From Solimicrobium silvestre (GTDB taxonomy: Bacteria > Pseudomonadota > Gammaproteobacteria > Burkholderiales > Burkholderiaceae_D), in assembly GCF_002976435.1 (NCBI RefSeq), contig NZ_PUGF01000003.1, positions 1 through 64,000 on the forward strand: a DNA stretch of 64,000 bases. Reading direction: 5' to 3'. Each line of letters starts with the position of its first letter. Position 1 is the first letter of the stretch. This document shows, in pieces, positions 1 to 64,000 of this stretch. A model generated the notes under the pieces. It made no database searches. It saw only the letters and a list, made by a program, of their open reading frames with translations, and was not told the DNA's origin. The position numbers and the translations under genes were made by a program.

Positions 1-77
1 AACGTAAGTCCATAGTATTGGCTGTATTCCAGGTCATAATGGCGGCTCCGATTGGACATCATTCTTGATGCCCAATA

Positions 78-114
78 GTGTTACCTATGTCCTGATACAG
101 GTGTTACCCATGTC
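78..114. repeat. Two near-identical 14-bp direct repeats (possible IS terminus)
   Basis: The motif GTGTTACCYATGTC occurs at 78-91 and 101-114 in the same orientation, differing at one base. Tightly spaced repeats of this kind resemble transposase-binding sites at insertion-sequence ends. No transposase gene is present in the window, so the IS assignment is an inference from pattern only. Confidence 0.3.
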
Positions 115-182
115 TCACGTCTATACACTTCGCCAAAAAAGGTAACCCAAAAAAGGCGACCACGCTATTTCGGAAACCCCGA

Positions 183-265
183 TTATTTTACGAATAAATG
201 GGAAAAGTTCGAAACTCGCTGCGCTCAAACAGCGAACCTTTCTGATCCATTTATTCGTAAAATAA
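183..265. repeat. 19-bp perfect inverted repeat
   Basis: Bases 183-201 are exactly reverse-complementary to 247-265. The 45-bp spacer contains a smaller symmetric stretch around 210-240. Together with the direct repeats before it and the tandem array after it, this leaves 1-441 without a convincing gene. No U-tract follows the right arm, so it is not a standard terminator. Confidence 0.7.
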
Positions 266-290
266 CCGGCCGAACTAGAAGTGGGGGTAG

Positions 291-386
291 GTCAAAAGCA
301 ACGTCAAAAGCAACGTCAAGAACAACGTCAAGAACAACGTCAAGAACAACGTCAAGAACAACGTCAAGAACAACGTCAAGAACAAC
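291..386. repeat. 12-bp tandem repeat, eight units
   Basis: Eight contiguous 12-bp units: two of GTCAAAAGCAAC (291-314), then six of GTCAAGAACAAC (315-386). In one plus frame the unit reads Gln-Lys/Glu-Gln-Arg and in one minus frame Val-Leu-Asp-Val, but neither reading frame has a credible start or domain. The array ends 56 bp from the 3' end of ybeY. It is a likely variable-number locus. Confidence 0.9.
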
Positions 387-441
387 AGCAACACATACAA
401 ACTTCAACCATCACCGTGCGCAAAAAGAAAAAGCCGATCCG

Positions 442-906
442 TTATCGATCTTCACCAGCGTATGGATTATCCACTCCAAGCGTTGCCAAAATCTCCGCCT
501 CCAACCCTTCCATCTCAACCGCCTCCTCCTCATCCTCATGATCATAACCCTGCGCATGCAACACGCCATGAACAATCAAATGCAGCGCATGATCAGTAAT
601 AGATTTATGCTGAGCTGAAGCCTCCTGCTGGAGCACATCAGTACAAAGAATAATGTCAGCCTGAGTAGTCTCAGCATCCATATCTTCGGTATAAGCAAAG
701 GTCAACACATTAGTCGCGTAATCTTTACCCCGATATTCACGGTTAAGAGTCTTACCTTCAACCGCATCCACAAACCGCAACGTTAATTCAGCCGGAGCAA
801 ACAAAGCCGCTTGCACCGCACTTTTCAACAACGCCTTAGTCAACTGCTTTTGCAAACGTTTATCAGGAAATTGCAGCGTCAATTTCAGTTTAAATTTTTC
901 TGCCAT
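442..906 (-). CDS. ybeY: Endoribonuclease YbeY (16S rRNA maturation)
   Basis: 154 aa, the usual length for YbeY, a single-domain zinc-dependent endoribonuclease used in 16S rRNA 3' maturation and 70S ribosome quality control. The family metal site H-G-x-L-H-x-x-G-Y-D-H is present with His113, His117 and His123. The start overlaps the 3' end of phoH by 17 bp, indicating translational coupling in a miaB-phoH-ybeY operon. In many betaproteobacteria corC and lnt follow; here the next DNA is repeats, so the operon either ends here or was interrupted. Confidence 0.95.
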   Translation of the reverse strand: MAEKFKLKLTLQFPDKRLQKQLTKALLKSAVQAALFAPAELTLRFVDAVEGKTLNREYRGKDYATNVLTFAYTEDMDAETTQADIILCTDVLQQEASAQHKSITDHALHLIVHGVLHAQGYDHEDEEEAVEMEGLEAEILATLGVDNPYAGEDR

Positions 907-1957
907 TTTTACTTACCTTAGTTGGCGCAAGGCTAATTGTAGTATTCATTGCCGAAGCATTTTCATAAGCATCAACAATCCGTGCGACCAACGGATGGCG
1001 CACCACATCGATGCTACTAAAACGAGTGAAAGCAATCCCGCGCACATCACTTAACACGGTGTTGGCATCAACCAAACCGCTTTTTTGACCGCGCTGTAAA
1101 TCAATTTGCGTTACGTCGCCGGTAATCACCGCTTTACTACCAAAACCGATGCGGGTTAAGAACATTTTCATTTGTTCCGGCGTGGTGTTTTGTGCTTCAT
1201 CCAAAATAACAAACGCATGGTTTAACGTGCGGCCGCGCATATAAGCTAACGGGGCAATTTCTATCGCCTGTTTTTCAAACATTTTTTGGGTACGGTCAAA
1301 GCCTAATAAATCGTATAAGGCATCATACAAAGGCCGTAAATACGGATCTACTTTTTGCGCTAAATCACCGGGTAAAAAACCTAAACGCTCACCAGCTTCT
1401 ACTGCAGGGCGGGTTAATACAATACGCTTTACGGCGTCGCGCTCTAATGCATCTACCGCACAGGCCACTGCCAGATACGTCTTACCTGTTCCGGCTGGAC
1501 CTATACCAAAAGTCACATCATGTTCCATGATGGATTTCAGGTATTCAATTTGATGCGGGGTACGCCCCCGTAAATCAGTGCGACGGGTTTTTAAGATGGG
1601 GCTAATAATTTCCGATGGTGCGTGGTTACTAACATCACTAACCTTACTCAAGATGGCTGGCAATGCCGCTGAAGCAGCGCCGCCGCCCTGACTACGTTGT
1701 TCGACCAACGCCAGTTGCACTTCATCCACTGAAATGATTTTTTTGTTGGAATTGTAAAATTTTTCCAACAATTCAACGGCTTGCTCCGCGTTGCTGCCAC
1801 TCACAATAAATTTATCGCCGCGCCGAAATAAAGACACATCCAAGGCCGCAGAAATTTGCCGCAAATTAGCGTCCATCGGGCCGCACAAGGCCGCCAATTT
1901 AGTGTTATCTAATGGCTGTTCTGGCGAGAAGGTTAAAACATCGGTCTTATTTTTCAC
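890..1957 (-). CDS. phoH: PhoH-family ATPase (YbeZ)
   Basis: 355 aa cytoplasmic P-loop ATPase of the PhoH/YbeZ family, which works with YbeY in RNA metabolism. Walker A GPAGTGKT lies at residues 153-160 and the Walker B-like VILDEAQNTTP around 250-260. The N-terminal ~120 residues form a KH-like/linker region. It starts 6 bp after the stop of miaB and overlaps ybeY, so the three are probably co-transcribed. The precise biochemical role of PhoH is not settled. Confidence 0.93.
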   Translation of the reverse strand: MKNKTDVLTFSPEQPLDNTKLAALCGPMDANLRQISAALDVSLFRRGDKFIVSGSNAEQAVELLEKFYNSNKKIISVDEVQLALVEQRSQGGGAASAALPAILSKVSDVSNHAPSEIISPILKTRRTDLRGRTPHQIEYLKSIMEHDVTFGIGPAGTGKTYLAVACAVDALERDAVKRIVLTRPAVEAGERLGFLPGDLAQKVDPYLRPLYDALYDLLGFDRTQKMFEKQAIEIAPLAYMRGRTLNHAFVILDEAQNTTPEQMKMFLTRIGFGSKAVITGDVTQIDLQRGQKSGLVDANTVLSDVRGIAFTRFSSIDVVRHPLVARIVDAYENASAMNTTISLAPTKVSKNGRKI

Positions 1958-1963
1958 AGATCT

Positions 1964-3298
1964 TTACACCGCTTCGGTAATAAGCTCGCCGCGCAGCGAG
2001 AAGTTGTAACTCTGGGTGATCTTTACATCAACCAATTGACCGATCAATTCTGCTGGACCAGCAAAATTAACCACCCGGTTATTTTCAGTACGGCCTTGTA
2101 ATTCATTAACATCTTTAACCGTTGGGCATTCCACGAGTACAGTTTGAACACTGCCAATCATCTCGGTGCTGTAACGTTTTACGTTGTCGTTAATCACCGC
2201 TTGCAAGCGATGTAAACGCGCCAGTTTTACTTCATGTGGCGTGTCATCTTCCAAATTAGCAGCTGGCGTGCCAGGACGCGGGCTGTAGATAAAACTAAAA
2301 CTATTATCAAATCCAATGTCGTCGATCAGTTTCATCATGGCTTCAAAATCAGCGTCGGTTTCACCGGGGAAGCCAACGATAAAGTCCGAGGAGATCGACA
2401 TATTAGGACGCACAGCACGCAAACGACGCAGCACTGATTTATATTCCAGCACGGTATAACCACGCTTCATCGCGGACAAGATTCGGTCTGAGCCGTGTTG
2501 TGCGGGCAAATATAAGTGATCCACTATTTTTGGAATCTTAGCGTAGGCGTCAATTAAGCGCTGGGTAAATTCTTTGGGATGACTGGTAATGAAGCGTATC
2601 CGTTCAACGCCGGGAATTTCTGCGGTGTATTCAAGCAGCAAGGCAAAATCGGCGATTTCGCCGTCCGCCATAACGCCACGGAAGGCATTCACGTTCTGTC
2701 CCAGATAACTGATTTCCTTAACGCCCTGCGCAGCCAAGCCAGCGACTTCGGCCAGCACATCTTCAAACCGGCGAGAAACTTCTTCACCACGCGTGTACGG
2801 CACCACACAATAACTGCAATATTTGCTGCAGCCTTCCATGATAGAAACGAAGGCAGTCGGGCCGTCTACTTTGGCCGGTGGCATGTGATCGAATTTTTCA
2901 ATTTCAGGGAAGCTGATATCGATTTGCGATTTACCGCTAACGCGTTGCTGATCCAGCATTTGCGGCAAACGATGTAAAGTTTGTGGACCAAATACTACGT
3001 CAACATAAGGAGCACGTTTAACGATGGCAGCACCTTCTTGCGATGCAACACAACCACCTACGCCAATAATTAATCCTGGGCGTTTGAGCTTTAATTCGCG
3101 CAGCCGGCCTAAATCGGAAAAGACTTTTTCCTCGGCTTTTTCACGTACCGAACAGGTGTTGAGCAAGACAACGTCGGCATCTTCCACGTTATCGGTTTTA
3201 ATCATTCCGTCGGACAGATTGAGGACATCGGCCATTTTGTCCGAATCGTATTGATTCATCTGGCAACCGAAGGTTTTAATAAAGACTTTTTTTTGCAT
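1964..3298 (-). CDS. miaB: tRNA-2-methylthio-N6-isopentenyladenosine37 synthase MiaB
   Basis: 444 aa radical-SAM methylthiotransferase adding the 2-methylthio group to i6A37 of tRNAs reading UNN codons. The N-terminal UPF0004 domain carries the auxiliary cluster cysteines Cys12, Cys49 and Cys83. The radical SAM motif is C157-SKY-C161-SY-C164. A TRAM RNA-binding domain forms the last ~65 residues. Length and cysteine pattern match MiaB. It is the first gene of the miaB-phoH-ybeY unit. Confidence 0.96.
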
Positions 3299-3351
3299 GA
3301 GAGGGCTTAAGAAAACGGTGCTAATTACAGAATCTACTGAATTTATATTCG

Positions 3352-3744
3352 TTAATTTGCGGATGTGGGAGTAGGGCTTGGAAGAGGAGTCGCAGGTTGT
3401 GGTCCCGCAGAATATGCCTGTACTTCATCTTTAGTGAGTATCCAAATACGCTCAATTTGGCCTTGGCTATTTTCTTTGTACAAAATTTGCACATCGGGGC
3501 CAGATAACGACATTGGCTGGACAATCACATTATGATGATTGCGAATTTGCGCTCCGGCCGTTAATTGGCGCACGTTGCCATCAATAACGATAGCAGGATT
3601 GGCTGAGGGGCTAAAGGTACCTAATTTGGCATTGACCGGCAGCGGCCGATCAATAGCGTAACTAGTTGCACTCAACATTAATCCGAGCAAAAATAACCCG
3701 AACACAAGCTTGAAATGAGCAAATTTTGAGGTGCTGGCGCGCAT
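3352..3744 (-). CDS. Small secreted protein of unknown function
   Basis: 130 aa. A basic N-terminus followed by a hydrophobic stretch (residues ~12-30) ending in A-T-S-Y-A looks like a Sec signal peptide cleaved before IDRPLP. The mature part is about 100 aa with a Pro/Thr-rich tail ([11 protein letters not shown]) and no cysteines. I do not recognise a family. It lies 53 bp upstream of miaB on the same strand and may be transcribed with it. Confidence 0.7.
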
Positions 3745-3868
3745 ACGGAATCCGGAAATTAACGAAGGAAATCAAAAGGTTAAGCGGCGTAGTTTACCAT
3801 ATTCACGGCGTCAATTTAAACTGCTTGCGCTGTGGATGCTTTACTTGCAAGGCACGGATAAATTTTAA

Positions 3869-3908
3869 AGAGGGAGAGGGCGTCTTCATATACTCCCTCT
3901 ATTTTTTT
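3869..3908. terminator. Hairpin with T-tract downstream of pgi
   Basis: The 8-bp stem AGAGGGAG (3869-3876) / CTCCCTCT (3893-3900) has a 16-nt loop, followed on the plus strand by seven T residues. Both flanking genes are on the minus strand, where the T-run is weak, so it may act imperfectly as the pgi terminator or bidirectionally. It lies in the gene-free stretch 3745-4048, the remainder of which is AT-rich. Confidence 0.45.
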
Positions 3909-4045
3909 AAATTTTTAACGTATTTAATGGGTTTCCCATCGATATAAATTCATTTTTTTAACAGTATATTTTAACAATCGTTATAAATCAGCGCTAATAC
4001 TACAAAAAAATTAAACTATATGCCGGAGTATTTTAAAAATAAAAC
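3896..4045. repeat. AT-rich intergenic repeat, copy A
   Basis: This stretch shares blocks with 11418-11562 in the same order: CCTCTATTTTT, TTTAACGTATTTAA, TTTCCCAT/TTTCCAT, AGTATATTT and GAGTATT near the end. The matching blocks are interrupted by diverged or shifted bases. Both copies are intergenic and AT-rich. Function unknown; chance similarity between AT-rich sequences is possible, but the shared 14-mer argues against it. Confidence 0.4.
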
Positions 4046-4048
4046 TTA

Positions 4049-5704
4049 TCACTTGCCAGCAGCGCGCACCTTAGCAATCAACCCTGCTGTCGAACTGTCA
4101 TGCGAAGTGGCCGTTGTTCCAGAATGTAAATCACCCTCAATCGCTTTCGCTAACACCTTCCCCAATTCCACGCCCCACTGATCGAAACTGTTAATACCCC
4201 AGAAAAACCCCTGCACGGCCACTTTGTGCTCATACAAGGCAATCAGCGCGCCTAAACGCATCGGGCTGAGCTCATCTAGCAAAATCGTATTGCTTGGACG
4301 ATTACCGGCAAAAATGCGGTGCGGTAGCAATAAGGAAATTTGCTCATCAGACATGCCTTGCGTCTGCATTTCAGTTGTTACTTGCTGCGCAGTTTTACCA
4401 CGCATTAACGCTTGCGACTGCGCAAAACAATTCGCTAACAACATCAACTGATGCTCTGCCAAATGATGCTGCGGGCGTAATGCGGCAATAAAATCGACCG
4501 GCGTAATATCGCTACTTTGATGTAAATGCTGGAAATAAGCGTGTTGGCCATTTGTGCCCACATCCCCCCAAATAATCGGGCCGGTGGCAACATCCACAGT
4601 CTGGCCGTGGTGATTAATACGCTTCCCATTACTTTCCATATCCAACTGTTGGAGGTAATTAGGGAAAGCGCGTAAATCATGGTGATAAGCAGCAATCGAT
4701 AAGCTGCCGCAACCTAATAAGTCACGATTCCAAATACCTAGCATGGCCAATAATATCGGCATGTTTTGCTCGATAGGCGCTTGCTGAAAATGCACATCCA
4801 TGGCATGCGCACCGTCCAGCAATGCCCGGAAATGAGCAAAGCCAAGTGACAGAGCAATCGGCAACCCAATCGCCGACCAGAGTGAATAACGACCACCTAC
4901 CCAATCCCAAAATCCAAAGCGATTTTCCGGCGCAATGCCAAACGCTTGCACTGCGGGCTGATTACTGGACACTGCGACAAAATGGCGCGATAAATCGGCG
5001 GCACTAAAATGCTGCAAAAACCAGGCACGCGCTGAATGCGCATTGAGCATGGTATCGGCGGTGGTGAAGGTTTTGGATGAAATAATAAACAGCGTACTAG
5101 CAGGATTAACCTGACTCAATACCGCATCCAATGCATGTCCGTCGAGGTTCGAAACGAAGTGGCTTTGTATCCCTTGATGGGCAAAACTACGCAATGCCTG
5201 GCATACCATTTTAGGGCCAAGATCTGACCCACCGATGCCGATATTCACCACATCGGTGATGACTAAGCCGCTTGCGCCACGCCATACGCCACTGTGAACT
5301 TTTTCAACAAAAGCCTGCATTTGCGCTAAAACCATGTGAACTTCGGCGTTAATGTCGATGCCGTCAATGCGTTGCGGGGTATTTGAGGGTGCACGTAAAG
5401 CAGTGTGTAAAACGGCACGCTGTTCAGTGAAGTTTATTTTTTCGCCGGAAAACATGGCGTCACGTTGTAACTCCACTTGCTGTTGACGTGCAAAATCGCA
5501 CAGCAATTCCTTGGTGGTTTCTGTAATTCGGTTTTTAGAATAGTCTAAAAAAACACCCGCAGCAGACAGCGAAAACTGGGTAAAACGATCACTTTGCTGA
5601 TCAAATAAGTGACTTATTTCCAGCCCTTGCTGATGCATTTGTTGTTGGTGAAGCTGTAATTGCTTGTAGGCGGGGGTATCAGACAGGGGGGTAAAAGACA
5701 TCAC
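4049..5704 (-). CDS. pgi: Glucose-6-phosphate isomerase
   Basis: 551 aa, full length. It interconverts glucose-6-phosphate and fructose-6-phosphate in glycolysis and gluconeogenesis in the cytoplasm. The family signature D-W-V-G-G-R-Y-S-L-W-S appears mid-protein, the second signature G-V-E-L-G-K-V-L appears near the C-terminus, and the conserved HDSSTAGLI follows. The start codon region is MMSFTPLSDTPAYK. It stands alone between two gaps, probably as a single-gene transcript. Confidence 0.96.
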   Translation of the reverse strand: MMSFTPLSDTPAYKQLQLHQQQMHQQGLEISHLFDQQSDRFTQFSLSAAGVFLDYSKNRITETTKELLCDFARQQQVELQRDAMFSGEKINFTEQRAVLHTALRAPSNTPQRIDGIDINAEVHMVLAQMQAFVEKVHSGVWRGASGLVITDVVNIGIGGSDLGPKMVCQALRSFAHQGIQSHFVSNLDGHALDAVLSQVNPASTLFIISSKTFTTADTMLNAHSARAWFLQHFSAADLSRHFVAVSSNQPAVQAFGIAPENRFGFWDWVGGRYSLWSAIGLPIALSLGFAHFRALLDGAHAMDVHFQQAPIEQNMPILLAMLGIWNRDLLGCGSLSIAAYHHDLRAFPNYLQQLDMESNGKRINHHGQTVDVATGPIIWGDVGTNGQHAYFQHLHQSSDITPVDFIAALRPQHHLAEHQLMLLANCFAQSQALMRGKTAQQVTTEMQTQGMSDEQISLLLPHRIFAGNRPSNTILLDELSPMRLGALIALYEHKVAVQGFFWGINSFDQWGVELGKVLAKAIEGDLHSGTTATSHDSSTAGLIAKVRAAGK

Positions 5705-5766
5705 GTCACTTTAAAGATTTAAAAAATAATTCGCAGACTATAGCTGAAGTGCCGCAAATTAAGCAA

Positions 5767-6315
5767 TTAGTAATCGGTAATCATGCTGTCCATTGCTATA
5801 TCGTGTGGCATTATTTCTAACTCACACAAAGAAATTCGATACGCTATGCCGATGGCTTTGGGTTTTGGCTTTGCCGCCAAAGTACGATCATAAAAGCCGC
5901 CGCCATAGCCTAAGCGGTAACCATCGGCGGTGAAACCAACGCAAGGGATAAATAACACTTCGGGCTGCACTACCGGTGCAGTTTCTAAGGGAACTAACAC
6001 ACCGTAGCGGTCTTTCATTAATTCGTCACCCGGCACCCACTCTGAAAAAGTTAAGGCATGATCTTTTACCGGTGCGGATGGTAATGCAAGTTTGACGCCA
6101 AGATCGGTTAATAGCGGATACACCCCAAACAAACACGGCTCGGCCTGAATTGGGCTATATATTCCAGCGGTTTTGATGGAATGCGCTTTACACCAGGCAA
6201 ACACTTGTTCAGCAATTTGCATGTCCCATTTATTTCTTAGTTGCACGCCGATAGAGCGTCTGGCGGCGATCAACGCCGCGCGTTGAGCAGTTCTATTCAT
6301 ATTTTTTATTTTCAT
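5767..6315 (-). CDS. 5-formyltetrahydrofolate cyclo-ligase
   Basis: Converts 5-formyl-THF to 5,10-methenyl-THF using ATP (folate salvage). The C-terminal motif G-Y-R-L-G-Y-G-G-G-F-Y-D-R is the family's ATP/substrate loop. The reading frame is open upstream to 6405, but that would add 30 residues unlike the family. I chose ATG 6315 (MKIKNMNRTAQ), which has a weak GGA 6 nt upstream and gives 182 aa. ATG 6300 is also possible. In many proteobacteria this gene adjoins the 6S RNA gene, which makes the structured region just upstream noteworthy. Confidence 0.9.
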   Translation of the reverse strand: MKIKNMNRTAQRAALIAARRSIGVQLRNKWDMQIAEQVFAWCKAHSIKTAGIYSPIQAEPCLFGVYPLLTDLGVKLALPSAPVKDHALTFSEWVPGDELMKDRYGVLVPLETAPVVQPEVLFIPCVGFTADGYRLGYGGGFYDRTLAAKPKPKAIGIAYRISLCELEIMPHDIAMDSMITDY

Positions 6316-6423
6316 ATTGCGTCCAAAATTATTTATGCATAGGCGGCATAAACTGTGCGGATCAAGCTTTATATTCCGCTCATCCCTACGGGTTAATTTA
6401 CGCATTCATCTGAATTAACGGAC

Positions 6424-6600
6424 TATTTCAGCATCAAATTAAAGCTCGCCTGGCATTTTCTATGCTGCACTGCAGCTAAAAATGCTCTGTATTCGATACA
6501 GGGAGACATTTATGCAGCGCATGCCTATTGCTGAAATATAGCTCGAAGCATATAGAATTATTTACTCGTCGGCTATGCCCTATTTAGGGCATTTTTAGCT
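6424..6600 (+). ncRNA. Candidate structured small RNA with intrinsic terminator
   Basis: A long imperfect rod can be drawn. Closing stem TATTTCAGCA (6424-6433) pairs with TGCTGAAATA (6529-6538); GGCAT (6452-6456) with ATGCC (6521-6525); GCTGCA (6464-6469) with TGCAGC (6513-6518). The apical hairpin is at 6480-6511. It is followed by a terminator at 6575-6596. The 5' side has a large unpaired bulge (6434-6451). This is reminiscent of 6S RNA, as is the position beside the cyclo-ligase gene, but I see no 6S consensus and the orientation is divergent from that gene. Identity is therefore unproven. Confidence 0.4.
6575..6596 (+). terminator. Rho-independent terminator
   Basis: Stem ATGCCCT (6575-6581), loop ATTT, stem AGGGCAT (6586-6592), then a run of T to 6596. 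The geometry is right only for plus-strand transcription, yet no protein gene on the plus strand precedes it for over 6 kb. This suggests a short non-coding transcript from about 6400. Confidence 0.7.
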
Positions 6601-6741
6601 GCTTTCATGCAAATTAATTTGCCAACTCAATTTTTCATGCTAAGCAGTGAGTCACTGAACAACTTATTAATGCTAAAGTCTCTGTTATTCTTGAAGCTAC
6701 TCCATACAGAGACACCCCACGCATTTTTACCACTTGCCCAC

Positions 6742-8688
6742 ATGCCAAAACTAAATATCTGCACCAAGATCCTTGTCTCTTCCTTAACTATGTTGATTAT
6801 TTCAACAAGTTTTGCCGCGCTAGGTGCCGAACTATCCGGTGATGATCAACGCTTTTTAGCTTTGCGCGATGCAGCATCGAAAGAAGACGGCGCTCGCGCT
6901 GTGACCTTAGCTAGCCAGTTATCCTCTTACCCTTTGGCATCATATGTTGATTACTACCAATTAAAAGCCCGTTTACGCAGCGCCAATGAAAGTGAAATTA
7001 CTGATTTTTTAACACGCTATAACGGCAGCGCTATCGCTGACCGGCTCAGAAATGATTGGCTGATCTTGTTAGGCCGACAAAGTAATTGGGCTATGTTCGA
7101 TGTGCAATACCCACAATTTGTATTGAATGACGACACCCAACTGAAATGCTATGCCTTGCTTTCCAAATTAAAACAAGGGCAAAACGTAGCCAATGATGCG
7201 CGTAATTTGCTGACTTCAGCCAAAGTGTACGGTGAAGGTTGTTATCCCTTATTTAGCAATCTGGTGCAAAGCGAGCAATTTAGCAGTGCCGATATGTGGG
7301 CGCAAATTCGCTGGGCGGCAGAGGCAAATTCCACCGCAGTTGCCATCCAGCTAGCAACATTGGTTAATCTCGACAAAACCGCCAAAGCGCTTGATAAAAC
7401 AGGCAGTAAATTAGAAGCGGAATTTTCAAGACCATTGGCAAAAACAGCCGACGCGCATGAAACCGCTCTGATTTTATTGGGCCGTTTAGCAAAAGCTGAT
7501 CCCGATAAAGCTGTGGCAGCACTGGCTAAAATCAATCGGAGCTTAACTGACTCTGAACGCGCCGTTGCGTGGGCACAAATTGCCCTCCCCTCGTCACAAA
7601 AATTGCTGCCTGAAGCGGCTGATTATTGGAAAAAAGGTGACGATGCAGCGCTGTCATTAGACGGTTACCAGTGGCGGGTGCGCACTGCGTTACGCAATAC
7701 CGACTGGTCTCGGGTCAAAACCGGCATTGAAGCCATGCCGCCATCGCTGCTATCTGAATCGGCTTGGACATATTGGCTAGGACGCGCTTATATGGCAGAA
7801 AATAAACCGGCTCTTGCCCAACCGTTATTTCAGAGTATCGTTAATCAAACTAATTTTTACGGTCAGTTAGCACTCGAAGAAAGTGGCCTGCAAATCACTA
7901 TTCCAGCAACGACTCCGGTACTACCTGCGGATCTGGCAGCACTATCCAGCAACGCGGGCTTACAACAGTCCTTGCAATTTTTCGGCATGAACTTACGCTT
8001 TGAAGGCACCCGCGAATGGAATTGGCAATTGCGTAAAATGTCGGAACGTCAGCTATTAGCGGCCGCCGAATTTGCCCGCCAAAATGACTTATTAGATCGC
8101 ATGGTCAGCACTTCCGACCGGACTAAAACCATCGTCGATTTTAATCAGCGCTTCCCAACTCCGCACAAAGATGTCATCTCCAAAACCAGCGATGAATTAG
8201 GCCTGGATATGGCTTGGGTATATGGCTTAATTCGACAGGAATCGCGCTTTATTTTAGCGGCAAAATCCAGTGCCGGTGCCTCTGGTTTAATGCAAGTTAT
8301 GCCGGGCACGGCGCGTTATGTCGCAAAAAAACGGAAAATTGATAATTTTGATGCCACTAAAGTCAATGATATTGATACCAATATTGTGCTTGGCACGCAT
8401 TATCTGAGCATTGTTTTAGCCAATTTAAATGGTTCGCAAGTATTAGCTAGTGCCGGTTACAATGCCGGCCCAAATCGATCACGAGCATGGCGCGCCAGCT
8501 TGCCAAAAACAGTCGAAGGTGCCATTTTTGCGGAAACAATTCCCTATCCTGAAACACGTGATTATGTAAAAAATGTATTATCTAACGCTACCTACTATGC
8601 GGCTCTTTTCCAACAGACACCGCAGTCATTAAAAGCGCGCCTAGGTAGCATCAGTCCTGCCCCAGACGATCTGACACCATCCAATTAA
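6742..8688 (+). CDS. slt: Soluble lytic murein transglycosylase
   Basis: 648 aa from ATG 6742. The frame is open from 6607, but the signal peptide (residues ~8-26, ending SFAALGA) fits a start at MPKLNICTK. It cleaves the MurNAc-GlcNAc bond of peptidoglycan in the periplasm, forming 1,6-anhydromuropeptides. The long alpha-helical superhelix occupies residues ~30-460. The C-terminal SLT domain has catalytic Glu500 in IRQESRF, then GLMQVMPGTAR and AGYNAGP. No clear Shine-Dalgarno sequence precedes any candidate start. Confidence 0.93.
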   Translation: MPKLNICTKILVSSLTMLIISTSFAALGAELSGDDQRFLALRDAASKEDGARAVTLASQLSSYPLASYVDYYQLKARLRSANESEITDFLTRYNGSAIADRLRNDWLILLGRQSNWAMFDVQYPQFVLNDDTQLKCYALLSKLKQGQNVANDARNLLTSAKVYGEGCYPLFSNLVQSEQFSSADMWAQIRWAAEANSTAVAIQLATLVNLDKTAKALDKTGSKLEAEFSRPLAKTADAHETALILLGRLAKADPDKAVAALAKINRSLTDSERAVAWAQIALPSSQKLLPEAADYWKKGDDAALSLDGYQWRVRTALRNTDWSRVKTGIEAMPPSLLSESAWTYWLGRAYMAENKPALAQPLFQSIVNQTNFYGQLALEESGLQITIPATTPVLPADLAALSSNAGLQQSLQFFGMNLRFEGTREWNWQLRKMSERQLLAAAEFARQNDLLDRMVSTSDRTKTIVDFNQRFPTPHKDVISKTSDELGLDMAWVYGLIRQESRFILAAKSSAGASGLMQVMPGTARYVAKKRKIDNFDATKVNDIDTNIVLGTHYLSIVLANLNGSQVLASAGYNAGPNRSRAWRASLPKTVEGAIFAETIPYPETRDYVKNVLSNATYYAALFQQTPQSLKARLGSISPAPDDLTPSN

Positions 8689-8710
8689 TAGGGTTAACAA
8701 GAGAATTAAA

Positions 8711-9430
8711 ATGCAAAACATTGAAAATTCACCGAATACCGATATGGACGCTGAAGTTTCCAGCGTTTTAGAATACGCCAGAAGAGCCGAATTAATTTTA
8801 GTGATTGGCAACAAAAATTATTCTTCCTGGTCAATGCGGCCATGGGTGGTTTTGGTAGCTTTTGACATTCCATTCAAAGAAATCCGGATCTTGCTAGATC
8901 AGCCGGACACCACATCAAGAATCGCTGAATACTCCTTAGCTGGCCGGGTTCCAGTGCTAATTGATGGCGATCTCACCGTGTGGGATTCTCTGGCGATTTG
9001 TGAATATTTGGCCGAACAATACGCCGACAAAAAGCTCTGGCCACACAATGTCGCCGCGCGCGCATCAGCCCGCAGCATTTGCGCAGAAATGCACGGTAGT
9101 TTTAATGCATTACGCGCTGCCATGCCGATGGATATTCGCTCTCGCCATCCAGGCGAAGGACGCACCCCGCACGCGCAGGCCGACATTGGCCGGATTACTG
9201 AAATTTGGGAAGAATGCTTATCTAAATACGGTCATCATCAATTTTTATTCGGTGAATTTTCGATAGCCGACGCTTACTTTGCGCCGGTTGTGATGCGCTT
9301 CCATAGCTATGACGTAGTTTTGGCACCGGCTTTGCAAGCTTATATGGAACGCGTGATTGCTCATCCAGCGGTGGCACGCTGGATACTCGAAGCCAAAGCC
9401 GAAATTGAATCTTTACCCGATCACCAATAA
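8711..9430 (+). CDS. Glutathione S-transferase family protein
   Basis: 239 aa cytosolic GST fold. The N-terminal thioredoxin-like domain contains NKNYSSWSMRPW (around residues 34-45), with a Ser-type active site in the S-S-W-S-x-R-P-W context typical of a beta/gammaproteobacterial GST subgroup, and the cis-Pro segment GRVPVLI. An all-helical C-terminal domain follows. There are about 27 extra residues before the first beta strand compared with most relatives, so the start may lie downstream, although no better Met is available. It begins 22 bp after slt. Substrate unknown. Confidence 0.88.
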   Translation: MQNIENSPNTDMDAEVSSVLEYARRAELILVIGNKNYSSWSMRPWVVLVAFDIPFKEIRILLDQPDTTSRIAEYSLAGRVPVLIDGDLTVWDSLAICEYLAEQYADKKLWPHNVAARASARSICAEMHGSFNALRAAMPMDIRSRHPGEGRTPHAQADIGRITEIWEECLSKYGHHQFLFGEFSIADAYFAPVVMRFHSYDVVLAPALQAYMERVIAHPAVARWILEAKAEIESLPDHQ

Positions 9431-9452
9431 CACTAAAAATACCGACATGAAT

Positions 9453-9554
9453 AGGACTTACGCAAAATTGTTTCAGCAAGGCACGCCGACGAAGGCAGTA
9501 CAACGTGTACGACAAGGAGTGGGCAACGCCGCTGAAGCGGTTTTGCGTACGTCC
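9453..9554. repeat. Dispersed palindromic element, long copy
   Basis: It begins AGGACTTACGCAAAATTG and ends in an imperfect inverted copy, TTTTGCGTACGTCC. The element at 15503-15570 is the same sequence in the opposite orientation, lacking about 33 internal bases. It resembles a small non-autonomous mobile or REP-like element. Its right end is 2 bp from the cca start codon, so it supplies that gene's 5' leader. The first bases of the window (3-11, CGTAAGTCC) may be the edge of another copy. Confidence 0.75.
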
Positions 9555-9556
9555 CT

Positions 9557-10717
9557 ATGAAGATTTATCGCGTCGGCGGCGCAGTCCGTGATGCCTTGCT
9601 GGGCTTACCAGTTAAAGACATTGATTACCTGGTGCTGGGTTCCACTCCCGAGCAAATGGTCGCGGCCGGATTTACTCCGGTTGGCAAAGATTTTCCGGTC
9701 TTTTTACATCCAAAAACTCAGGCCGAATACGCACTGGCACGCACCGAACGTAAAAGCGCGCCGGGCTACCACGGCTTTGTATTTCATTGCGCACCAGACG
9801 TCACGATAGAGCAAGATTTACAGCGCCGCGACTTAACGATTAACGCCATGGCAATCGCTGAAGATACCGGCGAAAGTGACGCATTAAATAGTGTCATTAT
9901 TGATCCATTCGGCGGGCAGAAAGATTTAGCAGAAAAAATATTTCGTCATGTCTCAGCGGCGTTCTCAGAAGACCCAGTACGGATCTTACGGGTTGCGCGC
10001 TTTGCTGCACGATTTAACGAATTTACGGTAGCACCGGAAACCATACATTTGATGCGCGCAATGGTCACAGCCGGTGAAGTTGATGCGCTTGTGCCTGAGC
10101 GCGTCTGGCAAGAAATTGCGCGCGGATTAATGGAGGCCCAGCCATCACGCATGATGCTGGTATTGCGTGAATCTGGAACGTTGGCGCGCATCATGCCGGA
10201 GCTGGATGCAATTTGGGACGACTCAGGATCAGAGTCAGAATTAGGCATGCTACAAATCGTCGATAATACGGCGCAACGTGGACTATCATTAGCAGTGCGC
10301 TGGGCGGCGCTGTTATCCGATTTAGCTGGCACCGCCAATTTAGCTCAGCAACTTTGCGCACGCTTAAAAGTGCCCACCGAAGTCCGTGATATCACCTTGA
10401 TGGCGTTGCGCGAACAAACCCAGATTGAGCTTGCGATAACACTGACAGCCGAAGCTATTGTGCAATTATTTGAACGCTGTGATGCGTTTCGCAGGCCAGC
10501 ACGATTTATTGAAATGCTGCAAGCGGCCCTTTGCCGTCAAGTTACCTGGCCAGCTCCGCAACTAGCCTATTTAGAACATGCATTAGCGACTGCGCAAGCT
10601 GTGCCAAGTGGTCAGATTGCACAAGCTACGGCGCAACTTTTTCCTAAGCAGCCGCAACAAATTGCAAGCGCAATTGCTGCTGCGCGGGTGGATGCAATCC
10701 GATACTTTACTGATTAA
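9557..10717 (+). CDS. cca: CCA-adding enzyme (tRNA nucleotidyltransferase)
   Basis: 386 aa class II enzyme that builds or repairs the 3' CCA end of tRNA. RVGGAVRD (5-12) is the nucleotide-binding motif, D-I-D-Y (21-24) supplies the metal-binding aspartates, and RRDLTINAMA (~90) and the neck segment with EDPVRILRVARFAARF are all present. The C-terminal part is shorter than in E. coli and a complete HD phosphodiesterase motif is not apparent. No Shine-Dalgarno is seen; the start directly follows a repeat element. Confidence 0.94.
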   Translation: MKIYRVGGAVRDALLGLPVKDIDYLVLGSTPEQMVAAGFTPVGKDFPVFLHPKTQAEYALARTERKSAPGYHGFVFHCAPDVTIEQDLQRRDLTINAMAIAEDTGESDALNSVIIDPFGGQKDLAEKIFRHVSAAFSEDPVRILRVARFAARFNEFTVAPETIHLMRAMVTAGEVDALVPERVWQEIARGLMEAQPSRMMLVLRESGTLARIMPELDAIWDDSGSESELGMLQIVDNTAQRGLSLAVRWAALLSDLAGTANLAQQLCARLKVPTEVRDITLMALREQTQIELAITLTAEAIVQLFERCDAFRRPARFIEMLQAALCRQVTWPAPQLAYLEHALATAQAVPSGQIAQATAQLFPKQPQQIASAIAAARVDAIRYFTD

Positions 10718-10743
10718 TTTACAGATTAAGAAAGTGAGGGCTT

Positions 10744-11376
10744 ATGAATAATCCTCCATCCAATCATCGCACTGTGCTGGTTAAGGAATTATCTGCACGC
10801 CATCGCTCACGCGTTTCACATCATTTTTCATCACTAGATCAACACGACCGAATACTGCGTTTTGGTACGCATTTATCCAATGAATCAATCAGTAACTATG
10901 TCAAAGGGATTAATTTTGAATTGGATAAAGTATTTGGCGTCTTCAGTTACAGCTTTCGTTTAGTCGGCGTTGGTCATTTAGCGTTTGTACCGCGCGCTGA
11001 CCGTCCGTTAGTCGATGGTGTAATTCAAAAAGTGGCAGAATTTGGTGTATCTGTGTCAAGTAATGCACGGGGATTAGGGATAGGCTCCAAGTTGTTTGAG
11101 CGGGCAGCAATTCACTGCCGCAACGCCAACGTCACTACCTTGTATATGCACTGCTTAAGCTCAAACCAAACCATGATGCACATCGCAAAAAAAGCAGGCA
11201 TGGAAATTCATCGTGATTATGGCGAAGCAGATGCTTATTTAACCGTACTGCCCGCCGACCCTGGCAGCGTGATACAAGAAGCCATGCAAGAGCAGGTTGC
11301 GAGTCTTGATTACTCGCTGAAAGCAAACACCAGTTCCGTGCTGAATTTTTTAGGGTTTGGTAAAAAGAAGAAATAA
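10744..11376 (+). CDS. GNAT-family acetyltransferase-like protein
   Basis: 210 aa with a good ribosome-binding site (GAGG). The central region, VSVSSNARGLGIGSKLFERA (~residues 98-117), is the acetyl-CoA pyrophosphate-binding motif A (R/Q-x-x-G-x-G/A), followed by a typical beta5-alpha4 section. The N-terminal part, FSSLDQHDRILRFG, is seen in a group of proteobacterial GNAT proteins. A lysine-rich tail (GKKKK) ends the protein. Substrate unknown. It lies 26 bp after cca. Confidence 0.82.
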   Translation: MNNPPSNHRTVLVKELSARHRSRVSHHFSSLDQHDRILRFGTHLSNESISNYVKGINFELDKVFGVFSYSFRLVGVGHLAFVPRADRPLVDGVIQKVAEFGVSVSSNARGLGIGSKLFERAAIHCRNANVTTLYMHCLSSNQTMMHIAKKAGMEIHRDYGEADAYLTVLPADPGSVIQEAMQEQVASLDYSLKANTSSVLNFLGFGKKKK

Positions 11377-11417
11377 CAGTGCCAAAATGCTCAAAAACAC
11401 GTCATTTTTGTGTAATT

Positions 11418-11562
11418 CCTCTATTTTTAACAAAATTTAACGTATTTAACGATTTTCCATGCGGCAACGTATAGCTTTTTCTATAGTATATTTATAGCCT
11501 GATACAAACATTTTGGCATACGCCGTTTATTTGATTTTTATACTAGAGTATTCTGAAAAATA
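11418..11562. repeat. AT-rich intergenic repeat, copy B
   Basis: Partner of the copy at 3896-4045, with the shared block TTTAACGTATTTAA and flanking matches in the same order. It fills most of the gap between the GNAT gene and the GGDEF gene (11377-11724). Nothing else recognisable lies in that gap. Confidence 0.4.
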
Positions 11563-11724
11563 ATGTCCACTACGTTGCGATTAACCCGCGCTTAGAGTGA
11601 GCCAATAGCAACAGTTTCAGTACTTCCTCAGAATATAAAGAAGGATAATAGACAATTTTATTGAATTAGTGCAACATTGTTTGTGCACGGCTCGCCCAAG
11701 CACCCTCGGCAACCCCGCCCATCA

Positions 11725-13674
11725 ATGGCTCCTCTATTAAGTCTTCTTATAGCCTTGAACACCCACCTCAAAAAATACACTTATTCTTTGCGCCAATTTC
11801 TAGCGCTACCGTTTCTTGCGCTGTTTTTTTTAATGGTCGCGGTACTGGTCGGCATGTTTTTTTATAACAGCGTGTCGATGGGTCGACAGATGGAGCAGCA
11901 GTTAGCGCTGGTTCTGAATGGTCGGGTTAATCTTTATTTAGGTCAAATTTTTTCCGAACCGGTCACCGCTGTCAATACCATTAACCGCTTGTATCGCTCC
12001 GGCAAATTAAGGTCAGGCGGAGTGGAAGATCAAGCGCGACAAATCGCCACCGTAATGTCGACCTTGCCAGAACTCACCGTGTTGAACTTTGGTCTTGAAG
12101 ATGGGCGCCATATTGGCGTCAATCGCAGCCTGAATAACGGCGCGCTGCATACTTCCGTCGTTATGTCTTCAGCAAAACCTTATCGGGATGTGTATTCCGT
12201 TACGGAAGATGGACAACGTGATTTATTTATCTTTACTGATCCAAATCCATTTATACCGAGCATGCGGCCGTGGTACCAAAGTGCAGTACAGCATGGCAAA
12301 GCATCCTGGTATCCGATTTATCGCTATGTCGCCAGCGAAATTGCCGATGTGATCGGTAATTTCGGCATCGGCTATTCGATGCCTGTGTATGACGAAAAAG
12401 GGAAGCTATTTGGCGTCATCAACAGCGATATCGCCTTAGGACAAATTAGTCGCTACCTCAGGTTGTTGCCTTTAGGCGAAGGCGGCGTTGCCTTCATTGC
12501 CAATGACCAGAATCAGCTGATTGGCATATCTAACGATACGCCGCTGTTTCGGAAACAGGAAAATGTGAAAGAAGGAGCAACTAACTTACAACTGATTCAC
12601 TTTAATAATAATGACTCTCCGTTGATCCGTGCAGCAGGAGATCGGTTATTACAAAGCGGCGTAGGTTCCAGCTATTTAAATTTAAATGGCGCGAACTACG
12701 TGGAGGATGTACGCGAATTTAAAACCAACAGCGGCCTGACACTAAAGGTCGTGGTATTGCTACCGGAAACGCAATTTTTCCCCGCCATTCAATCTGATAT
12801 TAAATCCATGCTGATCTTTGTCCTATTCGCCCTGGCGATCGGCGTAGCGCTGGTATTCATCGTCGCATTCCGCCTGAGCAAACCCATGGTGCAAATCACC
12901 CACTGGGCCGAACAACTGGCGCAAGGCAATTGGGAGCTATTAAGAAAAACTAATAATAAAGGCATGCGCGATTACCCAATCAAGGAAATTCGACAGTTAC
13001 GTAAATCCTTTGCCGACATGGCTGCCAGCCTGCACGAAACCGTGGCAACGCTGGAACAGCGGGTCGCCGAGCGCACCGCCGAACTGGAGCTGGTGAATAG
13101 CAATTTATCGGAATTAAGTAACACCGATGGACTGACTGGTATACCCAACCGGCGCAAATTTGACGCCGTATTAGCCAACGAATGGAGTCGCGCTACCCGC
13201 ACAGGGCAACCGTTAGTTCTGGCATTAATTGATATTGACTGGTTTAAAAAATATAACGACCATTACGGCCATTTAGCCGGAGATGATTGCCTGCGCAATG
13301 TGGCTAACATTCTCAAAGCTAAAATTCGCCGCAGTAGCGACTTGGTGGCACGTTATGGCGGCGAAGAATTTGCGATTATTGCGCCAGCTATTAATAAAGC
13401 CAATGCCGTTGAAATGGCGAATCTTATTTGCAGCACCTTAGCTGAAGCGTGTTTACCGCATGCCATGTCACCGTTTGAGGTCATCACGGCCAGTATCGGG
13501 GTTGCGTTAATTGTTCCGACCGTAGAAATTAACCCTGAAACATTAATACAAGCCGCTGACGAAGCGCTCTACCACGCTAAAGATAGCGGGCGAAATCAGG
13601 TGATTTGCGCGGAAATTGAAATCGCCGGTGAAGAGCAGTTTTTTGAAACGGAATTTAAATTCGAGCAAAGTTAA
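11725..13674 (+). CDS. Membrane diguanylate cyclase, Cache-HAMP-GGDEF
   Basis: 649 aa from ATG 11725; the frame is open to TTG 11677. A first transmembrane segment lies at about residues 29-51, followed by a large periplasmic Cache-type sensing region (~52-360), a second transmembrane segment (~367-390), HAMP (~391-445), a short coiled coil (ATLEQRVAERTAEL) and GGDEF. The catalytic motif reads GGEEF at ~545-549, so it should make c-di-GMP. The ligand is unknown. It is probably monocistronic; an Lrp-type gene follows in convergent orientation. Confidence 0.92.
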   Translation: MAPLLSLLIALNTHLKKYTYSLRQFLALPFLALFFLMVAVLVGMFFYNSVSMGRQMEQQLALVLNGRVNLYLGQIFSEPVTAVNTINRLYRSGKLRSGGVEDQARQIATVMSTLPELTVLNFGLEDGRHIGVNRSLNNGALHTSVVMSSAKPYRDVYSVTEDGQRDLFIFTDPNPFIPSMRPWYQSAVQHGKASWYPIYRYVASEIADVIGNFGIGYSMPVYDEKGKLFGVINSDIALGQISRYLRLLPLGEGGVAFIANDQNQLIGISNDTPLFRKQENVKEGATNLQLIHFNNNDSPLIRAAGDRLLQSGVGSSYLNLNGANYVEDVREFKTNSGLTLKVVVLLPETQFFPAIQSDIKSMLIFVLFALAIGVALVFIVAFRLSKPMVQITHWAEQLAQGNWELLRKTNNKGMRDYPIKEIRQLRKSFADMAASLHETVATLEQRVAERTAELELVNSNLSELSNTDGLTGIPNRRKFDAVLANEWSRATRTGQPLVLALIDIDWFKKYNDHYGHLAGDDCLRNVANILKAKIRRSSDLVARYGGEEFAIIAPAINKANAVEMANLICSTLAEACLPHAMSPFEVITASIGVALIVPTVEINPETLIQAADEALYHAKDSGRNQVICAEIEIAGEEQFFETEFKFEQS

Positions 13675-13699
13675 TGTCACATTATTTATGTAACATTAC

Positions 13700-14221
13700 T
13701 TAGCTCGAAATTTGAGTGAGCGGCAAAGCTGTGGTTTCTTTAATCTGACTCAGCGCAAAGCTCGATTTCACATCCAATACCGCCGGATGCCGCAACAAGG
13801 TTTCCATCATAAAGCGTGAGAAATGATCCATGTTTTCCACGTGCACACGCAATAAATAATCCATTTCACCGGTCATCGCATAACAGGCCACAATTTCCGG
13901 CCATTGCGCCACCGACGCAGCAAAATCAGAGCGCGGGGAACTTGCTGAAGTGGCTCTGCCCAGCGTCGAGGCCGGCGCATCGCTATGCTTTTCAAGCCGC
14001 ACGTTCACATAGGCCAACAAGCCTAAACCGATTTTGCTGGGATCTAACAACGCCACGTATTGACGTATCACACCAAGTTCTTCCAAGCGCTTAATACGAC
14101 GCAAACACGGCGAAGAAGACAAGTTAACCCGCTCTGCCACTTCCTGATTACTGAGTCTGCCATCCGCCTGCAAAATGGCCAAAATTTTACGATCAATTTT
14201 ATCTAAAATCATGATTGGCAT
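13700..14221 (-). CDS. Lrp/AsnC-family transcriptional regulator
   Basis: 173 aa. The N-terminal AsnC-type helix-turn-helix is at residues ~5-60 (LDKIDRKILAILQADGRLS...LRRIKRLEELGVI). The C-terminal RAM ligand-binding domain contains CYAMTGEMDYLLRVHV. Between them a Ser/Ala-rich stretch (residues ~80-100) is longer than in most relatives. It is divergent from hpd with a 124-bp gap, so control of hpd (tyrosine or phenylalanine response) is likely but inferred. Confidence 0.9.
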   Translation of the reverse strand: MPIMILDKIDRKILAILQADGRLSNQEVAERVNLSSSPCLRRIKRLEELGVIRQYVALLDPSKIGLGLLAYVNVRLEKHSDAPASTLGRATSASSPRSDFAASVAQWPEIVACYAMTGEMDYLLRVHVENMDHFSRFMMETLLRHPAVLDVKSSFALSQIKETTALPLTQISS

Positions 14222-14345
14222 TTTTAGCTAATAAAAGCAGATTATACGCATTTAAATTGCTCAAATTCATCATAAAAACAGATATTTTGGAATTTTATAG
14301 CGTTTTATGCGGACTATACTGAATGATCTTATACGGGAGACTTTC

Positions 14346-15458
14346 ATGGAATTTAAAGGCTGGGAAAACCCAATGGGGACCGATGGTTTCGAGTTTATCG
14401 AATACGCCGCACCCGATCCAAAAGCACTAGGCGCATTGTTTGAGCAAATGGGCTTTATGGCCATTGCACGGCATCGTCATAAAGATGTGACCTTATATCG
14501 CCAGGGCGACATCAACTTCATCATCAATGCAGAACCAGATTCATTTGCGCAGCGCTTTGCCCGAAAACATGGCCCTTCAGTTTGCGCATTTGCTTTCCGC
14601 GTAAATGACGCAGCAGCAGCCTACAAACGCGCTTTAGAATTAGGCGCATGGGGCTTCGATAATAAAACCGGCCCAATGGAATTGAATGTACCTGCTATCA
14701 AAGGTATTGGCGATTCACTGATTTATTTTGTAGATCGTTGGCGCGGTAAGACCGGCGAAGCTGGCGCAATTGGCGACATCAGCATTTACGATGCCGACTT
14801 TGTAGCTATTCCAGGTACACCGCTCAACCCGGTTGGTCACGGCTTAACTTACATCGATCATTTAACCCACAATGTACATCGTGGCCGCATGAAGGAATGG
14901 GCTGAATTTTACGAAAACTATTTCGGTTTCCGTGAAGTCCGTTACTTTGACATCGAAGGCAAAATGACTGGATTAAAATCCAAGGCAATGACTTCACCCT
15001 GCGGAAAAATCCGGATTCCTATTAATGAATCTTCCGATGATAAATCGCAAATCGCTGAATATTTAGACTTGTATCACGGCGAAGGCGTACAACATATTGC
15101 GCTTGGTAGTGACGACGTTTACAGCTCAGTTGCCAGCATGAAAAAAGCTGAAGTAGCGTTCCAGGACACTATCGAAACCTACTACGATTTGATTGATCGT
15201 CGTTTGCCAGGTCATGGTGAAAACTTAGCCAGACTGCGTGAATTGCGGATTTTGGTCGACGGCACCAGCACTGAAACCAAGCGTGAATTATTACTGCAAA
15301 TTTTCACACAAACCGTCATTGGCCCTATTTTCTTTGAAATTATTCAACGTAAAGGTGACGAAGGTTTTGGCGAAGGTAATTTCCGTGCCTTGTTTGAATC
15401 TATCGAACTCGACCAAATTCGACGTGGTGTTTTAAAAGAAGAACCGGCTAAAGCCTAA
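14346..15458 (+). CDS. hpd: 4-hydroxyphenylpyruvate dioxygenase
   Basis: 370 aa from ATG 14346, preceded by GGGAG; the frame is open from 14307. This non-haem Fe(II) enzyme converts 4-hydroxyphenylpyruvate to homogentisate in tyrosine catabolism. Two VOC-type repeats are present. The iron ligands are His172 (DHLTHN), His250 (GVQHIAL) and Glu331 (FFEIIQR), matching the family facial triad. The C-terminal gating helix (NFRALFESIELDQ) is intact. It lies next to phhA, giving a phenylalanine-tyrosine-homogentisate block. Confidence 0.96.
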   Translation: MEFKGWENPMGTDGFEFIEYAAPDPKALGALFEQMGFMAIARHRHKDVTLYRQGDINFIINAEPDSFAQRFARKHGPSVCAFAFRVNDAAAAYKRALELGAWGFDNKTGPMELNVPAIKGIGDSLIYFVDRWRGKTGEAGAIGDISIYDADFVAIPGTPLNPVGHGLTYIDHLTHNVHRGRMKEWAEFYENYFGFREVRYFDIEGKMTGLKSKAMTSPCGKIRIPINESSDDKSQIAEYLDLYHGEGVQHIALGSDDVYSSVASMKKAEVAFQDTIETYYDLIDRRLPGHGENLARLRELRILVDGTSTETKRELLLQIFTQTVIGPIFFEIIQRKGDEGFGEGNFRALFESIELDQIRRGVLKEEPAKA

Positions 15459-15502
15459 TTATTTCTTGTCGGATCTGATGTGCATTGCAGACGGTATTTT
15501 TC

Positions 15503-15570
15503 AGGACTTACGAAAAACCGCTCCAGCGGCGTTACGCTCTCCTTGCTGGAACAATTTTGCGTAAGTCCTT
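15503..15570. repeat. Dispersed palindromic element, short copy
   Basis: 68 bp bounded by AGGACTTACG and CGTAAGTCCT. It is the reverse complement of the 9453-9554 element minus about 33 internal bases. It sits between hpd and phhA, where it could fold into a long hairpin in the transcript. Confidence 0.75.
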
Positions 15571-15629
15571 TTTCTATTAGAATAGGGTCTGCAATTTTTT
15601 TAAATTTAAGCTAAACCAAGACCACAATC

Positions 15630-16502
15630 ATGCAAGATTCAAAATTAGACTTTTTTGCAACCGTAGCTGAAAAATCAGACGGCGCTTCCTTGCGCGGTGA
15701 CTACGCTGATATTTCTGAAGACTATGTCGTCAAGCAAAACTGGGCAGCTTACACTGCAGAAGAACACGCGTTGTGGCGCAAACTGTATCAACGCCAGGCG
15801 GCATTATTGCCAGGTCGTGCCTGTGACGAATTTATCGTTAGCTTAAATGCGCTCCACGCAACAGATGGTATTCCTAATCTGGAAGCCACCTCCAAAGCGC
15901 TGTTTGAAGCCACTGGCTGGAGCATTGTTGCGGTTCCCGGACTAATCCCAGAACTGGCATTTTTCACCCATTTAGCTAATCGCCGCTTCCCGATTACGGT
16001 CTGGTTGCGCAAGCCGGAAGAATTTGACTATATTGTTGAACCGGATATTTTCCATGACTATTTTGGCCATGTTCCGCTGTTATTCAATCCGATTTTTGCT
16101 GACCATATTCAGGAATATGGCAAAGGCGGATTAAAAGCGATGCAACTCGGCGGCTTAGACCAATTGGCACGTTTATATTGGTACACAATTGAATTCGGTT
16201 TAATACAAAGCCCTGAAGGCTTGCGCGTATATGGTGCAGGAATTCTGTCCTCTGGCGGTGAACTTACCTATAGCTTAGAACCGTCAAGCAGTCGCCATAT
16301 TGCGCTGGATGTTGAGCGTTGCATGCGCACACTGTACAAAATAGATTCATATCAAGAAACCTATTTTGTGATTCGCGACTTCAAGCAGTTGTTTGAAGAT
16401 ACAGCTCCCGACTTTACACCAATGTATCAACGCATTAAACAGCAAGAACCGTTGCCAGCCAATAGTTTGCTTGATGGTGAAATTGAATTACTGAATACCT
16501 AA
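15630..16502 (+). CDS. phhA: Phenylalanine 4-monooxygenase
   Basis: 290 aa bacterial pterin-dependent phenylalanine hydroxylase producing tyrosine. The iron ligands are His142 and His147 in PDIFHDYFGHVPLL and Glu188 in YWYTIEFGL. Length and motif spacing match monomeric bacterial enzymes. It needs pterin-4a-carbinolamine dehydratase for cofactor recycling, which is not in this window. It follows hpd in the same orientation. Confidence 0.96.
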   Translation: MQDSKLDFFATVAEKSDGASLRGDYADISEDYVVKQNWAAYTAEEHALWRKLYQRQAALLPGRACDEFIVSLNALHATDGIPNLEATSKALFEATGWSIVAVPGLIPELAFFTHLANRRFPITVWLRKPEEFDYIVEPDIFHDYFGHVPLLFNPIFADHIQEYGKGGLKAMQLGGLDQLARLYWYTIEFGLIQSPEGLRVYGAGILSSGGELTYSLEPSSSRHIALDVERCMRTLYKIDSYQETYFVIRDFKQLFEDTAPDFTPMYQRIKQQEPLPANSLLDGEIELLNT

Positions 16503-16561
16503 CTATCCACTAAAAAAGCAACAGTCACGTCAAGAGTCATTTCCATAGGGCAAATTTTGCC

Positions 16562-16595
16562 TATAATAATATGCGGCAACATTGTGTTGCCGCAT
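16562..16595 (+). promoter_or_regulatory. -10 box followed by a 5' stem-loop
   Basis: TATAAT at 16562-16567 is followed 3 bp later by a perfect 10-bp stem (16571-16580 / 16586-16595) with a 5-nt loop, then the Shine-Dalgarno CAGGAG at 16596-16601. If transcription starts near 16574, the mRNA begins with this stem-loop, an arrangement known to stabilise messages. Confidence 0.5.
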
Positions 16596-16607
16596 CAGGA
16601 GATGACC

Positions 16608-16967
16608 ATGAATATCAATTCAAAATCCAATCAAGCAATCGCTATCAACGCTGTCCACGATAATGCACGCCTCGCTAAATATGTTTTAGCTGGCGCTGTC
16701 CTTGTATGCGCAGGCATAACTACCTGCCACGCAGCAAACTCCGGTGTCATCACGTTTATGGGAAGTATTGCGACAAATTCATGTTCGCTTTCCAGCGGAA
16801 ATGTGCCGCAACTCAGTAAATGTGAAGCCCATGTTGCCGCCAGTACCAAAGTAACCAGCTCGACCTTGACGCCGGTAAAAGTGACTGAAACAATCCATAC
16901 TGACACAGTAAAAAATAGCGATGGGCAAACCGTCCCAAGAAAAATTATTTTTGCAAACTATAGTTAA
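16608..16967 (+). CDS. Small secreted protein, pilin-like N-terminus
   Basis: 119 aa from ATG 16608, with AGGAG upstream. There is a long n-region, then a hydrophobic stretch (residues ~24-40) ending in HAANSG, consistent with a signal peptide. The mature start GVITFMGSIATNSCSLSSGN resembles the first strand of chaperone-usher fimbrial subunits (G-x-I-x-F-x-G...C), and there is a second Cys about 15 residues later. No chaperone or usher gene is nearby, so a fimbrial role is doubtful. Confidence 0.6.
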   Translation: MNINSKSNQAIAINAVHDNARLAKYVLAGAVLVCAGITTCHAANSGVITFMGSIATNSCSLSSGNVPQLSKCEAHVAASTKVTSSTLTPVKVTETIHTDTVKNSDGQTVPRKIIFANYS

Positions 16968-17119
16968 TTACGAAGCTTGGGTGTGAAAACGATGAATACA
17001 TTCATGCCCAAATTCATTACTTTCGCACATTAAGTTAATCTACATCATGATTGGTTAGCATTAGCTACTCTATGTTTCGTTTCCCATAGGAACCCTAGTG
17101 ACCTTATGTCTGTAGTCTC

Positions 17120-17188
17120 ATGAAAAAAACAGTCAAAGCACCCTATGAAGCGATTTGTCCAATCAAAGGAAATAAGCAATGTGGCTGA
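17120..17188 (+). CDS. Possible 22-residue ORF
   Basis: A 22-codon reading frame beginning MKKTVKAPYEAICPIKG and ending CG. It overlaps the 45-codon ORF that starts at 17179. No convincing ribosome-binding site. I list it because the start-stop overlap with the next small ORF could couple them; it may be chance or a gene remnant. Confidence 0.15.
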   Translation: MKKTVKAPYEAICPIKGNKQCG

Positions 17189-17316
17189 GACAAAAAGATG
17201 TTAAACAGAATGATGAAGATGTTTTTATTCAGCAAAGCCCTGTTGCTCCGCTACCTAAGATTTTTTCAATAGATATTGCATTACATCAAGCTAAGTTATT
17301 GACAGACTGTAGCTAA
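17179..17316 (+). CDS. Possible 45-residue small protein
   Basis: ATG 17179 is preceded at good spacing by AAAGGA, and the frame is open for 45 codons, beginning MWLRQKDVKQNDEDVF. No membrane segment, no cysteine pairs and no family I recognise. It may be a real small protein or the 5' remnant of a larger gene cut by rearrangement. The following 281 bp before the regulator gene show nothing else recognisable. Confidence 0.3.
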   Translation: MWLRQKDVKQNDEDVFIQQSPVAPLPKIFSIDIALHQAKLLTDCS

Positions 17317-17597
17317 CTTCCTCCCCTCAGATTGATTCACACTTAAACCGTGCCGCACCAGTAACGGCTCGATTGTCAGGTCACGTCACGATCAATACTC
17401 GACACTTTATAGATTTCAAGACATAGCTTGAATTCCACTTTAATTTCTAGCATCAATGATGATGTACTCAACAGCTATCTCAACTTAACACGCAATAAAT
17501 GCAAATGGGCGCAAGATAGCATTGAATTACTTTGCAAAATTGACATCAATAGTAAAGGGCGACTTATACTAATTGTAATTTTTTGAATAAAATAATT

Positions 17598-18314
17598 ATG
17601 AATATTCTTGACTCAGTAAATTACCAACTGGTCTCTCCAAAAAATTTCTCCGCAGAGCAAAAACAGTTTGTTAATAAATTTAAAGAAACTACCTGCTTAA
17701 TTTCCTCGCAAGCCGACATGATTTTAGGCGCAAAAGATATTCATTCAAGGCATTTTATTTCCACGGATGCCTATGCAAAACTCGTTGCGTTGCCGAACGG
17801 GTATGAAATCACCGACAGGTTTGATCGTGACATGCCCTGTGAAGGGACTGCACAGTTTGCTGACTGTTTTATTGAAGAAGATAACGCACTGTTGAATTCG
17901 GGCGATTTACATCAAAAGAAATCCACTCTCAATGTGCATGAATATAGTGGTGGAATACAGGCACTTGTATTCAATAAACACATCCTGAAGCACCTCCCCT
18001 CTCAGTCAATTTTAGGCACTGTTTATAGCGCACACGAAATTGAAATAACTAACTTTTTTAAGCTTATGCCAAATTACATTGAGGAGTTTGGTATTGGGTG
18101 TAGCATCGAAAACGTTACTGGTACATTGAGCGTTGGAGATAAGCTGCTAACAGATTATGAGCATGAAGTCTGTTTTTTAATAATGATGAATTGGGATTTC
18201 AAACAAATCGCTAATTTTATGAATAAGCATCGACCAAAACCCAGACTCCGAGTTGCCGATACCATTCACAAATGCAAAAACAGAATTTGCTACAAGCTAG
18301 GATTATTTGACTGA
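17598..18314 (+). CDS. PAS-like sensor with C-terminal HTH (LuxR-type) regulator
   Basis: 238 aa. Residues ~30-145 resemble a PAS-type sensing domain, including the block F-D-R-D-M-P-C-E-G-T-A-Q-F-A-D...E-E-D seen in gammaproteobacterial PAS regulators. Residues ~180-236 (LLTDYEHEVCFLIMMNWDFK...DTIHKCKNRI) have the layout of a LuxR-type helix-turn-helix. No autoinducer synthase is nearby. I chose ATG 17598; the upstream TTG 17583 is possible. Bases 17733-18208 recur at 97% identity at 23113-23588. It is the best candidate in this region to bind the palindromes near 19 and 23.7-24 kb. Confidence 0.65.
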   Translation: MNILDSVNYQLVSPKNFSAEQKQFVNKFKETTCLISSQADMILGAKDIHSRHFISTDAYAKLVALPNGYEITDRFDRDMPCEGTAQFADCFIEEDNALLNSGDLHQKKSTLNVHEYSGGIQALVFNKHILKHLPSQSILGTVYSAHEIEITNFFKLMPNYIEEFGIGCSIENVTGTLSVGDKLLTDYEHEVCFLIMMNWDFKQIANFMNKHRPKPRLRVADTIHKCKNRICYKLGLFD

Positions 18315-18407
18315 AATACTATTTATTTTCGAGATAAATTAATTGATATCGGGATACATCGAAAAATGCCTAAATAATTTTTTAGTCACTTGATCGGCTC
18401 TAGTCAC

Positions 18408-18779
18408 TTATAACAAAAAACGATCTTCATTTAAATGGCTTTCGGGGCAGCTAAACATCAACACAAGCTTTGTATTTCCGGTATTTTTTAATTGGTGAAG
18501 TGTGTTTTCCTGGACAACAAAAGATTGATGATGGTACACATCAACTTTAGTTAGCGCCTTACTTCCCACATCCACCAATGTCATTTCTCCGCTTCCCTGA
18601 ATGATGTGGTAGTGCTCATTACCTTTTTTATGGTAATGAGCATTGACTGATTTGCCAGGATCAATAGACGTTAAATACGTACTTAAGAACGCATCCCCCG
18701 CAAGCTTGGCAATTTTAATGCCGACAGTTGAGTCATAAATACACGTGTCTAGCGCGGTGTTCCAGTCGGTTAAATTCAT
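18408..18779 (-). CDS. Cupin-domain protein
   Basis: 123 aa single cupin barrel. Motif 1 is VNAHYHKKGNEHYHIIQGSGEM (split over ~residues 45-66), with two spaced His pairs and a Gly; motif 2 includes ENTLHQLKNTG. The metal ligands are plausible, so it may be a small metal-dependent dioxygenase, isomerase or sensor, but the substrate cannot be told. It is transcribed toward the regulator gene and diverges from the operator at 18996. Confidence 0.75.
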   Translation of the reverse strand: MNLTDWNTALDTCIYDSTVGIKIAKLAGDAFLSTYLTSIDPGKSVNAHYHKKGNEHYHIIQGSGEMTLVDVGSKALTKVDVYHHQSFVVQENTLHQLKNTGNTKLVLMFSCPESHLNEDRFLL

Positions 18780-18995
18780 TAATAGTGATCCTTAAAAAAT
18801 AAATGGCCATAGGTCGTTTGGATAGCTGTAGCTGAACTTAGCATAACAAATGAGTAAAAACAATGTGGTTTCATTTTTAGTATTTTCTCTAATTATTTTG
18901 AATTTTTCAGGTTCACACTTTATTTTTAATTAAATTCATTCTCACTTTTTCCATTCCGCATTTTATTGCTGCACCGCCCTTATTTTAAAAAACGG

Positions 18996-19017
18996 TTAGT
19001 CCAATTTTGTGGACTAA
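18996..19017. promoter_or_regulatory. Palindromic operator candidate, copy 1
   Basis: TTAGTCCA (18996-19003), spacer ATTTTG, TGGACTAA (19010-19017): 8-bp perfect arms. The inner 18 bp match the sites at 23660-23677 and 24000-24017, with consensus RGTCCA-N6-TGGACY. Size and symmetry fit a dimeric HTH regulator. It lies about 90-110 bp ahead of the leader remnant and 210 bp ahead of the 19228 gene. The gap 18780-19227 otherwise holds only the leader remnant. Confidence 0.6.
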
Positions 19018-19105
19018 CATTCTTTGCGTAAGTCTCGTAAGCTGCCATAACTTCCAAATTAATTTGAAAGCAGTTGCCAAAGATCGTTTTCAGCGAAAGT
19101 GCAAT

Positions 19106-19156
19106 TTGAGTCAAAAATTTAGTCGATGTTTTAACTCCGCGATAAATAACCGTTAA
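19106..19156 (+). pseudogene. Truncated leader-peptide gene, copy 1
   Basis: The DNA from 18996 to about 19145 is roughly four-fifths identical to 23658-23806. In copy 2 the matching TTG starts a 67-residue secreted peptide. Here the same TTG (19106) gives only 16 codons (SQKFSRCFNSAINNR) before TAA, and the ribosome-binding site is degraded. A decayed paralogue of the 23768 gene. Confidence 0.5.
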
Positions 19157-19227
19157 AGCAATTAGTGCGAACGCGGTCAACGTGAACGGAAATTTCCATT
19201 GGCAGCATTTTTATCGGAGGTCGTCAG

Positions 19228-19632
19228 GTGATACATAGTGAGTCAAGTACTTTGAAATCTTCAGTAGGTCCCAAATTGCCGACGGTGTGCATTGCGAACG
19301 CAATCGACACGCTTCGTTTGACAATCTTTCGTGCACCTACCGAAGGAGATCGGGAACGCATCCACAACTCCAACTACCCTCAACAGGACCAGGCAGTTTT
19401 CTGGCGCCCACTGGACAAGCTAATCGTTTCCGAAAGCCCAATTGTTGGCTTTGACTGGGTTACGCAAATGCTAGGTATCAAGAAGGCGAAGAATATCTGG
19501 CCGGAGAATAGTTGTGGATCATTGTTTAAGGACGTTGTCACGAGCAAAAATCTTCAAATGGAGATTTCTGAGTGGTGCGCAGACTCGGGGGGATTCGAGC
19601 TGATCGTGCACACAACCACACCAGAAACATGA
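19228..19632 (+). CDS. Protein of unknown function
   Basis: 134 aa with GTG start 19228, supported by GGAGG 8 nt upstream. No signal peptide or membrane segment. Features visible: FWRPLDKLIVSESPIVGFDW mid-protein and a C-terminal GGFELIVHTTTPET. The pattern is vaguely like the N-terminal pre-ATP-grasp domain of amino-acid ligases, with the rest of the protein absent, but I cannot establish this. The stop overlaps ATG of a 33-codon ORF (19629-19730) with no recognisable content. It is first in line after operator copy 1. Confidence 0.5.
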   Translation: MIHSESSTLKSSVGPKLPTVCIANAIDTLRLTIFRAPTEGDRERIHNSNYPQQDQAVFWRPLDKLIVSESPIVGFDWVTQMLGIKKAKNIWPENSCGSLFKDVVTSKNLQMEISEWCADSGGFELIVHTTTPET

Positions 19633-19711
19633 CCTATGTGTGTTCGATGCTGTTTGGGCGGCCAACTGAGTTAATCGGCAATTTTGTACATCCCGCACAA
19701 ATGCAAGAAAC

Positions 19712-20305
19712 TTGGTATTCATCCCAATGAAGATTACGGCTGATCATGCATGGACTGATGCTCTGACGCAAATAAGTGACCTTGGGCGCGCTCGTGGTGT
19801 GGAGGTGTCGCTGCACACACACTTCAATCACCCAACAGAGATTACATCCTTCGTAGTACAGGCATCTAACACGCTCTTTTCACGTGGTGTTATGGTGCGC
19901 AACCAGACTGTGCTCTTACGTGGAGTCAACGACAATTCCCAAACACTGGGAATGCTAGTCAAGCGCCTAGGTGACCTACACATCCACCCTTACTATGTCT
20001 ACTTATGCGATCCTGTATTGGGAATCGAAGACATGCGGGTTGATGTGGCCACAGCTTGCCGTCTAGAGAAAGAAATCCGCGGCTTAACCGCAGGGTACAA
20101 CATGCCGGCTTTTGTGGTGGACGCGCCAGGTGGTGGCGGAAAACGTCTAGTGCACAGCTATGAAGCTTACAACGCTGATTCTGGTTTGGTTTCATTCGCT
20201 GCGCCGGCCGTCAAACGCGGAAAGCTATTTCTTTACCCAGATCCTCTGCACACATTGAGTCCGGCTAATCGTCAGCGATGGTTTGACCCGGAAACGGCAC
20301 GATAG
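19712..20305 (+). pseudogene. Lysine-2,3-aminomutase-like fragment (C-terminal half)
   Basis: About 197 codons, from TTG 19712 or ATG 19727, with no ribosome-binding site. The sequence matches the C-terminal half of the KamA family: HTHFNHPTEIT, RNQTVLLRGVND, HPYYVYLCD and the PLP-region motif FVVDAPGGGGK. The N-terminal ~200 residues, including the radical-SAM CxxxCxxC, are absent in all frames upstream. The enzyme is therefore a fragment and not expected to be active. The parent may have acted on lysine, arginine or another amino acid. Confidence 0.8.
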
Positions 20306-20349
20306 ATGGTGCTGGCCGCTGCACCGGATGCGAACTGGTCGCTTCGTCA

Positions 20350-21741
20350 ATGACCTTTCGGAAGCGTTCAATTTCAGCAGCATCGCACGCTCGTCACTGG
20401 GAAGCAATTGCTGATCTCGTGCGAACCTTGGTCATCGGTGCCTTTCCGATCATTAGCTTCTACCTGGCAGAGGTTGCTATGTCGTTGACTGACGCTGCTT
20501 TTGTAGGCCATATCTCAAGCAAGGAATTGGCCGCTGTTGGCTTATCAATGGGATCGCTGTTTCCGCTACTGTTTGGTGCCATTGCATTGGTTTCCACCGG
20601 TGGGATTTTCGTCGCAGAGGCGCAAGTCAATAAGAATCACTTAGAAGTCAAGAGCTCACTGGATCTGAGTCTGTGGACATGCATTCTCTTCTCGCCGCTG
20701 TTAATGTTTGGCGGCGCAATGCTACCAGCATTGTTCGAGATTACGGGGCAGGATTCGTCAATTGTGAATCTCAGCTCGCAATATTTGAACGTTGTTATTT
20801 GGAGCATTCCTCCGATTCTTGGTTTTAGTGTCTTTCGAACTTTTGTAGCAGCGCTAAATAAAAACAGTATCGTGTTTAGCGTGAGCCTGGTCGGAGTTGT
20901 ACTCAACGCAGTACTGAACTACATTCTTGTGTTCGGCAAGTTCGGCGCTCCTGCCTTAGGCATCGTTGGTTCGGCTATCAGTACAACAGTATCATCGGCC
21001 ATTATGTTGGCTCTCATGGCACTGTATTGCGCACGTCGCCTCGATTATCGTTTTTCTCTATCTACCTACAGTGTAGTTAAAAGTTTTGCTGCGTTAGAGT
21101 TACTTCGATTGGGAGGGCCAGCGTTCGGGATTGGATTGATCGAAAGTAGTCAGTTTGGCATCGTGACCATTCTTGCAGGACAGTATGGCGTCAACTTCCT
21201 TGCGGCAACAACCATTGCCATTTTTGTCAGTGACCTGTTTATTGTTATTGCGTTGGGTTTGGGGGACCAACTGACCGTCGACATCGCTGCTTTTGCAGCT
21301 TCTGGAGATCGCGTCAGTTGCCGCAAGCTCGCTATTGCTGGCATCGGGCTAATGACACTGACGTGTGTTCCGATGGCTGCTGCATGCATTTTCTATCCTA
21401 ACGTACTTGTAAGTATGTTCTTAGACAGTTCCAATGTGGATGCTGCGTCCGTGTTGAACATCTCTCAAGAGCTCTTGGCTGTACTTGCTGTTTTTCTTTT
21501 CGCCGACGGAGCTCAGGTTGTGCTATCACGAAGTTTAAAAGGACTCCGCGACACGCTAGTTCCCATGTGGATAGCTGCGACAGGATATTGGATTGTGGGT
21601 ATTGGCGGTGGGTGGTGGCTTGCGAATCGCGCGGAATGGGGCGGTATTGGTTTATGGTATGGGCTAGCAGCTGGTCTTACGCTATCGTCCGTTGCGATGG
21701 GCTTTCGAATGCACTTCAAAGTTAAATCCACGGAGATTTAA
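20350..21741 (+). CDS. MATE-family efflux transporter
   Basis: 463 aa integral membrane protein with about 12 hydrophobic segments arranged as two bundles. The N-terminal segment P-I-I-x-x-x-L-A...M-S-L-T-D-A-A-F-V-G-H-I matches the MATE/NorM start, and the internal repeat includes G-G-P-A-F-G-I-G-L-I-E-S. It probably exports a small molecule using a Na+ or H+ gradient. It starts 44 bp after the aminomutase fragment in the same orientation, so the exported compound may once have been that enzyme's product (inference). Confidence 0.9.
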   Translation: MTFRKRSISAASHARHWEAIADLVRTLVIGAFPIISFYLAEVAMSLTDAAFVGHISSKELAAVGLSMGSLFPLLFGAIALVSTGGIFVAEAQVNKNHLEVKSSLDLSLWTCILFSPLLMFGGAMLPALFEITGQDSSIVNLSSQYLNVVIWSIPPILGFSVFRTFVAALNKNSIVFSVSLVGVVLNAVLNYILVFGKFGAPALGIVGSAISTTVSSAIMLALMALYCARRLDYRFSLSTYSVVKSFAALELLRLGGPAFGIGLIESSQFGIVTILAGQYGVNFLAATTIAIFVSDLFIVIALGLGDQLTVDIAAFAASGDRVSCRKLAIAGIGLMTLTCVPMAAACIFYPNVLVSMFLDSSNVDAASVLNISQELLAVLAVFLFADGAQVVLSRSLKGLRDTLVPMWIAATGYWIVGIGGGWWLANRAEWGGIGLWYGLAAGLTLSSVAMGFRMHFKVKSTEI

Positions 21742-21813
21742 ATTCGATATTTTAAAAGTATAGTCGTGCTAATACTATTAGCGCTCTGCCATTACTAATT
21801 GAAAGGAAATATC

Positions 21814-22223
21814 ATGTCAAAAACATCGTATTATTCACTTTAATGCTACCCGCTTTTCTCAGTTATGCAGCCGATGACATTGAAGAGGTGAGAACTCAAG
21901 CCACAAAACAGTATTTGCAAGAACAAGGCTTAATTTCCGGTTACCTGACCGGCTCCAGTGTCGGCGGCAATGCGCCGATGATGACAATGCAGTCCACGAT
22001 AGGTAGCGGAATCGGCAAGCCGCTATTTTTCGCTGCGCTTCAGAATAGCTCAGCCGGGCATGCCGTCTTCGCATCGATGCCTATCATTTTATTGATACTT
22101 GCCATCTCCGGTGGCGCACGACAGGGGGAAGAGTCTGATCTGGTTCGATACGGCCTACTCATGGTTGGACTCGTCGCTATTGTTATCGTTTTGACGGCGA
22201 TGGTACTAGTCTTTTATTGTTAA
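21814..22223 (+). pseudogene. Small membrane protein gene, probably frameshifted in its signal peptide
   Basis: ATG 21814 has a strong Shine-Dalgarno (AAAGGAAA) but stops after nine codons (MSKTSYYSL). A second frame starts at 21843 inside that stop (TAATG) and runs 126 codons, MLPAFLSYAADDIEEV onward. Joined by one base, the two would form a normal signal peptide cleaved after SYA. The C-terminal half has two transmembrane segments (ASMPIILLILAISGG; YGLLMVGLVAIVIVLTAMVL). Coupled re-initiation is an alternative. A 26-bp homologous fragment lies at 23067-23092. Confidence 0.5.
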
Positions 22224-22328
22224 CCGAAAATTTCCAGCTAGACGTAGCCGCATGCTTTCTTTTTGCAAACAAGAACATGTTGCGACTGCTTTGCATTTCA
22301 ATAGTTAGTCTTTCAAGAGGAAAATGCC

Positions 22329-22970
22329 ATGCACGTTCCAAAACACTTTGAAGAGCGAGATATCAGCGTTCTTCACTCACTCATCAGGTCGCACCCTTTG
22401 GGTACTTGAGTTACCCAAGCTGACGGTGCATTGATCGTTAACCACATTCCGTTTCTGGTTGACGCGACCCGTGGCGAGTATGGAACTCTTATTGGCCATG
22501 TTGCTCGGGCCAATTCGATTTGGAAATCATTTTCGAGTGAGATCGCGTCCGTCATCATTTTTCAAGGACCTCAGGGCTACATCACGCCATCTTGGTATCC
22601 GAGCAAACACAGACATGGCAAGGCCGTGCCTACCTGGAACTATACCGTCGTTCACGCCCACGGCATTCCTCGCGCCATTGAAGACAAAGACTGGCTCCTG
22701 CAACATGTCACTACGCTAAGCGACCTGTATGAATCAAAACGAGCTATGCCTTGGAGAGTCTCCGATGCACCGTCAGAGTACATCGACTCCATGCTTAATA
22801 CCATTATTGGCATTGAAATTCCCATCAACGCTGTTGTCGGCCAGTGGAAGATGAGTCAAAACAAACCGTTGTCAGACAAATTGGGCATCATCGAAGGCTT
22901 GCATGAGCATGTCGATGAAAATTCGCAGCAGATGGTGGCACTCGTGAAACGGGGCAACCACAAAATTTAG
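22329..22970 (+). pseudogene. PaiB-like FMN-binding protein gene with in-frame TGA
   Basis: From ATG 22329 (MHVPKHFEERD) the frame matches PaiB-type FMN-binding split-barrel proteins throughout: VNHIPFLVD, GHVARAN, FQGPQGYITPSWYPSK and VPTWNYTVVHAHG. Codon 27 (22407-22409) is TGA in the context H-P-L-G-T-*-V-T, where relatives usually have Trp, so TGG to TGA is likely. A downstream TTG (22431) leaves 179 codons but loses the first beta-strand. It was possibly a negative transcriptional regulator. AGAGG precedes ATG 22329. Confidence 0.8.
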
Positions 22971-23066
22971 GTAAGTTTTGGTAACCCTCAAGGTACCGGG
23001 GGCAAGTTGCTGCACCGGATTTTCTTCCGCATGTAATACGCCATGTTGTTTCAGAAGTTCTGGCGA

Positions 23067-23092
23067 TAATTTCCGGCTATCTGACCGGTTCC
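23067..23092 (+). repeat. Remnant matching the small membrane protein gene
   Basis: TAATTTCCGG-CTAT-CTGACCGGTTCC matches 21931-21956 with about three differences, in a frame giving ISGYLTGS in both. It abuts the duplicated regulator segment, so a larger block containing both genes was probably copied and then eroded. Confidence 0.5.
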
Positions 23093-23112
23093 GATACATA
23101 GTTCCAAGCCCG

Positions 23113-23661
23113 AAAGATATGCATTCAAGGCATTTTATTTCCACGGATGCCTATGCAAAACTCGTTGCGTTGCCGACAGGGTATCAAGTCACCAGTTGAT
23201 TTGATCGTGACATGCCCTGTGAAGGGACTGCACAGTTTGCCGACTGTTTTATTGAAGAAGATAACGCACTGTTGAATTCGGGCGATATACATCAAAAGAA
23301 ATCCACTCTCAATGTGCATGAATATAGTGGTGGAATACAGGCACTTGTATTCAATAAACACATCCTGAAACACCTCCCCTCTCAGTCAATTTTAGGCACT
23401 GTTTATAGCGCACACGAAATTGAAATAACTAACTTTTTTAAGCTTATGCCAAATTACATTGAGGAGTTTGGTATTGGGTGTAGCATCGAAAACGTTACTG
23501 GTACATTGAGCGTTGGAGATAAGCTGCTAACAGATTATGAGCATGAAGTCTGTTTTTTAATAATGATGAATTGGGATTTCAAACAAATAACAATGCGTAT
23601 TCACTGTCACTTTACCCCCCTCCTTTTATTGCAGTGCTCCTTGTTTTTTACAATCAGCTAG
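23113..23661 (+). pseudogene. Second, broken copy of the PAS/HTH regulator
   Basis: Bases 23113-23588 align without gaps to 17733-18208 with 13 mismatches in 476 bp. The N-terminal ~45 codons and the C-terminal ~35 codons (most of the recognition helix region) are missing. An in-frame TGA at 23197-23199 replaces AGG of copy 1. Ten of the 13 differences lie in the first ~90 bp. The remaining open frame from ATG 23212 has an unrelated 3' end. The high identity indicates a recent duplication. Confidence 0.85.
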
Positions 23662-23677
23662 TCCAATTTTGTGGACT
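23660..23677. promoter_or_regulatory. Palindromic operator candidate, copy 2
   Basis: AGTCCA-ATTTTG-TGGACT, identical over 18 bp to the core of the site at 18998. It is followed by about 130 bp of sequence conserved with copy 1, leading into a small secreted peptide gene. Confidence 0.6.
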
Positions 23678-23767
23678 TATATTCTTTGCGCAAGTCTCGT
23701 ATGCTGCCATGACTTCCAAATTAATTTAAAAGAAATTATCAAAGGTCGTTTTCAACAGGAGTGCAAT

Positions 23768-23971
23768 TTGAACCAAGAATTTAGTCGTTATTTTAGCTCT
23801 TGGATAAATTATAGATTGCCAGCAAGAAGAGCATTGATTTTTTGTGCGATGGTGATGTTTGGCGCAGAAAGTTCAGTCATCGCGGCTAATGTCCTTGGTG
23901 GCAACAACAATAGCAACATCAAAAACGGGCAGCGCCGAGCAGCTGCATGTTTGGCAGAAAGTACGACTTAG
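23768..23971 (+). CDS. Small secreted peptide, 67 aa
   Basis: TTG start 23768 with AGGAG at 23757-23761. A basic segment (residues ~14-21, YRLPARR) and a hydrophobic core (ALIFCAMVMFGAESSVIAA) form a probable signal peptide, leaving a mature peptide of about 27 residues that begins NVLGGNNNSN and contains one Cys. The frame is open upstream to 23669, but the duplicated leader and the ribosome-binding site support the later start. It lies between operator copies 2 and 3, upstream of the H-x-G enzyme. Function unknown. Confidence 0.5.
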   Translation: MNQEFSRYFSSWINYRLPARRALIFCAMVMFGAESSVIAANVLGGNNNSNIKNGQRRAAACLAESTT

Positions 23972-23999
23972 ACTAAATGAATTTTAGTTTTGAACGATG

Positions 24000-24017
24000 G
24001 GTCCACTTTAGTGGACC
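24000..24017. promoter_or_regulatory. Palindromic operator candidate, copy 3
   Basis: GGTCCAC-TTTA-GTGGACC: perfect 7-bp arms, matching the consensus RGTCCA-N6-TGGACY. It ends 43 bp before the ATG of the PhyH-like enzyme gene, a position suited to direct control of that gene. Confidence 0.6.
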
Positions 24018-24060
24018 GCAGTTAATTTCAGTTGGAATATCTAACCTGTGAGAGTACGAA

Positions 24061-24978
24061 ATGAAAATGATTAATAAAGACTTTATTGTGAGCGAGCAAG
24101 ATATCGCCTCGTTTCAAGACCGGGGCTTCCTACTACTAAAGAAATTCTTTAACGAAGACATGATAGCTTACCTGCAGCGACGCACAAGCGAACAAATTGC
24201 CGCGCCGACCGATAAATACCAAAGTGGATTTAACCGCCTCGCCTTCGATATGTTTGAAGGCGACCAACAGATCGATGATCTGCTGCAGGACCCAACTTAC
24301 CGGAAGACCGTGCTAGCACTGACCAAGCGCAATCTGCTGTTCACCCAGTCTATCGGTTTCGAGTTGAAGAAAAACACCAGTGCGGGTTTCCCTTGGCATA
24401 TTGGTACCCAGAGCTTCGGCTATCATCGCGCCGAAGATTTCGGCTGCACCATCTGGACGCCGCTGGCACCAATCGATACAAGCAAGCAGCGCAGCGGCAT
24501 GGCCTATACGCCCAAGAACATTATTTCGGGCGAATTCATGTACAACAATGTCGACCCGGCCGTGTTCGATTGTCTAGAAAAACGCGCGAATTCCGGGCAG
24601 AAAGTGGAAATGGCAGAGTTCATGGAATTGCGTGACGGTCCGCTTAATGCTGTGGCCATGAAGACGCTGCTCGATTATTTCTGCGTAGAAGATGATTTTG
24701 AGCTGGGCGACGCGCTCATTTTCGATAAATATGTCATTCACCGCAGCGTCATGCTGGAAGTGGGTCCACTGGAATTGCGCGCAGCCTTCGTCATGCGTTT
24801 TGTCTGCGAAACTTCGCAATACGATTACAAGCGCGCCCATAGTCTTGAAATACCGCGCAAATATTTTGGCTACGCCGGTCCTACAAAGTTTCACTTGGAA
24901 GTTTGCGAGAGCGATGGTGATCTGATTAAAAATAGCCCACTTTTCCCCGACCGCGAAAAGCGCTTGATCGCCGCATAA
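24061..24978 (+). CDS. PhyH-fold Fe/2-oxoglutarate enzyme with H-x-G motif; candidate radical halogenase
   Basis: 305 aa. The double-stranded beta-helix fold of the phytanoyl-CoA dioxygenase superfamily is recognisable. The proximal motif is His113-Ile114-Gly115 (FPWHIGTQ), 19 residues before WTPLAPID, where hydroxylases have H-x-D/E. The distal His227 is in DALIFDKYVIHRS, and Arg240 (LELRAAF) is placed to bind 2-oxoglutarate. Loss of the carboxylate ligand (Gly or Ala) is the hallmark of SyrB2, WelO5 and BesD-type halogenases, where chloride takes its place. A following LysE exporter suggests a free amino acid substrate. Inactive or non-halogenating variants remain possible. Confidence 0.7.
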   Translation: MKMINKDFIVSEQDIASFQDRGFLLLKKFFNEDMIAYLQRRTSEQIAAPTDKYQSGFNRLAFDMFEGDQQIDDLLQDPTYRKTVLALTKRNLLFTQSIGFELKKNTSAGFPWHIGTQSFGYHRAEDFGCTIWTPLAPIDTSKQRSGMAYTPKNIISGEFMYNNVDPAVFDCLEKRANSGQKVEMAEFMELRDGPLNAVAMKTLLDYFCVEDDFELGDALIFDKYVIHRSVMLEVGPLELRAAFVMRFVCETSQYDYKRAHSLEIPRKYFGYAGPTKFHLEVCESDGDLIKNSPLFPDREKRLIAA

Positions 24979-24994
24979 CCGATGACCTAATCAA

Positions 24995-25021
24995 CCATGT
25001 TCGCGAGAATCGCGAACATGG
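24995..25021. promoter_or_regulatory. Intercistronic 11-bp perfect hairpin
   Basis: CCATGTTCGCG (24995-25005), loop AGAAT, CGCGAACATGG (25011-25021). No T-run follows, so it is not a classical terminator. It may adjust the relative expression or stability of the halogenase-like and LysE messages. Confidence 0.6.
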
Positions 25022-25082
25022 CCGGCGGGATCGCAAGTGTATGCCAAGTTATGACTCACCCATTTTCTACCTCAGGAATATC

Positions 25083-25712
25083 GTGAACGGATTTTTTACC
25101 TATATTTTAATCGCCAGCCTGACAATCGCTAGTCCTGGCCCCGGCATTGTGTTATCGATTAGCAACTCTCTGAAATACGGACTGAAGGGCGCATTCCCCG
25201 GTATCGTAGGTGTAGCGGGAGGCATGTTCCTAGTGGCCTTGGCGTCGGCCACCAGCATGGGTGCCTTGCTGGCATCTTCCGTCACTGGATTTGCCATAGC
25301 CAAATCGATCGGGGCCGCCTACTTGATTTACCTGGGAATCAAGCTGCTGCGCTCCTCTTCAATCAAGCTCAAAGGCGATAGCGGCGAAGTTCCGCTGCAT
25401 CGTCCTAGTACAGGCGCGCGCTTCAAAGAAGGGATTATCTTGACCGTGTCCAATCCCAAGCCAATCATGTTCTTCATCGCGCTGTTTCCTCAATTTATCA
25501 ATGTAGCTTCGCCGTATGTCACGCAGTTTCTGTTTCTGTCGTCTACTTTTTGCGTGCTGGTGTTTTTGATTCATTCGATTTACGCGATGTTTGCCTACGC
25601 TATCAAGGCCAGAATCATGTCGGCCGGCGGGTTTACCATTATCAACCGCATCGGCGGCACCTGCTTCCTGCTGTTCGCTGGGCTGATCTTTTACACCACC
25701 AAATTCAGCTAG
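25083..25712 (+). CDS. LysE/RhtB-family amino acid exporter
   Basis: 209 aa from GTG 25083, with AGGA upstream; ATG 25041 would add 14 residues. Six hydrophobic segments. The N-terminal ASPGPG motif (S-P-G-P) and the C-terminal F-x-x-N-P-K-P segment (TVSNPKPIMFF) define the LysE superfamily. Members export lysine, arginine, threonine, homoserine and related compounds. It sits directly after the H-x-G enzyme, so that enzyme's product is a reasonable cargo (inference). Confidence 0.9.
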   Translation: MNGFFTYILIASLTIASPGPGIVLSISNSLKYGLKGAFPGIVGVAGGMFLVALASATSMGALLASSVTGFAIAKSIGAAYLIYLGIKLLRSSSIKLKGDSGEVPLHRPSTGARFKEGIILTVSNPKPIMFFIALFPQFINVASPYVTQFLFLSSTFCVLVFLIHSIYAMFAYAIKARIMSAGGFTIINRIGGTCFLLFAGLIFYTTKFS

Positions 25713-25744
25713 CGACTCACAAGGCACCGCCTGGGAAAACCATC

Positions 25745-26989
25745 ATGACCGATCTGTTCTTTGCCGCCGTCCTTGTGTTTGTCTGCGTCCCCACCGCATT
25801 GAGTCGGCTACTGCGCATCGAACGGATATTTCCATTAGTATTTCTACAACTGGTGTTCGGCCTGTTTTTGAGTCAGAGTGGCCTGCTCGGCTGGCTCAAA
25901 ACGCAGCACATCGACTTCCTCAACGGTTCGCTCGGTTTTTCGCTACAGGGATTGGGTTGGCTTGGCGTTGTGATAATGATTGCGCTGGCTGGTGGCGATT
26001 CGATGTCCGGTACGCGCAACAGCAAGGCGTGGTACTTCGTACCCATCAGCGTGGTCGGCTTCAGCGTCACCTGCACTCTTGGCGGCCTAGTCGGCTATCA
26101 TCTGGCCACGCTGTACCCTGGAGTAGTTGGCAGCCAAGCCACGCCGCTGCGCAGCGCGTTTGCGCTAGGCGTGACCTTGTCGGTCACTGCGCTGCCGGTA
26201 CTGATTGCAATTTTACGCGACACTGGACTGGCCGCTAGCACCGTTGGTAAACTGGCGGTCAATTGCGCCATGCTCGACGACATCTGGATGTGGCTCGGCA
26301 TCGCGCTGATCCTTTCGTTCGACTCGACCAACGGCCACGTGGTGAGGATATTCCCGCTGCTGGCCGGCTATCTCGTCCTAATGCTGCTGGTGCTGCGACC
26401 AGTGTTGCGCCACCGGTATGGCTCAAAGTCGGCGACCAGTCTCAATGTAATCTTGGTATTTGTGTCCGTGATCTGTTTCTCCGCAATGCTGACTGATCTG
26501 ATCGGCCTGCACCCCCTGTTCGGTGCTTTCATCGGTGGTGCGATCTTCCCTCAGCAGGTATTGGATCAGTGGCGCGAGTCCTTGACGAGTATATGTCAAG
26601 TATTGCTCCTACCATTCTACTTCATCATGACAGGCATGCGCCTGCAATTCGATATCAGCGACCAAGCTTTCTGGCTCTTGACTACGATCGTCACAGCTAC
26701 AGCGGTGGCGGGGAAATTCATCGGCGTGGCACTGGCGGCGCGCTGCAGCGGTTTGCCGTGGCGCGAATCAAGTATGCTCGGCTGTCTAATGCAGTGCAAG
26801 GGTTTGATGGAACTGATTGCCATCAACATCTTTTTCGATACCAGGCTGATCGGCCCCAAGATTTACTCTGCACTGGCCATGATGGCATTGATCAGCACGC
26901 TACTTACCGTGCCGGCGATGACCATTATCAGTCGCGTGCGCCGAACAGCGACGCCGTGCCCCACCATAGACGCAGCCAAGCAAGTATGA
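25745..26989 (+). CDS. CPA2-type cation/proton antiporter
   Basis: 414 aa with 11-13 hydrophobic segments. It contains the conserved features of the Na+/H+ exchanger domain PF00999, such as GVTLSVTALPVL and LDDIWMWLG (charged pair within a membrane segment), and GAFIGGAIFP. No RCK/TrkA-N domain. The frame is open upstream to 25550, but that overlaps lysE; ATG 25745 starts 32 bp after it. It may exchange ions to support export or survive stress. It is the last intact gene of the accessory block. Confidence 0.85.
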   Translation: MTDLFFAAVLVFVCVPTALSRLLRIERIFPLVFLQLVFGLFLSQSGLLGWLKTQHIDFLNGSLGFSLQGLGWLGVVIMIALAGGDSMSGTRNSKAWYFVPISVVGFSVTCTLGGLVGYHLATLYPGVVGSQATPLRSAFALGVTLSVTALPVLIAILRDTGLAASTVGKLAVNCAMLDDIWMWLGIALILSFDSTNGHVVRIFPLLAGYLVLMLLVLRPVLRHRYGSKSATSLNVILVFVSVICFSAMLTDLIGLHPLFGAFIGGAIFPQQVLDQWRESLTSICQVLLLPFYFIMTGMRLQFDISDQAFWLLTTIVTATAVAGKFIGVALAARCSGLPWRESSMLGCLMQCKGLMELIAINIFFDTRLIGPKIYSALAMMALISTLLTVPAMTIISRVRRTATPCPTIDAAKQV

Positions 26990-27028
26990 TGCCGTCAAGG
27001 ACGCGATGCGCTGATAGCAGATCAAAAA

Positions 27029-27502
27029 ATGGCTGCACTCGGCCTGATGACCGCCTTGATTAGTTGCTGCGTATTCCCTGTGTTTGATGCGGTGTCAGCC
27101 GCGCTGGTAGCGGAGCCCGAAAAACGCATCCGTGCAGGGCTGCATGGCATATTGATCGGAACGGTATTATCCATTTGCTTAATTGCGTTGAACTGAGCCG
27201 GTGTAGTTGAATTAACGGGCGTGTTGGCTGGCATTATTACGACGATGGTTTGTCTGCTGGTATTCTGTAAAGGTCGCATCATCATGCCGCCATGGGCTGC
27301 TATTGCTCCCTATGGGACTTTGTTTGGCTTGGTCTTCATCACTAGCATACTCCTACTGCGTGGCGTCCAGCTCTCAACCGTTGCAATCACAGATGGAGGT
27401 GTGAGCTTCGCACCGTTAACCTCACTAGGAATCGCCCTGGCAGCCACCTTACTCATTTTAATACCTAGAAAATTCAGCACCAAAAATAAACAAACCGATT
27501 AA
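27029..27502 (+). pseudogene. Broken integral membrane protein gene
   Basis: The frame from ATG 27029 encodes hydrophobic segments on both sides of an in-frame TGA at 27194-27196 (context I-A-L-N-*-A-G-V-V-E-L). After it, MLAGIITTMVCLLVFCKG onward gives about three more membrane spans and a lysine-rich tail. There is no ribosome-binding site. It looks like the C-terminal portion of a permease; family not identified. It marks the right edge of the disturbed region. Confidence 0.55.
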
Positions 27503-27665
27503 ATAATACGTGCTCAAAATAAGGGTCAATGAGTTTCATAACCGCTATATGATGATATTTCCTTTACCAATATCTTGACAAATACGCGCATAAAAATTAT
27601 TTAATATCAATTCCAATTAAGCGATCATTTATGCTCCTTTCACCAAATAAAATTCGTGTTGTTTA

Positions 27666-27693
27666 TTGCCTCAAGGGTATTTATTTGAGGCAA
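27666..27693. repeat. 9-bp inverted repeat
   Basis: TTGCCTCAA (27666-27674) and TTGAGGCAA (27685-27693) with a 10-nt loop. No T-run on either strand. It lies about 95 bp ahead of the large GGDEF-EAL gene and could be an operator or a transcript hairpin. The rest of 27503-27787 shows nothing recognisable. Confidence 0.5.
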
Positions 27694-27787
27694 CATTCGT
27701 TTATACTGAATTATTAAAATTTGTAACCACGAACATACTCTAAACCTATTGCATTCCTAACTCGTTAACTTTTATTGCCAAATCTAC

Positions 27788-30700
27788 ATGACAGATCACT
27801 TTTTGGACTTGTTTGCGCTAGATGAAGCCGTAACAGCGCTAGATGTCCACCTATCACGGGTAGACGGTACGCAGCGTATTTTTGCTGTGGTGGCAATGGC
27901 TTGGCAATTACGCCAACGCGATTACAATCGCTCATTACTTTTGGCAAGCGAAGCAGAAACTCTTCTGCAAACCGCCGACATGGATGAAACCGAAAAGACC
28001 CGCTGCAAAGCACGGGTTCGATTAATCCGCGCCGAGTTCAAAACCTTGGGTGCCGATTTGGATGGCGGTGAACACGAGATCAATTTGGCACTGGCGCTAT
28101 TTGAAGCGATCAATGACAAATTAGGGGAAGGTGATTGCCAATGGCTACTCGCTTACATATGGCAAGATCGGGGGCGTTCGCAACACATTGATATTCACCT
28201 GTCGCTGGCCTTACAGCATTACCAACTGGCCAATGATCTCATTCGCGTTGCCGCAACCCAAGCGCGCAGCATGGCACGCGCCGCGTTTAGTGACGCTGCC
28301 GCTACAGCAATTCAATTAACTGAATTATTTCCTGACCCAGTACATCTGCACGACTCGATCCTTACCTGGATATTGACTGCGCGCGCAACGGTTGCCGCAT
28401 TAACTGATGACCCCGGTGCCGCAATCAAACTCGATTTGCAGGCATACCAGGCGGCACTCAACTCGGGGCAAATTCGACATGCGCTGATCTGTGCTGCCAA
28501 TGTGGCCGAAGATTTTTCCACCTTATCCGATCTTGATTCTGCACTCGAATGGGCCGAAAACGCCTTATCGCTAGCACGCACGACCAATTGGCCGTACAAC
28601 AACGGCTTAGGTTTAATGCAGGTTGGCGATGTATTGCGCCGGCTTGAGCGGTTTGATGAAGCGGAAGCTTTCTTGCTCGAAGCAATCAGTCGTTTAGAGA
28701 CAATGCCCAGGTCACGCGGGCATATCAATGCACTCAACCATCTCGGCATGCTGGCACTCGATATGGGTGACTTTGAAAAATCGCTCAGCTGGTTTTTAAA
28801 AATTGAACAAAACATTGAAGCACAGCGCGACCGGGATCAGTTAATCATCATGACACGCGGGCAAGCCACAGCCTTGTTGCGACTTGGGCGTAAAGACGAA
28901 GCCGCGGTGAAAGCCGCAGAAGCACTTGAGCTAGCCAATGCACAAGGCAGCGCGGATGAGCAAATCAAATCATTGCGGGTACTGGCAGAATTACATAGCA
29001 ACTCAAATGGTGTTAAATCAAAAAATATGGCGCAACCAAGTGCTGCGCTACATTATCTTGATCAGGCAGTAAAAATTGCCAAAACCATTAGCGGCTATAA
29101 GGTTTCTTCTGATTTATTAAATCAAATTGCCAATGAATATGCCACCAACGGCGATTTTCGATCTGCCTATGAGGCAGGATTAGCGGCAACTGCAGCACGT
29201 AATAATTCGCGGCTTTCAGAAGCACAAAATCGTGCCATCGCGATTCAGGTACGACGCGAAATGGACCGCACACGTGCCGAAACGGAACAACATATTAAAC
29301 TGGCGGCGGCCTTACAAAACACCAATTCAACCTTAGAAACCTTGGGCCTGATCGGGCGCAAAATTACGGCTAGTCTGAATTCACAAGAGGTACTAGAAGC
29401 ACTGCACCACCATGCGGATGATTTATTAGATACATGGTCCTTCATCATCTACTTGTTCAATGAAGATAAATCAAAACTGCAGGTCGCTTTTGCCGTTGAA
29501 ACAGGCTTAACCAAACCTTTCCCTTTTTATGAAGTGTCGGTTGATAACCCGACTTCGCTGTCAGCACGTTGCGCCCGTGAACAGCATGAAATAGTGATTA
29601 ACTCCGCACTTGATCAAAGCTCACACAGCATCATTCCGGGAACACAAAAAGCCACTAGCTTATTATTTGCGCCGCTCATGGTTGGTCAGCGGATGTTGGG
29701 CGTTATGTCGATTCAGTCGCCTAATGAACATGCTTATGGTGAACGCGAATGTTCGATTTTCCGCACCTTGTGCGCTTATGGTGCGATTGCGCTGGATAAC
29801 GCCGCGGCGTATAGCGCAGTTGATGCGGCACGGGAACGCTCGCTGATTCACGAGCAGGAATTACGCATCGCAGCAATTGCGTTTGAATCGCATGAAGGCA
29901 TGTTTATTACCGATGCCAAACAAAAGATTTTAAGAATCAATAGCGCGTTTTCAAACATTACCGGCTATTCATCGGAAGAGATGCTTTTGCAATCTCCCAG
30001 CATGTTTAAATCGCCGCAACACGATGATGATTTTTACCGGATGGTGATGCAAACCGTTAAGGACACTGAAACTTGGCAAGGTGAAGTTTGGACGCAGCGT
30101 AAAAACGGCGAAGATTTTCCACTCTGGCTTACCGTCACAGCGGTGCGTACTTTTGAAAATGTGATCACCAATTATATTTTCTCCCTGGTCGACATTACCG
30201 ATCGCAAATTAGCTGAAGATGAAATCCGCAGCCTCGCCTTCTACGACTCACTGACCAAACTACCAAACCGACGGCTATTAACAGAGCGCCTGAAACATGC
30301 GTTGGCAACCAGTTCACGCACAAAAAAAGAAGGCGCATTATTATTTATTGACTTAGACAACTTCAAAAAACTCAATGACACACGCGGTCATGATGTCGGC
30401 GATTTATTGCTTGAATTAGTCGGGCAGCGTTTATCGCTTTGTCTGCGTGAGGGAGATACCGCGGCGCGCTTAGGCGGCGATGAATTCGTGGTGCTGCTTG
30501 AAGAATTAAACGAAGATGCAAGTCACGCAGCAGACTTGGCTGAACTGGTTGCACTGAAAATACAATCGGAACTGAATCAGCCGTATTTATTAAAAGGGAA
30601 AACCCATCACATCTCGCCCAGTATCGGCGTCACGTTATTCCAGTCACATGATGTGAATGTGGATGACCTTCTTAAACACGCCGACCTTGCTATGTACCAG

Positions 30701-31540
30701 GCTAAAGATGCGGGCCGCAATACCATTCGGTTCTTTGATCCTGAAATGCAAAAAGCCGTCGACAGGCATGCTGCATTAGAAGCGGATTTACGTCAGGCGT
30801 TAGAAAGCCAGCAATTTGTACTGCATTACCAAATTCAAATGGATAGCAATGATCAGATCATCGGTGCAGAAGCGCTGATCCGTTGGAATCATCCGGAACG
30901 CGGCATGGTGTCGCCATCTGAATTTATTTCGGTAGCGGAAGAAAATGGGCTCATTTTACCGCTCGGCGATTGGATATTAGATACCGCCTGCAAACAATTA
31001 CATATCTGGTCGTTACACCCGGACACTGCGCATTTGTCGTTGGCGGTCAATATTAGTGCACGCCAATTCCATGATGCGCATTTTGTTAACAACGTCATGA
31101 CGGCTCTCCGAAGCAATAACGCGGATCCCTACAAACTAAAAATCGAACTGACAGAAAGTTTATTGCTGAAAGATATCGACGCCGTTATTAGCAAAATGCG
31201 TGAGTTGATGCTGAATGGCGTGCGTTTTTCATTAGATGATTTTGGGACTGGATACTCGTCGCTTGCCTACTTAAAACGTTTGCCGCTTGAGCAGTTAAAA
31301 ATTGATCAAACTTTTGTGCGTGATATTTTTATTGATAGTAATGACTTAGCTATCGTGCGTGCCATCGTTACTCTTGGTTTGAGTATGGGGCTGGGGATTA
31401 TTGCTGAAGGCGTGGAGACTGCGGAGCAACGTGAATTCTTGCAGTCTTGTGGATGTAGTATGTTTCAGGGGTATTTATTTGGTAGACCAACGCCTGTGGA
31501 ATTGCTTAATTTTAATAAGAAAGTTTTGGTGCATTCGTAA
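27788..31540 (+). CDS. TPR-GAF-PAS-GGDEF-EAL c-di-GMP signalling protein
   Basis: 1250 aa, apparently cytoplasmic (no signal peptide or clear membrane span). Helical TPR-like repeats fill residues ~1-480 and a coiled segment ~480-520. GAF is at ~520-680, PAS with PAC at ~690-810 (ITGYSSEEML), GGDEF at ~820-985 with intact ARLGGDEF (~895), and EAL at ~1000-1245 with EALIRW (~1027), FSLDDFGTGYSSL and GIIAEGVE. Both catalytic motifs look intact, so it could be bifunctional. The TPR front end suggests control by a protein partner. Confidence 0.93.
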   Translation: MTDHFLDLFALDEAVTALDVHLSRVDGTQRIFAVVAMAWQLRQRDYNRSLLLASEAETLLQTADMDETEKTRCKARVRLIRAEFKTLGADLDGGEHEINLALALFEAINDKLGEGDCQWLLAYIWQDRGRSQHIDIHLSLALQHYQLANDLIRVAATQARSMARAAFSDAAATAIQLTELFPDPVHLHDSILTWILTARATVAALTDDPGAAIKLDLQAYQAALNSGQIRHALICAANVAEDFSTLSDLDSALEWAENALSLARTTNWPYNNGLGLMQVGDVLRRLERFDEAEAFLLEAISRLETMPRSRGHINALNHLGMLALDMGDFEKSLSWFLKIEQNIEAQRDRDQLIIMTRGQATALLRLGRKDEAAVKAAEALELANAQGSADEQIKSLRVLAELHSNSNGVKSKNMAQPSAALHYLDQAVKIAKTISGYKVSSDLLNQIANEYATNGDFRSAYEAGLAATAARNNSRLSEAQNRAIAIQVRREMDRTRAETEQHIKLAAALQNTNSTLETLGLIGRKITASLNSQEVLEALHHHADDLLDTWSFIIYLFNEDKSKLQVAFAVETGLTKPFPFYEVSVDNPTSLSARCAREQHEIVINSALDQSSHSIIPGTQKATSLLFAPLMVGQRMLGVMSIQSPNEHAYGERECSIFRTLCAYGAIALDNAAAYSAVDAARERSLIHEQELRIAAIAFESHEGMFITDAKQKILRINSAFSNITGYSSEEMLLQSPSMFKSPQHDDDFYRMVMQTVKDTETWQGEVWTQRKNGEDFPLWLTVTAVRTFENVITNYIFSLVDITDRKLAEDEIRSLAFYDSLTKLPNRRLLTERLKHALATSSRTKKEGALLFIDLDNFKKLNDTRGHDVGDLLLELVGQRLSLCLREGDTAARLGGDEFVVLLEELNEDASHAADLAELVALKIQSELNQPYLLKGKTHHISPSIGVTLFQSHDVNVDDLLKHADLAMYQAKDAGRNTIRFFDPEMQKAVDRHAALEADLRQALESQQFVLHYQIQMDSNDQIIGAEALIRWNHPERGMVSPSEFISVAEENGLILPLGDWILDTACKQLHIWSLHPDTAHLSLAVNISARQFHDAHFVNNVMTALRSNNADPYKLKIELTESLLLKDIDAVISKMRELMLNGVRFSLDDFGTGYSSLAYLKRLPLEQLKIDQTFVRDIFIDSNDLAIVRAIVTLGLSMGLGIIAEGVETAEQREFLQSCGCSMFQGYLFGRPTPVELLNFNKKVLVHS

Positions 31541-31687
31541 AAATTCTAGACCGACTAGAACATCCCCATATAAAAATAATGACCTAGAAAAATCTTACAT
31601 TTCATTACGTTTTCTCAGAATAGTTTCATGTGAAAATCAGCTAAAAATTGCTTTTAATTCACAGTTACCCTATACGGAGCGACCAGT

Positions 31688-32785
31688 ATGAAACGTCGAT
31701 TCAATCAAATTACATTATCCCGTTTTACTTTAATTTTCCTAATCACCATCAACCTTGTCGCTTGCGGTGGAAGCTCTTCTCCGAGCAGTACTAGTGCAGG
31801 AAGTACGGGTACTGGTAGTAGCGGCACGGGCTCAACCAGCTCAAGCTCATCGTCATCCTTGGTTTATGCCAATTTGCAACAGGCCAGTTTAGGCGTAGGT
31901 GCTAGCTTGAACGGTGCCGTTCCATTTCCTGCCGATAATGCATGGAACACGAATATTTCCGGCGCACCAGTCGATCCGAATTCGGATGCACTTATCGCCA
32001 GCATTGGCATTAACACCGGCTTGCACCCAAATTTCGGATCGGCGTTGTGGGATGGCGCACCAAATGGCATTCCCTATGTGGTGGTGAGTTCTAGCCAGGC
32101 ATTGGTTCCGGTTAACTTCGCGGCGTACCCAACCGAGAGCGATCCGGGTCCTTATCCGATTCCAGCCAACGCGCCAATCGAAGGTCAACTTGTGAGTGGC
32201 GCAGCCTTTGGCGGTGATCGACATGTGCTGGTTGTCGATCGCGATACCAATCGCTTGTATGAAACATATAATTCGTACCCAAATACCAACGGTAGCTGGA
32301 CTGCCGATAGCGGCGCGATTTTTCATCTTGATTCCGATAATGTGCGTCCCACTGCCGCGCTCGGCTGGACCAGCGCAGACGCGGCAGGTTTGCCGATTTT
32401 CCCTGGATTGGCACGCTACGATGAAGTGGGTGCCGGTTTAATTGCCCACGCGTTGCGGTTTACTGTCGCCAACTCGCGGCAAGCCTATGTACCGCCTGCC
32501 AATCATTGGGCCTCCAGTAGTACCAATCCCAATTTACCGCCGATGGGGATGCGGGTCCGCCTCAAAGCGTCGTATGTCATTCCAAGCAGTTTCAGCAAAG
32601 ATAGCCAAGTGATACTGCAGGCGCTCAAGACTTACGGTTTGATCGTTGCCGACAACGGCTCGAATTGGTATATAACTGGCGCGCCCGACGCCCGCTGGAA
32701 TGACAGCGCGTTGGTGAGTGAGTTGGGCAGTGTCCTCGGCTCAAACTTTGAAGTAGTACAAATGACTGGGTTAGTGACTCCGTAG
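31688..32785 (+). CDS. Lipoprotein of unknown function
   Basis: 365 aa with GGAG upstream. Residues ~12-25 are hydrophobic and end in the lipobox L-V-A-C (Cys ~26). A low-complexity Ser/Gly/Thr linker (~27-58) follows. The rest is a globular domain with FPADNAWNTNISGAPVDPNS, LHPNFGS and GAAFGGDRHVLVVDRD, and aromatic/Asp-rich segments suggesting an extracellular enzyme or binding domain. I recognise the domain type from other bacteria but cannot name a function. Probably monocistronic. Confidence 0.8.
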   Translation: MKRRFNQITLSRFTLIFLITINLVACGGSSSPSSTSAGSTGTGSSGTGSTSSSSSSSLVYANLQQASLGVGASLNGAVPFPADNAWNTNISGAPVDPNSDALIASIGINTGLHPNFGSALWDGAPNGIPYVVVSSSQALVPVNFAAYPTESDPGPYPIPANAPIEGQLVSGAAFGGDRHVLVVDRDTNRLYETYNSYPNTNGSWTADSGAIFHLDSDNVRPTAALGWTSADAAGLPIFPGLARYDEVGAGLIAHALRFTVANSRQAYVPPANHWASSSTNPNLPPMGMRVRLKASYVIPSSFSKDSQVILQALKTYGLIVADNGSNWYITGAPDARWNDSALVSELGSVLGSNFEVVQMTGLVTP

Positions 32786-32913
32786 TAAATTAATTCAACA
32801 GTGGCGCATTGCATGCGTAAATATAGCTTTACTTATTATTTTGTGGCAGCATACCAATTAGTTTCCCCCTGTTAAGCTATTTCATTTCAATCGCTATTTA
32901 AAGGAGGTTTCAA

Positions 32914-33285
32914 ATGAGCAATCAACTTGTCTGGGTTGACATACCTGTCACAGACCTTGACCGAGCAATAAAATTCTACTCAGCGGTACTTGGTAGCCCA
33001 GTAAGCAAAGAGGGCGGCCCAGGTTTTATATTTGGGTTATTTCCTCACTCCGACAACGATGTGGGAGGCTGCCTGTATGTACCTGATGCAGACAATGCAC
33101 CGTCCAAGGTTGGCCCGCTTATCTACCTGAATGCCGAAGGGCGCTTGATTGACGCCGTTAAAGCTGTCGCGGCAACGGGAGGTAAAATAATTCAGGACAC
33201 ACACCAAATCGGCCCCTACGGTTTTCGCGCTGTCGTACTCGACACGGAAGGCAACAGAATTGCGCTACATGCACCAACCGCCTGA
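32914..33285 (+). CDS. VOC-family (glyoxalase-like) protein
   Basis: 123 aa with a near-perfect ribosome-binding site (AAAGGAGG). Two beta-alpha-beta-beta-beta units of the vicinal-oxygen-chelate fold are present: WVDIPVTDLDRAIKFYSAVLG at the start and GPYGFRAVVLDTEGNRIALH at the end. A metal-binding Glu is present, but the His pattern is incomplete. Relatives are usually annotated as glyoxalase/bleomycin-resistance or sensor-like proteins; the substrate is unknown. Confidence 0.85.
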   Translation: MSNQLVWVDIPVTDLDRAIKFYSAVLGSPVSKEGGPGFIFGLFPHSDNDVGGCLYVPDADNAPSKVGPLIYLNAEGRLIDAVKAVAATGGKIIQDTHQIGPYGFRAVVLDTEGNRIALHAPTA

Positions 33286-33367
33286 CAAGTTGCATTTGGA
33301 TCGACATCTACTATCTTAACTATATGTGGTGCAAGTAATCGGTGCGCTTTATAGTCCCAGGAACTCA

Positions 33368-34138
33368 ATGATGTCTCAGATTTTAAACGTAGTAAAAATA
33401 TGCATTATATGTACTGTTTTTTCTGCCTTGCCTGCACAGGCTGAAGAGCTAGTCGTGTACGGCGGTGAAGCATTCCAGCCGCTGATTTATTTAGATAGTG
33501 AACAAGCGGCTGGCATCTTCCCCGCGTTATTTCAACGCTTATCCAAAAGCACGGGCGACACCTATAAACTTGTGTTGTTACCCTGGAAACGGGCCATTAG
33601 TGAGTCGGCCGCAGGAAAAGGTGGTATCACCAGTTTTACCTGGACTGAAGAGCGCGCAAAACTCTATGATTTTTCAGAGCCTGTGTATAGAAATACGATT
33701 GAATTAACCGTACTAAAAAACAAAGCTTTTAAGTTCAATCAGCTGACTGATTTGACAGGTAAAATTATTGGCATACCACTTGGCTCAAGCTTTGGTGATG
33801 CCTTTGATAAAGCGGTTGCAGATAACCTGATTACCTCGGACACGGACCCCAGTCAGGTGTCGCGTTTGAGGAAATTACTAATAGGTAGAATTGATGTTGC
33901 CATCATCGGTGAAAGAGCTTTAGAGCAAGCGATCCGATCCGATCCTGTGCTACTTGCCAATCAAAATAAATTCACCGTCCTACCTGTTCCATTGACACAA
34001 GACTGGCTATACTTAGCCTTCCCAAAAACTATGCACAAACTGCCTGCACTGCAACGCTTTAATCAGGCATTAATCGCTCTAAAAAAAACCAAAGAATATC
34101 AACAGATTATTGACGATAATTCTTTTCACTCGCATTAA
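33368..34138 (+). CDS. Periplasmic solute-binding protein (SBP_bac_3 family)
   Basis: 256 aa from ATG 33368, with AGGA upstream. The signal peptide (residues ~8-26) ends LPAQAEE. The body has the two-lobe layout of family-3 solute-binding proteins, e.g. KRAISESAAGKGGITSFTWTEER... and the hinge LTDLTGKIIGIPLGSSFGD. No ABC permease or ATPase genes are near, so it may serve a distant transporter or act as a signal-sensing protein. First gene of a three-gene cassette (25-bp gap to the next). Confidence 0.85.
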   Translation: MMSQILNVVKICIICTVFSALPAQAEELVVYGGEAFQPLIYLDSEQAAGIFPALFQRLSKSTGDTYKLVLLPWKRAISESAAGKGGITSFTWTEERAKLYDFSEPVYRNTIELTVLKNKAFKFNQLTDLTGKIIGIPLGSSFGDAFDKAVADNLITSDTDPSQVSRLRKLLIGRIDVAIIGERALEQAIRSDPVLLANQNKFTVLPVPLTQDWLYLAFPKTMHKLPALQRFNQALIALKKTKEYQQIIDDNSFHSH

Positions 34139-34162
34139 AACCTGGACAGCGGAGAGTGCACC

Positions 34163-34672
34163 GTGAGTATAGTAAGTAAGCCAGCAAATTCCATGAATTC
34201 TGAAGGTGTTTTTGAACCTTTTCCAATCGCGGACGTACCTTGGGAAGAGTTCGCAAAAGGCCAACGCTTTGGCATGCGCTTCCAGCATTTGAGTTCTTAT
34301 GGTGGTGCGACCCAAATCGGTGTTGCGAATGAAGTTTTACTGCCCGGAAAACAAGCCAATCCCGCGCACTATCATATGCTGGAAGAAGAGCACGTTTTCA
34401 TACTCGAAGGCGCGCTTACACTACGTCTTGGGGATAAAGCCTACATCATGTCAGCAGGCCAATATGTGTGCTTCCCTGCCGGCCAAAAGCAAGGTCATGC
34501 ACTGTTTAATCATACCGACGTAGCTTGCCGGTACCTCATCATCGGCAATACCCAAGCTAACGATGTGGCTGTGCACACTGAGACGGGTAGAGTGGCTGTG
34601 AAACTAATGGGAGTGGGGTATTCCGGGACTGCGACGATGGACTATTGGGATAGTATGAATATCGATGAGTGA
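34163..34672 (+). CDS. Cupin-domain protein
   Basis: 169 aa, GTG start with GGAGAG upstream. A single cupin: motif 1 N-P-A-H-Y-H-M-L-E-E-E-H-V-F-I-L-E-G (~residues 69-86), with His, His, Glu and His metal ligands, and motif 2 F-P-A-G-Q-K-Q-G-H-A. The family often groups as uncharacterised dioxygenase-like or regulatory cupins. It sits between two solute-binding protein genes, which hints at handling of the same ligand. Confidence 0.82.
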   Translation: MSIVSKPANSMNSEGVFEPFPIADVPWEEFAKGQRFGMRFQHLSSYGGATQIGVANEVLLPGKQANPAHYHMLEEEHVFILEGALTLRLGDKAYIMSAGQYVCFPAGQKQGHALFNHTDVACRYLIIGNTQANDVAVHTETGRVAVKLMGVGYSGTATMDYWDSMNIDE

Positions 34673-34688
34673 ATTACGGGGCATGACA

Positions 34689-35414
34689 ATGAGAAACAAA
34701 CAACTACTAGTGCTATTGCCAGTGCTGTTTTGTGCTCAAGTTCTTGCTGCACAACCTGCTATTGTATTTGCAGCCTCAACGGACAACGCAATGCCTTTGG
34801 CGGAATTTCATAACAATGCACTCGACTCTGGAATACTGAAGGAGTTAGGTGAAGCAATCGGCCATGAACTCCATCTGGCAACGCTCTTTATCTCATTACC
34901 ACGCAATCGTCTTGAGGCCGCATTGATCTCAGGAGAAGTGGACGGAGCCTGCTACATTCGCCCGGAATGGGTTGAGGCGCAATTAAACTGGAGTCAGCCC
35001 TTAATTCCGAATGAAAATTTACTGGCAACCAACCCAACATTACCGCAAACAATGGCGTTAAAGGATGTCTCGGGTAAAACGCTCGGACTGGTCGTAGGTT
35101 ATAAATATCCAGAACTGGATGCAGCTCTAGGCTCAAACTATCGACGTGACGATGCTCCCGACATGCTTCATGTTATTAAGAAGCTGTTGATAGGTCGTGA
35201 ACTCTATGCCGTTGTTGATCGCTTGAGCTTTGAGTACCAAATCACCAAGTATCCCCAACTAAAACAGTTTTCAACCTTAACCATCTCAACATTTCATACC
35301 CCTTGCGGATTTTCGTTAGCCAGCAAAATTCCATTTACCGAAATAGACAATGCAATTAACAAGTTGATACTGGATGGAACCATCGATCACATCCTGACAC
35401 GCTATCGCCAATAG
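34689..35414 (+). CDS. Periplasmic solute-binding protein (SBP_bac_3-like)
   Basis: 241 aa from ATG 34689, with GGGG 7 nt upstream; 34665 and 34683 are in-frame alternatives, 34665 overlapping the cupin gene. The signal peptide MRNKQLLVLLPVLFCAQVLAAQ is cleaved near residue 21. The body contains LISGEVDGACYIRPEW and LKDVSGKTLGLVVGYKYPEL, typical of family-3 binding proteins. Two cysteines. Again no transporter genes adjoin. Confidence 0.82.
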   Translation: MRNKQLLVLLPVLFCAQVLAAQPAIVFAASTDNAMPLAEFHNNALDSGILKELGEAIGHELHLATLFISLPRNRLEAALISGEVDGACYIRPEWVEAQLNWSQPLIPNENLLATNPTLPQTMALKDVSGKTLGLVVGYKYPELDAALGSNYRRDDAPDMLHVIKKLLIGRELYAVVDRLSFEYQITKYPQLKQFSTLTISTFHTPCGFSLASKIPFTEIDNAINKLILDGTIDHILTRYRQ

Positions 35415-35487
35415 GATCAAAACGCAAAAACGGCATCAACAAATTTACTTCTAATTACGTCCTCAACACCGCAAACCAATATAAACA

Positions 35488-35958
35488 ATGATTTCTGAAA
35501 ATAAAATACTATCCCCTATTACGATTCGCCCCATCGAACCGAGCGACTTTGTTGCATGGAAGCCTTTATGGGATGGCTACAACGCGTTCTATGGCCGGCA
35601 AAATGAGACGGCGCTTCCTGCTGAAGTAACTGAGGTAATTTGGCAAAGATTCTTCGACCCAATTGAACCTGTGTTTGCACTCGTGGCGGAACTGGATGGC
35701 AAGTTGGTCGGCTTAAGCCATTACCTATACCATCGCAGTACCACGAAAATAGAAATGGTTTGCTACTTGCAAGATCTGTTTACTGATCCATCCGTGCGAG
35801 GCCGTGGAGTCGGGCGCTCGTTAATTCAAGGCGTCACGGAAACTGCGCGTAGCGCAGGCATAAACCGCGTTTACTGGCATACGCATGAATCAAACTCAGC
35901 TGCTCGTCTTTTGTATGATCAGGTCGCCAAGCACACTGGCTTTATTGTCTATGCCTGA
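35488..35958 (+). CDS. GNAT-family N-acetyltransferase
   Basis: 156 aa complete GNAT fold. It starts ITIRPIEPSDFVAWKPLWDGY; motif A is DLFTDPSVRGRGVGRSLIQG (~residues 93-112, R-G-x-G-V-G-R); the C-terminal VYWHTHESNSAARLLYDQVA is the N-A-A-R-x-L-Y signature. It acts in the cytoplasm on an unknown amine. No Shine-Dalgarno seen. It stands alone, 73 bp after the preceding gene. Confidence 0.9.
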   Translation: MISENKILSPITIRPIEPSDFVAWKPLWDGYNAFYGRQNETALPAEVTEVIWQRFFDPIEPVFALVAELDGKLVGLSHYLYHRSTTKIEMVCYLQDLFTDPSVRGRGVGRSLIQGVTETARSAGINRVYWHTHESNSAARLLYDQVAKHTGFIVYA

Positions 35959-36065
35959 GTTCGGTGAAACTGTGATAATAAGTGCCTTACAGCAATAGCA
36001 GCTGCTTTTAATCATCAAGCCAGCCCATCAATGATAAAATCCCAGCTCTTTATTACCCTGAATCA

Positions 36066-36971
36066 ATGAACAGATCCAGCTTCAAAGCTAGCCTGATTCT
36101 TCCCAAAGCGCCGATGAGCCACTATATAAACACTGTTTTTAATGAAGATGCGCTTGAGGGCTTCAAACGGATTCCTGATGCAAGCATTGATTTAATCATT
36201 GCCGATCCGCCGTACAGCTTAGGCAAAGATTACGGCAATGAATCAGACAAGCTGGCGACCGGCGACTATCTGCAGTGGATGGAAAACTGGATCGATGCAG
36301 TACTGCCGAAATTAAAACCTAGCGGCAGTTTCTATATTTTTTTGACCTGGCGTTATTCTCCTGAAATTTTTGTCATGCTGAAACAGCGTATGCAAATGAT
36401 GAATGAAATCATTTGGGACAGACGCGTTCCGTCCATGGGCGGCAGCGTACGCAGCTTTTCTTCGGTGCATGACACAATAGGTTTTTTTGTGAAAGAAAAA
36501 GGCTATTATTTTGATCTGGATGCAGTGCGCATTCCTTATGATGCCGTAACCAAAAAAGCCCGTTCACGTTCGATCTTTGTTGGCGCAAAATGGTTGGAAG
36601 TCGGCTACAACCCCAAGGATTTATGGAGTGTTTCAAGAGTACATAAAAGCGATCCGGAACGCGCTGACCATCCCACCCAAAAACCGTTAGAAATTATAGA
36701 CCGCATGATCCACGCGTCCTGCCCGCCCGGCGGTTTGGTGCTAGATCCTTTTATGGGTAGCGGCACAACAGCTGTATCAGCGCAACGTTGTGGACGTAAC
36801 TTTGTCGGTTTTGAATTAAATTCCAGCTATTGCGAGATTATTCAACAACGTTTAGCTGCACCGGAAGCGCAATTAGTCATGCGAAATAATCATCCTACTG
36901 AGCCGATTCGGGCTAAGGTGAAAAAAGAGCGCATCATTAAGAAAGCGCCCTCTTCGCCACAAGCTTCGTAA
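36066..36971 (+). CDS. DNA methyltransferase, beta class (DPPY), orphan
   Basis: 301 aa. The motif order is permuted as in beta-class amino-methyltransferases: catalytic motif IV DPPYSLGKDYGN (~residues 48-59) comes first and the SAM-binding motif I DPFMGSGTTAVSAQ last (~222-235), with HPTQKP before it. The overall layout resembles E. coli YhdJ-type adenine methyltransferases. A lysine/arginine-rich tail ends the protein. No restriction endonuclease adjoins, so it is probably a regulatory or maintenance methylase. ATG 36114 (MSHYINTVF) is an alternative start. Confidence 0.9.
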   Translation: MNRSSFKASLILPKAPMSHYINTVFNEDALEGFKRIPDASIDLIIADPPYSLGKDYGNESDKLATGDYLQWMENWIDAVLPKLKPSGSFYIFLTWRYSPEIFVMLKQRMQMMNEIIWDRRVPSMGGSVRSFSSVHDTIGFFVKEKGYYFDLDAVRIPYDAVTKKARSRSIFVGAKWLEVGYNPKDLWSVSRVHKSDPERADHPTQKPLEIIDRMIHASCPPGGLVLDPFMGSGTTAVSAQRCGRNFVGFELNSSYCEIIQQRLAAPEAQLVMRNNHPTEPIRAKVKKERIIKKAPSSPQAS

Positions 36972-37368
36972 TGTGAAGCAACTATTTCAAAAAATAGAGG
37001 GATAGTTGAATGCAGCTCATTTCCATTGAAAATTCCCGATTTTTTTGATTTATGTCACATCCACGTAATACAACTCCGCCAAAATCTAACCTAACTAACG
37101 TACATGCAACGGATATGCATGACGCAAGCTAGGTGGGAATGATTCGACTCAGGTCGATTGCCCTAATCGCTGTCGATGACAGTCGATCACTCCACCGACC
37201 ACTCCCTCACTACCAAACCCCTTAAATTGCAGTACGGCAATATCCCTCCCCGCTTACCCAATACACGCCAACAACAGGCAATACCACACGACTAAATTTG
37301 TTACTAATTTTGATGGTTTTCGGGTGATAATGCAGCAACATTGATTTCTTCTCAGATAGAACATCTTC
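36972..37368. other. Gene-free stretch upstream of minC
   Basis: 397 bp without a credible ORF. It contains several short GTCGAT/ATCGAC repeats between 37150 and 37190 and an AT-rich end before minC. It is likely to hold the min operon promoter, but I cannot place a clear -35/-10 pair. Confidence 0.4.
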
Positions 37369-38106
37369 ATGCTTTCAAAAAATCAACGCAAGCCAATTGA
37401 AATTAAAATTTCTACCGTCGTCGCTATTGCGGTTATTTTGTTTGACGCCGATTTAACGATTTTAGAAGCCGCAATAAAAGAACTTACCGCCAATTCCAGC
37501 GATTATTACTCTGAAGAATGTGCCGTCATTGATGTTGCCAACATTGATTGCACAGATCTCGACTGGGCCGCGTTAATTAAGCTGTTAAAAACTAATGGCA
37601 TTAACCCGGTTGCGGTGCGTAATGCCCCCGCATCTAGCGAAACTCAGATTTCCCTATTAGGGCTGAGCATTGATCTTGGCAGCAAGACTGCACCACTCGC
37701 TGAAGTTGCCACTGCGCCTATTCCTGCCCCCACTCCAATTCCTACGCCCATCACAGCAAGTTCACTGCCCCCCATGATCATTGATACACCGGTGCGCGGC
37801 GGGCAACGTATTTACGCGCGTGGCACGGATTTAATCATTACCGCAGTGGTCAACAGTGGCGCGGAAGTGATCGCCGATGGCAGTATCCATATCTACGCTC
37901 CGTTACGTGGCCGAGCTTTGGCTGGTGCCAGCGGCAACACAGCGGCGCGCATTTTTACGCTGAGTTTGGAGGCGGAATTAGTTTCCATTGCCGGCATTTA
38001 TCGGACTTTTGAAAACGGTTACCCATCTTTGACGCCAAATGCCCCATTACAAATAAAGCTAAATGGCGATAGAATCGACGTCGTTTCTATTCAGATAGCT
38101 AAATAA
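37369..38106 (+). CDS. minC: Septum site-determining protein MinC
   Basis: 245 aa inhibitor of FtsZ assembly away from midcell. The N-terminal domain (~10-110) binds FtsZ, a Pro/Thr/Ile-rich linker lies at ~115-140, and the C-terminal beta-helix (~142-245) contains VRGGQRIYARGTDLII and GSIHIYAPLRGRALAGASGN, the MinD-binding and dimerisation signature. First gene of minCDE, with 42 bp to minD. Confidence 0.95.
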   Translation: MLSKNQRKPIEIKISTVVAIAVILFDADLTILEAAIKELTANSSDYYSEECAVIDVANIDCTDLDWAALIKLLKTNGINPVAVRNAPASSETQISLLGLSIDLGSKTAPLAEVATAPIPAPTPIPTPITASSLPPMIIDTPVRGGQRIYARGTDLIITAVVNSGAEVIADGSIHIYAPLRGRALAGASGNTAARIFTLSLEAELVSIAGIYRTFENGYPSLTPNAPLQIKLNGDRIDVVSIQIAK

Positions 38107-38148
38107 GTTGCCTAAGTAAATTAAATCGTTATTCCAAAGGAGTCTTTT

Positions 38149-38964
38149 GTGGCAAGAATCATCGTTATCACTTCTGGCAAAGGCGGCGTTGGTAAAACCA
38201 CGTCGAGCGCCAGCTTTGCAACTGGACTGGCGATGCGCGGACATAAAACTGCCGTGATCGACTTTGACGTTGGCCTGCGCAATCTTGACCTGATCATGGG
38301 TTGCGAGCGGCGTGTTGTGTATGATTTAATTAATGTAGTCAGCGGTGAAGCCACTTTGCGTCAAGCACTGATCAAAGACAAACATTGCGACAATTTATTC
38401 ATCTTGCCCGCGTCGCAAACGCGTGACAAAGATGCGCTCACTGAGGCTGGCGTTGAAAAAGTGTTAAACGACTTAATCCATATGGATTTTGAATTTATCA
38501 TCTGCGACTCCCCTGCGGGGATTGAACATGGCGCAATTATGGCGCTGACGTTTGCGGATGAAGCGATTGTCGTGACCAATCCGGAAGTCTCTTCAGTGCG
38601 TGACTCTGACCGTATTCTTGGCATCATCCAAGCCAAATCACGACGCGCACAAAATGGCGGCGAACCGGTAAAAGAACACTTGTTAATTACCCGCTACTCG
38701 CCAAAACGCGTCGAACAAGGCGAAATGTTGTCGCATGTCGATGTACAAGAAATTTTACGTATTCCATTGATCGGCATTATTCCTGAATCCGAAGCGGTAT
38801 TACACGCTTCCAACCAAGGTAACCCGGCAATTCATATCAAAGGCAGCGATGTTTCTTTGGCTTACGAAGACGTGGTCGGGCGCTTCTTAGGTGAAGAACT
38901 TCCATTACGATTCATGGATTACGAAAAACCGGGCTTATTGAAGCGCATTTTTGGAGCGAAGTAA
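38149..38964 (+). CDS. minD: Septum site-determining ATPase MinD
   Basis: 271 aa. GTG start with AAAGGAG at 38136-38142. The deviant Walker [10 protein letters not shown] (residues ~10-18) and the [10 protein letters not shown] switch identify MinD. The C-terminal amphipathic membrane-targeting helix ([10 protein letters not shown]) is present. It recruits MinC to the membrane and oscillates with MinE. The stop is 1 bp before minE. Confidence 0.97.
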
Positions 38965-38965
38965 T

Positions 38966-39232
38966 ATGGCCTTACTATCCTTCTTATTTAACACAGCCAA
39001 ACCAAAAACGGCATCGGCTGCTAAAGAGCGCTTGCAAATCATCATCGCACGCGAGCGTAGTGGCCGTTCCGGTTATGATTTTTTACCGGCACTGCATGCC
39101 GAATTAATCGCCGTCATTTCCAAGTACACCAAGGTAGATCCTAAAGACATTACCTTGTCGCTAGACCGAAAAGGTGATTTAGAAGTACTGGATGTGAATG
39201 TCGTGTTACCAGAAATAGAACTGCGCAGTTAA
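38966..39232 (+). CDS. minE: Cell division topological specificity factor MinE
   Basis: 88 aa from ATG 38966; the frame is open to 38951, but MALLSFLFN is the family start and its amphipathic N-terminus binds membrane. The anti-MinCD region ([12 protein letters not shown]) and the topological specificity domain ([29 protein letters not shown]) are intact. It stimulates MinD ATPase to set the oscillation. Confidence 0.96.
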
Positions 39233-39389
39233 TTCAATCAAACTATCTACCTCTATTCTCTCCCCGGAAGCTGCACTCAGTACCCTCATGTGGTTTCCGG
39301 CGATCACCGCCCCCTTCCATGCCACAAAGTTGTTTATCAACAACAAAAACGGCGAACTTGGCTAACTTTTAATGATAGTTCACAAAAAG

Positions 39390-39420
39390 TTGACAGGTAT
39401 TTTACAATTATGTAACAACT
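39390..39420 (+). promoter_or_regulatory. Promoter candidate with palindrome TTACA-N4-TGTAA
   Basis: A consensus -35 TTGACA at 39390-39395 is followed at 17 bp by the weak -10 TAACAA. Inside the spacer lies the palindrome TTACA-ATTA-TGTAA (39402-39415), positioned where a regulator could block or remodel RNA polymerase binding. It is about 85-105 bp upstream of the response regulator start, suggesting autoregulation (inference). Confidence 0.4.
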
Positions 39421-39498
39421 TAAGCTCACAATTAGCCGCTAATACAAATACACAAGCTTAGGCATTTTTATACAAACATTGCTTTGCGGAACACTACT

Positions 39499-40188
39499 AT
39501 GAGAATTGCAGTACTTGAAGACGACACAAACCTGCTGGAGTTAGTATGTTCAATACTTAATTCTGCCGGACATAGTGCACATCCCTTTAGCAGTGGCAAA
39601 GAAATGCTGCATAACTTGCGCCGTGAAAATTACGACATGCTGATATTGGATTGGCAAGTACCTGACTTGAGCGGCACCGAAGTCATGCACTGGGTTAGGG
39701 AAAAGCTCTCATCGACCATTCCAATTCTGTTCATGACAAGCCGCTCTGGCGAAGATGATATTGTGGCTGGCTTAGCGGCAGGCGCAGATGACTACATGAT
39801 TAAGCCAATACGCCGCAGTGAATTGGTAGCGCGAGTGCAAGCGCTGTTGCGACGCGCTTATCCGAATCAACATATGCCGGAACATCTGGAATTTGGCCGC
39901 TACATATTTGAAACCCGCTCAGCGCGGCTTTCCTTGTCTGGTCAATTTATCGACGTAACGCAAAAAGAATTTGATTTGGCGTTACTGTTATTCCGCAATT
40001 TGGGACGGCCTTTATCACGCGCGTATATTTTGGAAGCTGTCTGGTCACGCGACATTGAAATTCCATCACGCACCATGGACACCCATATTTCACGGGTGCG
40101 CAATAAATTACAATTGCGGCCTGAAAATGGCTTCCGGCTGGCACCGGTGTATAGCTATGGCTATCGCCTGGAACAAATTCCGGACTAA
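39499..40188 (+). CDS. OmpR-family response regulator
   Basis: 229 aa from ATG 39499 (MRIAVLEDD); the upstream TTG 39484 is less likely. The receiver domain (1-115) has the acidic pair Glu7/Asp8-Asp9, phosphorylation site Asp51 (LILDWQVPDLSG) and Lys of MIKPI. The winged-helix DNA-binding domain (~130-228) contains FDLALLLFRNLGRPLSRAYILEAVW and RTMDTHISRVRNKL. It leads a three-gene block with a LysM/FecR protein and a CHASE2 kinase, which is its likely cognate sensor. Confidence 0.93.
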   Translation: MRIAVLEDDTNLLELVCSILNSAGHSAHPFSSGKEMLHNLRRENYDMLILDWQVPDLSGTEVMHWVREKLSSTIPILFMTSRSGEDDIVAGLAAGADDYMIKPIRRSELVARVQALLRRAYPNQHMPEHLEFGRYIFETRSARLSLSGQFIDVTQKEFDLALLLFRNLGRPLSRAYILEAVWSRDIEIPSRTMDTHISRVRNKLQLRPENGFRLAPVYSYGYRLEQIPD

Positions 40189-40231
40189 TGAATTAAGCAG
40201 AATGCAGCAATCTACATAAAGATAATTGACG

Positions 40232-41893
40232 ATGACTATAGTTACTTTTAAACGGTTTATTTTCCTATTCGTATTGAGTATTAGCTTAAGCAGTTACGCA
40301 CAACAACCAGGCGATGTCGTCGTTGGTAAAAGCGACATTACCTATTACGCCAAACAAGGCGACACACTAATTTCCATCGCGCAAACATACACCGAAAAAT
40401 CAAGCAATTGGGCGCTACTAGGCAAACGCAATCGCATCGGTAATGACCGCGCTATTCCGATTGGTACGGGTATTCAGATTCCGTTTGAATTACTACGCGA
40501 ACTCACGATAGAAGCCAAAGTGGTTGCCTTTTCTGGCGAAGCCACCTTAAACAATGGCAGCGCAACGTCGCCGATTACAATTGGTGCCATCGTGCGTGAA
40601 GGTATGGTCGTCAGTACAGAAAAAAATGGCTTTGCCACGATAGAACTGCCAGATCATTCACGTATTTCAGTACCATCCAACAGCCAGGTTAAATTCAGCA
40701 AACTACGTGCCACGGAATATGCCAATAGCCCAAAAACAGAACTCACCTTATTAACTGGCCGGGTTGAATCCAGCGTGACTTCACTGAAGAACAACAACGG
40801 CCGTTTTGAAGTGCATTCCCCCTTAGCAATTGCGGGAGTACGCGGCACCCATTTTAGGGTGGAAGCAACGGAGCATCAGGTGGCCACTGAAGTGTTAGAA
40901 GGAAATGTAGCAGTTGGGCAAACGGTGCGCCCTAACGCAATTACCCTGCCAGCCGGCAAGGGTGACATTGTGAATGCCCAAAAAGTAGGCGAGGCGGTTG
41001 CATTGCTGCCAGCGCCTACGCTAATCGGCAACTATGCTTTGCAAGAACGAATTCTTGTGCAATTCAAGGTCGTAAAAATGGACGAGGCAAAATCATATCG
41101 AGCTCAAATCGCACTGGATAATAAGGCAGAAAATTTGATTCAAGAAGGCGTTTTTACTGAACCCCACTTCAAATTTTCCGACATCGCTGATGGCAATTAT
41201 TTTGTTCGGATCAGTGCAATTGATGCACTTGGATTAGAAGGATTTTCCAACATTATTCCGTTTAAATTAAAAGCACGCCCTGAAGCGCCATTTAATATTC
41301 AGCCCAAGAAAAAATTACGTGCCGAGCAAGTTGATTTTTCATGGAGTGAAGCAGCCGATGCCGCTTTTTACCATCTGCAAATTGCCAGTGACGCTGAATT
41401 TCAACATCTGCTGCAAGACCATCCCAAGCTAAGCGCCACCCACTACAGCGCCGACCAACTTCCTATCGGTCATTTCTTCTGGCGGGTAGCTTCCATAAGC
41501 CAAAAAAACGGCGTGGACGACCACGGCCCTTTTGGCGATGTAGAAAATGTGGAGTTGCTTGCACCGACAAAAGATTTACCGCCATTTAAAGACTCTGGTG
41601 GAGCCACAATGAACTTGAGCTGGTCAGCGGAACCGGGCCAAACCTTTGTGCTTCAAATGAGTGATGATGCGGCGTTTACACATCTGATTTTAGATCAGCA
41701 ATTACCTGCGCCAGAATTTAATCTGCCGCGCCCAAAGCCGGGAATTTATTTTATTCGGGTTAAAGCGATTGATGCTGACGGCTATGTCGGCGCATTTTCA
41801 GGCACCCAAACCATTACCATTTTTAACCTCTTAACATCGAGCGACGGTTCACCTGTACACAGTTTGGATGGCGTAGTTCATATTGGTTTTTAA
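40232..41893 (+). CDS. Secreted LysM-FecR-domain protein
   Basis: 553 aa from ATG 40232. A signal peptide ends in SYAQQ (residue ~24). LysM-like motif at ~34-85 (YYAKQGDTLISIAQTYTE), FecR domain at ~95-225 (GAIVREGMVVSTEKNGFATIELPDHSRI, then SPLAIAGVRGTHFRVE). The C-terminal half has fibronectin-III-like beta repeats with W-S/A-x-A-x-x-A-x-x-Y-x-x-Q-I patterns. Likely periplasmic or cell-surface, binding peptidoglycan and relaying a signal to the adjacent CHASE2 kinase. It begins 43 bp after the response regulator. Confidence 0.88.
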   Translation: MTIVTFKRFIFLFVLSISLSSYAQQPGDVVVGKSDITYYAKQGDTLISIAQTYTEKSSNWALLGKRNRIGNDRAIPIGTGIQIPFELLRELTIEAKVVAFSGEATLNNGSATSPITIGAIVREGMVVSTEKNGFATIELPDHSRISVPSNSQVKFSKLRATEYANSPKTELTLLTGRVESSVTSLKNNNGRFEVHSPLAIAGVRGTHFRVEATEHQVATEVLEGNVAVGQTVRPNAITLPAGKGDIVNAQKVGEAVALLPAPTLIGNYALQERILVQFKVVKMDEAKSYRAQIALDNKAENLIQEGVFTEPHFKFSDIADGNYFVRISAIDALGLEGFSNIIPFKLKARPEAPFNIQPKKKLRAEQVDFSWSEAADAAFYHLQIASDAEFQHLLQDHPKLSATHYSADQLPIGHFFWRVASISQKNGVDDHGPFGDVENVELLAPTKDLPPFKDSGGATMNLSWSAEPGQTFVLQMSDDAAFTHLILDQQLPAPEFNLPRPKPGIYFIRVKAIDADGYVGAFSGTQTITIFNLLTSSDGSPVHSLDGVVHIGF

Positions 41894-41914
41894 ACTACGC
41901 CAAGATAACAAAAT

Positions 41915-44323
41915 ATGAAATCCACCAAGCAAATTCAACATATTGTTCGCTATGAGTGGTTGATGTTGGCGCTGGCATTAACAGTGCTTGCGGCATGCCT
42001 GGGTTTTCAGCATGGTTTAGGACGGCTTGACCTGCTCATGTATGACAAAGCAATTCAACTCAATCAGCAAGCTGCGCGGAACGACATCATCATCGTTGCG
42101 ATTGATGACTACAGCATTGCACAACTCGGTAAGTGGCCTTGGCCGCGCGCGCGTCATGCGCAATTATTAGAAAAAATCAATCAGGCCCAACCGACTTCGA
42201 TTGGGCTTGATGTGATATTTAGTGAGCCTGAATCCGGCTCCGACTCAAATGGTGATGCAGAATTTGCGCACGCCATGTCCGATAACAATCGCACCGTATT
42301 ACCGATTACTTTGGAAAATAACGGCGCGGGCTTAGTTATCACCCAACCATTTCCAACTCTAGCCACGGCAGCGCGAGCGCTTGCACATATCAATTTAGAA
42401 GTGGACCCCGATGGATTTACGCGCAGTATTTTTTTACGCGAAGGCCGTGAAAATGCATGGGTGCCGCATTTCAGTTTAGCGCTATATAACATCATTAAAA
42501 AACGCGCCATCGATGACTATAGCGACTTACCCAGCACGTCCAATAAACAGTTGAATACATCATCACCAAATAGCTGGCTACGTAACTCTCAATTTTACAT
42601 TCCCTTCTATGGCAATCAAGGTCACTTTAAATCGGTGCCGTATGTGTCAGTATTACGCGGTGAAGTACCGGCACAATTTTTTGCAGGTAAAAATGTATTG
42701 ATCGGCGCAACTGCCGTTGGCATGTCGGACGCTTACCCGACTCCCGTTTCCGGAGTCGACGGTGCCATGCCTGGAATTGAGATTAATGCCAATATTTTAG
42801 CCAGCCTGTTAGATGGCAGATCCATCATCATGGCATCGCCAGAACTATGCGCTGCGTACTCTGTCATTCCGGTCTTAATTGCGTTGTTTGCTTATCTATT
42901 ACTGTCACCCAGACTGGCGCTCAGTTGCACAATTTTGTTATTTCCCCTGACTTTGGTTAGCAGTTTTCTTGCCCTCAAATCAGGAATCTGGCTGCCACCA
43001 AGCGCGGCGCTCATCGTATTAATTATCGCCTACCCGTTATGGAGCTGGCGGCGACTTGAAGCGGCAATTCGTTATTTGAACATTGAAATTTCACGCCTCA
43101 ATCAAGAGCCTAGCTTGCTGCCTGAACCTCTTCAAAAAACAACACCGAATAAGCAAACCAGCCTCTTCACCGATGCATTGGCACAACGTATTTCTTCGAT
43201 GGAAATTGCCGCCAAACGGGTACGTGATTTGCGCCAGTTTGTCACCGACAGCTTGCAAAGCCTGCCCGACGCAACCATCGTTACCAGCGTAGAAGGCCAC
43301 GTCATTTTAAGCAACCAACCGGCGGATGCGTATTTTAATAGCCTGGGTAATAAAAACCTTGCCGATGCACTGTTGCCGTATTTATTTTCGACGATGTTAA
43401 GCCCGCGCCCGCTTGAGCAAGCGGCTACCCATACCTTTAGCTGGTGGCATTTACTCGATCTAAGCAAACGTGAGTTAATGAAAAACGGCATTGAAGTCAG
43501 CGATACGTTAAAGCGCGATTTAATCATTAAAAGCGCGCCGTGCACCAATGCAAATAAAGAGCACATAGGCTGGATAGTCGGCATTATTGATATCAGCACA
43601 ATCCGCCAAGCCGAGCGCGCCCGTGACGAAACCTTGCGATTTATTTCACATGACATGCGCGCCCCGCAAGCCTCTATTTTGGCCTTGCTCGAACTTCAAC
43701 AAGAACCTAAATCTGCCTTGCCACAACCAGAGTTTTTAGAGCGCGTTGCCAAGGCGGCACAAGTTACCTTAGGCCTGGCAGATAATTTTGTGCAATTGGC
43801 GCGCGCGGAAACTGAATACTATCGACTTGAAGTGGTTAATACGCAAGATATTGTGATGGATGCCTGCGATGAAATGTGGAGCCTCGCCAAAACCAAGCAA
43901 ATTCAAATCAATACCGTTGTTTCCGATGAATGCGCTAATGACGAAGCCTTAATTAATATTAACCGTTCATTAATGACCCGCGTGCTGACTAATTTACTCT
44001 CGAATGCGATTAAATATAGCCCTGAAAACACCACCGTTACTATTAGCATCGATAAGAAAATTGAATTTTTAAATAATAGGGTGATTATCCAAATTGCCGA
44101 TCAGGGGTATGGCATTACACCGACCGATCAGCTTAAGTTATTTCGTCGTTTTCAGCGCTTTGCTGGCGCAAACCAACCTAAAAATGAAGGGGTCGGCCTA
44201 GGCCTGGCGTTTGTCAAACTCGTATTGGAGCGGCATCAGGCGCATATCAGTTTGACAAGCAAACCCAATCACGGCACGACCTTTACCCTTAGCATCCCGG
44301 CATATTCTGAGATCCCAAGTTGA
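41915..44323 (+). CDS. CHASE2-domain sensor histidine kinase
   Basis: 802 aa. One N-terminal membrane segment (~15-33), a periplasmic CHASE2 domain (~45-330; RNDIIIVAIDDYSIAQLGKWPWPR and GVDGAMPGIEINANIL), three membrane spans (~312-390), a PAS-like region (~440-560), HisKA with phospho-His in FISHDMRAPQ (~585), and HATPase with N-box LLSNAIKYSP, G1 DQGYGI and G2 GVGLGLAFVK. All catalytic motifs look intact. It follows the FecR gene by 21 bp. Confidence 0.93.
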   Translation: MKSTKQIQHIVRYEWLMLALALTVLAACLGFQHGLGRLDLLMYDKAIQLNQQAARNDIIIVAIDDYSIAQLGKWPWPRARHAQLLEKINQAQPTSIGLDVIFSEPESGSDSNGDAEFAHAMSDNNRTVLPITLENNGAGLVITQPFPTLATAARALAHINLEVDPDGFTRSIFLREGRENAWVPHFSLALYNIIKKRAIDDYSDLPSTSNKQLNTSSPNSWLRNSQFYIPFYGNQGHFKSVPYVSVLRGEVPAQFFAGKNVLIGATAVGMSDAYPTPVSGVDGAMPGIEINANILASLLDGRSIIMASPELCAAYSVIPVLIALFAYLLLSPRLALSCTILLFPLTLVSSFLALKSGIWLPPSAALIVLIIAYPLWSWRRLEAAIRYLNIEISRLNQEPSLLPEPLQKTTPNKQTSLFTDALAQRISSMEIAAKRVRDLRQFVTDSLQSLPDATIVTSVEGHVILSNQPADAYFNSLGNKNLADALLPYLFSTMLSPRPLEQAATHTFSWWHLLDLSKRELMKNGIEVSDTLKRDLIIKSAPCTNANKEHIGWIVGIIDISTIRQAERARDETLRFISHDMRAPQASILALLELQQEPKSALPQPEFLERVAKAAQVTLGLADNFVQLARAETEYYRLEVVNTQDIVMDACDEMWSLAKTKQIQINTVVSDECANDEALININRSLMTRVLTNLLSNAIKYSPENTTVTISIDKKIEFLNNRVIIQIADQGYGITPTDQLKLFRRFQRFAGANQPKNEGVGLGLAFVKLVLERHQAHISLTSKPNHGTTFTLSIPAYSEIPS

Positions 44324-44340
44324 AATCAAGCGAGTCGCGT

Positions 44341-44380
44341 TATAATATAAGGCTAAATATGCTACGAATCGTCGTAGCAT
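44341..44380 (+). promoter_or_regulatory. hemA -10 box and 5' stem-loop
   Basis: TATAAT at 44341-44346, then a perfect 9-bp stem ATGCTACGA (44359-44367) / TCGTAGCAT (44372-44380) with a 4-nt loop, 16 bp before the hemA ATG. A transcript starting near 44353 would carry this hairpin almost at its 5' end. It could also act as a weak terminator for the kinase gene, although the T-run is poor. Confidence 0.5.
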
Positions 44381-44396
44381 TTATTACCAATAAAAC

Positions 44397-45674
44397 ATGC
44401 AACTGCTTGCCGTCGGCCTTAACCACACTACTGCCTCACTCGCGCTACGCGAGAAGGTAGTATTTGCGCCTGACAAAATTGGTCAGGCGGTGTTGGCGGC
44501 GCGCCAATTTTTGTATCGAAATAACGCCTCTGCCAATACGGCTGAAGCAGCAATTTTATCTACCTGTAATCGCACCGAGTTGTACGCAGCGTGCAAAATG
44601 CCTCATCCGCTTGACGCAGCAGCCCATTTTTTAGCCGATTACCACCAACTTCCTTACGCCGAATTACGCCCGCATTTGTACGCGTTACCGCAAGATGATG
44701 CAGTACGTCATGCGTTTAGAGTCGCATCCGGGTTAGATTCGATGGTGTTGGGCGAACCGCAAATTTTGGGTCAACTCAAAGATGCCGTGCGCCAGTCCGA
44801 TGAAGTGGGCGGCTTGGGCACTTACTTACATCAATTATTTCAGCGTACTTTTTCCGTTGCGAAAGAAGTGCGCAGCAGCACAGAAATCGGTGCGCATAGC
44901 GTTTCGATGGCCGCTGCGGCAGTGCGTTTAGCGCAGCGTATTTTTGATGATCTCACCGAGCAGCATGTGCTGTTTATCGGCGCCGGTGAAATGATTGAAC
45001 TTTGCGCCACGCATTTTGCCGCTCAAAACCCAAAATCGATCACCATTGCCAACCGCACATTGGAACGCGGCGCAACGTTGGCGCATCAATTTAATGGCCG
45101 CGCAATTCGCTTAGCCGAATTACCCGATCAATTAGCTCATTTCGACATAGTCATTTCATGTACCGCGTCTACCTTACCGATCATTGGCTTAGGTTTAGTT
45201 GAACGCGCCATTAAAGCGCGCAAACATAAGCCAATGTTTATGGTTGATTTAGCGGTGCCGCGTGATATCGAAGCCGAAGTGGCCCGCTTAAATGACGTGT
45301 TTTTATATACTGTTGACGATCTTGGCAACGTGGTACAAACCGGTATTGAAAGCCGCCAATTGGCAGTAGTAGAAGCTGAAGCGATTATTGAAACCGGAGT
45401 GCAATCGTTTATGCACTGGATAGATGGCCGTGCTGTGGTTCCCGTTATTCAGGAGCTGCATGAAAACGGCGAGGCAATGCGTTTGATGGAACTGGAACGC
45501 GCCCGCCGCATGCTGGCTAAAGGTGATGATATTGATGTAGTACTGGAAGCACTTTCCAAAGGCTTAACCGCCAAATTTTTGCACGGCTCGCAACAGGCTC
45601 TGCACAAAACCCACGGCGAAGAACGCGCTCAAATAGCCGCGCTACTTCCGCAATTATTCCGCACCAAACGTTAG
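44397..45674 (+). CDS. hemA: Glutamyl-tRNA reductase
   Basis: 425 aa, the first committed step of tetrapyrrole synthesis, reducing glutamyl-tRNA to glutamate-1-semialdehyde with NADPH. The catalytic Cys57 is in [11 protein letters not shown]. The segment [18 protein letters not shown] is the family signature, the Rossmann motif [12 protein letters not shown] follows, and the C-terminal dimerisation helix region is intact. It precedes prfA as in many betaproteobacteria. Confidence 0.96.
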
Positions 45675-45766
45675 CTGGATTCGCTTCCAGAACAACCCGT
45701 GTTTGGCATGCACTAAATAATGCCACCCAATCAAATCTAATACCGATTCAATAAAGAGGAACCATC

Positions 45767-46846
45767 TTGAAACCTTCGATGCTGACCAAGCTCGACCACT
45801 TAGCCGAACGGCTGGTTGAAATTAACCAATTATTGATGCAAGAAGGTAGCACATCCAATATGGATAACTACCGTAAGCTCAACCGCGAACATGCTGAATT
45901 GACGCCGGTTGTGGAGCTGTATCATCGCTACCAGCAAACGCAACTAGACATAGATTCAGCGCAGGAAATGATGTCTGATCCGGACATGAAAGAATTTGCG
46001 CAAGAAGAAATTGCCAATGCCAAAGCGGTCATGGAAACCCTGGACGGCGAATTGCAAACGATGTTGCTGCCGAAAGATCCTAACGACGAACGCAATATTA
46101 TTCTGGAAATTCGCGCTGGTACCGGCGGTGATGAATCGGCCTTATTTTCCGGCGATTTACTGCGCATGTACACGCGTTATGCCGAACGCAATCGCTGGCA
46201 GGTTGAGATGATGTCAGAGTCACCTTCCGACTTGGGCGGCTATAAAGAAGTAATTATCCGGATTGCCGGTTTGGGTGCCTATTCCAAGCTCAAATTTGAA
46301 TCCGGCGGACATCGCGTGCAGCGTGTGCCAGCGACCGAAACCCAAGGCCGGATTCACACCTCAGCCTGCACCGTTGCAGTGATGCCCGAGGCAGATGAAT
46401 TAACCGACGTCATTATTAATACTTCCGATTTACGGATCGACACCTTCCGCGCCTCCGGTGCCGGTGGTCAGCATATTAACAAGACCGATTCGGCGGTACG
46501 CTTAACCCATATGCCGACCGGAATTGTGGTCGAATGCCAGGATGGTCGCAGCCAACATCAAAATAAAGCCCAGGCGATGCGCGTGTTAGCGAGCCGTATT
46601 ATGGACGGGCAACTGCGCGCCAAACAAGCCAAGGAAGCCGCTACGCGTAAAAGTTTGATCGGCTCAGGTGACCGCAGCGAGCGAATTCGCACGTATAATT
46701 TCCCGCAAGGCCGGATGACAGATCACCGAATTAATCTCACTTTATACAAGCTTGATTTTATAATGGACGGCGATTTAACCGATCTGACTAATGCGTTATT
46801 GGCGGAACATCAGGCGGAGTTATTAGCGCAACTGGCTGGCAATTAA
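45767..46846 (+). CDS. prfA: Peptide chain release factor 1
   Basis: 359 aa. It recognises UAA/UAG stop codons. The catalytic G-G-Q loop ([15 protein letters not shown], ~residues 226-240) and the anticodon-like PxT region ([14 protein letters not shown]) are present. I chose TTG 45767 because AGAGGA is 6 nt upstream and the resulting MKPSMLTKL matches relatives; ATG 45779 would drop four residues. Use of TTG for a release factor start is notable. Substrate for PrmC methylation, encoded nearby. Confidence 0.95.
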
Positions 46847-46900
46847 GCTGTTGCAGAATAAAAGTACATTCAACATATACTATTTAATTAAGGTTGCTTT

Positions 46901-47380
46901 ATGAAGAAAACACAAATCGCGTTACTGATTACTGCCATTGCCAGCCTAGCGATCGTCGGCGGTGCCTTGTATTTCCAAATTGTTGAACGGATGCCGCCAT
47001 GTCCGTTATGCATTATCCAGCGCTATGCTTTTATTCTGTTAGCAATCGGTAGTTTAATCGGCATGGCCGGCCCTGCTTTACTACGCAAAATCGGCTGCTG
47101 CCTCGGCTTGTATGCCTCCATTAGCGGCGCAGGCGTGGCGCTGCATCAACTGTATGTCATTGCCCATCCAGATATTAAATGCGGTATTGATCCGGTTCAA
47201 ACTGCGGTAAATAGCTTGCCCTTTGCGAGCTGGTTGCCGACGGTGTTTTCTGCCGAAGGTTTGTGCGGAACGCCTTATGATCCATTTTTTGGACTCGTAT
47301 TGCCGCAATGGTCGTTGTTGTGGTTTGTGGTGTTTACCGTGGTGTTGCTGCTGGTGTTATTTAAGAGTAAAAAGCAATAA
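46901..47380 (+). CDS. dsbB: Disulfide bond formation protein B
   Basis: 159 aa inner-membrane protein with four hydrophobic segments. The first periplasmic loop has the redox pair C34-P-L-C37, and the second has Cys94 and Cys122, the pair that passes oxidising equivalents to DsbA. Arg in IIQRYAF is the quinone-linked residue. It reoxidises DsbA at the expense of quinone. It is inserted between prfA and prmC, 54 bp after prfA. Confidence 0.93.
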   Translation: MKKTQIALLITAIASLAIVGGALYFQIVERMPPCPLCIIQRYAFILLAIGSLIGMAGPALLRKIGCCLGLYASISGAGVALHQLYVIAHPDIKCGIDPVQTAVNSLPFASWLPTVFSAEGLCGTPYDPFFGLVLPQWSLLWFVVFTVVLLLVLFKSKKQ

Positions 47381-47386
47381 TCTGAT

Positions 47387-47503
47387 GCGTAGGGTGGGCA
47401 CGGTTTTGTGCCCACGCGTAACAGTAAATAAACAACGGATTTAATTTACGAATAGTTTTGATCGAAAATAACGCGTGGGCACAAAACCGTGCCCACCCTA
47501 CGC
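47387..47503. repeat. 33-bp perfect inverted repeat
   Basis: Bases 47387-47419 are exactly reverse-complementary to 47471-47503, separated by 51 bp. Each arm contains the smaller palindrome GTGGGCAC-N6-GTGCCCAC. Similar GGGTGGGCAC...GTGCCCAC units are widely dispersed in proteobacterial chromosomes. It lies between dsbB and prmC and would form a strong hairpin in a read-through transcript. Confidence 0.9.
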
Positions 47504-47565
47504 CAATTTCAATCAAAGAATACTCTGGGATTTTCACGTAACCCCACCCAACTCAATCCAAATAC

Positions 47566-48429
47566 ATGTCCCAACACAGCATCGCCAACCTACTCAACAG
47601 CACAACCGCAGCAGGCACGTTGCCCGCATTAGAAACGCGTTTGCTAATGATGCATGTGTTAAATAAAACCCGTATTCAATTAATTACCCAAGCCGATTAC
47701 GAGCTGTCTGACTCCGAATTAAACGCGCTGCAACTGCTCATTGACCGTCGCGTGCAAGGTGAGCCAATCGCCTACTTAATCGGCCAACGTGAATTTTTTG
47801 GCTTGATGTTGCAAGTCACTCCCGACGTATTAATTCCTCGGCCAGATACTGAGTTATTAGTTGAACTCGGGCTGCAGTACGCGCCGCCTAATTCCACTGT
47901 GCTCGACCTTGGTACCGGCTCTGGTGCGATTGCAATTGCACTTGCCCATCAACGCGCCGATTTGCAGGTTTGGGCTTGCGACATCAGCCAGGCCGCGTTG
48001 GCGGTCGCACAGAACAATGCCGTTACTCATCAATGCAAAATCACTCTATTGAAAAGCGACTGGTACGCACAATTACCAGACATGCAGTGGCAAACCATTG
48101 TTTCCAACCCGCCGTATATTGTTCAACATGACCCGCATTTAAGTCAGGGTGATTTACGCTTTGAGCCAATCAATGCGTTGACTGACCATGCGGATGGTTT
48201 ATCGGCATATCGCCAGTTAATTGCCGGAGCCGTCTCGCGCTTAACCGAAGATGGCTGGCTGTTGCTCGAACATGGCTACGATCAGGCGCAGGCGGTACGT
48301 GCTTTGCTCACCGAGCATCAATTCATCAACGTACAAAGCTGGTGTGATATTGCCGGCATCGAGCGGGTATCTGTTGGGCAACGCCACAGCATCCCCTCAC
48401 CGACATTTTTATCAAAAATACCAAACTAA
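47566..48429 (+). CDS. prmC: Release factor glutamine methyltransferase PrmC
   Basis: 287 aa SAM-dependent enzyme that N5-methylates the Gln of the GGQ motif in release factors 1 and 2. The N-terminal helical domain is at ~1-80; SAM motif VLDLGTGSGAIAIALA at ~114-129; catalytic N-P-P-Y (SNPPYIV) at ~184. Full length. It lies downstream of prfA, separated by dsbB and the inverted repeat. Confidence 0.95.
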   Translation: MSQHSIANLLNSTTAAGTLPALETRLLMMHVLNKTRIQLITQADYELSDSELNALQLLIDRRVQGEPIAYLIGQREFFGLMLQVTPDVLIPRPDTELLVELGLQYAPPNSTVLDLGTGSGAIAIALAHQRADLQVWACDISQAALAVAQNNAVTHQCKITLLKSDWYAQLPDMQWQTIVSNPPYIVQHDPHLSQGDLRFEPINALTDHADGLSAYRQLIAGAVSRLTEDGWLLLEHGYDQAQAVRALLTEHQFINVQSWCDIAGIERVSVGQRHSIPSPTFLSKIPN

Positions 48430-48491
48430 GCCACGCAACCCGTATTTTTCTTGTACAGTAACCATTCTTTTGAATTGTCTACCAGGATTCC

Positions 48492-50780
48492 ATGCGCTAT
48501 TTCATCGCCCTTTTTATCGTGCTTTTGAGCTTAGCTTATTTTCCTGTAGTTGCCCAAGAAAATACTCCTGACATTCCAACTAAATCCAATCCTAAAATTT
48601 GCGTCGTCTTATCCGGCGGCGGTGCGCGTGGCTTTGCGCATATCGGCGTTTTAAAATATCTGGAAGAACAGCACATTCCTGTTCATTGCATAGCAGGAAC
48701 CAGCATGGGTGCAGTGATCGGCGGGCTGTACGCATCCGGCATGTCGGCCAACGAAATTGAACAACGCCTCAACGAAATTAAATTAGGCGATGTCGCTTTG
48801 GATATTGTCGACCGGCGCAAAATTTCTCAAACCCTACGTGAAGATGATATTAACTACCCGATCAGCGGCACCTTCGGCTTAAGCAAAAACGGCGTAACCT
48901 TACCGCTAGGCGCAGTACAGGCGAATCAGTTTTTAGAACTGCTGCACAATTGGACTGCGCATCTTCCGCCCGACATCGCGTTTGACCAATTACCAATACC
49001 ATTCCGCGCCGTTGCCACCGATTTAGAAACCGGTGAAATGGTAGTGTTTGACAAAGGCCCCATCCACAATGCAATACGCGCCAGTATGGCCGCGCCGGGT
49101 GTTTTTGCACCGATTGAAATTAATGGCCACTTATTAAGCGACGGCGGTTTAGTGCGTAATTTACCCGTCGATATTGCACGCAGCATGGGCGCCGACGTCA
49201 TCATTGCCGTCAACATTGGCACGCCATTATTACCCCGCCAAGACTTGCAAAGTTTTTTCAATATCAGCAAACAAATGGTGAATATCCTCACCGAACAAAA
49301 CGTCAATGAACAAAAAAAAATACTACTACCTACCGACGTTTTAATTGATCCTAATTTAGGCGACATCAATTTTATGGATTTCCCGCGCGCGATTGAAGCC
49401 GTCGACATCGGCTATAAAGCAGCGCAGTCTATGCACGACAAACTGGCGCTGTTATCGGTCGAGCCGGCAAGCTATTCGGCACAACTCAAAGCGCGAACAA
49501 TTCCGGATTTACATCCAATAACCATTGCGTTTGTCGATGTGCATAGTAAAGGTAAAATTCCGCCCGACGATATCCGCCGTCAACTGAATATCCCGATCGG
49601 CTCTATCTACAATGCCGAAGACATTAACAAGCGTATTACCCCATTAATTAATTCCCGCAACTTTGATAGCGTGGTGCATTCCTTAGTACAACGCGACGGT
49701 GAATATGGAGTACAAATTGATGCCACCGAACGCAGCTGGGGACCCAACTTTGTTCGCGTAGGCTTAGCAATGAGCACCGGTTTTGACGGCGTTAGCGGCT
49801 TTGAATTGCAAGTGGGGCATCGCTTGCCAGCAATCACCGACAGCGGCCTGGAATGGCGCAATGACCTTCAGTTTGGCTACGCCTACGGCATCCGCTCCGA
49901 ACTACGCCAACCGCTGATTGTGCGCGAAGGCATGTACGTCGCGCCGTATATCAACGCGCAAATGAAACCGCTCAATCTGTATTCCGATAACACCCGGGTA
50001 GCCGAATACGCCATGCAAACATCGCAAATCGGACTCGATCTTGGCATACCGATCGGCGCCAATGCCAGCCTGGGCGAAATCCGCACTGGCTTCTTTGCAA
50101 GCCACACGGATTTGCGTCCTAAATTAGGCGGTTTAGTGACAGAACAATCCGACGGCAATACCAGCATAACCAGCTTACCCTGGGGGAAAACGGATGAGTT
50201 TGCGCTACATACCCGCTTCACTATTGACCAGCTCGACACCCCAGTTTTCCCGCGTGACGGTTATCGACTTGGCGGTGAACTAATCGCCGGGCTAAATCGA
50301 ACCAGTAGTGACTCAAGCACTCTGGATACGCATAACGATTTACGCGGTTTTCAACAAGCCACTGTCGACTCCACGTGGGCCGACAGCGCCGAAGACCATA
50401 GTATTAATTTAAGCATGCAAGCTGGCGCACGCTATCAATCCGGTTCGCCTATCCCGGGAGTTGGCTTATCGCTTGGAGGCTTCCAGCGCTTAACCGCTTA
50501 CCAGCCAGATCAATTCATCGGCAATTATTTGGTTTACGGTAACGCCACGTATTTATTCCGCGCCGTGAATTTTGGCATGGCCGGCGAAGCCGCCTTTGTC
50601 GGCACATCATTAGAAGTCGGCAATGCCGGCAATTTCAAATCTGACTTCCAGTTAGCCAATTTACGAAAAAGCCTGAGTGTCTTTGTCGGCGCCAATACCT
50701 TCATGGGCCCAGTTCATTTTGGTATAGCGATTGCCCCGGCCGGTGCGTTTAATTTGTTTTTGCAATTGGGACGGCAATAA
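48492..50780 (+). CDS. Patatin-like phospholipase with outer-membrane barrel (PlpD-like)
   Basis: 762 aa. The signal peptide ends FPVVAQE. The patatin domain at ~36-320 has oxyanion GGGARG (42-47), nucleophile Ser71 in G-T-S-M-G and catalytic Asp in LSDGGLV (~218). A POTRA-like segment at ~345-420 and a C-terminal bacterial surface antigen beta-barrel of 16 strands (~430-762, ending LFLQLGRQ) follow. This is the type Vd autotransporter architecture. The lipase is probably displayed or secreted across the outer membrane. Confidence 0.92.
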   Translation: MRYFIALFIVLLSLAYFPVVAQENTPDIPTKSNPKICVVLSGGGARGFAHIGVLKYLEEQHIPVHCIAGTSMGAVIGGLYASGMSANEIEQRLNEIKLGDVALDIVDRRKISQTLREDDINYPISGTFGLSKNGVTLPLGAVQANQFLELLHNWTAHLPPDIAFDQLPIPFRAVATDLETGEMVVFDKGPIHNAIRASMAAPGVFAPIEINGHLLSDGGLVRNLPVDIARSMGADVIIAVNIGTPLLPRQDLQSFFNISKQMVNILTEQNVNEQKKILLPTDVLIDPNLGDINFMDFPRAIEAVDIGYKAAQSMHDKLALLSVEPASYSAQLKARTIPDLHPITIAFVDVHSKGKIPPDDIRRQLNIPIGSIYNAEDINKRITPLINSRNFDSVVHSLVQRDGEYGVQIDATERSWGPNFVRVGLAMSTGFDGVSGFELQVGHRLPAITDSGLEWRNDLQFGYAYGIRSELRQPLIVREGMYVAPYINAQMKPLNLYSDNTRVAEYAMQTSQIGLDLGIPIGANASLGEIRTGFFASHTDLRPKLGGLVTEQSDGNTSITSLPWGKTDEFALHTRFTIDQLDTPVFPRDGYRLGGELIAGLNRTSSDSSTLDTHNDLRGFQQATVDSTWADSAEDHSINLSMQAGARYQSGSPIPGVGLSLGGFQRLTAYQPDQFIGNYLVYGNATYLFRAVNFGMAGEAAFVGTSLEVGNAGNFKSDFQLANLRKSLSVFVGANTFMGPVHFGIAIAPAGAFNLFLQLGRQ

Positions 50781-50816
50781 TTAACAAAATGAGTTAAATG
50801 CGAAGGCCAGGGACTA

Positions 50817-51125
50817 ATGAAAGCTCCTGCAATATATTTGTTAGCAAACCAGCGCAATGGTACCTTGTACATCGGCGTCACTTCTGATTTGATACAAGGG
50901 GCCTGGCAACATCGGGAGGGAATAGCGCAAGGTTTCACGCATCAACATCAAGTTAAAACGCTGGTCTGGCACGAACAACACGAAACGATGGAAAGTGCAA
51001 TCACGCGCGAGAAAGCACTCAAGAAATGGAACCGGAAGTGGAAATTACGCCTGATTGAGAAATTCAATCCTGAATGGAAAGATTTGTGGCTCGAAATCAC
51101 GGGGCAGGAATCATCATCCCATTAA
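50817..51125 (+). CDS. GIY-YIG nuclease-domain protein
   Basis: 102 aa. The motif IYLLANQRNGTLYIGVTSD (~residues 6-24) is the GIY-YIG core, with the second motif around H...ETMESAITREKALKKWNRKWK, the conserved Glu/Lys-Trp section of the UPF0213 type. Single-domain members are usually stand-alone DNA repair or mobile-element-associated nucleases; the function is unknown. Its start lies 37 bp after the patatin gene. Confidence 0.88.
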   Translation: MKAPAIYLLANQRNGTLYIGVTSDLIQGAWQHREGIAQGFTHQHQVKTLVWHEQHETMESAITREKALKKWNRKWKLRLIEKFNPEWKDLWLEITGQESSSH

Positions 51126-51301
51126 ACATCGCCATTCCAACAAACAGCGTCATCTCCGAGTGCTTTAGTCGGGGATCCAGCGCCCTTCCCCCTCGTGCAA
51201 AGCACGACTGACCAGACACTATTCCTCTTGTGCAGGTACTCACATCGTTAAAGGGACACAGGACACACAATACCTTGAATGCTAGATTAACGAGCTCCTG
51301 G

Positions 51302-51321
51302 ATTCCCGCCTACGCGGGAAT
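51302..51321. repeat. Dispersed hairpin element (ATTCCCGC...GCGGGAAT)
   Basis: 8-bp stem with a 4-nt loop (CTAC) followed by GACGTTAAT. Related copies are at 53246-53273 and, degraded, at 56397-56424. This is the common proteobacterial hairpin family seen between genes. The remainder of 51126-51436 holds no gene that I can recognise. Confidence 0.8.
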
Positions 51322-51436
51322 GACGTTAATGGAAGGTATGAGGGTGCAATCATTATTATCTTCATCACATCAGCAACCCGCTTTGCTTCAAAGACCATTT
51401 TAGTTAAAATGCAGTCTGACATTTCCAGGGAATAAT

Positions 51437-53179
51437 ATGAAAAAAATAATAAGCAGCATCGCCATAGCACTGGCGTGTACAGCGGCGTACGCCAACACCC
51501 CACAACTAGACACCTTATTTGAATCAGACTGGCAATGGACGTTAAGCCACTCGCCGGAAACAGCCACCACCTTGGGCGACAACCGCTACAACCATAAGCT
51601 CTCCAATACCAGCTTAGCCGCCGCGCGCGTCTACAACAAACATCAACAAGATATGTTAAAAGAAGCGCTTAAAATTAAGCGCGACAGTTTAAGCGGGCAA
51701 GAACTGATCTCCTACGACCAGTTTGTGCTGGAAAAGCAGCAAGCAATCCGCGCCGCTGAGTTGTATCCCTACACAGTACAGCCCATTACACAAATTGATG
51801 GCTTGCAAATTACGTTACCAAGTCTGGTATCGCAAACCCCGTTTAATAACGCCTTTGATTACCATAACTATTTAGCGCGCTTGCATGCGATTCCCGCTTA
51901 CGTGGATGGCATTATTGAACAGCTTCAAGAAAACATGAAAACCGGCTGGGTTGCCCCAAAAGTTATCATCGCACCAGTTCCAGGGCAGCTACATGATTTA
52001 CGTCTACATTTAGATGAAAGCGAATTTGGTACACCGTTCCATCACATTCCAGCCAATGTTCCACGCCCTGAAGTATTTGCCGCACGCGGTAAAAAAGAGT
52101 TGTCTGAGCACGTGGCACCAGCGTTATTAAAACTGGAAAATTTCCTCATCACCCAATATTTGCCAGCCTGCCGCGACAGCATTGCTGCATCCAGCCTGCC
52201 AGCCGGAATGCCATACTATGATTTCATGGTTAAAAATGGCACCACCACCGATTTAACTGCACAACAAATTCACGACATTGGTTTGACTGAAGTAGCGCGG
52301 ATTAAAGCAGAAATGCAAAGAGTCATGGATCAGGTTGGCTTCAAAGGCAGCTTTGCTGAATTTACGGTTTTCCTGAATACCGACCCACGTTTTTTCTACA
52401 CCAATTCTGATGATTTATTAAACGGTTTCCGCGACATCATCGCGCACGTTTATCAAGTCTTGCCGACCATGTTTGCCCATCTGCCTAAAGCGCAAGCCGA
52501 AGTCAAACCGATTCCGCTATTAGGTTCCGAACAGCAGCCCGCCGCCTATTACAATCCCGGTCCGGATGATGGCAGCCGCTCAGGTTATTTTGCGGTCAAC
52601 GTCTCCAACTTAAATACCCGCGCCAAATGGGAAATGGAAACGTTAACGCTGCATGAAGCAATTCCTGGCCACCATTTACAAATCAGTATCGCTAAAGAAG
52701 CGACCGACTTGCCTAAATTCCGACGCAACGGCTGGTACAACGCGTTTGGCGAAGGCTGGGCTTTGTATTCCGAAGGCTTGGGCTATGAAATGGGCTTTTA
52801 TAAAGACCCTTATTCCAAATTCGGCAATTTAAATGATGAACTCTTCCGCGCTGCGCGTTTAGTAGTGGATACCGGCATTCACGCGTTAGGCTGGAGCCGT
52901 GAACAAGCAATTACATATTTAAATGAAAATACCGCCAACCCGCCGAACGACAATCAGGTAGAAATTGACCGCTACATCGCCTGGCCTGGACAAGCGCTGG
53001 GTTACAAAATCGGCCAATTAAAAATCAACCAGTTACGCGCCAAAGCGACTACTGCATTAGGCGATAAATTTGATCTGCGCGCCTTCCACAACGCCGTCAT
53101 CGACAATGGCCCGATCCCGTTGTCGGTACTGGAAACGCAGATTGATTTGTGGATTAGTCAGCAGCAAGCGAAGCATTAA
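51437..53179 (+). CDS. DUF885-family secreted protein (putative metallopeptidase)
   Basis: 580 aa. The signal peptide MKKIISSIAIALACTAAYA is followed by a helical DUF885 domain covering nearly all the protein. The segment LTLHEAIPGHHLQ has the H-E-x-x-x-x-H-H arrangement thought to bind zinc in this family, and YSEGLGYEMGFYKDP downstream supplies a possible third ligand. Periplasmic or extracellular; substrate unknown. Probably monocistronic. Confidence 0.88.
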   Translation: MKKIISSIAIALACTAAYANTPQLDTLFESDWQWTLSHSPETATTLGDNRYNHKLSNTSLAAARVYNKHQQDMLKEALKIKRDSLSGQELISYDQFVLEKQQAIRAAELYPYTVQPITQIDGLQITLPSLVSQTPFNNAFDYHNYLARLHAIPAYVDGIIEQLQENMKTGWVAPKVIIAPVPGQLHDLRLHLDESEFGTPFHHIPANVPRPEVFAARGKKELSEHVAPALLKLENFLITQYLPACRDSIAASSLPAGMPYYDFMVKNGTTTDLTAQQIHDIGLTEVARIKAEMQRVMDQVGFKGSFAEFTVFLNTDPRFFYTNSDDLLNGFRDIIAHVYQVLPTMFAHLPKAQAEVKPIPLLGSEQQPAAYYNPGPDDGSRSGYFAVNVSNLNTRAKWEMETLTLHEAIPGHHLQISIAKEATDLPKFRRNGWYNAFGEGWALYSEGLGYEMGFYKDPYSKFGNLNDELFRAARLVVDTGIHALGWSREQAITYLNENTANPPNDNQVEIDRYIAWPGQALGYKIGQLKINQLRAKATTALGDKFDLRAFHNAVIDNGPIPLSVLETQIDLWISQQQAKH

Positions 53180-53189
53180 TAAGTCAATG

Positions 53190-53238
53190 CGGTATCAATA
53201 CAAGTAAGCACACTTTTGTGTCACTCGCATTGATACCG
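53190..53238. terminator. Long imperfect hairpin after the DUF885 gene
   Basis: Outer arms CGGTATCAAT (53190-53199) and ATTGATACCG (53229-53238), plus an inner ACAC-TTTT-GTGT stem-loop at 53209-53220. It begins 11 bp after the stop codon. There is little T-run beyond it, so it may be a degenerate terminator or a stability element. Confidence 0.45.
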
Positions 53239-53245
53239 TCAAAAT

Positions 53246-53273
53246 CGTCATCCTCGCGCAGGCGAGAATGACG
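53246..53273. repeat. Dispersed hairpin element, second copy
   Basis: CGTCATCCTCGC (53246-53257), loop GCAG, GCGAGAATGACG (53262-53273), with one mismatch in the stem. Same family as 51302-51321. Confidence 0.7.
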
Positions 53274-53289
53274 TTAATATGTAGTCACT

Positions 53290-53568
53290 TTAATACACCC
53301 GATCATGGTCGCCCACATCCACGGGAATAATCATGGTCTCTGTTATCAGCAGCTCCAGCGTAATCCGATAACTTAAATTAATCGAAACAGAATGCAACCC
53401 AGTTAAACGACCTTGCAGAGGGTGCAAGCGTAATGACGGATGATGTGGATTTGCTTCCAGCAATTCTAAAGTTTTAAGGTATTGTCGGGCCAGCTCTGGA
53501 TGCTGTTTTAGAAATTTTTTAGCACGACGCTCATAGGCTGCCGTGAACCGCAATGTATAACTCATCAA
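53290..53568 (-). CDS. RelE/ParE-superfamily toxin
   Basis: 92 aa. The N-terminal LRFTAAYERRAKKFLKQHPEL and the central HPLQGRLTGLHSVSINLSYRI match the RelE/ParE plasmid-stabilisation fold. Likely an mRNA interferase or gyrase inhibitor; residues alone do not decide which. It overlaps the antitoxin gene by 4 bp (ATGA), the standard coupling of these pairs. Confidence 0.88.
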   Translation of the reverse strand: MMSYTLRFTAAYERRAKKFLKQHPELARQYLKTLELLEANPHHPSLRLHPLQGRLTGLHSVSINLSYRITLELLITETMIIPVDVGDHDRVY

Positions 53569-53822
53569 TCATCAGCTAACAAGCGCGCCACATGTGCGTC
53601 CGCCGAGCCATCTACAAAACGTCCCGCCGTGACATCGGCACGGCTTTCTGCCAAGGCCGCTTCTAACTCACATTCACGCAAGTGATTGTAATGATCTAAT
53701 TCCATCACCACAAACCGAGCATGGCCACGCACTGACACAATCGCCTCAGTATGGTCTTGCAAAATCGCCTCAATCGCAGCAATTCCCTTGGTTTTTAAAT
53801 CATTGGCAGTAATGTGTGGCAT
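53565..53822 (-). CDS. Phd/YefM-family antitoxin
   Basis: 85 aa. The N-terminal ITANDLKTKGIAAIEAIL and VRGHARFVVMELDHYNHLRE match the Phd/YefM DNA-binding domain. The acidic C-terminus should wrap and neutralise the toxin encoded immediately downstream. It normally represses its own promoter; AT-rich palindromes lie just upstream (53850-53898). Confidence 0.88.
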   Translation of the reverse strand: MPHITANDLKTKGIAAIEAILQDHTEAIVSVRGHARFVVMELDHYNHLRECELEAALAESRADVTAGRFVDGSADAHVARLLADD

Positions 53823-53849
53823 AGCTGGCTCACCTTGTTAGAATAATGC

Positions 53850-53898
53850 GATTAATTATACGCTTAATCACATTATTAATAGCATGATTAATGATGTG
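53850..53898. promoter_or_regulatory. Toxin-antitoxin operator candidates
   Basis: Two inverted repeats: GATTAA-N8-TTAATC (53850-53869) and CACATTATTAAT-N6-ATTAATGATGTG (53869-53898, one mismatch). They lie 28-76 bp upstream of the antitoxin start, where autorepression sites of Phd/YefM systems are found. Confidence 0.5.
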
Positions 53899-54024
53899 AT
53901 AACTACCTCTAAAAGTACTGTATTTCAAGAAAGATCTACTCTTTCAATTAGCACCTGTCAAGACTGGCGCAATTGCTCAAAAACGGTATGATCTGCGCTT
54001 GTCTCTTTTTCCTGAATTGTTTGT

Positions 54025-56376
54025 ATGCTGCCTTCCATTGAACAACGTTTAGCCGTTGAATTAGTCGCCAAGCCTCAGCAGATCGCTGCGGCCATTACTC
54101 TGTTAGACGAAGGTGCTACGGTGCCGTTTATTTCCCGCTATCGTAAAGAAGCCACCGGCGGGCTGGACGACACGCAGTTGCGCTTGCTGGAACAGCGTTT
54201 ATCTTATTTGCGTGAACTGGAACAGCGCCGCGAAGCGATTGTTAATTCAATAACCGAACAAGGCAAAATGACGCCGCTGTTGCTGGACGCGATCATGCAC
54301 GCCGAAGACAAAACCGGCCTGGAAGATTTATATCTCCCGTACAAAATCAAACGTCGCACTAAAGCGCAAATTGCTCTCGAAGCAGGCTTGTTGCCATTAG
54401 CGGAGGCCTTAATTGCTGACCCGACTTTAGTGCCGGAAGAAGCAGCCACAGCATATTTAAAAGCGCCGTTTAAAACCGACGCCGGTGACAATCCCGGCGT
54501 AGCCGATGCCAAGGCAGCGCTGGATGGCGCACGTCAAATTCTGATGGAACGCTTTGCCGAAGACGCCACGTTATTGCAGCAATGCCGCGCCTATTTGCAA
54601 GAGCACGGTATTGTGGAATCACTAGTGATTGAAGGAAAGCAAGATGAAGGCGCAAAGTATGCCGATTATTTTGCGTACACAGAATCCATTATGAGCATTC
54701 CATCGCACCGCGCTTTAGCGATTTTGCGCGGTCGTCGCGAAGAAATGCTGAATGTAGTTTTGCGCCTGGATACTGAAGAAGAAAAACCGAAATGGGATGC
54801 GCCATTAAACCCGTGCGAAGGCCGGATTGCGCACTTTTTCAAGATCAGCAATCAAGGTCGTGCCGCCGATAAATGGCTGGCCGATACCGTGCGCTGGTGC
54901 TGGCGCGTGAAGGTGTTCATGCATCTGGAAAGTGAATTAATGGGACAGTTGCGTGAGCGCGCTGAATTGGAAGCCATCAACGTATTTGCACTGAATTTAA
55001 AAGCCCTGTTATTAGCCGCTCCTGCGGGTCAACACGCAACGATGGGGCTTGATCCGGGCTTGCGTACCGGCGTTAAAGTGGCGATTGTCGATGCGACCGG
55101 AAAAGTGCTGGAGTACAGTACCATTTATCCGCATCAACCGCGTAATGACTGGGACGGCTCCTTGCACACTTTGGCGCAATTAGCGGCCAAACATAATGTG
55201 TCATTAATTTCAATCGGCAATGGTACAGCTTCGCGTGAAACCGACAAGTTGGCACAAGATTTAATCAAGCTGCGCCCTGAATTAAAACTACGCAAAATTG
55301 TGGTCTCGGAAGCCGGTGCTTCGGTGTACTCAGCATCTGAATTTGCGTCGAAAGAATTGCCTGATTTAGATGTGACTATCCGCGGTGCGGTGTCGATTGC
55401 ACGCCGCTTGCAAGATCCATTGGCCGAGTTAGTCAAGATTGATCCTAAGTCGATCGGGGTCGGACAATACCAGCACGATGTGAGCCAAAGCCAGTTAGCT
55501 AAATCATTGGATGCGGTAGTGGAAGATTGCGTGAATGCGGTCGGCGTGGATGTAAATACCGCTTCGGTCCCGTTGTTGGCGCGCGTGTCGGGCTTAAGCA
55601 ATAGCGTGGCGCAAAGCATTGTCAATTACCGTGACACGCAAGGCCGTTTTGATTCCCGCGCTGCGTTACGCAAAGTGCCGCGTCTGGGCGATAAAACATT
55701 TGAACAGGCAGCCGGATTTTTGCGCGTGATGGATGGCGAATCACCACTTGATGCATCCGCTGTGCATCCCGAATCGTATCCGTTGGTAGAAAAAATTCTG
55801 GCCGATTTAAAGCGTGACGTGAAGAGTGTGATTGGTGACGCCGGTTTGTTAAAAACCCTGAATCCAGCCAAGTATGCCGACGAAAAATTCGGTGTACCAA
55901 CTATTAGCGATATCTTAAAAGAATTGGAAAAACCGGGCCGCGATCCACGTCCTGAATTTTCCACCGCAACCTTTAAAGAAGGCGTGGAAGAAATCCGCGA
56001 TTTGCGTCCCGATATGATTTTAGAAGGCGTTGTTACCAATGTTGCGGCATTTGGTGCGTTTGTCGATATCGGCGTGCATCAAGACGGCTTGGTACATATT
56101 TCGGCACTCTCCAACACTTTTGTAAAAGACCCGCACACAGTCGTTAAAGCTGGACAGGTCGTGAAAGTGAAAGTGTTGGAAGTCGATGAAAAACGCAAAC
56201 GGATTGCGCTCACCATGCGCCTGACTGACAGCGCGCCACAACCGGGCGCACAGCCTGTGCAACGCGCTGACCGTGATGATGCAAAACGGTTATCGCAGCA
56301 TCAAAAACAACCAGCGCAGGCAGCAGCACCGGCGAATAGCGCGATGGCAGCGGCATTTGCCAAGTTGCGGTCGTAA
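54025..56376 (+). CDS. tex: Tex-family RNA-binding transcription accessory protein
   Basis: 783 aa, full length. Helical N-terminal Tex domain; YqgF-like RNase-H fold (~330-460, [17 protein letters not shown]); helix-hairpin-helix segments (~490-570, [20 protein letters not shown]); and a C-terminal S1 RNA-binding domain (~640-715, [29 protein letters not shown]). A Gln/Ala-rich tail follows. It acts in the cytoplasm on nucleic acids and influences transcription and stress tolerance. Confidence 0.95.
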
Positions 56377-56714
56377 TTAAACTTACTGCACGTCAGCGTC
56401 ATCCTCGCTCAGGCAGGGATGGCGCGTTTTCAATTAAGCATATCGGAGCATTGTTTCAACAAAATCAAGCTGTCGCCCAAATTCTCTATTGAGCTATTAA
56501 TATACTGTCAAAAAAGTTACTTTTAATCGACGGAAAAGCCATTGGATACGTTAATTTTTAAAAAACAGGGACGTATGAAAAACACAAATTTTCCTCTTTT
56601 TTTAAGCTAAATCCACTCAAATCTCCCCCTCGCATAGACATCAGCGTCAGCACGCAGCAGCGTATTTCTCTATATAATGTCGACATTAATTTTGCATTTT
56701 TTAGGAACAATCCC
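56377..56714. other. Gap between tex and grxD with promoter
   Basis: A degraded hairpin element sits at 56397-56424. A perfect -10 TATAAT is at 56673-56678, 37 bp before the grxD start; the -35 is not clear. No ORF is supported here. Confidence 0.45.
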
Positions 56715-57026
56715 ATGAACGACGTACAAAGCTGGATTAAAGAAACCGTAACTAACAACCAAGTTGTGTTGTTTATGAAAGGCACTGCCCAATTTCCGCA
56801 ATGCGGTTTTTCTGGTCGCGCTGTGCAGATTTTAAAAGCCTGCGGCGTTGAAAATTTGGTTACGGTCAATGTGCTGGAAGATGCCGACGTTCGCCAGGGC
56901 GTTAAAGATTTTTCAAACTGGCCAACCGTTCCGCAGCTGTATGTTAAGGGCGAGTTTATCGGCGGCTCTGACATCATGGGCGAAATGTATGACTCCGGCG
57001 AATTAAAAGCACTGATCCAAGCCTAA
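56715..57026 (+). CDS. grxD: Monothiol glutaredoxin (Grx4/GrxD)
   Basis: 103 aa single-domain monothiol glutaredoxin with active site C30-G-F-S, GSH-binding [18 protein letters not shown] and KGT near the start. It carries or delivers [2Fe-2S] clusters. Good length for the bacterial class. It is followed by ubiX after 22 bp. Confidence 0.95.
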
Positions 57027-57048
57027 GCCATACACGGCACACTAACTA

Positions 57049-57645
57049 GTGACTTCCCCAAAAAGCCCACCGCCAGCACGCTTGATTGTCGCCATTACCG
57101 GCGCAACCGGCGTGGTGTATGCGGTGCGCTTGTTAGAAGTGCTACGTGCCACCACCGAAATCGAAACCCATCTGGTCATTTCTGAAGCCGGCTTAATGAG
57201 CTTGAATCAGGAAGTTGGCATGAAGAAGAAACAACTTGAAGCGATGGCCGATGTGGTCTACAACGTGCGCGACATCGGCGCGGCAATTGCCAGCGGCTCG
57301 TTTCAAACCATGGGCATGATCATCGCGCCCTGCTCAATGAAAACATTAGCCTCGGTTGCGCTGGGCTTATCAGAAAACCTGATTTCCCGCGCTGCGGATG
57401 TCACGTTAAAAGAACGCCGCCGCCTAGTCTTAATGGTGCGTGAAACACCATTTAATTTAGCTCATTTACGCAATATGACGTCGGTCACGGAAATGGGCGG
57501 CATCATCTTCCCACCGCTGCCGAGCTTTTATCAGCATCCCGCCAGCATCGCTGAAATGGTCGATCACAGCGTTGGCCGGGTACTTGATTTATTCGCCATT
57601 CCGCATCAGCTCACGCCGGAATGGCTGGGCTTAAAAGCCAGTTAA
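57049..57645 (+). CDS. ubiX: Flavin prenyltransferase UbiX
   Basis: 198 aa. It makes prenylated FMN for the UbiD decarboxylase in ubiquinone synthesis. The N-terminal VAITGATGVVYAVRLLEVL (phosphate loop), the segment IAPCSMKTLASVALGLSENLISRAADVTLKERRRLVLMVRETPFN and the C-terminal region match. GTG start; no strong ribosome-binding site, possibly coupled to grxD. Confidence 0.95.
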   Translation: MTSPKSPPPARLIVAITGATGVVYAVRLLEVLRATTEIETHLVISEAGLMSLNQEVGMKKKQLEAMADVVYNVRDIGAAIASGSFQTMGMIIAPCSMKTLASVALGLSENLISRAADVTLKERRRLVLMVRETPFNLAHLRNMTSVTEMGGIIFPPLPSFYQHPASIAEMVDHSVGRVLDLFAIPHQLTPEWLGLKAS

Positions 57646-57752
57646 TTAAAACTCATTCAAACTCAATCCAGCTAATCCAAGCTAAAACAATTCGCGCTAT
57701 TTGCTTTGTTGATGTGGTCAGCCTATCCTGTAATTAGTTACGGGAGCATCGC

Positions 57753-58358
57753 ATGACCAAGGTTTTTTTCCCCGTTATTTTATTACTCACAGTCGCATCG
57801 TGCGCCACGGATTCACCTCAAGTCGCGGGTCCGGTTTCGACACAAGATCGCCTCGGCAAAGCCTTTGTTTCTCCGCTTAATGACTTGAACATAGTGCAAA
57901 CAACGATTCCTCCCGTGATTACGGAAGCGTTAAAAAATCCATATCAAATTCCTGCCAATATTTCATGTAAAACCATCGCCGAGCAAGTTCGCTTACTCGA
58001 CATAGCTTTAGGTGCAGATTTAGATGCGATAGTCGTCACGGAGAGTACCACCCAGCTAGAACAAGGCGGAGCGTTTGCCCAAGATGAAGCCGTTGGCTCC
58101 ATTGAGCGAACGATACAAGGTGTGATTCCGTTCAGGAGCTGGATCAGGAAATTTAGCGGCGCAGAAAAACGTTCTAAAGAATTAACGGCAGCGATTGCTG
58201 CCGGCGTGGTGCGGCGTGCTTTTCTTAAAGGAATGGGACAAGAACGTCGCTGTGAACCTCCTGCCGCGCCTTTAAAACGTCCCGCTGTGGTTCCGGCATC
58301 AGCAACGACAACACCCGCTACTCCTCCCGTAAAGCCACCCACTCTTACCGTCAAATAG
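57753..58358 (+). CDS. Lipoprotein of unknown function
   Basis: 201 aa. Residues ~4-16 are hydrophobic and end in the lipobox V-A-S-C (Cys17). The mature part contains PYQIPANISCKTIAEQVRLLDIALGADLDA, and a Pro/Thr-rich C-terminal tail (~170-201). Similar proteins are common in betaproteobacteria; no function is known to me. Preceded by GGGAG. It is convergent with the GGDEF gene to the right. Confidence 0.82.
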   Translation: MTKVFFPVILLLTVASCATDSPQVAGPVSTQDRLGKAFVSPLNDLNIVQTTIPPVITEALKNPYQIPANISCKTIAEQVRLLDIALGADLDAIVVTESTTQLEQGGAFAQDEAVGSIERTIQGVIPFRSWIRKFSGAEKRSKELTAAIAAGVVRRAFLKGMGQERRCEPPAAPLKRPAVVPASATTTPATPPVKPPTLTVK

Positions 58359-58368
58359 GCTCTGGCAA

Positions 58369-60468
58369 TTAGCCCTGCGAGCCGGGTTCAGCCACAATGT
58401 CGCTTTGCGGCGGCCCGGCAATTTGCTCGATGGTGATTTTTCCCTGCTTGATCGAATTTTCTAAATCGCCCTGCAACAATTCATCAAATTCTTCTTTTGG
58501 CACATCCACTTTCTTGATACCAATCGCTTGATTGCGACCGCGAGTTTTAGCCATGTATAACGCCGAGTCAGCAAGATTGAGTGATTTTTCCCAATTCAAA
58601 TCCACTTCGCTTTCTGCGCCTTGAGGTAAGGAAATGTAGCCGGCAGAAACCGTCACTTGCAATATATTCTTACCATATACAACGGGTTTTCCGCCCACGC
58701 TAACCAAGATCCGTTCAATCACTTGCTGCAGATTTACAATCGGTATGTGATTTAAAAAAATGAGAAACTCCTCACCGCCCCAGCGCATTAACATATCTTT
58801 TTCACGCATGACAACGGTAAGTCGATTACTCAATTCAATCAATACCTTATCGCCTGCTGCATGACCAAATTTATCATTAATACGTTTGAAGTGATCTATG
58901 TCCAGCAGTACCAAAGCGTGTGACAAACTGGTGTCTGCGGGAGTACGCCGATCAGTTATTTGCGCTCGGAATTGCATCGCTTCGTGGAAGGCGCGCCGGT
59001 TTAATAGTCCGGTTAATGGGTCCCGGGTTGATTGTTGCGCCAACTTCAGATTGGCTTGTTCGAGATTGTGGTTGGTCTCTCTCACTTTACGATATAAAAA
59101 AAGTATGGTGAGTGTGATTGATACGGCAATCAAACTAGCGAGAATTGATATGACGCGTTGCAAACTTTTATTATTAATTTCCACACTTTGCAAACGCGTT
59201 TTTTGCTCTAAAACTTCGATTTGTTTTTCACTTTGAATCGCATCGTACTTGGCCTTCATTTCTGACACGGTGCGATTGCGTTCTTTGCCAAACAACTCCG
59301 TGGTTAAGGCGATCTGATCTGACTGCGCTTTATAGGCTTCACGATACATGCCGGCTTTTTCATAGGCCGATGCCAACTTCCCCAACACCATTTCAATATC
59401 GGGTTTTGCATTCGCCTTGCGCATCGAATCAATACCAAGATTCACTTCGGCAGCACCTGTTTGTACTTCGCCCAAACCCATGCGACACAGGCCGATATTG
59501 ACATGCGCATCGGCAGTGTCTGAACTGTTTTCCAATATTTCTGCAAGTAGCAAAGTTTGTTTCGCATATTGCAAACATTCCGTGTAATGCCCCATCCGAT
59601 AAGTCACATCGGCTAAGTTGTTGACCGCCACAACCTCAGAGCGCACATTCGAATTTCTACGGGCATAATTCCGCGCTTCTTTATACGCGCTCATGGCATC
59701 GGCATATTTTCCCTGCGCCCCATATGCATGACCGCGATTAATCGCCAAGGTATCCATCTTGCTTTTTGCATCGACGCTTAACGCCAACTTGGTCGCCTTA
59801 GCGTTATATTCCAACGCCAATTCAGGGTTTTTAAGGCTGAGATATAAAATACCAATATCGTTCAACACCACGATGCGCATCAATACCGCGTTCCGCCCTC
59901 CTTCTTCCAAGCTATCCATCGCCACCAATTGATGTTGCAGTGCCGCTTCAAAATCGCCCAAATCTTGATAAATGCTGCCTGCCACACCATTAATGCGGTT
60001 GGTCACTTTGTTCACATTAACGTTTTTTGCTAATAACAGAGCCTGCTCGATAGTCTCTTTGGCCTGATCCAGTTTTCCATCATTTTGTAAAAAAACAGCC
60101 TGGAAATTTAACGCCATCGCGCTTGACCAATTATCATGGTAGCGCACCCCCAACGCACTTAAATCGGCATTCTGTTTGCGTGCGGGTACTGACTGTTCAT
60201 TTTTAATATATAAGTCAATCAAACCAATCAAGGCATCGCGTTGATCTTCCAACTTGGCATCAGCTGGCAGCTGATTCTGAAGCGCGATTAATTGTTTTAA
60301 TGATTCTTCTTTTTGAGTTTCAGATAAATCTACCAAGCGGTTAATTTCAGCTTGTACAGGGGTAGGGTTGGCGTCGATAGCATACGAAGTAGTCGCCCAA
60401 AAGCATAACAAGACAAAGCTGATTAAACAAACATGACTAGAAAAATAGTTATCGCCGTAAATACGCAT
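58369..60468 (-). CDS. Membrane TPR-GGDEF protein, paralogue 1
   Basis: 699 aa from ATG 60468 (the frame is open to 60486). A signal peptide ends SYAIDANPTP. TPR-like repeats fill residues ~40-410 (periplasmic), with a coiled coil and one membrane span (~435-460), then GGDEF (~500-660) with GGEEF (MRWGGEEF) intact. Probably an active diguanylate cyclase that senses something in the periplasm through the TPRs. It is the downstream member of a tandem pair with 60508-62598; the two are similar over their whole length. Confidence 0.9.
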   Translation of the reverse strand: MRIYGDNYFSSHVCLISFVLLCFWATTSYAIDANPTPVQAEINRLVDLSETQKEESLKQLIALQNQLPADAKLEDQRDALIGLIDLYIKNEQSVPARKQNADLSALGVRYHDNWSSAMALNFQAVFLQNDGKLDQAKETIEQALLLAKNVNVNKVTNRINGVAGSIYQDLGDFEAALQHQLVAMDSLEEGGRNAVLMRIVVLNDIGILYLSLKNPELALEYNAKATKLALSVDAKSKMDTLAINRGHAYGAQGKYADAMSAYKEARNYARRNSNVRSEVVAVNNLADVTYRMGHYTECLQYAKQTLLLAEILENSSDTADAHVNIGLCRMGLGEVQTGAAEVNLGIDSMRKANAKPDIEMVLGKLASAYEKAGMYREAYKAQSDQIALTTELFGKERNRTVSEMKAKYDAIQSEKQIEVLEQKTRLQSVEINNKSLQRVISILASLIAVSITLTILFLYRKVRETNHNLEQANLKLAQQSTRDPLTGLLNRRAFHEAMQFRAQITDRRTPADTSLSHALVLLDIDHFKRINDKFGHAAGDKVLIELSNRLTVVMREKDMLMRWGGEEFLIFLNHIPIVNLQQVIERILVSVGGKPVVYGKNILQVTVSAGYISLPQGAESEVDLNWEKSLNLADSALYMAKTRGRNQAIGIKKVDVPKEEFDELLQGDLENSIKQGKITIEQIAGPPQSDIVAEPGSQG

Positions 60469-60507
60469 GTCGATACAATTCCCCAATTTAACTACTGATT
60501 CACTACA

Positions 60508-62598
60508 TCAATGCTCTACCATCGCTTCATGTTGTTCTGGCCCCGCAATTTGCTCAATGATGACTTTGCCTTGCTTGATCGAATTTTCCAAATCTCCTTC
60601 TAATAAAGCATCGAATTCTTCTTTTTTTACATTCACGACTTTAATACCGATAGCCTGATTCCGACCACGAGTTTTAGCCATATACAACGCAGAATCAGCC
60701 AGGTTGAGCATTTTTTCCCAATTCGGATCCACCTCACTAGTATCACCCTGCTGCAATGAAATATAGCCCGCAGAAATGGTGACCGGCATCGTATTATTTT
60801 CAAAAGGCACTTGCCTGCCACCCACGCTAATCAATATCCGCTCAACGACTTGAGGAAGATTTGCGGTCGGAATATGGTTCAAAAATACGAGAAATTCCTC
60901 ACCACCCCAGCGCATCAACATATCTTTGTCGCGCATGACGTGTGTAAGCCGCTTACTCAATTCGACCAACACGCTATCACCAGCCGCATGGCCATAGTTA
61001 TCATTAATGCGCTTGAAGTGATCAATATCCAGCATTACCAGTGCATGCGGCGGCGGAGTGGTAGTACCCAACGAGCGTCGCTCTGTTATTTGGGTGCGGA
61101 ATTGCATCGCATCGTGGAAGGCTCGCCGATTTAGTAGGCCGGTTAACGGATCGCGGGTAGATTGGTGCGCCAATTTCACATTGGCTTCTTCTAAATTGCG
61201 GTTAGTTTCTCTCACCTTCCGATACAAGAAAAGAATAGTCAGCGCAACTGCTATTGCAATAATGGTGGAAAGTGTCGCGATGATTCGTTGCAGGCCTTTA
61301 TTTTTGATTTCGACACTTTGAACCTGATTTTTTTGCTCCAGCACTTCGATTTGTTTTTCCCGTTGGCTGGCATCATACTTGGCCTTTAATTCTGACACGG
61401 CCCGATCCCGATCAACCTGAAACAATTCCGTCGACAAAGCCAATTCTTCCACAATAGCCTTGTACGCATCGCGATACATACCCGCTTTTTCGTAGGCGGT
61501 TGCCAATTGACCCAACACGCTTTCAATATCAGGTTTTGCATTTGATTTACGCAATATATCAATACCCTGATTAACTTCGCCGGCTCCCAGTTGCACTTCG
61601 CCTAAGCCCATGTGGCAGAGCCCTAGATTAACGAGACCGCTCGCTTTCAGCCCGCTATTTCCGATTTTCTCCACCAATTGCAACGTTTGCTTTGCATACT
61701 GTAAACACAAAGAATAGTTATCCAATCGATACGCGGCATCGGATAAATTATTGAGTGCGGTAGCTTCGCTGCGCCGATCAGAAAGCTGGCGTGCAATTGC
61801 CAGGGATTCCGTATAGGCTTTAATCGCATCGGTCAGTTTCCCCTGTGTGGAATAAGCATAGCCACGATTACCAGCCAGCATGCCCAACATAATTTGGTCA
61901 TCCATTTTTTCTGCTAACCGAGTGCCCTTGCTGTAATACTCCAACGCCATTTGCGGATCTTTAAGACTTAAATACAAATTACCAATATTATTGAGGGCAT
62001 TAATCAGCTGCAAATCGTCATGCCGACTACCCTCCTCCAAGGCATCCATTGCGGCCAGTTGATATTGCAAAGCTATTTGAAAATCACCCAATGCACTATT
62101 AATAACCGACGCCGTACTATTGACCCGGCTTGTTAATCTTTTTACGTTAACAATTTTTGCTAACTGCATTGCTTGCGCATTCACCTTCTTGGCTTCTTGC
62201 AGCTTTCCTTCACCTCTTAATATAGCCGCCTGAAAATTCAATACCATCGCATTCGACCAGTTGTCGTGATAGCGCTGCCCCAAAGCATTCAGCTCCGCGT
62301 TCAACTTACCCGCGGGCTCATTTTGATCATCATTAAGATATAAACCAATCAAGGCAATCAACGCTTCGCGCTGATCTTCTAATGCCGTGTCCGCAGGTAA
62401 GCTACGTTTAAGCTCGCTTAACTGCTTAATCGACTCAGCGACCTGAGTTTCAGACAAATCCTGCAAACGGAAAATTTCAGATTGGATAGGTGAAGGTTGG
62501 GGGTCAACAGCCTGCGTCGTACCCACAAAAAGACATAGCAAAACCAGACCGGCCAAACAAGCCCGTAGAGAGGAAAACCTATCAAGGTGTATTTGCAT
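60508..62598 (-). CDS. Membrane TPR-GGDEF protein, paralogue 2
   Basis: 696 aa from ATG 62598, chosen because the signal peptide starts there (RACLAGLVLLCLFVGTTQA); the frame is open to 62679. Same architecture as its neighbour: periplasmic TPRs (~40-415), a coiled coil with EKQIEVLEQKNQVQSVEI, one membrane span (~440-462), and GGDEF with intact GGEEF. It is transcribed ahead of paralogue 1 with a 39-bp gap, so they probably form an operon of duplicated cyclases. Confidence 0.9.
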   Translation of the reverse strand: MQIHLDRFSSLRACLAGLVLLCLFVGTTQAVDPQPSPIQSEIFRLQDLSETQVAESIKQLSELKRSLPADTALEDQREALIALIGLYLNDDQNEPAGKLNAELNALGQRYHDNWSNAMVLNFQAAILRGEGKLQEAKKVNAQAMQLAKIVNVKRLTSRVNSTASVINSALGDFQIALQYQLAAMDALEEGSRHDDLQLINALNNIGNLYLSLKDPQMALEYYSKGTRLAEKMDDQIMLGMLAGNRGYAYSTQGKLTDAIKAYTESLAIARQLSDRRSEATALNNLSDAAYRLDNYSLCLQYAKQTLQLVEKIGNSGLKASGLVNLGLCHMGLGEVQLGAGEVNQGIDILRKSNAKPDIESVLGQLATAYEKAGMYRDAYKAIVEELALSTELFQVDRDRAVSELKAKYDASQREKQIEVLEQKNQVQSVEIKNKGLQRIIATLSTIIAIAVALTILFLYRKVRETNRNLEEANVKLAHQSTRDPLTGLLNRRAFHDAMQFRTQITERRSLGTTTPPPHALVMLDIDHFKRINDNYGHAAGDSVLVELSKRLTHVMRDKDMLMRWGGEEFLVFLNHIPTANLPQVVERILISVGGRQVPFENNTMPVTISAGYISLQQGDTSEVDPNWEKMLNLADSALYMAKTRGRNQAIGIKVVNVKKEEFDALLEGDLENSIKQGKVIIEQIAGPEQHEAMVEH

Positions 62599-63061
62599 GT
62601 GATGCAACGCCCTAGTTACACTTAGTTGACTAATCTCGCACACATACAAAAATAGATAAAGACCAGCGAGTGAGCACAAACCGACGTGATGAATAGCCCT
62701 ACCTTACCTTCAAAATTACCATTGGGAAATATTTAGTATGAAAATCTGTTGCTATAACAGCGTATTCCCCTAGTTATTTGGCAGCATTATTTTCAACCTA
62801 CGTTACCAAAAGAGCACTCTGGCAACTTTTATCACCAGCCGGGGGCACATTTTTTATGGAACAACGTAAGTTGTTTATTATTAATTCTAGTTAAACCGAG
62901 TAGATTATCAAGGTAAATCCCGTTGATTGATGGCAACCCCGTAGCAGTGACAAACCAAAAAAGAAGGTTATATAACAAACTTGTTAAGGAAATTTTATCT
63001 GCTAGAGTATTTATCAGTGGCTCGTCATTGCTGTAATAAAACCCTCCCTAACTGAACTTTC
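62599..63061. other. Gene-free stretch between divergent genes
   Basis: 463 bp between a minus-strand cyclase and a plus-strand binding protein. AT-rich, with a symmetric TTATATAACAA-like patch near 62970. It must hold both promoters; I see no clear riboswitch, tRNA or ORF. GAGTATT near 63006 recalls the ends of the AT-rich repeats at 3.9 and 11.4 kb. Confidence 0.4.
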
Positions 63062-63850
63062 ATGAAACACAATTCGATTTTCAAGATTATTGCGGCGTTA
63101 TCCGTAAATTGTCTTTTGAGTGTTTCTGTCACCCATGCACAATCCGTGCTACACATCGCATCGGACGATTGGTGCCCCTACATCTGTGCTCAAAATGGAC
63201 ACCTTACCAGTGGCTATTTGGTTGATGTTGCTACACAAGCCATGCTGATAAGTGGTTATCAAGTCGAGTCAGCACTGATCCCCTTAACACGCGCAATGCA
63301 TGAAGCCAGCACGGGCAGTATTCAAGGAGTCTATGCGCCGCCGATTGATGACCGCTTACGCCTGAGCATACCTATCGCTTATTCACGCGCCTGCTTCTAC
63401 ACGCTTGCTGAACAGACCTGGCGCTATCAGGGCATAGCGTCCTTGCATAATGTCGTGGTCGGCATCGTTGGCGAATACGGTTATGACGACAATCTCATGG
63501 ATGCCTATGTCATCAAAAATCAACATAAACATTTGCTAATTGATACGTCATTTGGTGAAAATGCCGGCCTGAGTAATCTAAAAAAGTTACTAGCAGCTCG
63601 CTTTCCTGTCATGCTAGAACATGAGGCGGTAATGACAATGTTAGCGAAAAACCTCGGTGCTGAATATAAGATCAGACAAGCCGGTTGCCTGGAACATGCT
63701 TTACCGCTGCCCATCGGCTTTACCAAAATGGATAGCCATAACGAAGATTGGATCCGCGCACTAACATTAGGTATTCAACAATTGGAAGCCAGCGGCAAAT
63801 TGGCCGAACTACGCCAGCATTACCACATACCTGAGATCAACACAAAATGA
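63062..63850 (+). CDS. Periplasmic solute-binding protein (SBP_bac_3-like)
   Basis: 262 aa. The signal peptide (residues ~8-26) ends in VTHAQ. The start of the mature protein, LHIASDDWCPYICAQNGHLTSGYLVDVATQA, is typical of family-3 binding proteins related to amino-acid receptors or sensor inputs. Cysteines near residues 38 and 42 may form a disulfide. No permease genes are nearby; the next gene overlaps its stop by 4 bp. Confidence 0.83.
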   Translation: MKHNSIFKIIAALSVNCLLSVSVTHAQSVLHIASDDWCPYICAQNGHLTSGYLVDVATQAMLISGYQVESALIPLTRAMHEASTGSIQGVYAPPIDDRLRLSIPIAYSRACFYTLAEQTWRYQGIASLHNVVVGIVGEYGYDDNLMDAYVIKNQHKHLLIDTSFGENAGLSNLKKLLAARFPVMLEHEAVMTMLAKNLGAEYKIRQAGCLEHALPLPIGFTKMDSHNEDWIRALTLGIQQLEASGKLAELRQHYHIPEINTK

Positions 63851-64000
63851 ACACTGCTCATCAAAACTGGTTCGCTGGCCTAAAATCATTAAGTCAATCC
63901 GACTTCCCAAAGAAGTGCGCCTGTTGTGGGCGAGTCTACCAATCCGAAGAGGATTATTTTCAAGAAACCAAGGCAATTAGAAATGCACATACCGGCTTAA
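63847..64000 (+). CDS. Partial CDS with a CxxC motif (runs off the window)
   Basis: ATG 63847 overlaps the stop of the binding protein gene (ATGA). The visible 51 codons include the segment FPKKCACCGRVYQSEEDYFQET, a short zinc-ribbon-like C-x-C-C/C-x-x-C arrangement. The frame is open to the window end. Function not identified; translational coupling suggests a link with the binding protein. Confidence 0.55.
   Translation, partial: MNTAHQNWFAGLKSLSQSDFPKKCACCGRVYQSEEDYFQETKAIRNAHTGL

Follow-up and report, generated by a model that had tools for sequence, protein, structure and literature searches.

The chemistry of iron- and 2-oxoglutarate (2OG)-dependent radical halogenases is outlined in excerpts of PMC10187165: 2OG, a halide and O2 bind the iron, a haloferryl species abstracts hydrogen from the substrate, and the carbon radical thus formed takes up the halogen. 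In halogenases, the carboxylate ligand of the iron is usually replaced by Ala or Gly, letting the halide bind, according to excerpts of a second source (PMC8407142). The same excerpts describe the halogenase domain of the curacin A pathway (CurA halogenase) as acting on a carrier-presented substrate (PMC8407142). Free lysine is halogenated by BesD, and the chlorolysine goes to BesC, a haem-oxygenase-like oxidase (HDO) that then fragments it, as far as the excerpts of PMC10187165 go. The closest deposited relative of the protein described below is BtnX, deposited under the name of biotin halogenase (9pv1, 9q04) and identical to WP_012187119 from plasmid pDSHI01 of Dinoroseobacter shibae (locus L008); a BtnX publication was not found among open-licence PMC papers.

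Here, a locus of Solimicrobium silvestre is compared with these systems. The window, i.e. the whole stretch of DNA analysed, covers 64,000 nucleotides (contig NZ_PUGF01000003.1, positions 1 to 64,000). It contains intact genes for a 305-aa protein of the Fe(II)/2OG halogenase family (24061-24978, + strand) and a 223-aa exporter of the LysE/RhtB family (25041-25712, + strand), separated by 62 nt and located exactly where an earlier note on this DNA had placed them. Judging by its relatives, the exporter may have its true start some 42 nt downstream of position 25041. A CPA2-type cation/proton antiporter of 414 aa (25745-26989, + strand; TIGR00932, E = 3.3e-21, below cut-off), which is absent from the earlier note, follows in the same direction 32 nt past LysE, and it is uncertain whether it forms part of the halogenase-LysE system. 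No antiporter-like ORF was seen in the loci of LysE-linked relatives. CPA2-type antiporters are present in loci L009, L018 and L030, and, provided that contig and record numbers correspond, the halogenases of L023, L026 and L036 presumably each have a further match roughly 7-8 kb downstream; in the latter three genomes, copies elsewhere match the window antiporter better. A promoter and terminator scan gave counts not above the shuffled expectation.

Motif, family and fold of the halogenase

The catalytic residues named in the earlier note are present and align with the H/G/H/R positions of BtnX and the CurA halogenase. In the motif H113-I-G115 (24397-24405, + strand), the histidine is a predicted iron ligand and the glycine is predicted to leave the halide site open, while His227 (24739-24741, + strand) is the predicted second iron ligand and Arg240 (24778-24780, + strand) the predicted 2OG anchor. 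The HxG motif, the second His and the Arg recur in all 42 aligned rows, even in the outgroup L010 with its 26% identity, a conservation that the alignment places far beyond chance. Besides the window and L010, these rows comprise 40 copies taken from 38 further loci; L007, L021 and L022 are identical sequences, L003 has an in-frame stop and was aligned from residue 62 onward only, and L019, whose halogenase is frameshifted in the assembly, was excluded from the tree and from the 42-row counts.

A search of PDB sequences returned BtnX (9pv1/9q04, E = 3.1e-86) and the CurA halogenase (E = 3.4e-26, residues 15-258). Both were found again with a profile of 28 sequences, followed only by weak matches, with SyrB2 and CytC3 marginal at E = 0.61 and 0.016, respectively. 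The AlphaFold2 model of the window protein is of high confidence (mean pLDDT 91.6, pTM 0.90). When Foldseek's matches to this model were aligned a second time, the best superposition among those shown was with 3nnf, the CurA halogenase with Fe, Cl and 2OG (Z 31.1, 2.6 A, 291 residues). Further Fe/2OG enzymes such as SnoK (Z 21.3) came next and BesD, more remotely, after them (Z 17.1); the matches shown, from a structure library with entries to April 2026, do not include the BtnX crystal structures. The earlier description as a PhyH-fold protein holds structurally, but the Pfam PhyH match lies below the gathering score (14.9 bits vs 22, E = 0.033). The proposal of a radical halogenase is well supported by the full-length homology to BtnX and the CurA halogenase, the confident fold model and the invariant HxG triad; neither of the two signs that the earlier note named as refuting it, a model with another Asp or Glu on the iron or clustering with H-x-G proteins known to lack metal or halogenation activity, was seen. 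On its sequence and modelled fold, the window protein is a member of the Fe/2OG halogenase family.

Distribution and phylogeny

The window's genome has one halogenase copy, its sole other match being weak, partial and 28% identical. Among 59 relatives, including the window genome and four others of the genus, and among 399 genomes of the order searched at E 1e-10, a match was found in the window's genome only. A pattern-based scan of genome contigs from 84,980 species yielded 32 loci, and 20 plasmid records contained a match, eight of which were examined in detail as plasmid loci; several relatives of the window halogenase are plasmid-borne. The window halogenase shares about 52-59% identity with relatives from Pseudomonas, Pantoea, Klebsiella, Acinetobacter, Vibrio, Amycolatopsis and a Psychroflexus MAG. 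Such a scattered distribution is a pattern indicative of horizontal transfer. A Telmatospirillum MAG (L019) contains the closest relative seen: over the aligned codons, two halogenase pieces are 85% and LysE is 82% identical to their window counterparts, and dN/dS values of 0.09 for the two pieces and 0.14 for LysE reflect purifying selection. The window's clade comprises 13 rows with a support of 92/95, not above the star threshold of the program, and the window itself stands on an open fork; the deep branches of the tree are resolved in part, with a long-branch warning from the program.

On a plasmid of Acinetobacter soli (L003, 8001-8915), the halogenase has an in-frame stop, by decay or sequencing error, and the LysE frame is open. 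The outgroup locus on a Pantoea plasmid (L010, 5803-13610) combines the 26%-identical HxG protein with octopine-type dehydrogenase, ATP-grasp, MFS and LysE genes, and two MAG contigs carry tandem halogenase pairs of the BtnX clade (L041, 5947-8003; L042, 4937-6993). A record labelled bacteriophage (L043, 995-1882), by visual inspection more like bacterial DNA, contains a broken distant halogenase relative, followed by an ORF that resembles a multi-pass transporter. A phage link was discarded, as the sole match in a phage collection, MT838212, has, on visual inspection, the appearance of bacterial sequence, with ORFs of the restriction-modification type and a broken homologue.

Pairing with the LysE exporter

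LysE-superfamily exporters carry a range of small molecules. The window LysE passes the Pfam model PF01810 (86.6 bits, gathering score 25.6, E = 2e-24), and its best NCBIfam models are of the homoserine/threonine type (116.6 vs 209 bits for the best one), all six lying below cut-off; the broad substrate range of the superfamily and these sub-threshold scores speak against the amino-acid reading preferred below. A LysE gene follows directly after the halogenase in 10 of the 13 rows of the window's clade (the window, L003, L004, L005, L006, L012, L013, L014, L015 and L017), and also in L019, which is not in the tree, and L020, which lies outside this clade. Pairwise identities of the halogenases correlate with those of their LysE partners (r = 0.955; 11 loci, 55 pairs), and none of 5000 permutations in a Mantel test reached as high a value. 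Over aligned columns, the window LysE shares 38-48% identity with the ten partner LysEs and 80% with that of L019, compared with at most 35% for the six other LysE-like matches in its own genome. Because the pair recurs in several genera and its proteins co-diverge, the association with an exporter suggested earlier is strengthened, and the halogenase-LysE pair is a conserved cassette. Among the literature matches listed from open-licence PMC papers, this pair is not described.

When ORFs lying within the pair or antisense to it are ignored, no gene beyond the halogenase and LysE recurs in three or more of the 12 LysE-linked loci, and consequently no common second enzyme informs the fate of the product. 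Genes shared by two loci are TetR (L003, L006), an HDO-like gene (L005, L006), an aldehyde-dehydrogenase-like ORF (L006, L012), a MocR-type aminotransferase (L004, L006), an SDR-type ORF (L005, L013) and upstream chromosomal genes (L014, L017).

A perfect 12-bp palindrome or hairpin (24995-25021) occupies part of the gap between halogenase and LysE in the window, and the segment 24970-25060 folds with a z-score of -2.69. The palindrome is unique in the genome at up to three mismatches, and gap hairpins of other sequence occur at several related loci. Folding z-scores below -2 were obtained for seven of 12 related gaps, with the other five halogenase-LysE gaps not below this value, vs three of 19 control gaps hand-picked from the tables of seven plasmid loci (Mann-Whitney p = 0.0035); since the loci are related and the control gaps hand-picked, this p value is only indicative. 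The hairpin could tune exporter expression.

Clues to the substrate

The kinship with BtnX suggests a reading in which the window protein halogenates biotin and LysE exports halobiotin as an antimetabolite. Although the two proteins share 44% identity over 299 aa without gaps, and biotin is the sole substrate named for any close relative (by PDB molecule name), BtnX belongs to a different clade, whose 17 rows are separated from the window by a branch with 99/100 support. As a common free metabolite, biotin would allow a two-gene cassette to suffice, but BioY and ECF genes occur in seven of 15 BtnX-clade loci and LysE in none of the 15, while BioY was not found at any of the 12 loci that share the window's clade, absence of LysE or BioY referring to the stretch examined, which reached about 6-8 kb to either side unless the contig ended sooner. 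By Pfam, the neighbouring ORFs of the window include no BioY either. Two residues that are invariant in the BtnX clade are also replaced in the window protein: the column of Ser97 (Gln96-Ser97, 24346-24351, + strand) holds Glu and that of Ala136 (24466-24468, + strand) holds His in 17 of 17 BtnX-clade rows, as against 0 of 13 in the window's clade, 0 of 8 in the Streptomyces-type group (L030 included) and 0 of 3 among L020, L024 and L028. In the model, column 97 falls in a predicted strand and column 136 just past another. Since BtnX sits in a separate clade that bears BioY and is free of LysE, and since the two clade-invariant residues are missing, biotin is less likely than a free amino acid; L018, a member of the window's clade, moreover adjoins an amino-acid ligase. 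The biotin reading is thus regarded as improbable, although it deserves consideration.

A free amino acid as substrate is suggested by the genes around the relatives. No carrier-protein domain (PF00550) was found within the window, and of six matches genome-wide, the nearest on the window's contig is at 206676. The three clade members without LysE (L011, L016, L018) adjoin ATP-grasp-type genes: L018 has an L-amino-acid ligase (LAL_C2, E = 1.7e-15), L011 an ATP-grasp gene together with an MFS gene, and L016 a sub-threshold ATP-grasp match only. In Klebsiella (L006), an HDO gene lies upstream (PF14518, E = 4.7e-36), the product of which matches BesC weakly and far below cut-off. A Pantoea HDO-like protein (L005) is 24% identical to that of L006 and may be decayed, since it has no Pfam match at E 0.1 and lacks most of the ligand-type motifs of L006. 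Two TENA/HDO-type genes are present in Serratia (L024). KamA-like radical SAM proteins are encoded near the halogenase genes of L020 (3975-7627) and L030 (6004-8573); both contain CxxxCxxC and, across phyla, they are 53% identical over 394 aa. GNAT and TauD domains lie beside the halogenase in seven Streptomyces-type loci (L009, L023, L026, L027, L031, L032, L036), with an M20 deacetylase and an MFS gene downstream in L036; L009 has a deacetylase gene as well as an ATP-grasp gene whose LAL_C2 match is sub-threshold. Taken together, the neighbouring genes favour amino-acid-like substrates for the branches outside the BtnX clade. The free amino acid proposed in the earlier note is therefore backed by context (LysE/RhtB, ligase, HDO and KamA-like neighbours, no carrier gene), but the claim is weakened because the closest deposited relative is named a biotin halogenase.

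In Kitasatospora xanthocidica (L036, 5932-12903), halogenase, GNAT, TauD, M20 deacetylase, MFS and further genes are grouped, and this cluster is a candidate for making the chlorinated portion of FR-900148.

Upstream remnants and a possible cryptic role

HDO, KamA-like and ligase genes beside the halogenase in relatives are also compatible with cryptic chlorination, in which the enzyme would make an intermediate for a larger pathway of the ligase, HDO or KamA type that has decayed here, leaving the halogenase and the exporter. Two loci contain material that fits this scenario. HDO-like remnants lie upstream of a Pantoea halogenase (L004), and in the window a C-terminal fragment of a KamA-family (2,3-aminomutase-like) protein (19712-20305) just precedes a MATE exporter gene (20350-21741), the two being situated 2.3-4.3 kb upstream of the halogenase. 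The CxxxCxxC motif is absent from the fragment and from the six frames of 18501-24000, which rules out the fragment as a working partner, and the stretch looks like a decayed pathway. It is flanked by two pairs of direct repeats (17716-18015/23096-23395, 93%; 18983-19147/23645-23809, 82%), a sign of duplication or insertion. However, the window remnant is merely 26% identical to the KamA-like protein of L030 over 110 aa, and most LysE-linked loci have only the two genes in common, so that the pair seems to suffice. A cryptic role is accordingly given little credence, somewhat less than halogenation of biotin.

Proposed function

The preferred reading, to which a probability of about two in three is assigned, is that the window encodes a carrier-independent Fe(II)/2OG radical halogenase of a free metabolite, most likely a common amino acid, and that LysE expels the product; it draws on sequence, the structural model and analogy. 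His113 and His227 would hold the iron and Arg240 the 2OG, while Gly115 would free the carboxylate site for chloride (or bromide). A chloroferryl intermediate would then take a hydrogen from an unactivated C-H bond of this small metabolite and give back a halogen atom. The LysE/RhtB-type exporter encoded just downstream would expel the halogenated amino acid, with producer protection or action on competitors as the presumed purpose.

A motif and a fold alone do not prove halogenation, and the HxG protein could instead hydroxylate, desaturate or have no turnover in vivo, with LysE exporting something else. This is the least probable of the readings retained and seems very doubtful, given that HxG is kept in all 42 rows, that the two nearest solved proteins are named halogenases and that the protein co-diverges with LysE. 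A generic PhyH hydroxylase is ruled out by HxG together with full-length halogenase homology, and membership in the BesD family by sequence, with no match at E up to 1.

Beyond halogenation and export of a free amino acid, a broader picture can be put forward tentatively, at somewhat less than even odds: a second lineage of free amino-acid halogenases, akin to CurA and BtnX and apart from BesD, which moves between phyla, sometimes on plasmids, as a cassette reduced to halogenation and export. The chlorinated amino acid that it releases would serve as an antimetabolite, and elsewhere the enzyme would form part of pathways of the ligase, HDO or KamA type. Should an amino acid be the substrate, halogenation of free amino acids would occur in a second sequence lineage. 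Enzymes able to halogenate unactivated carbons in free small molecules are scarce and sought after for synthesis. As the two-gene cassette with its intact exporter is movable to a laboratory host and its product directly readable by the chlorine isotope pattern, substrate and role are quickly testable.

Comparison with known systems

BtnX is a full-length homologue of the window protein with the same HxG, His and Arg positions, and is plasmid-borne like several of the window protein's relatives. It differs in its separate clade, in BioY/ECF genes in place of LysE and in Glu97 and His136, and its biotin substrate is known from the PDB name alone; these residue differences may point to what sets substrate choice. 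The CurA halogenase (3nnf family) is the closest fold among the superpositions shown and its catalytic residues align with those of the window protein, yet it is a domain with a carrier-presented substrate, whereas the window protein is free-standing and no PF00550 domain occurs in the window.

For BesD, HalA, HalB and HalD, the likeness is a proposed analogy, namely HxG radical chemistry on a free amino acid. They differ in sequence and structure (Z 16.2-17.1, 11-15% identity), and no BesD-type entry appears among the PDB sequence matches at E up to 1. The comparison with BesD drawn in the earlier note therefore holds by analogy, but BesD is not found by sequence and its structural score of 17.1 compares with 31.1 for the CurA halogenase. 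SyrB2 and CytC3 are likewise non-heme iron halogenases of amino acids, but their substrates are carrier-tethered, as stated in the excerpts of PMC8407142.

Both the chemistry and the family are already known. Neither the branch nor its pairing with LysE nor the amino-acid substrate that it probably uses is described among the literature matches listed from open-licence PMC papers, and the window protein apparently represents an uncharacterised branch of free-substrate halogenases that stands apart in sequence from BesD.
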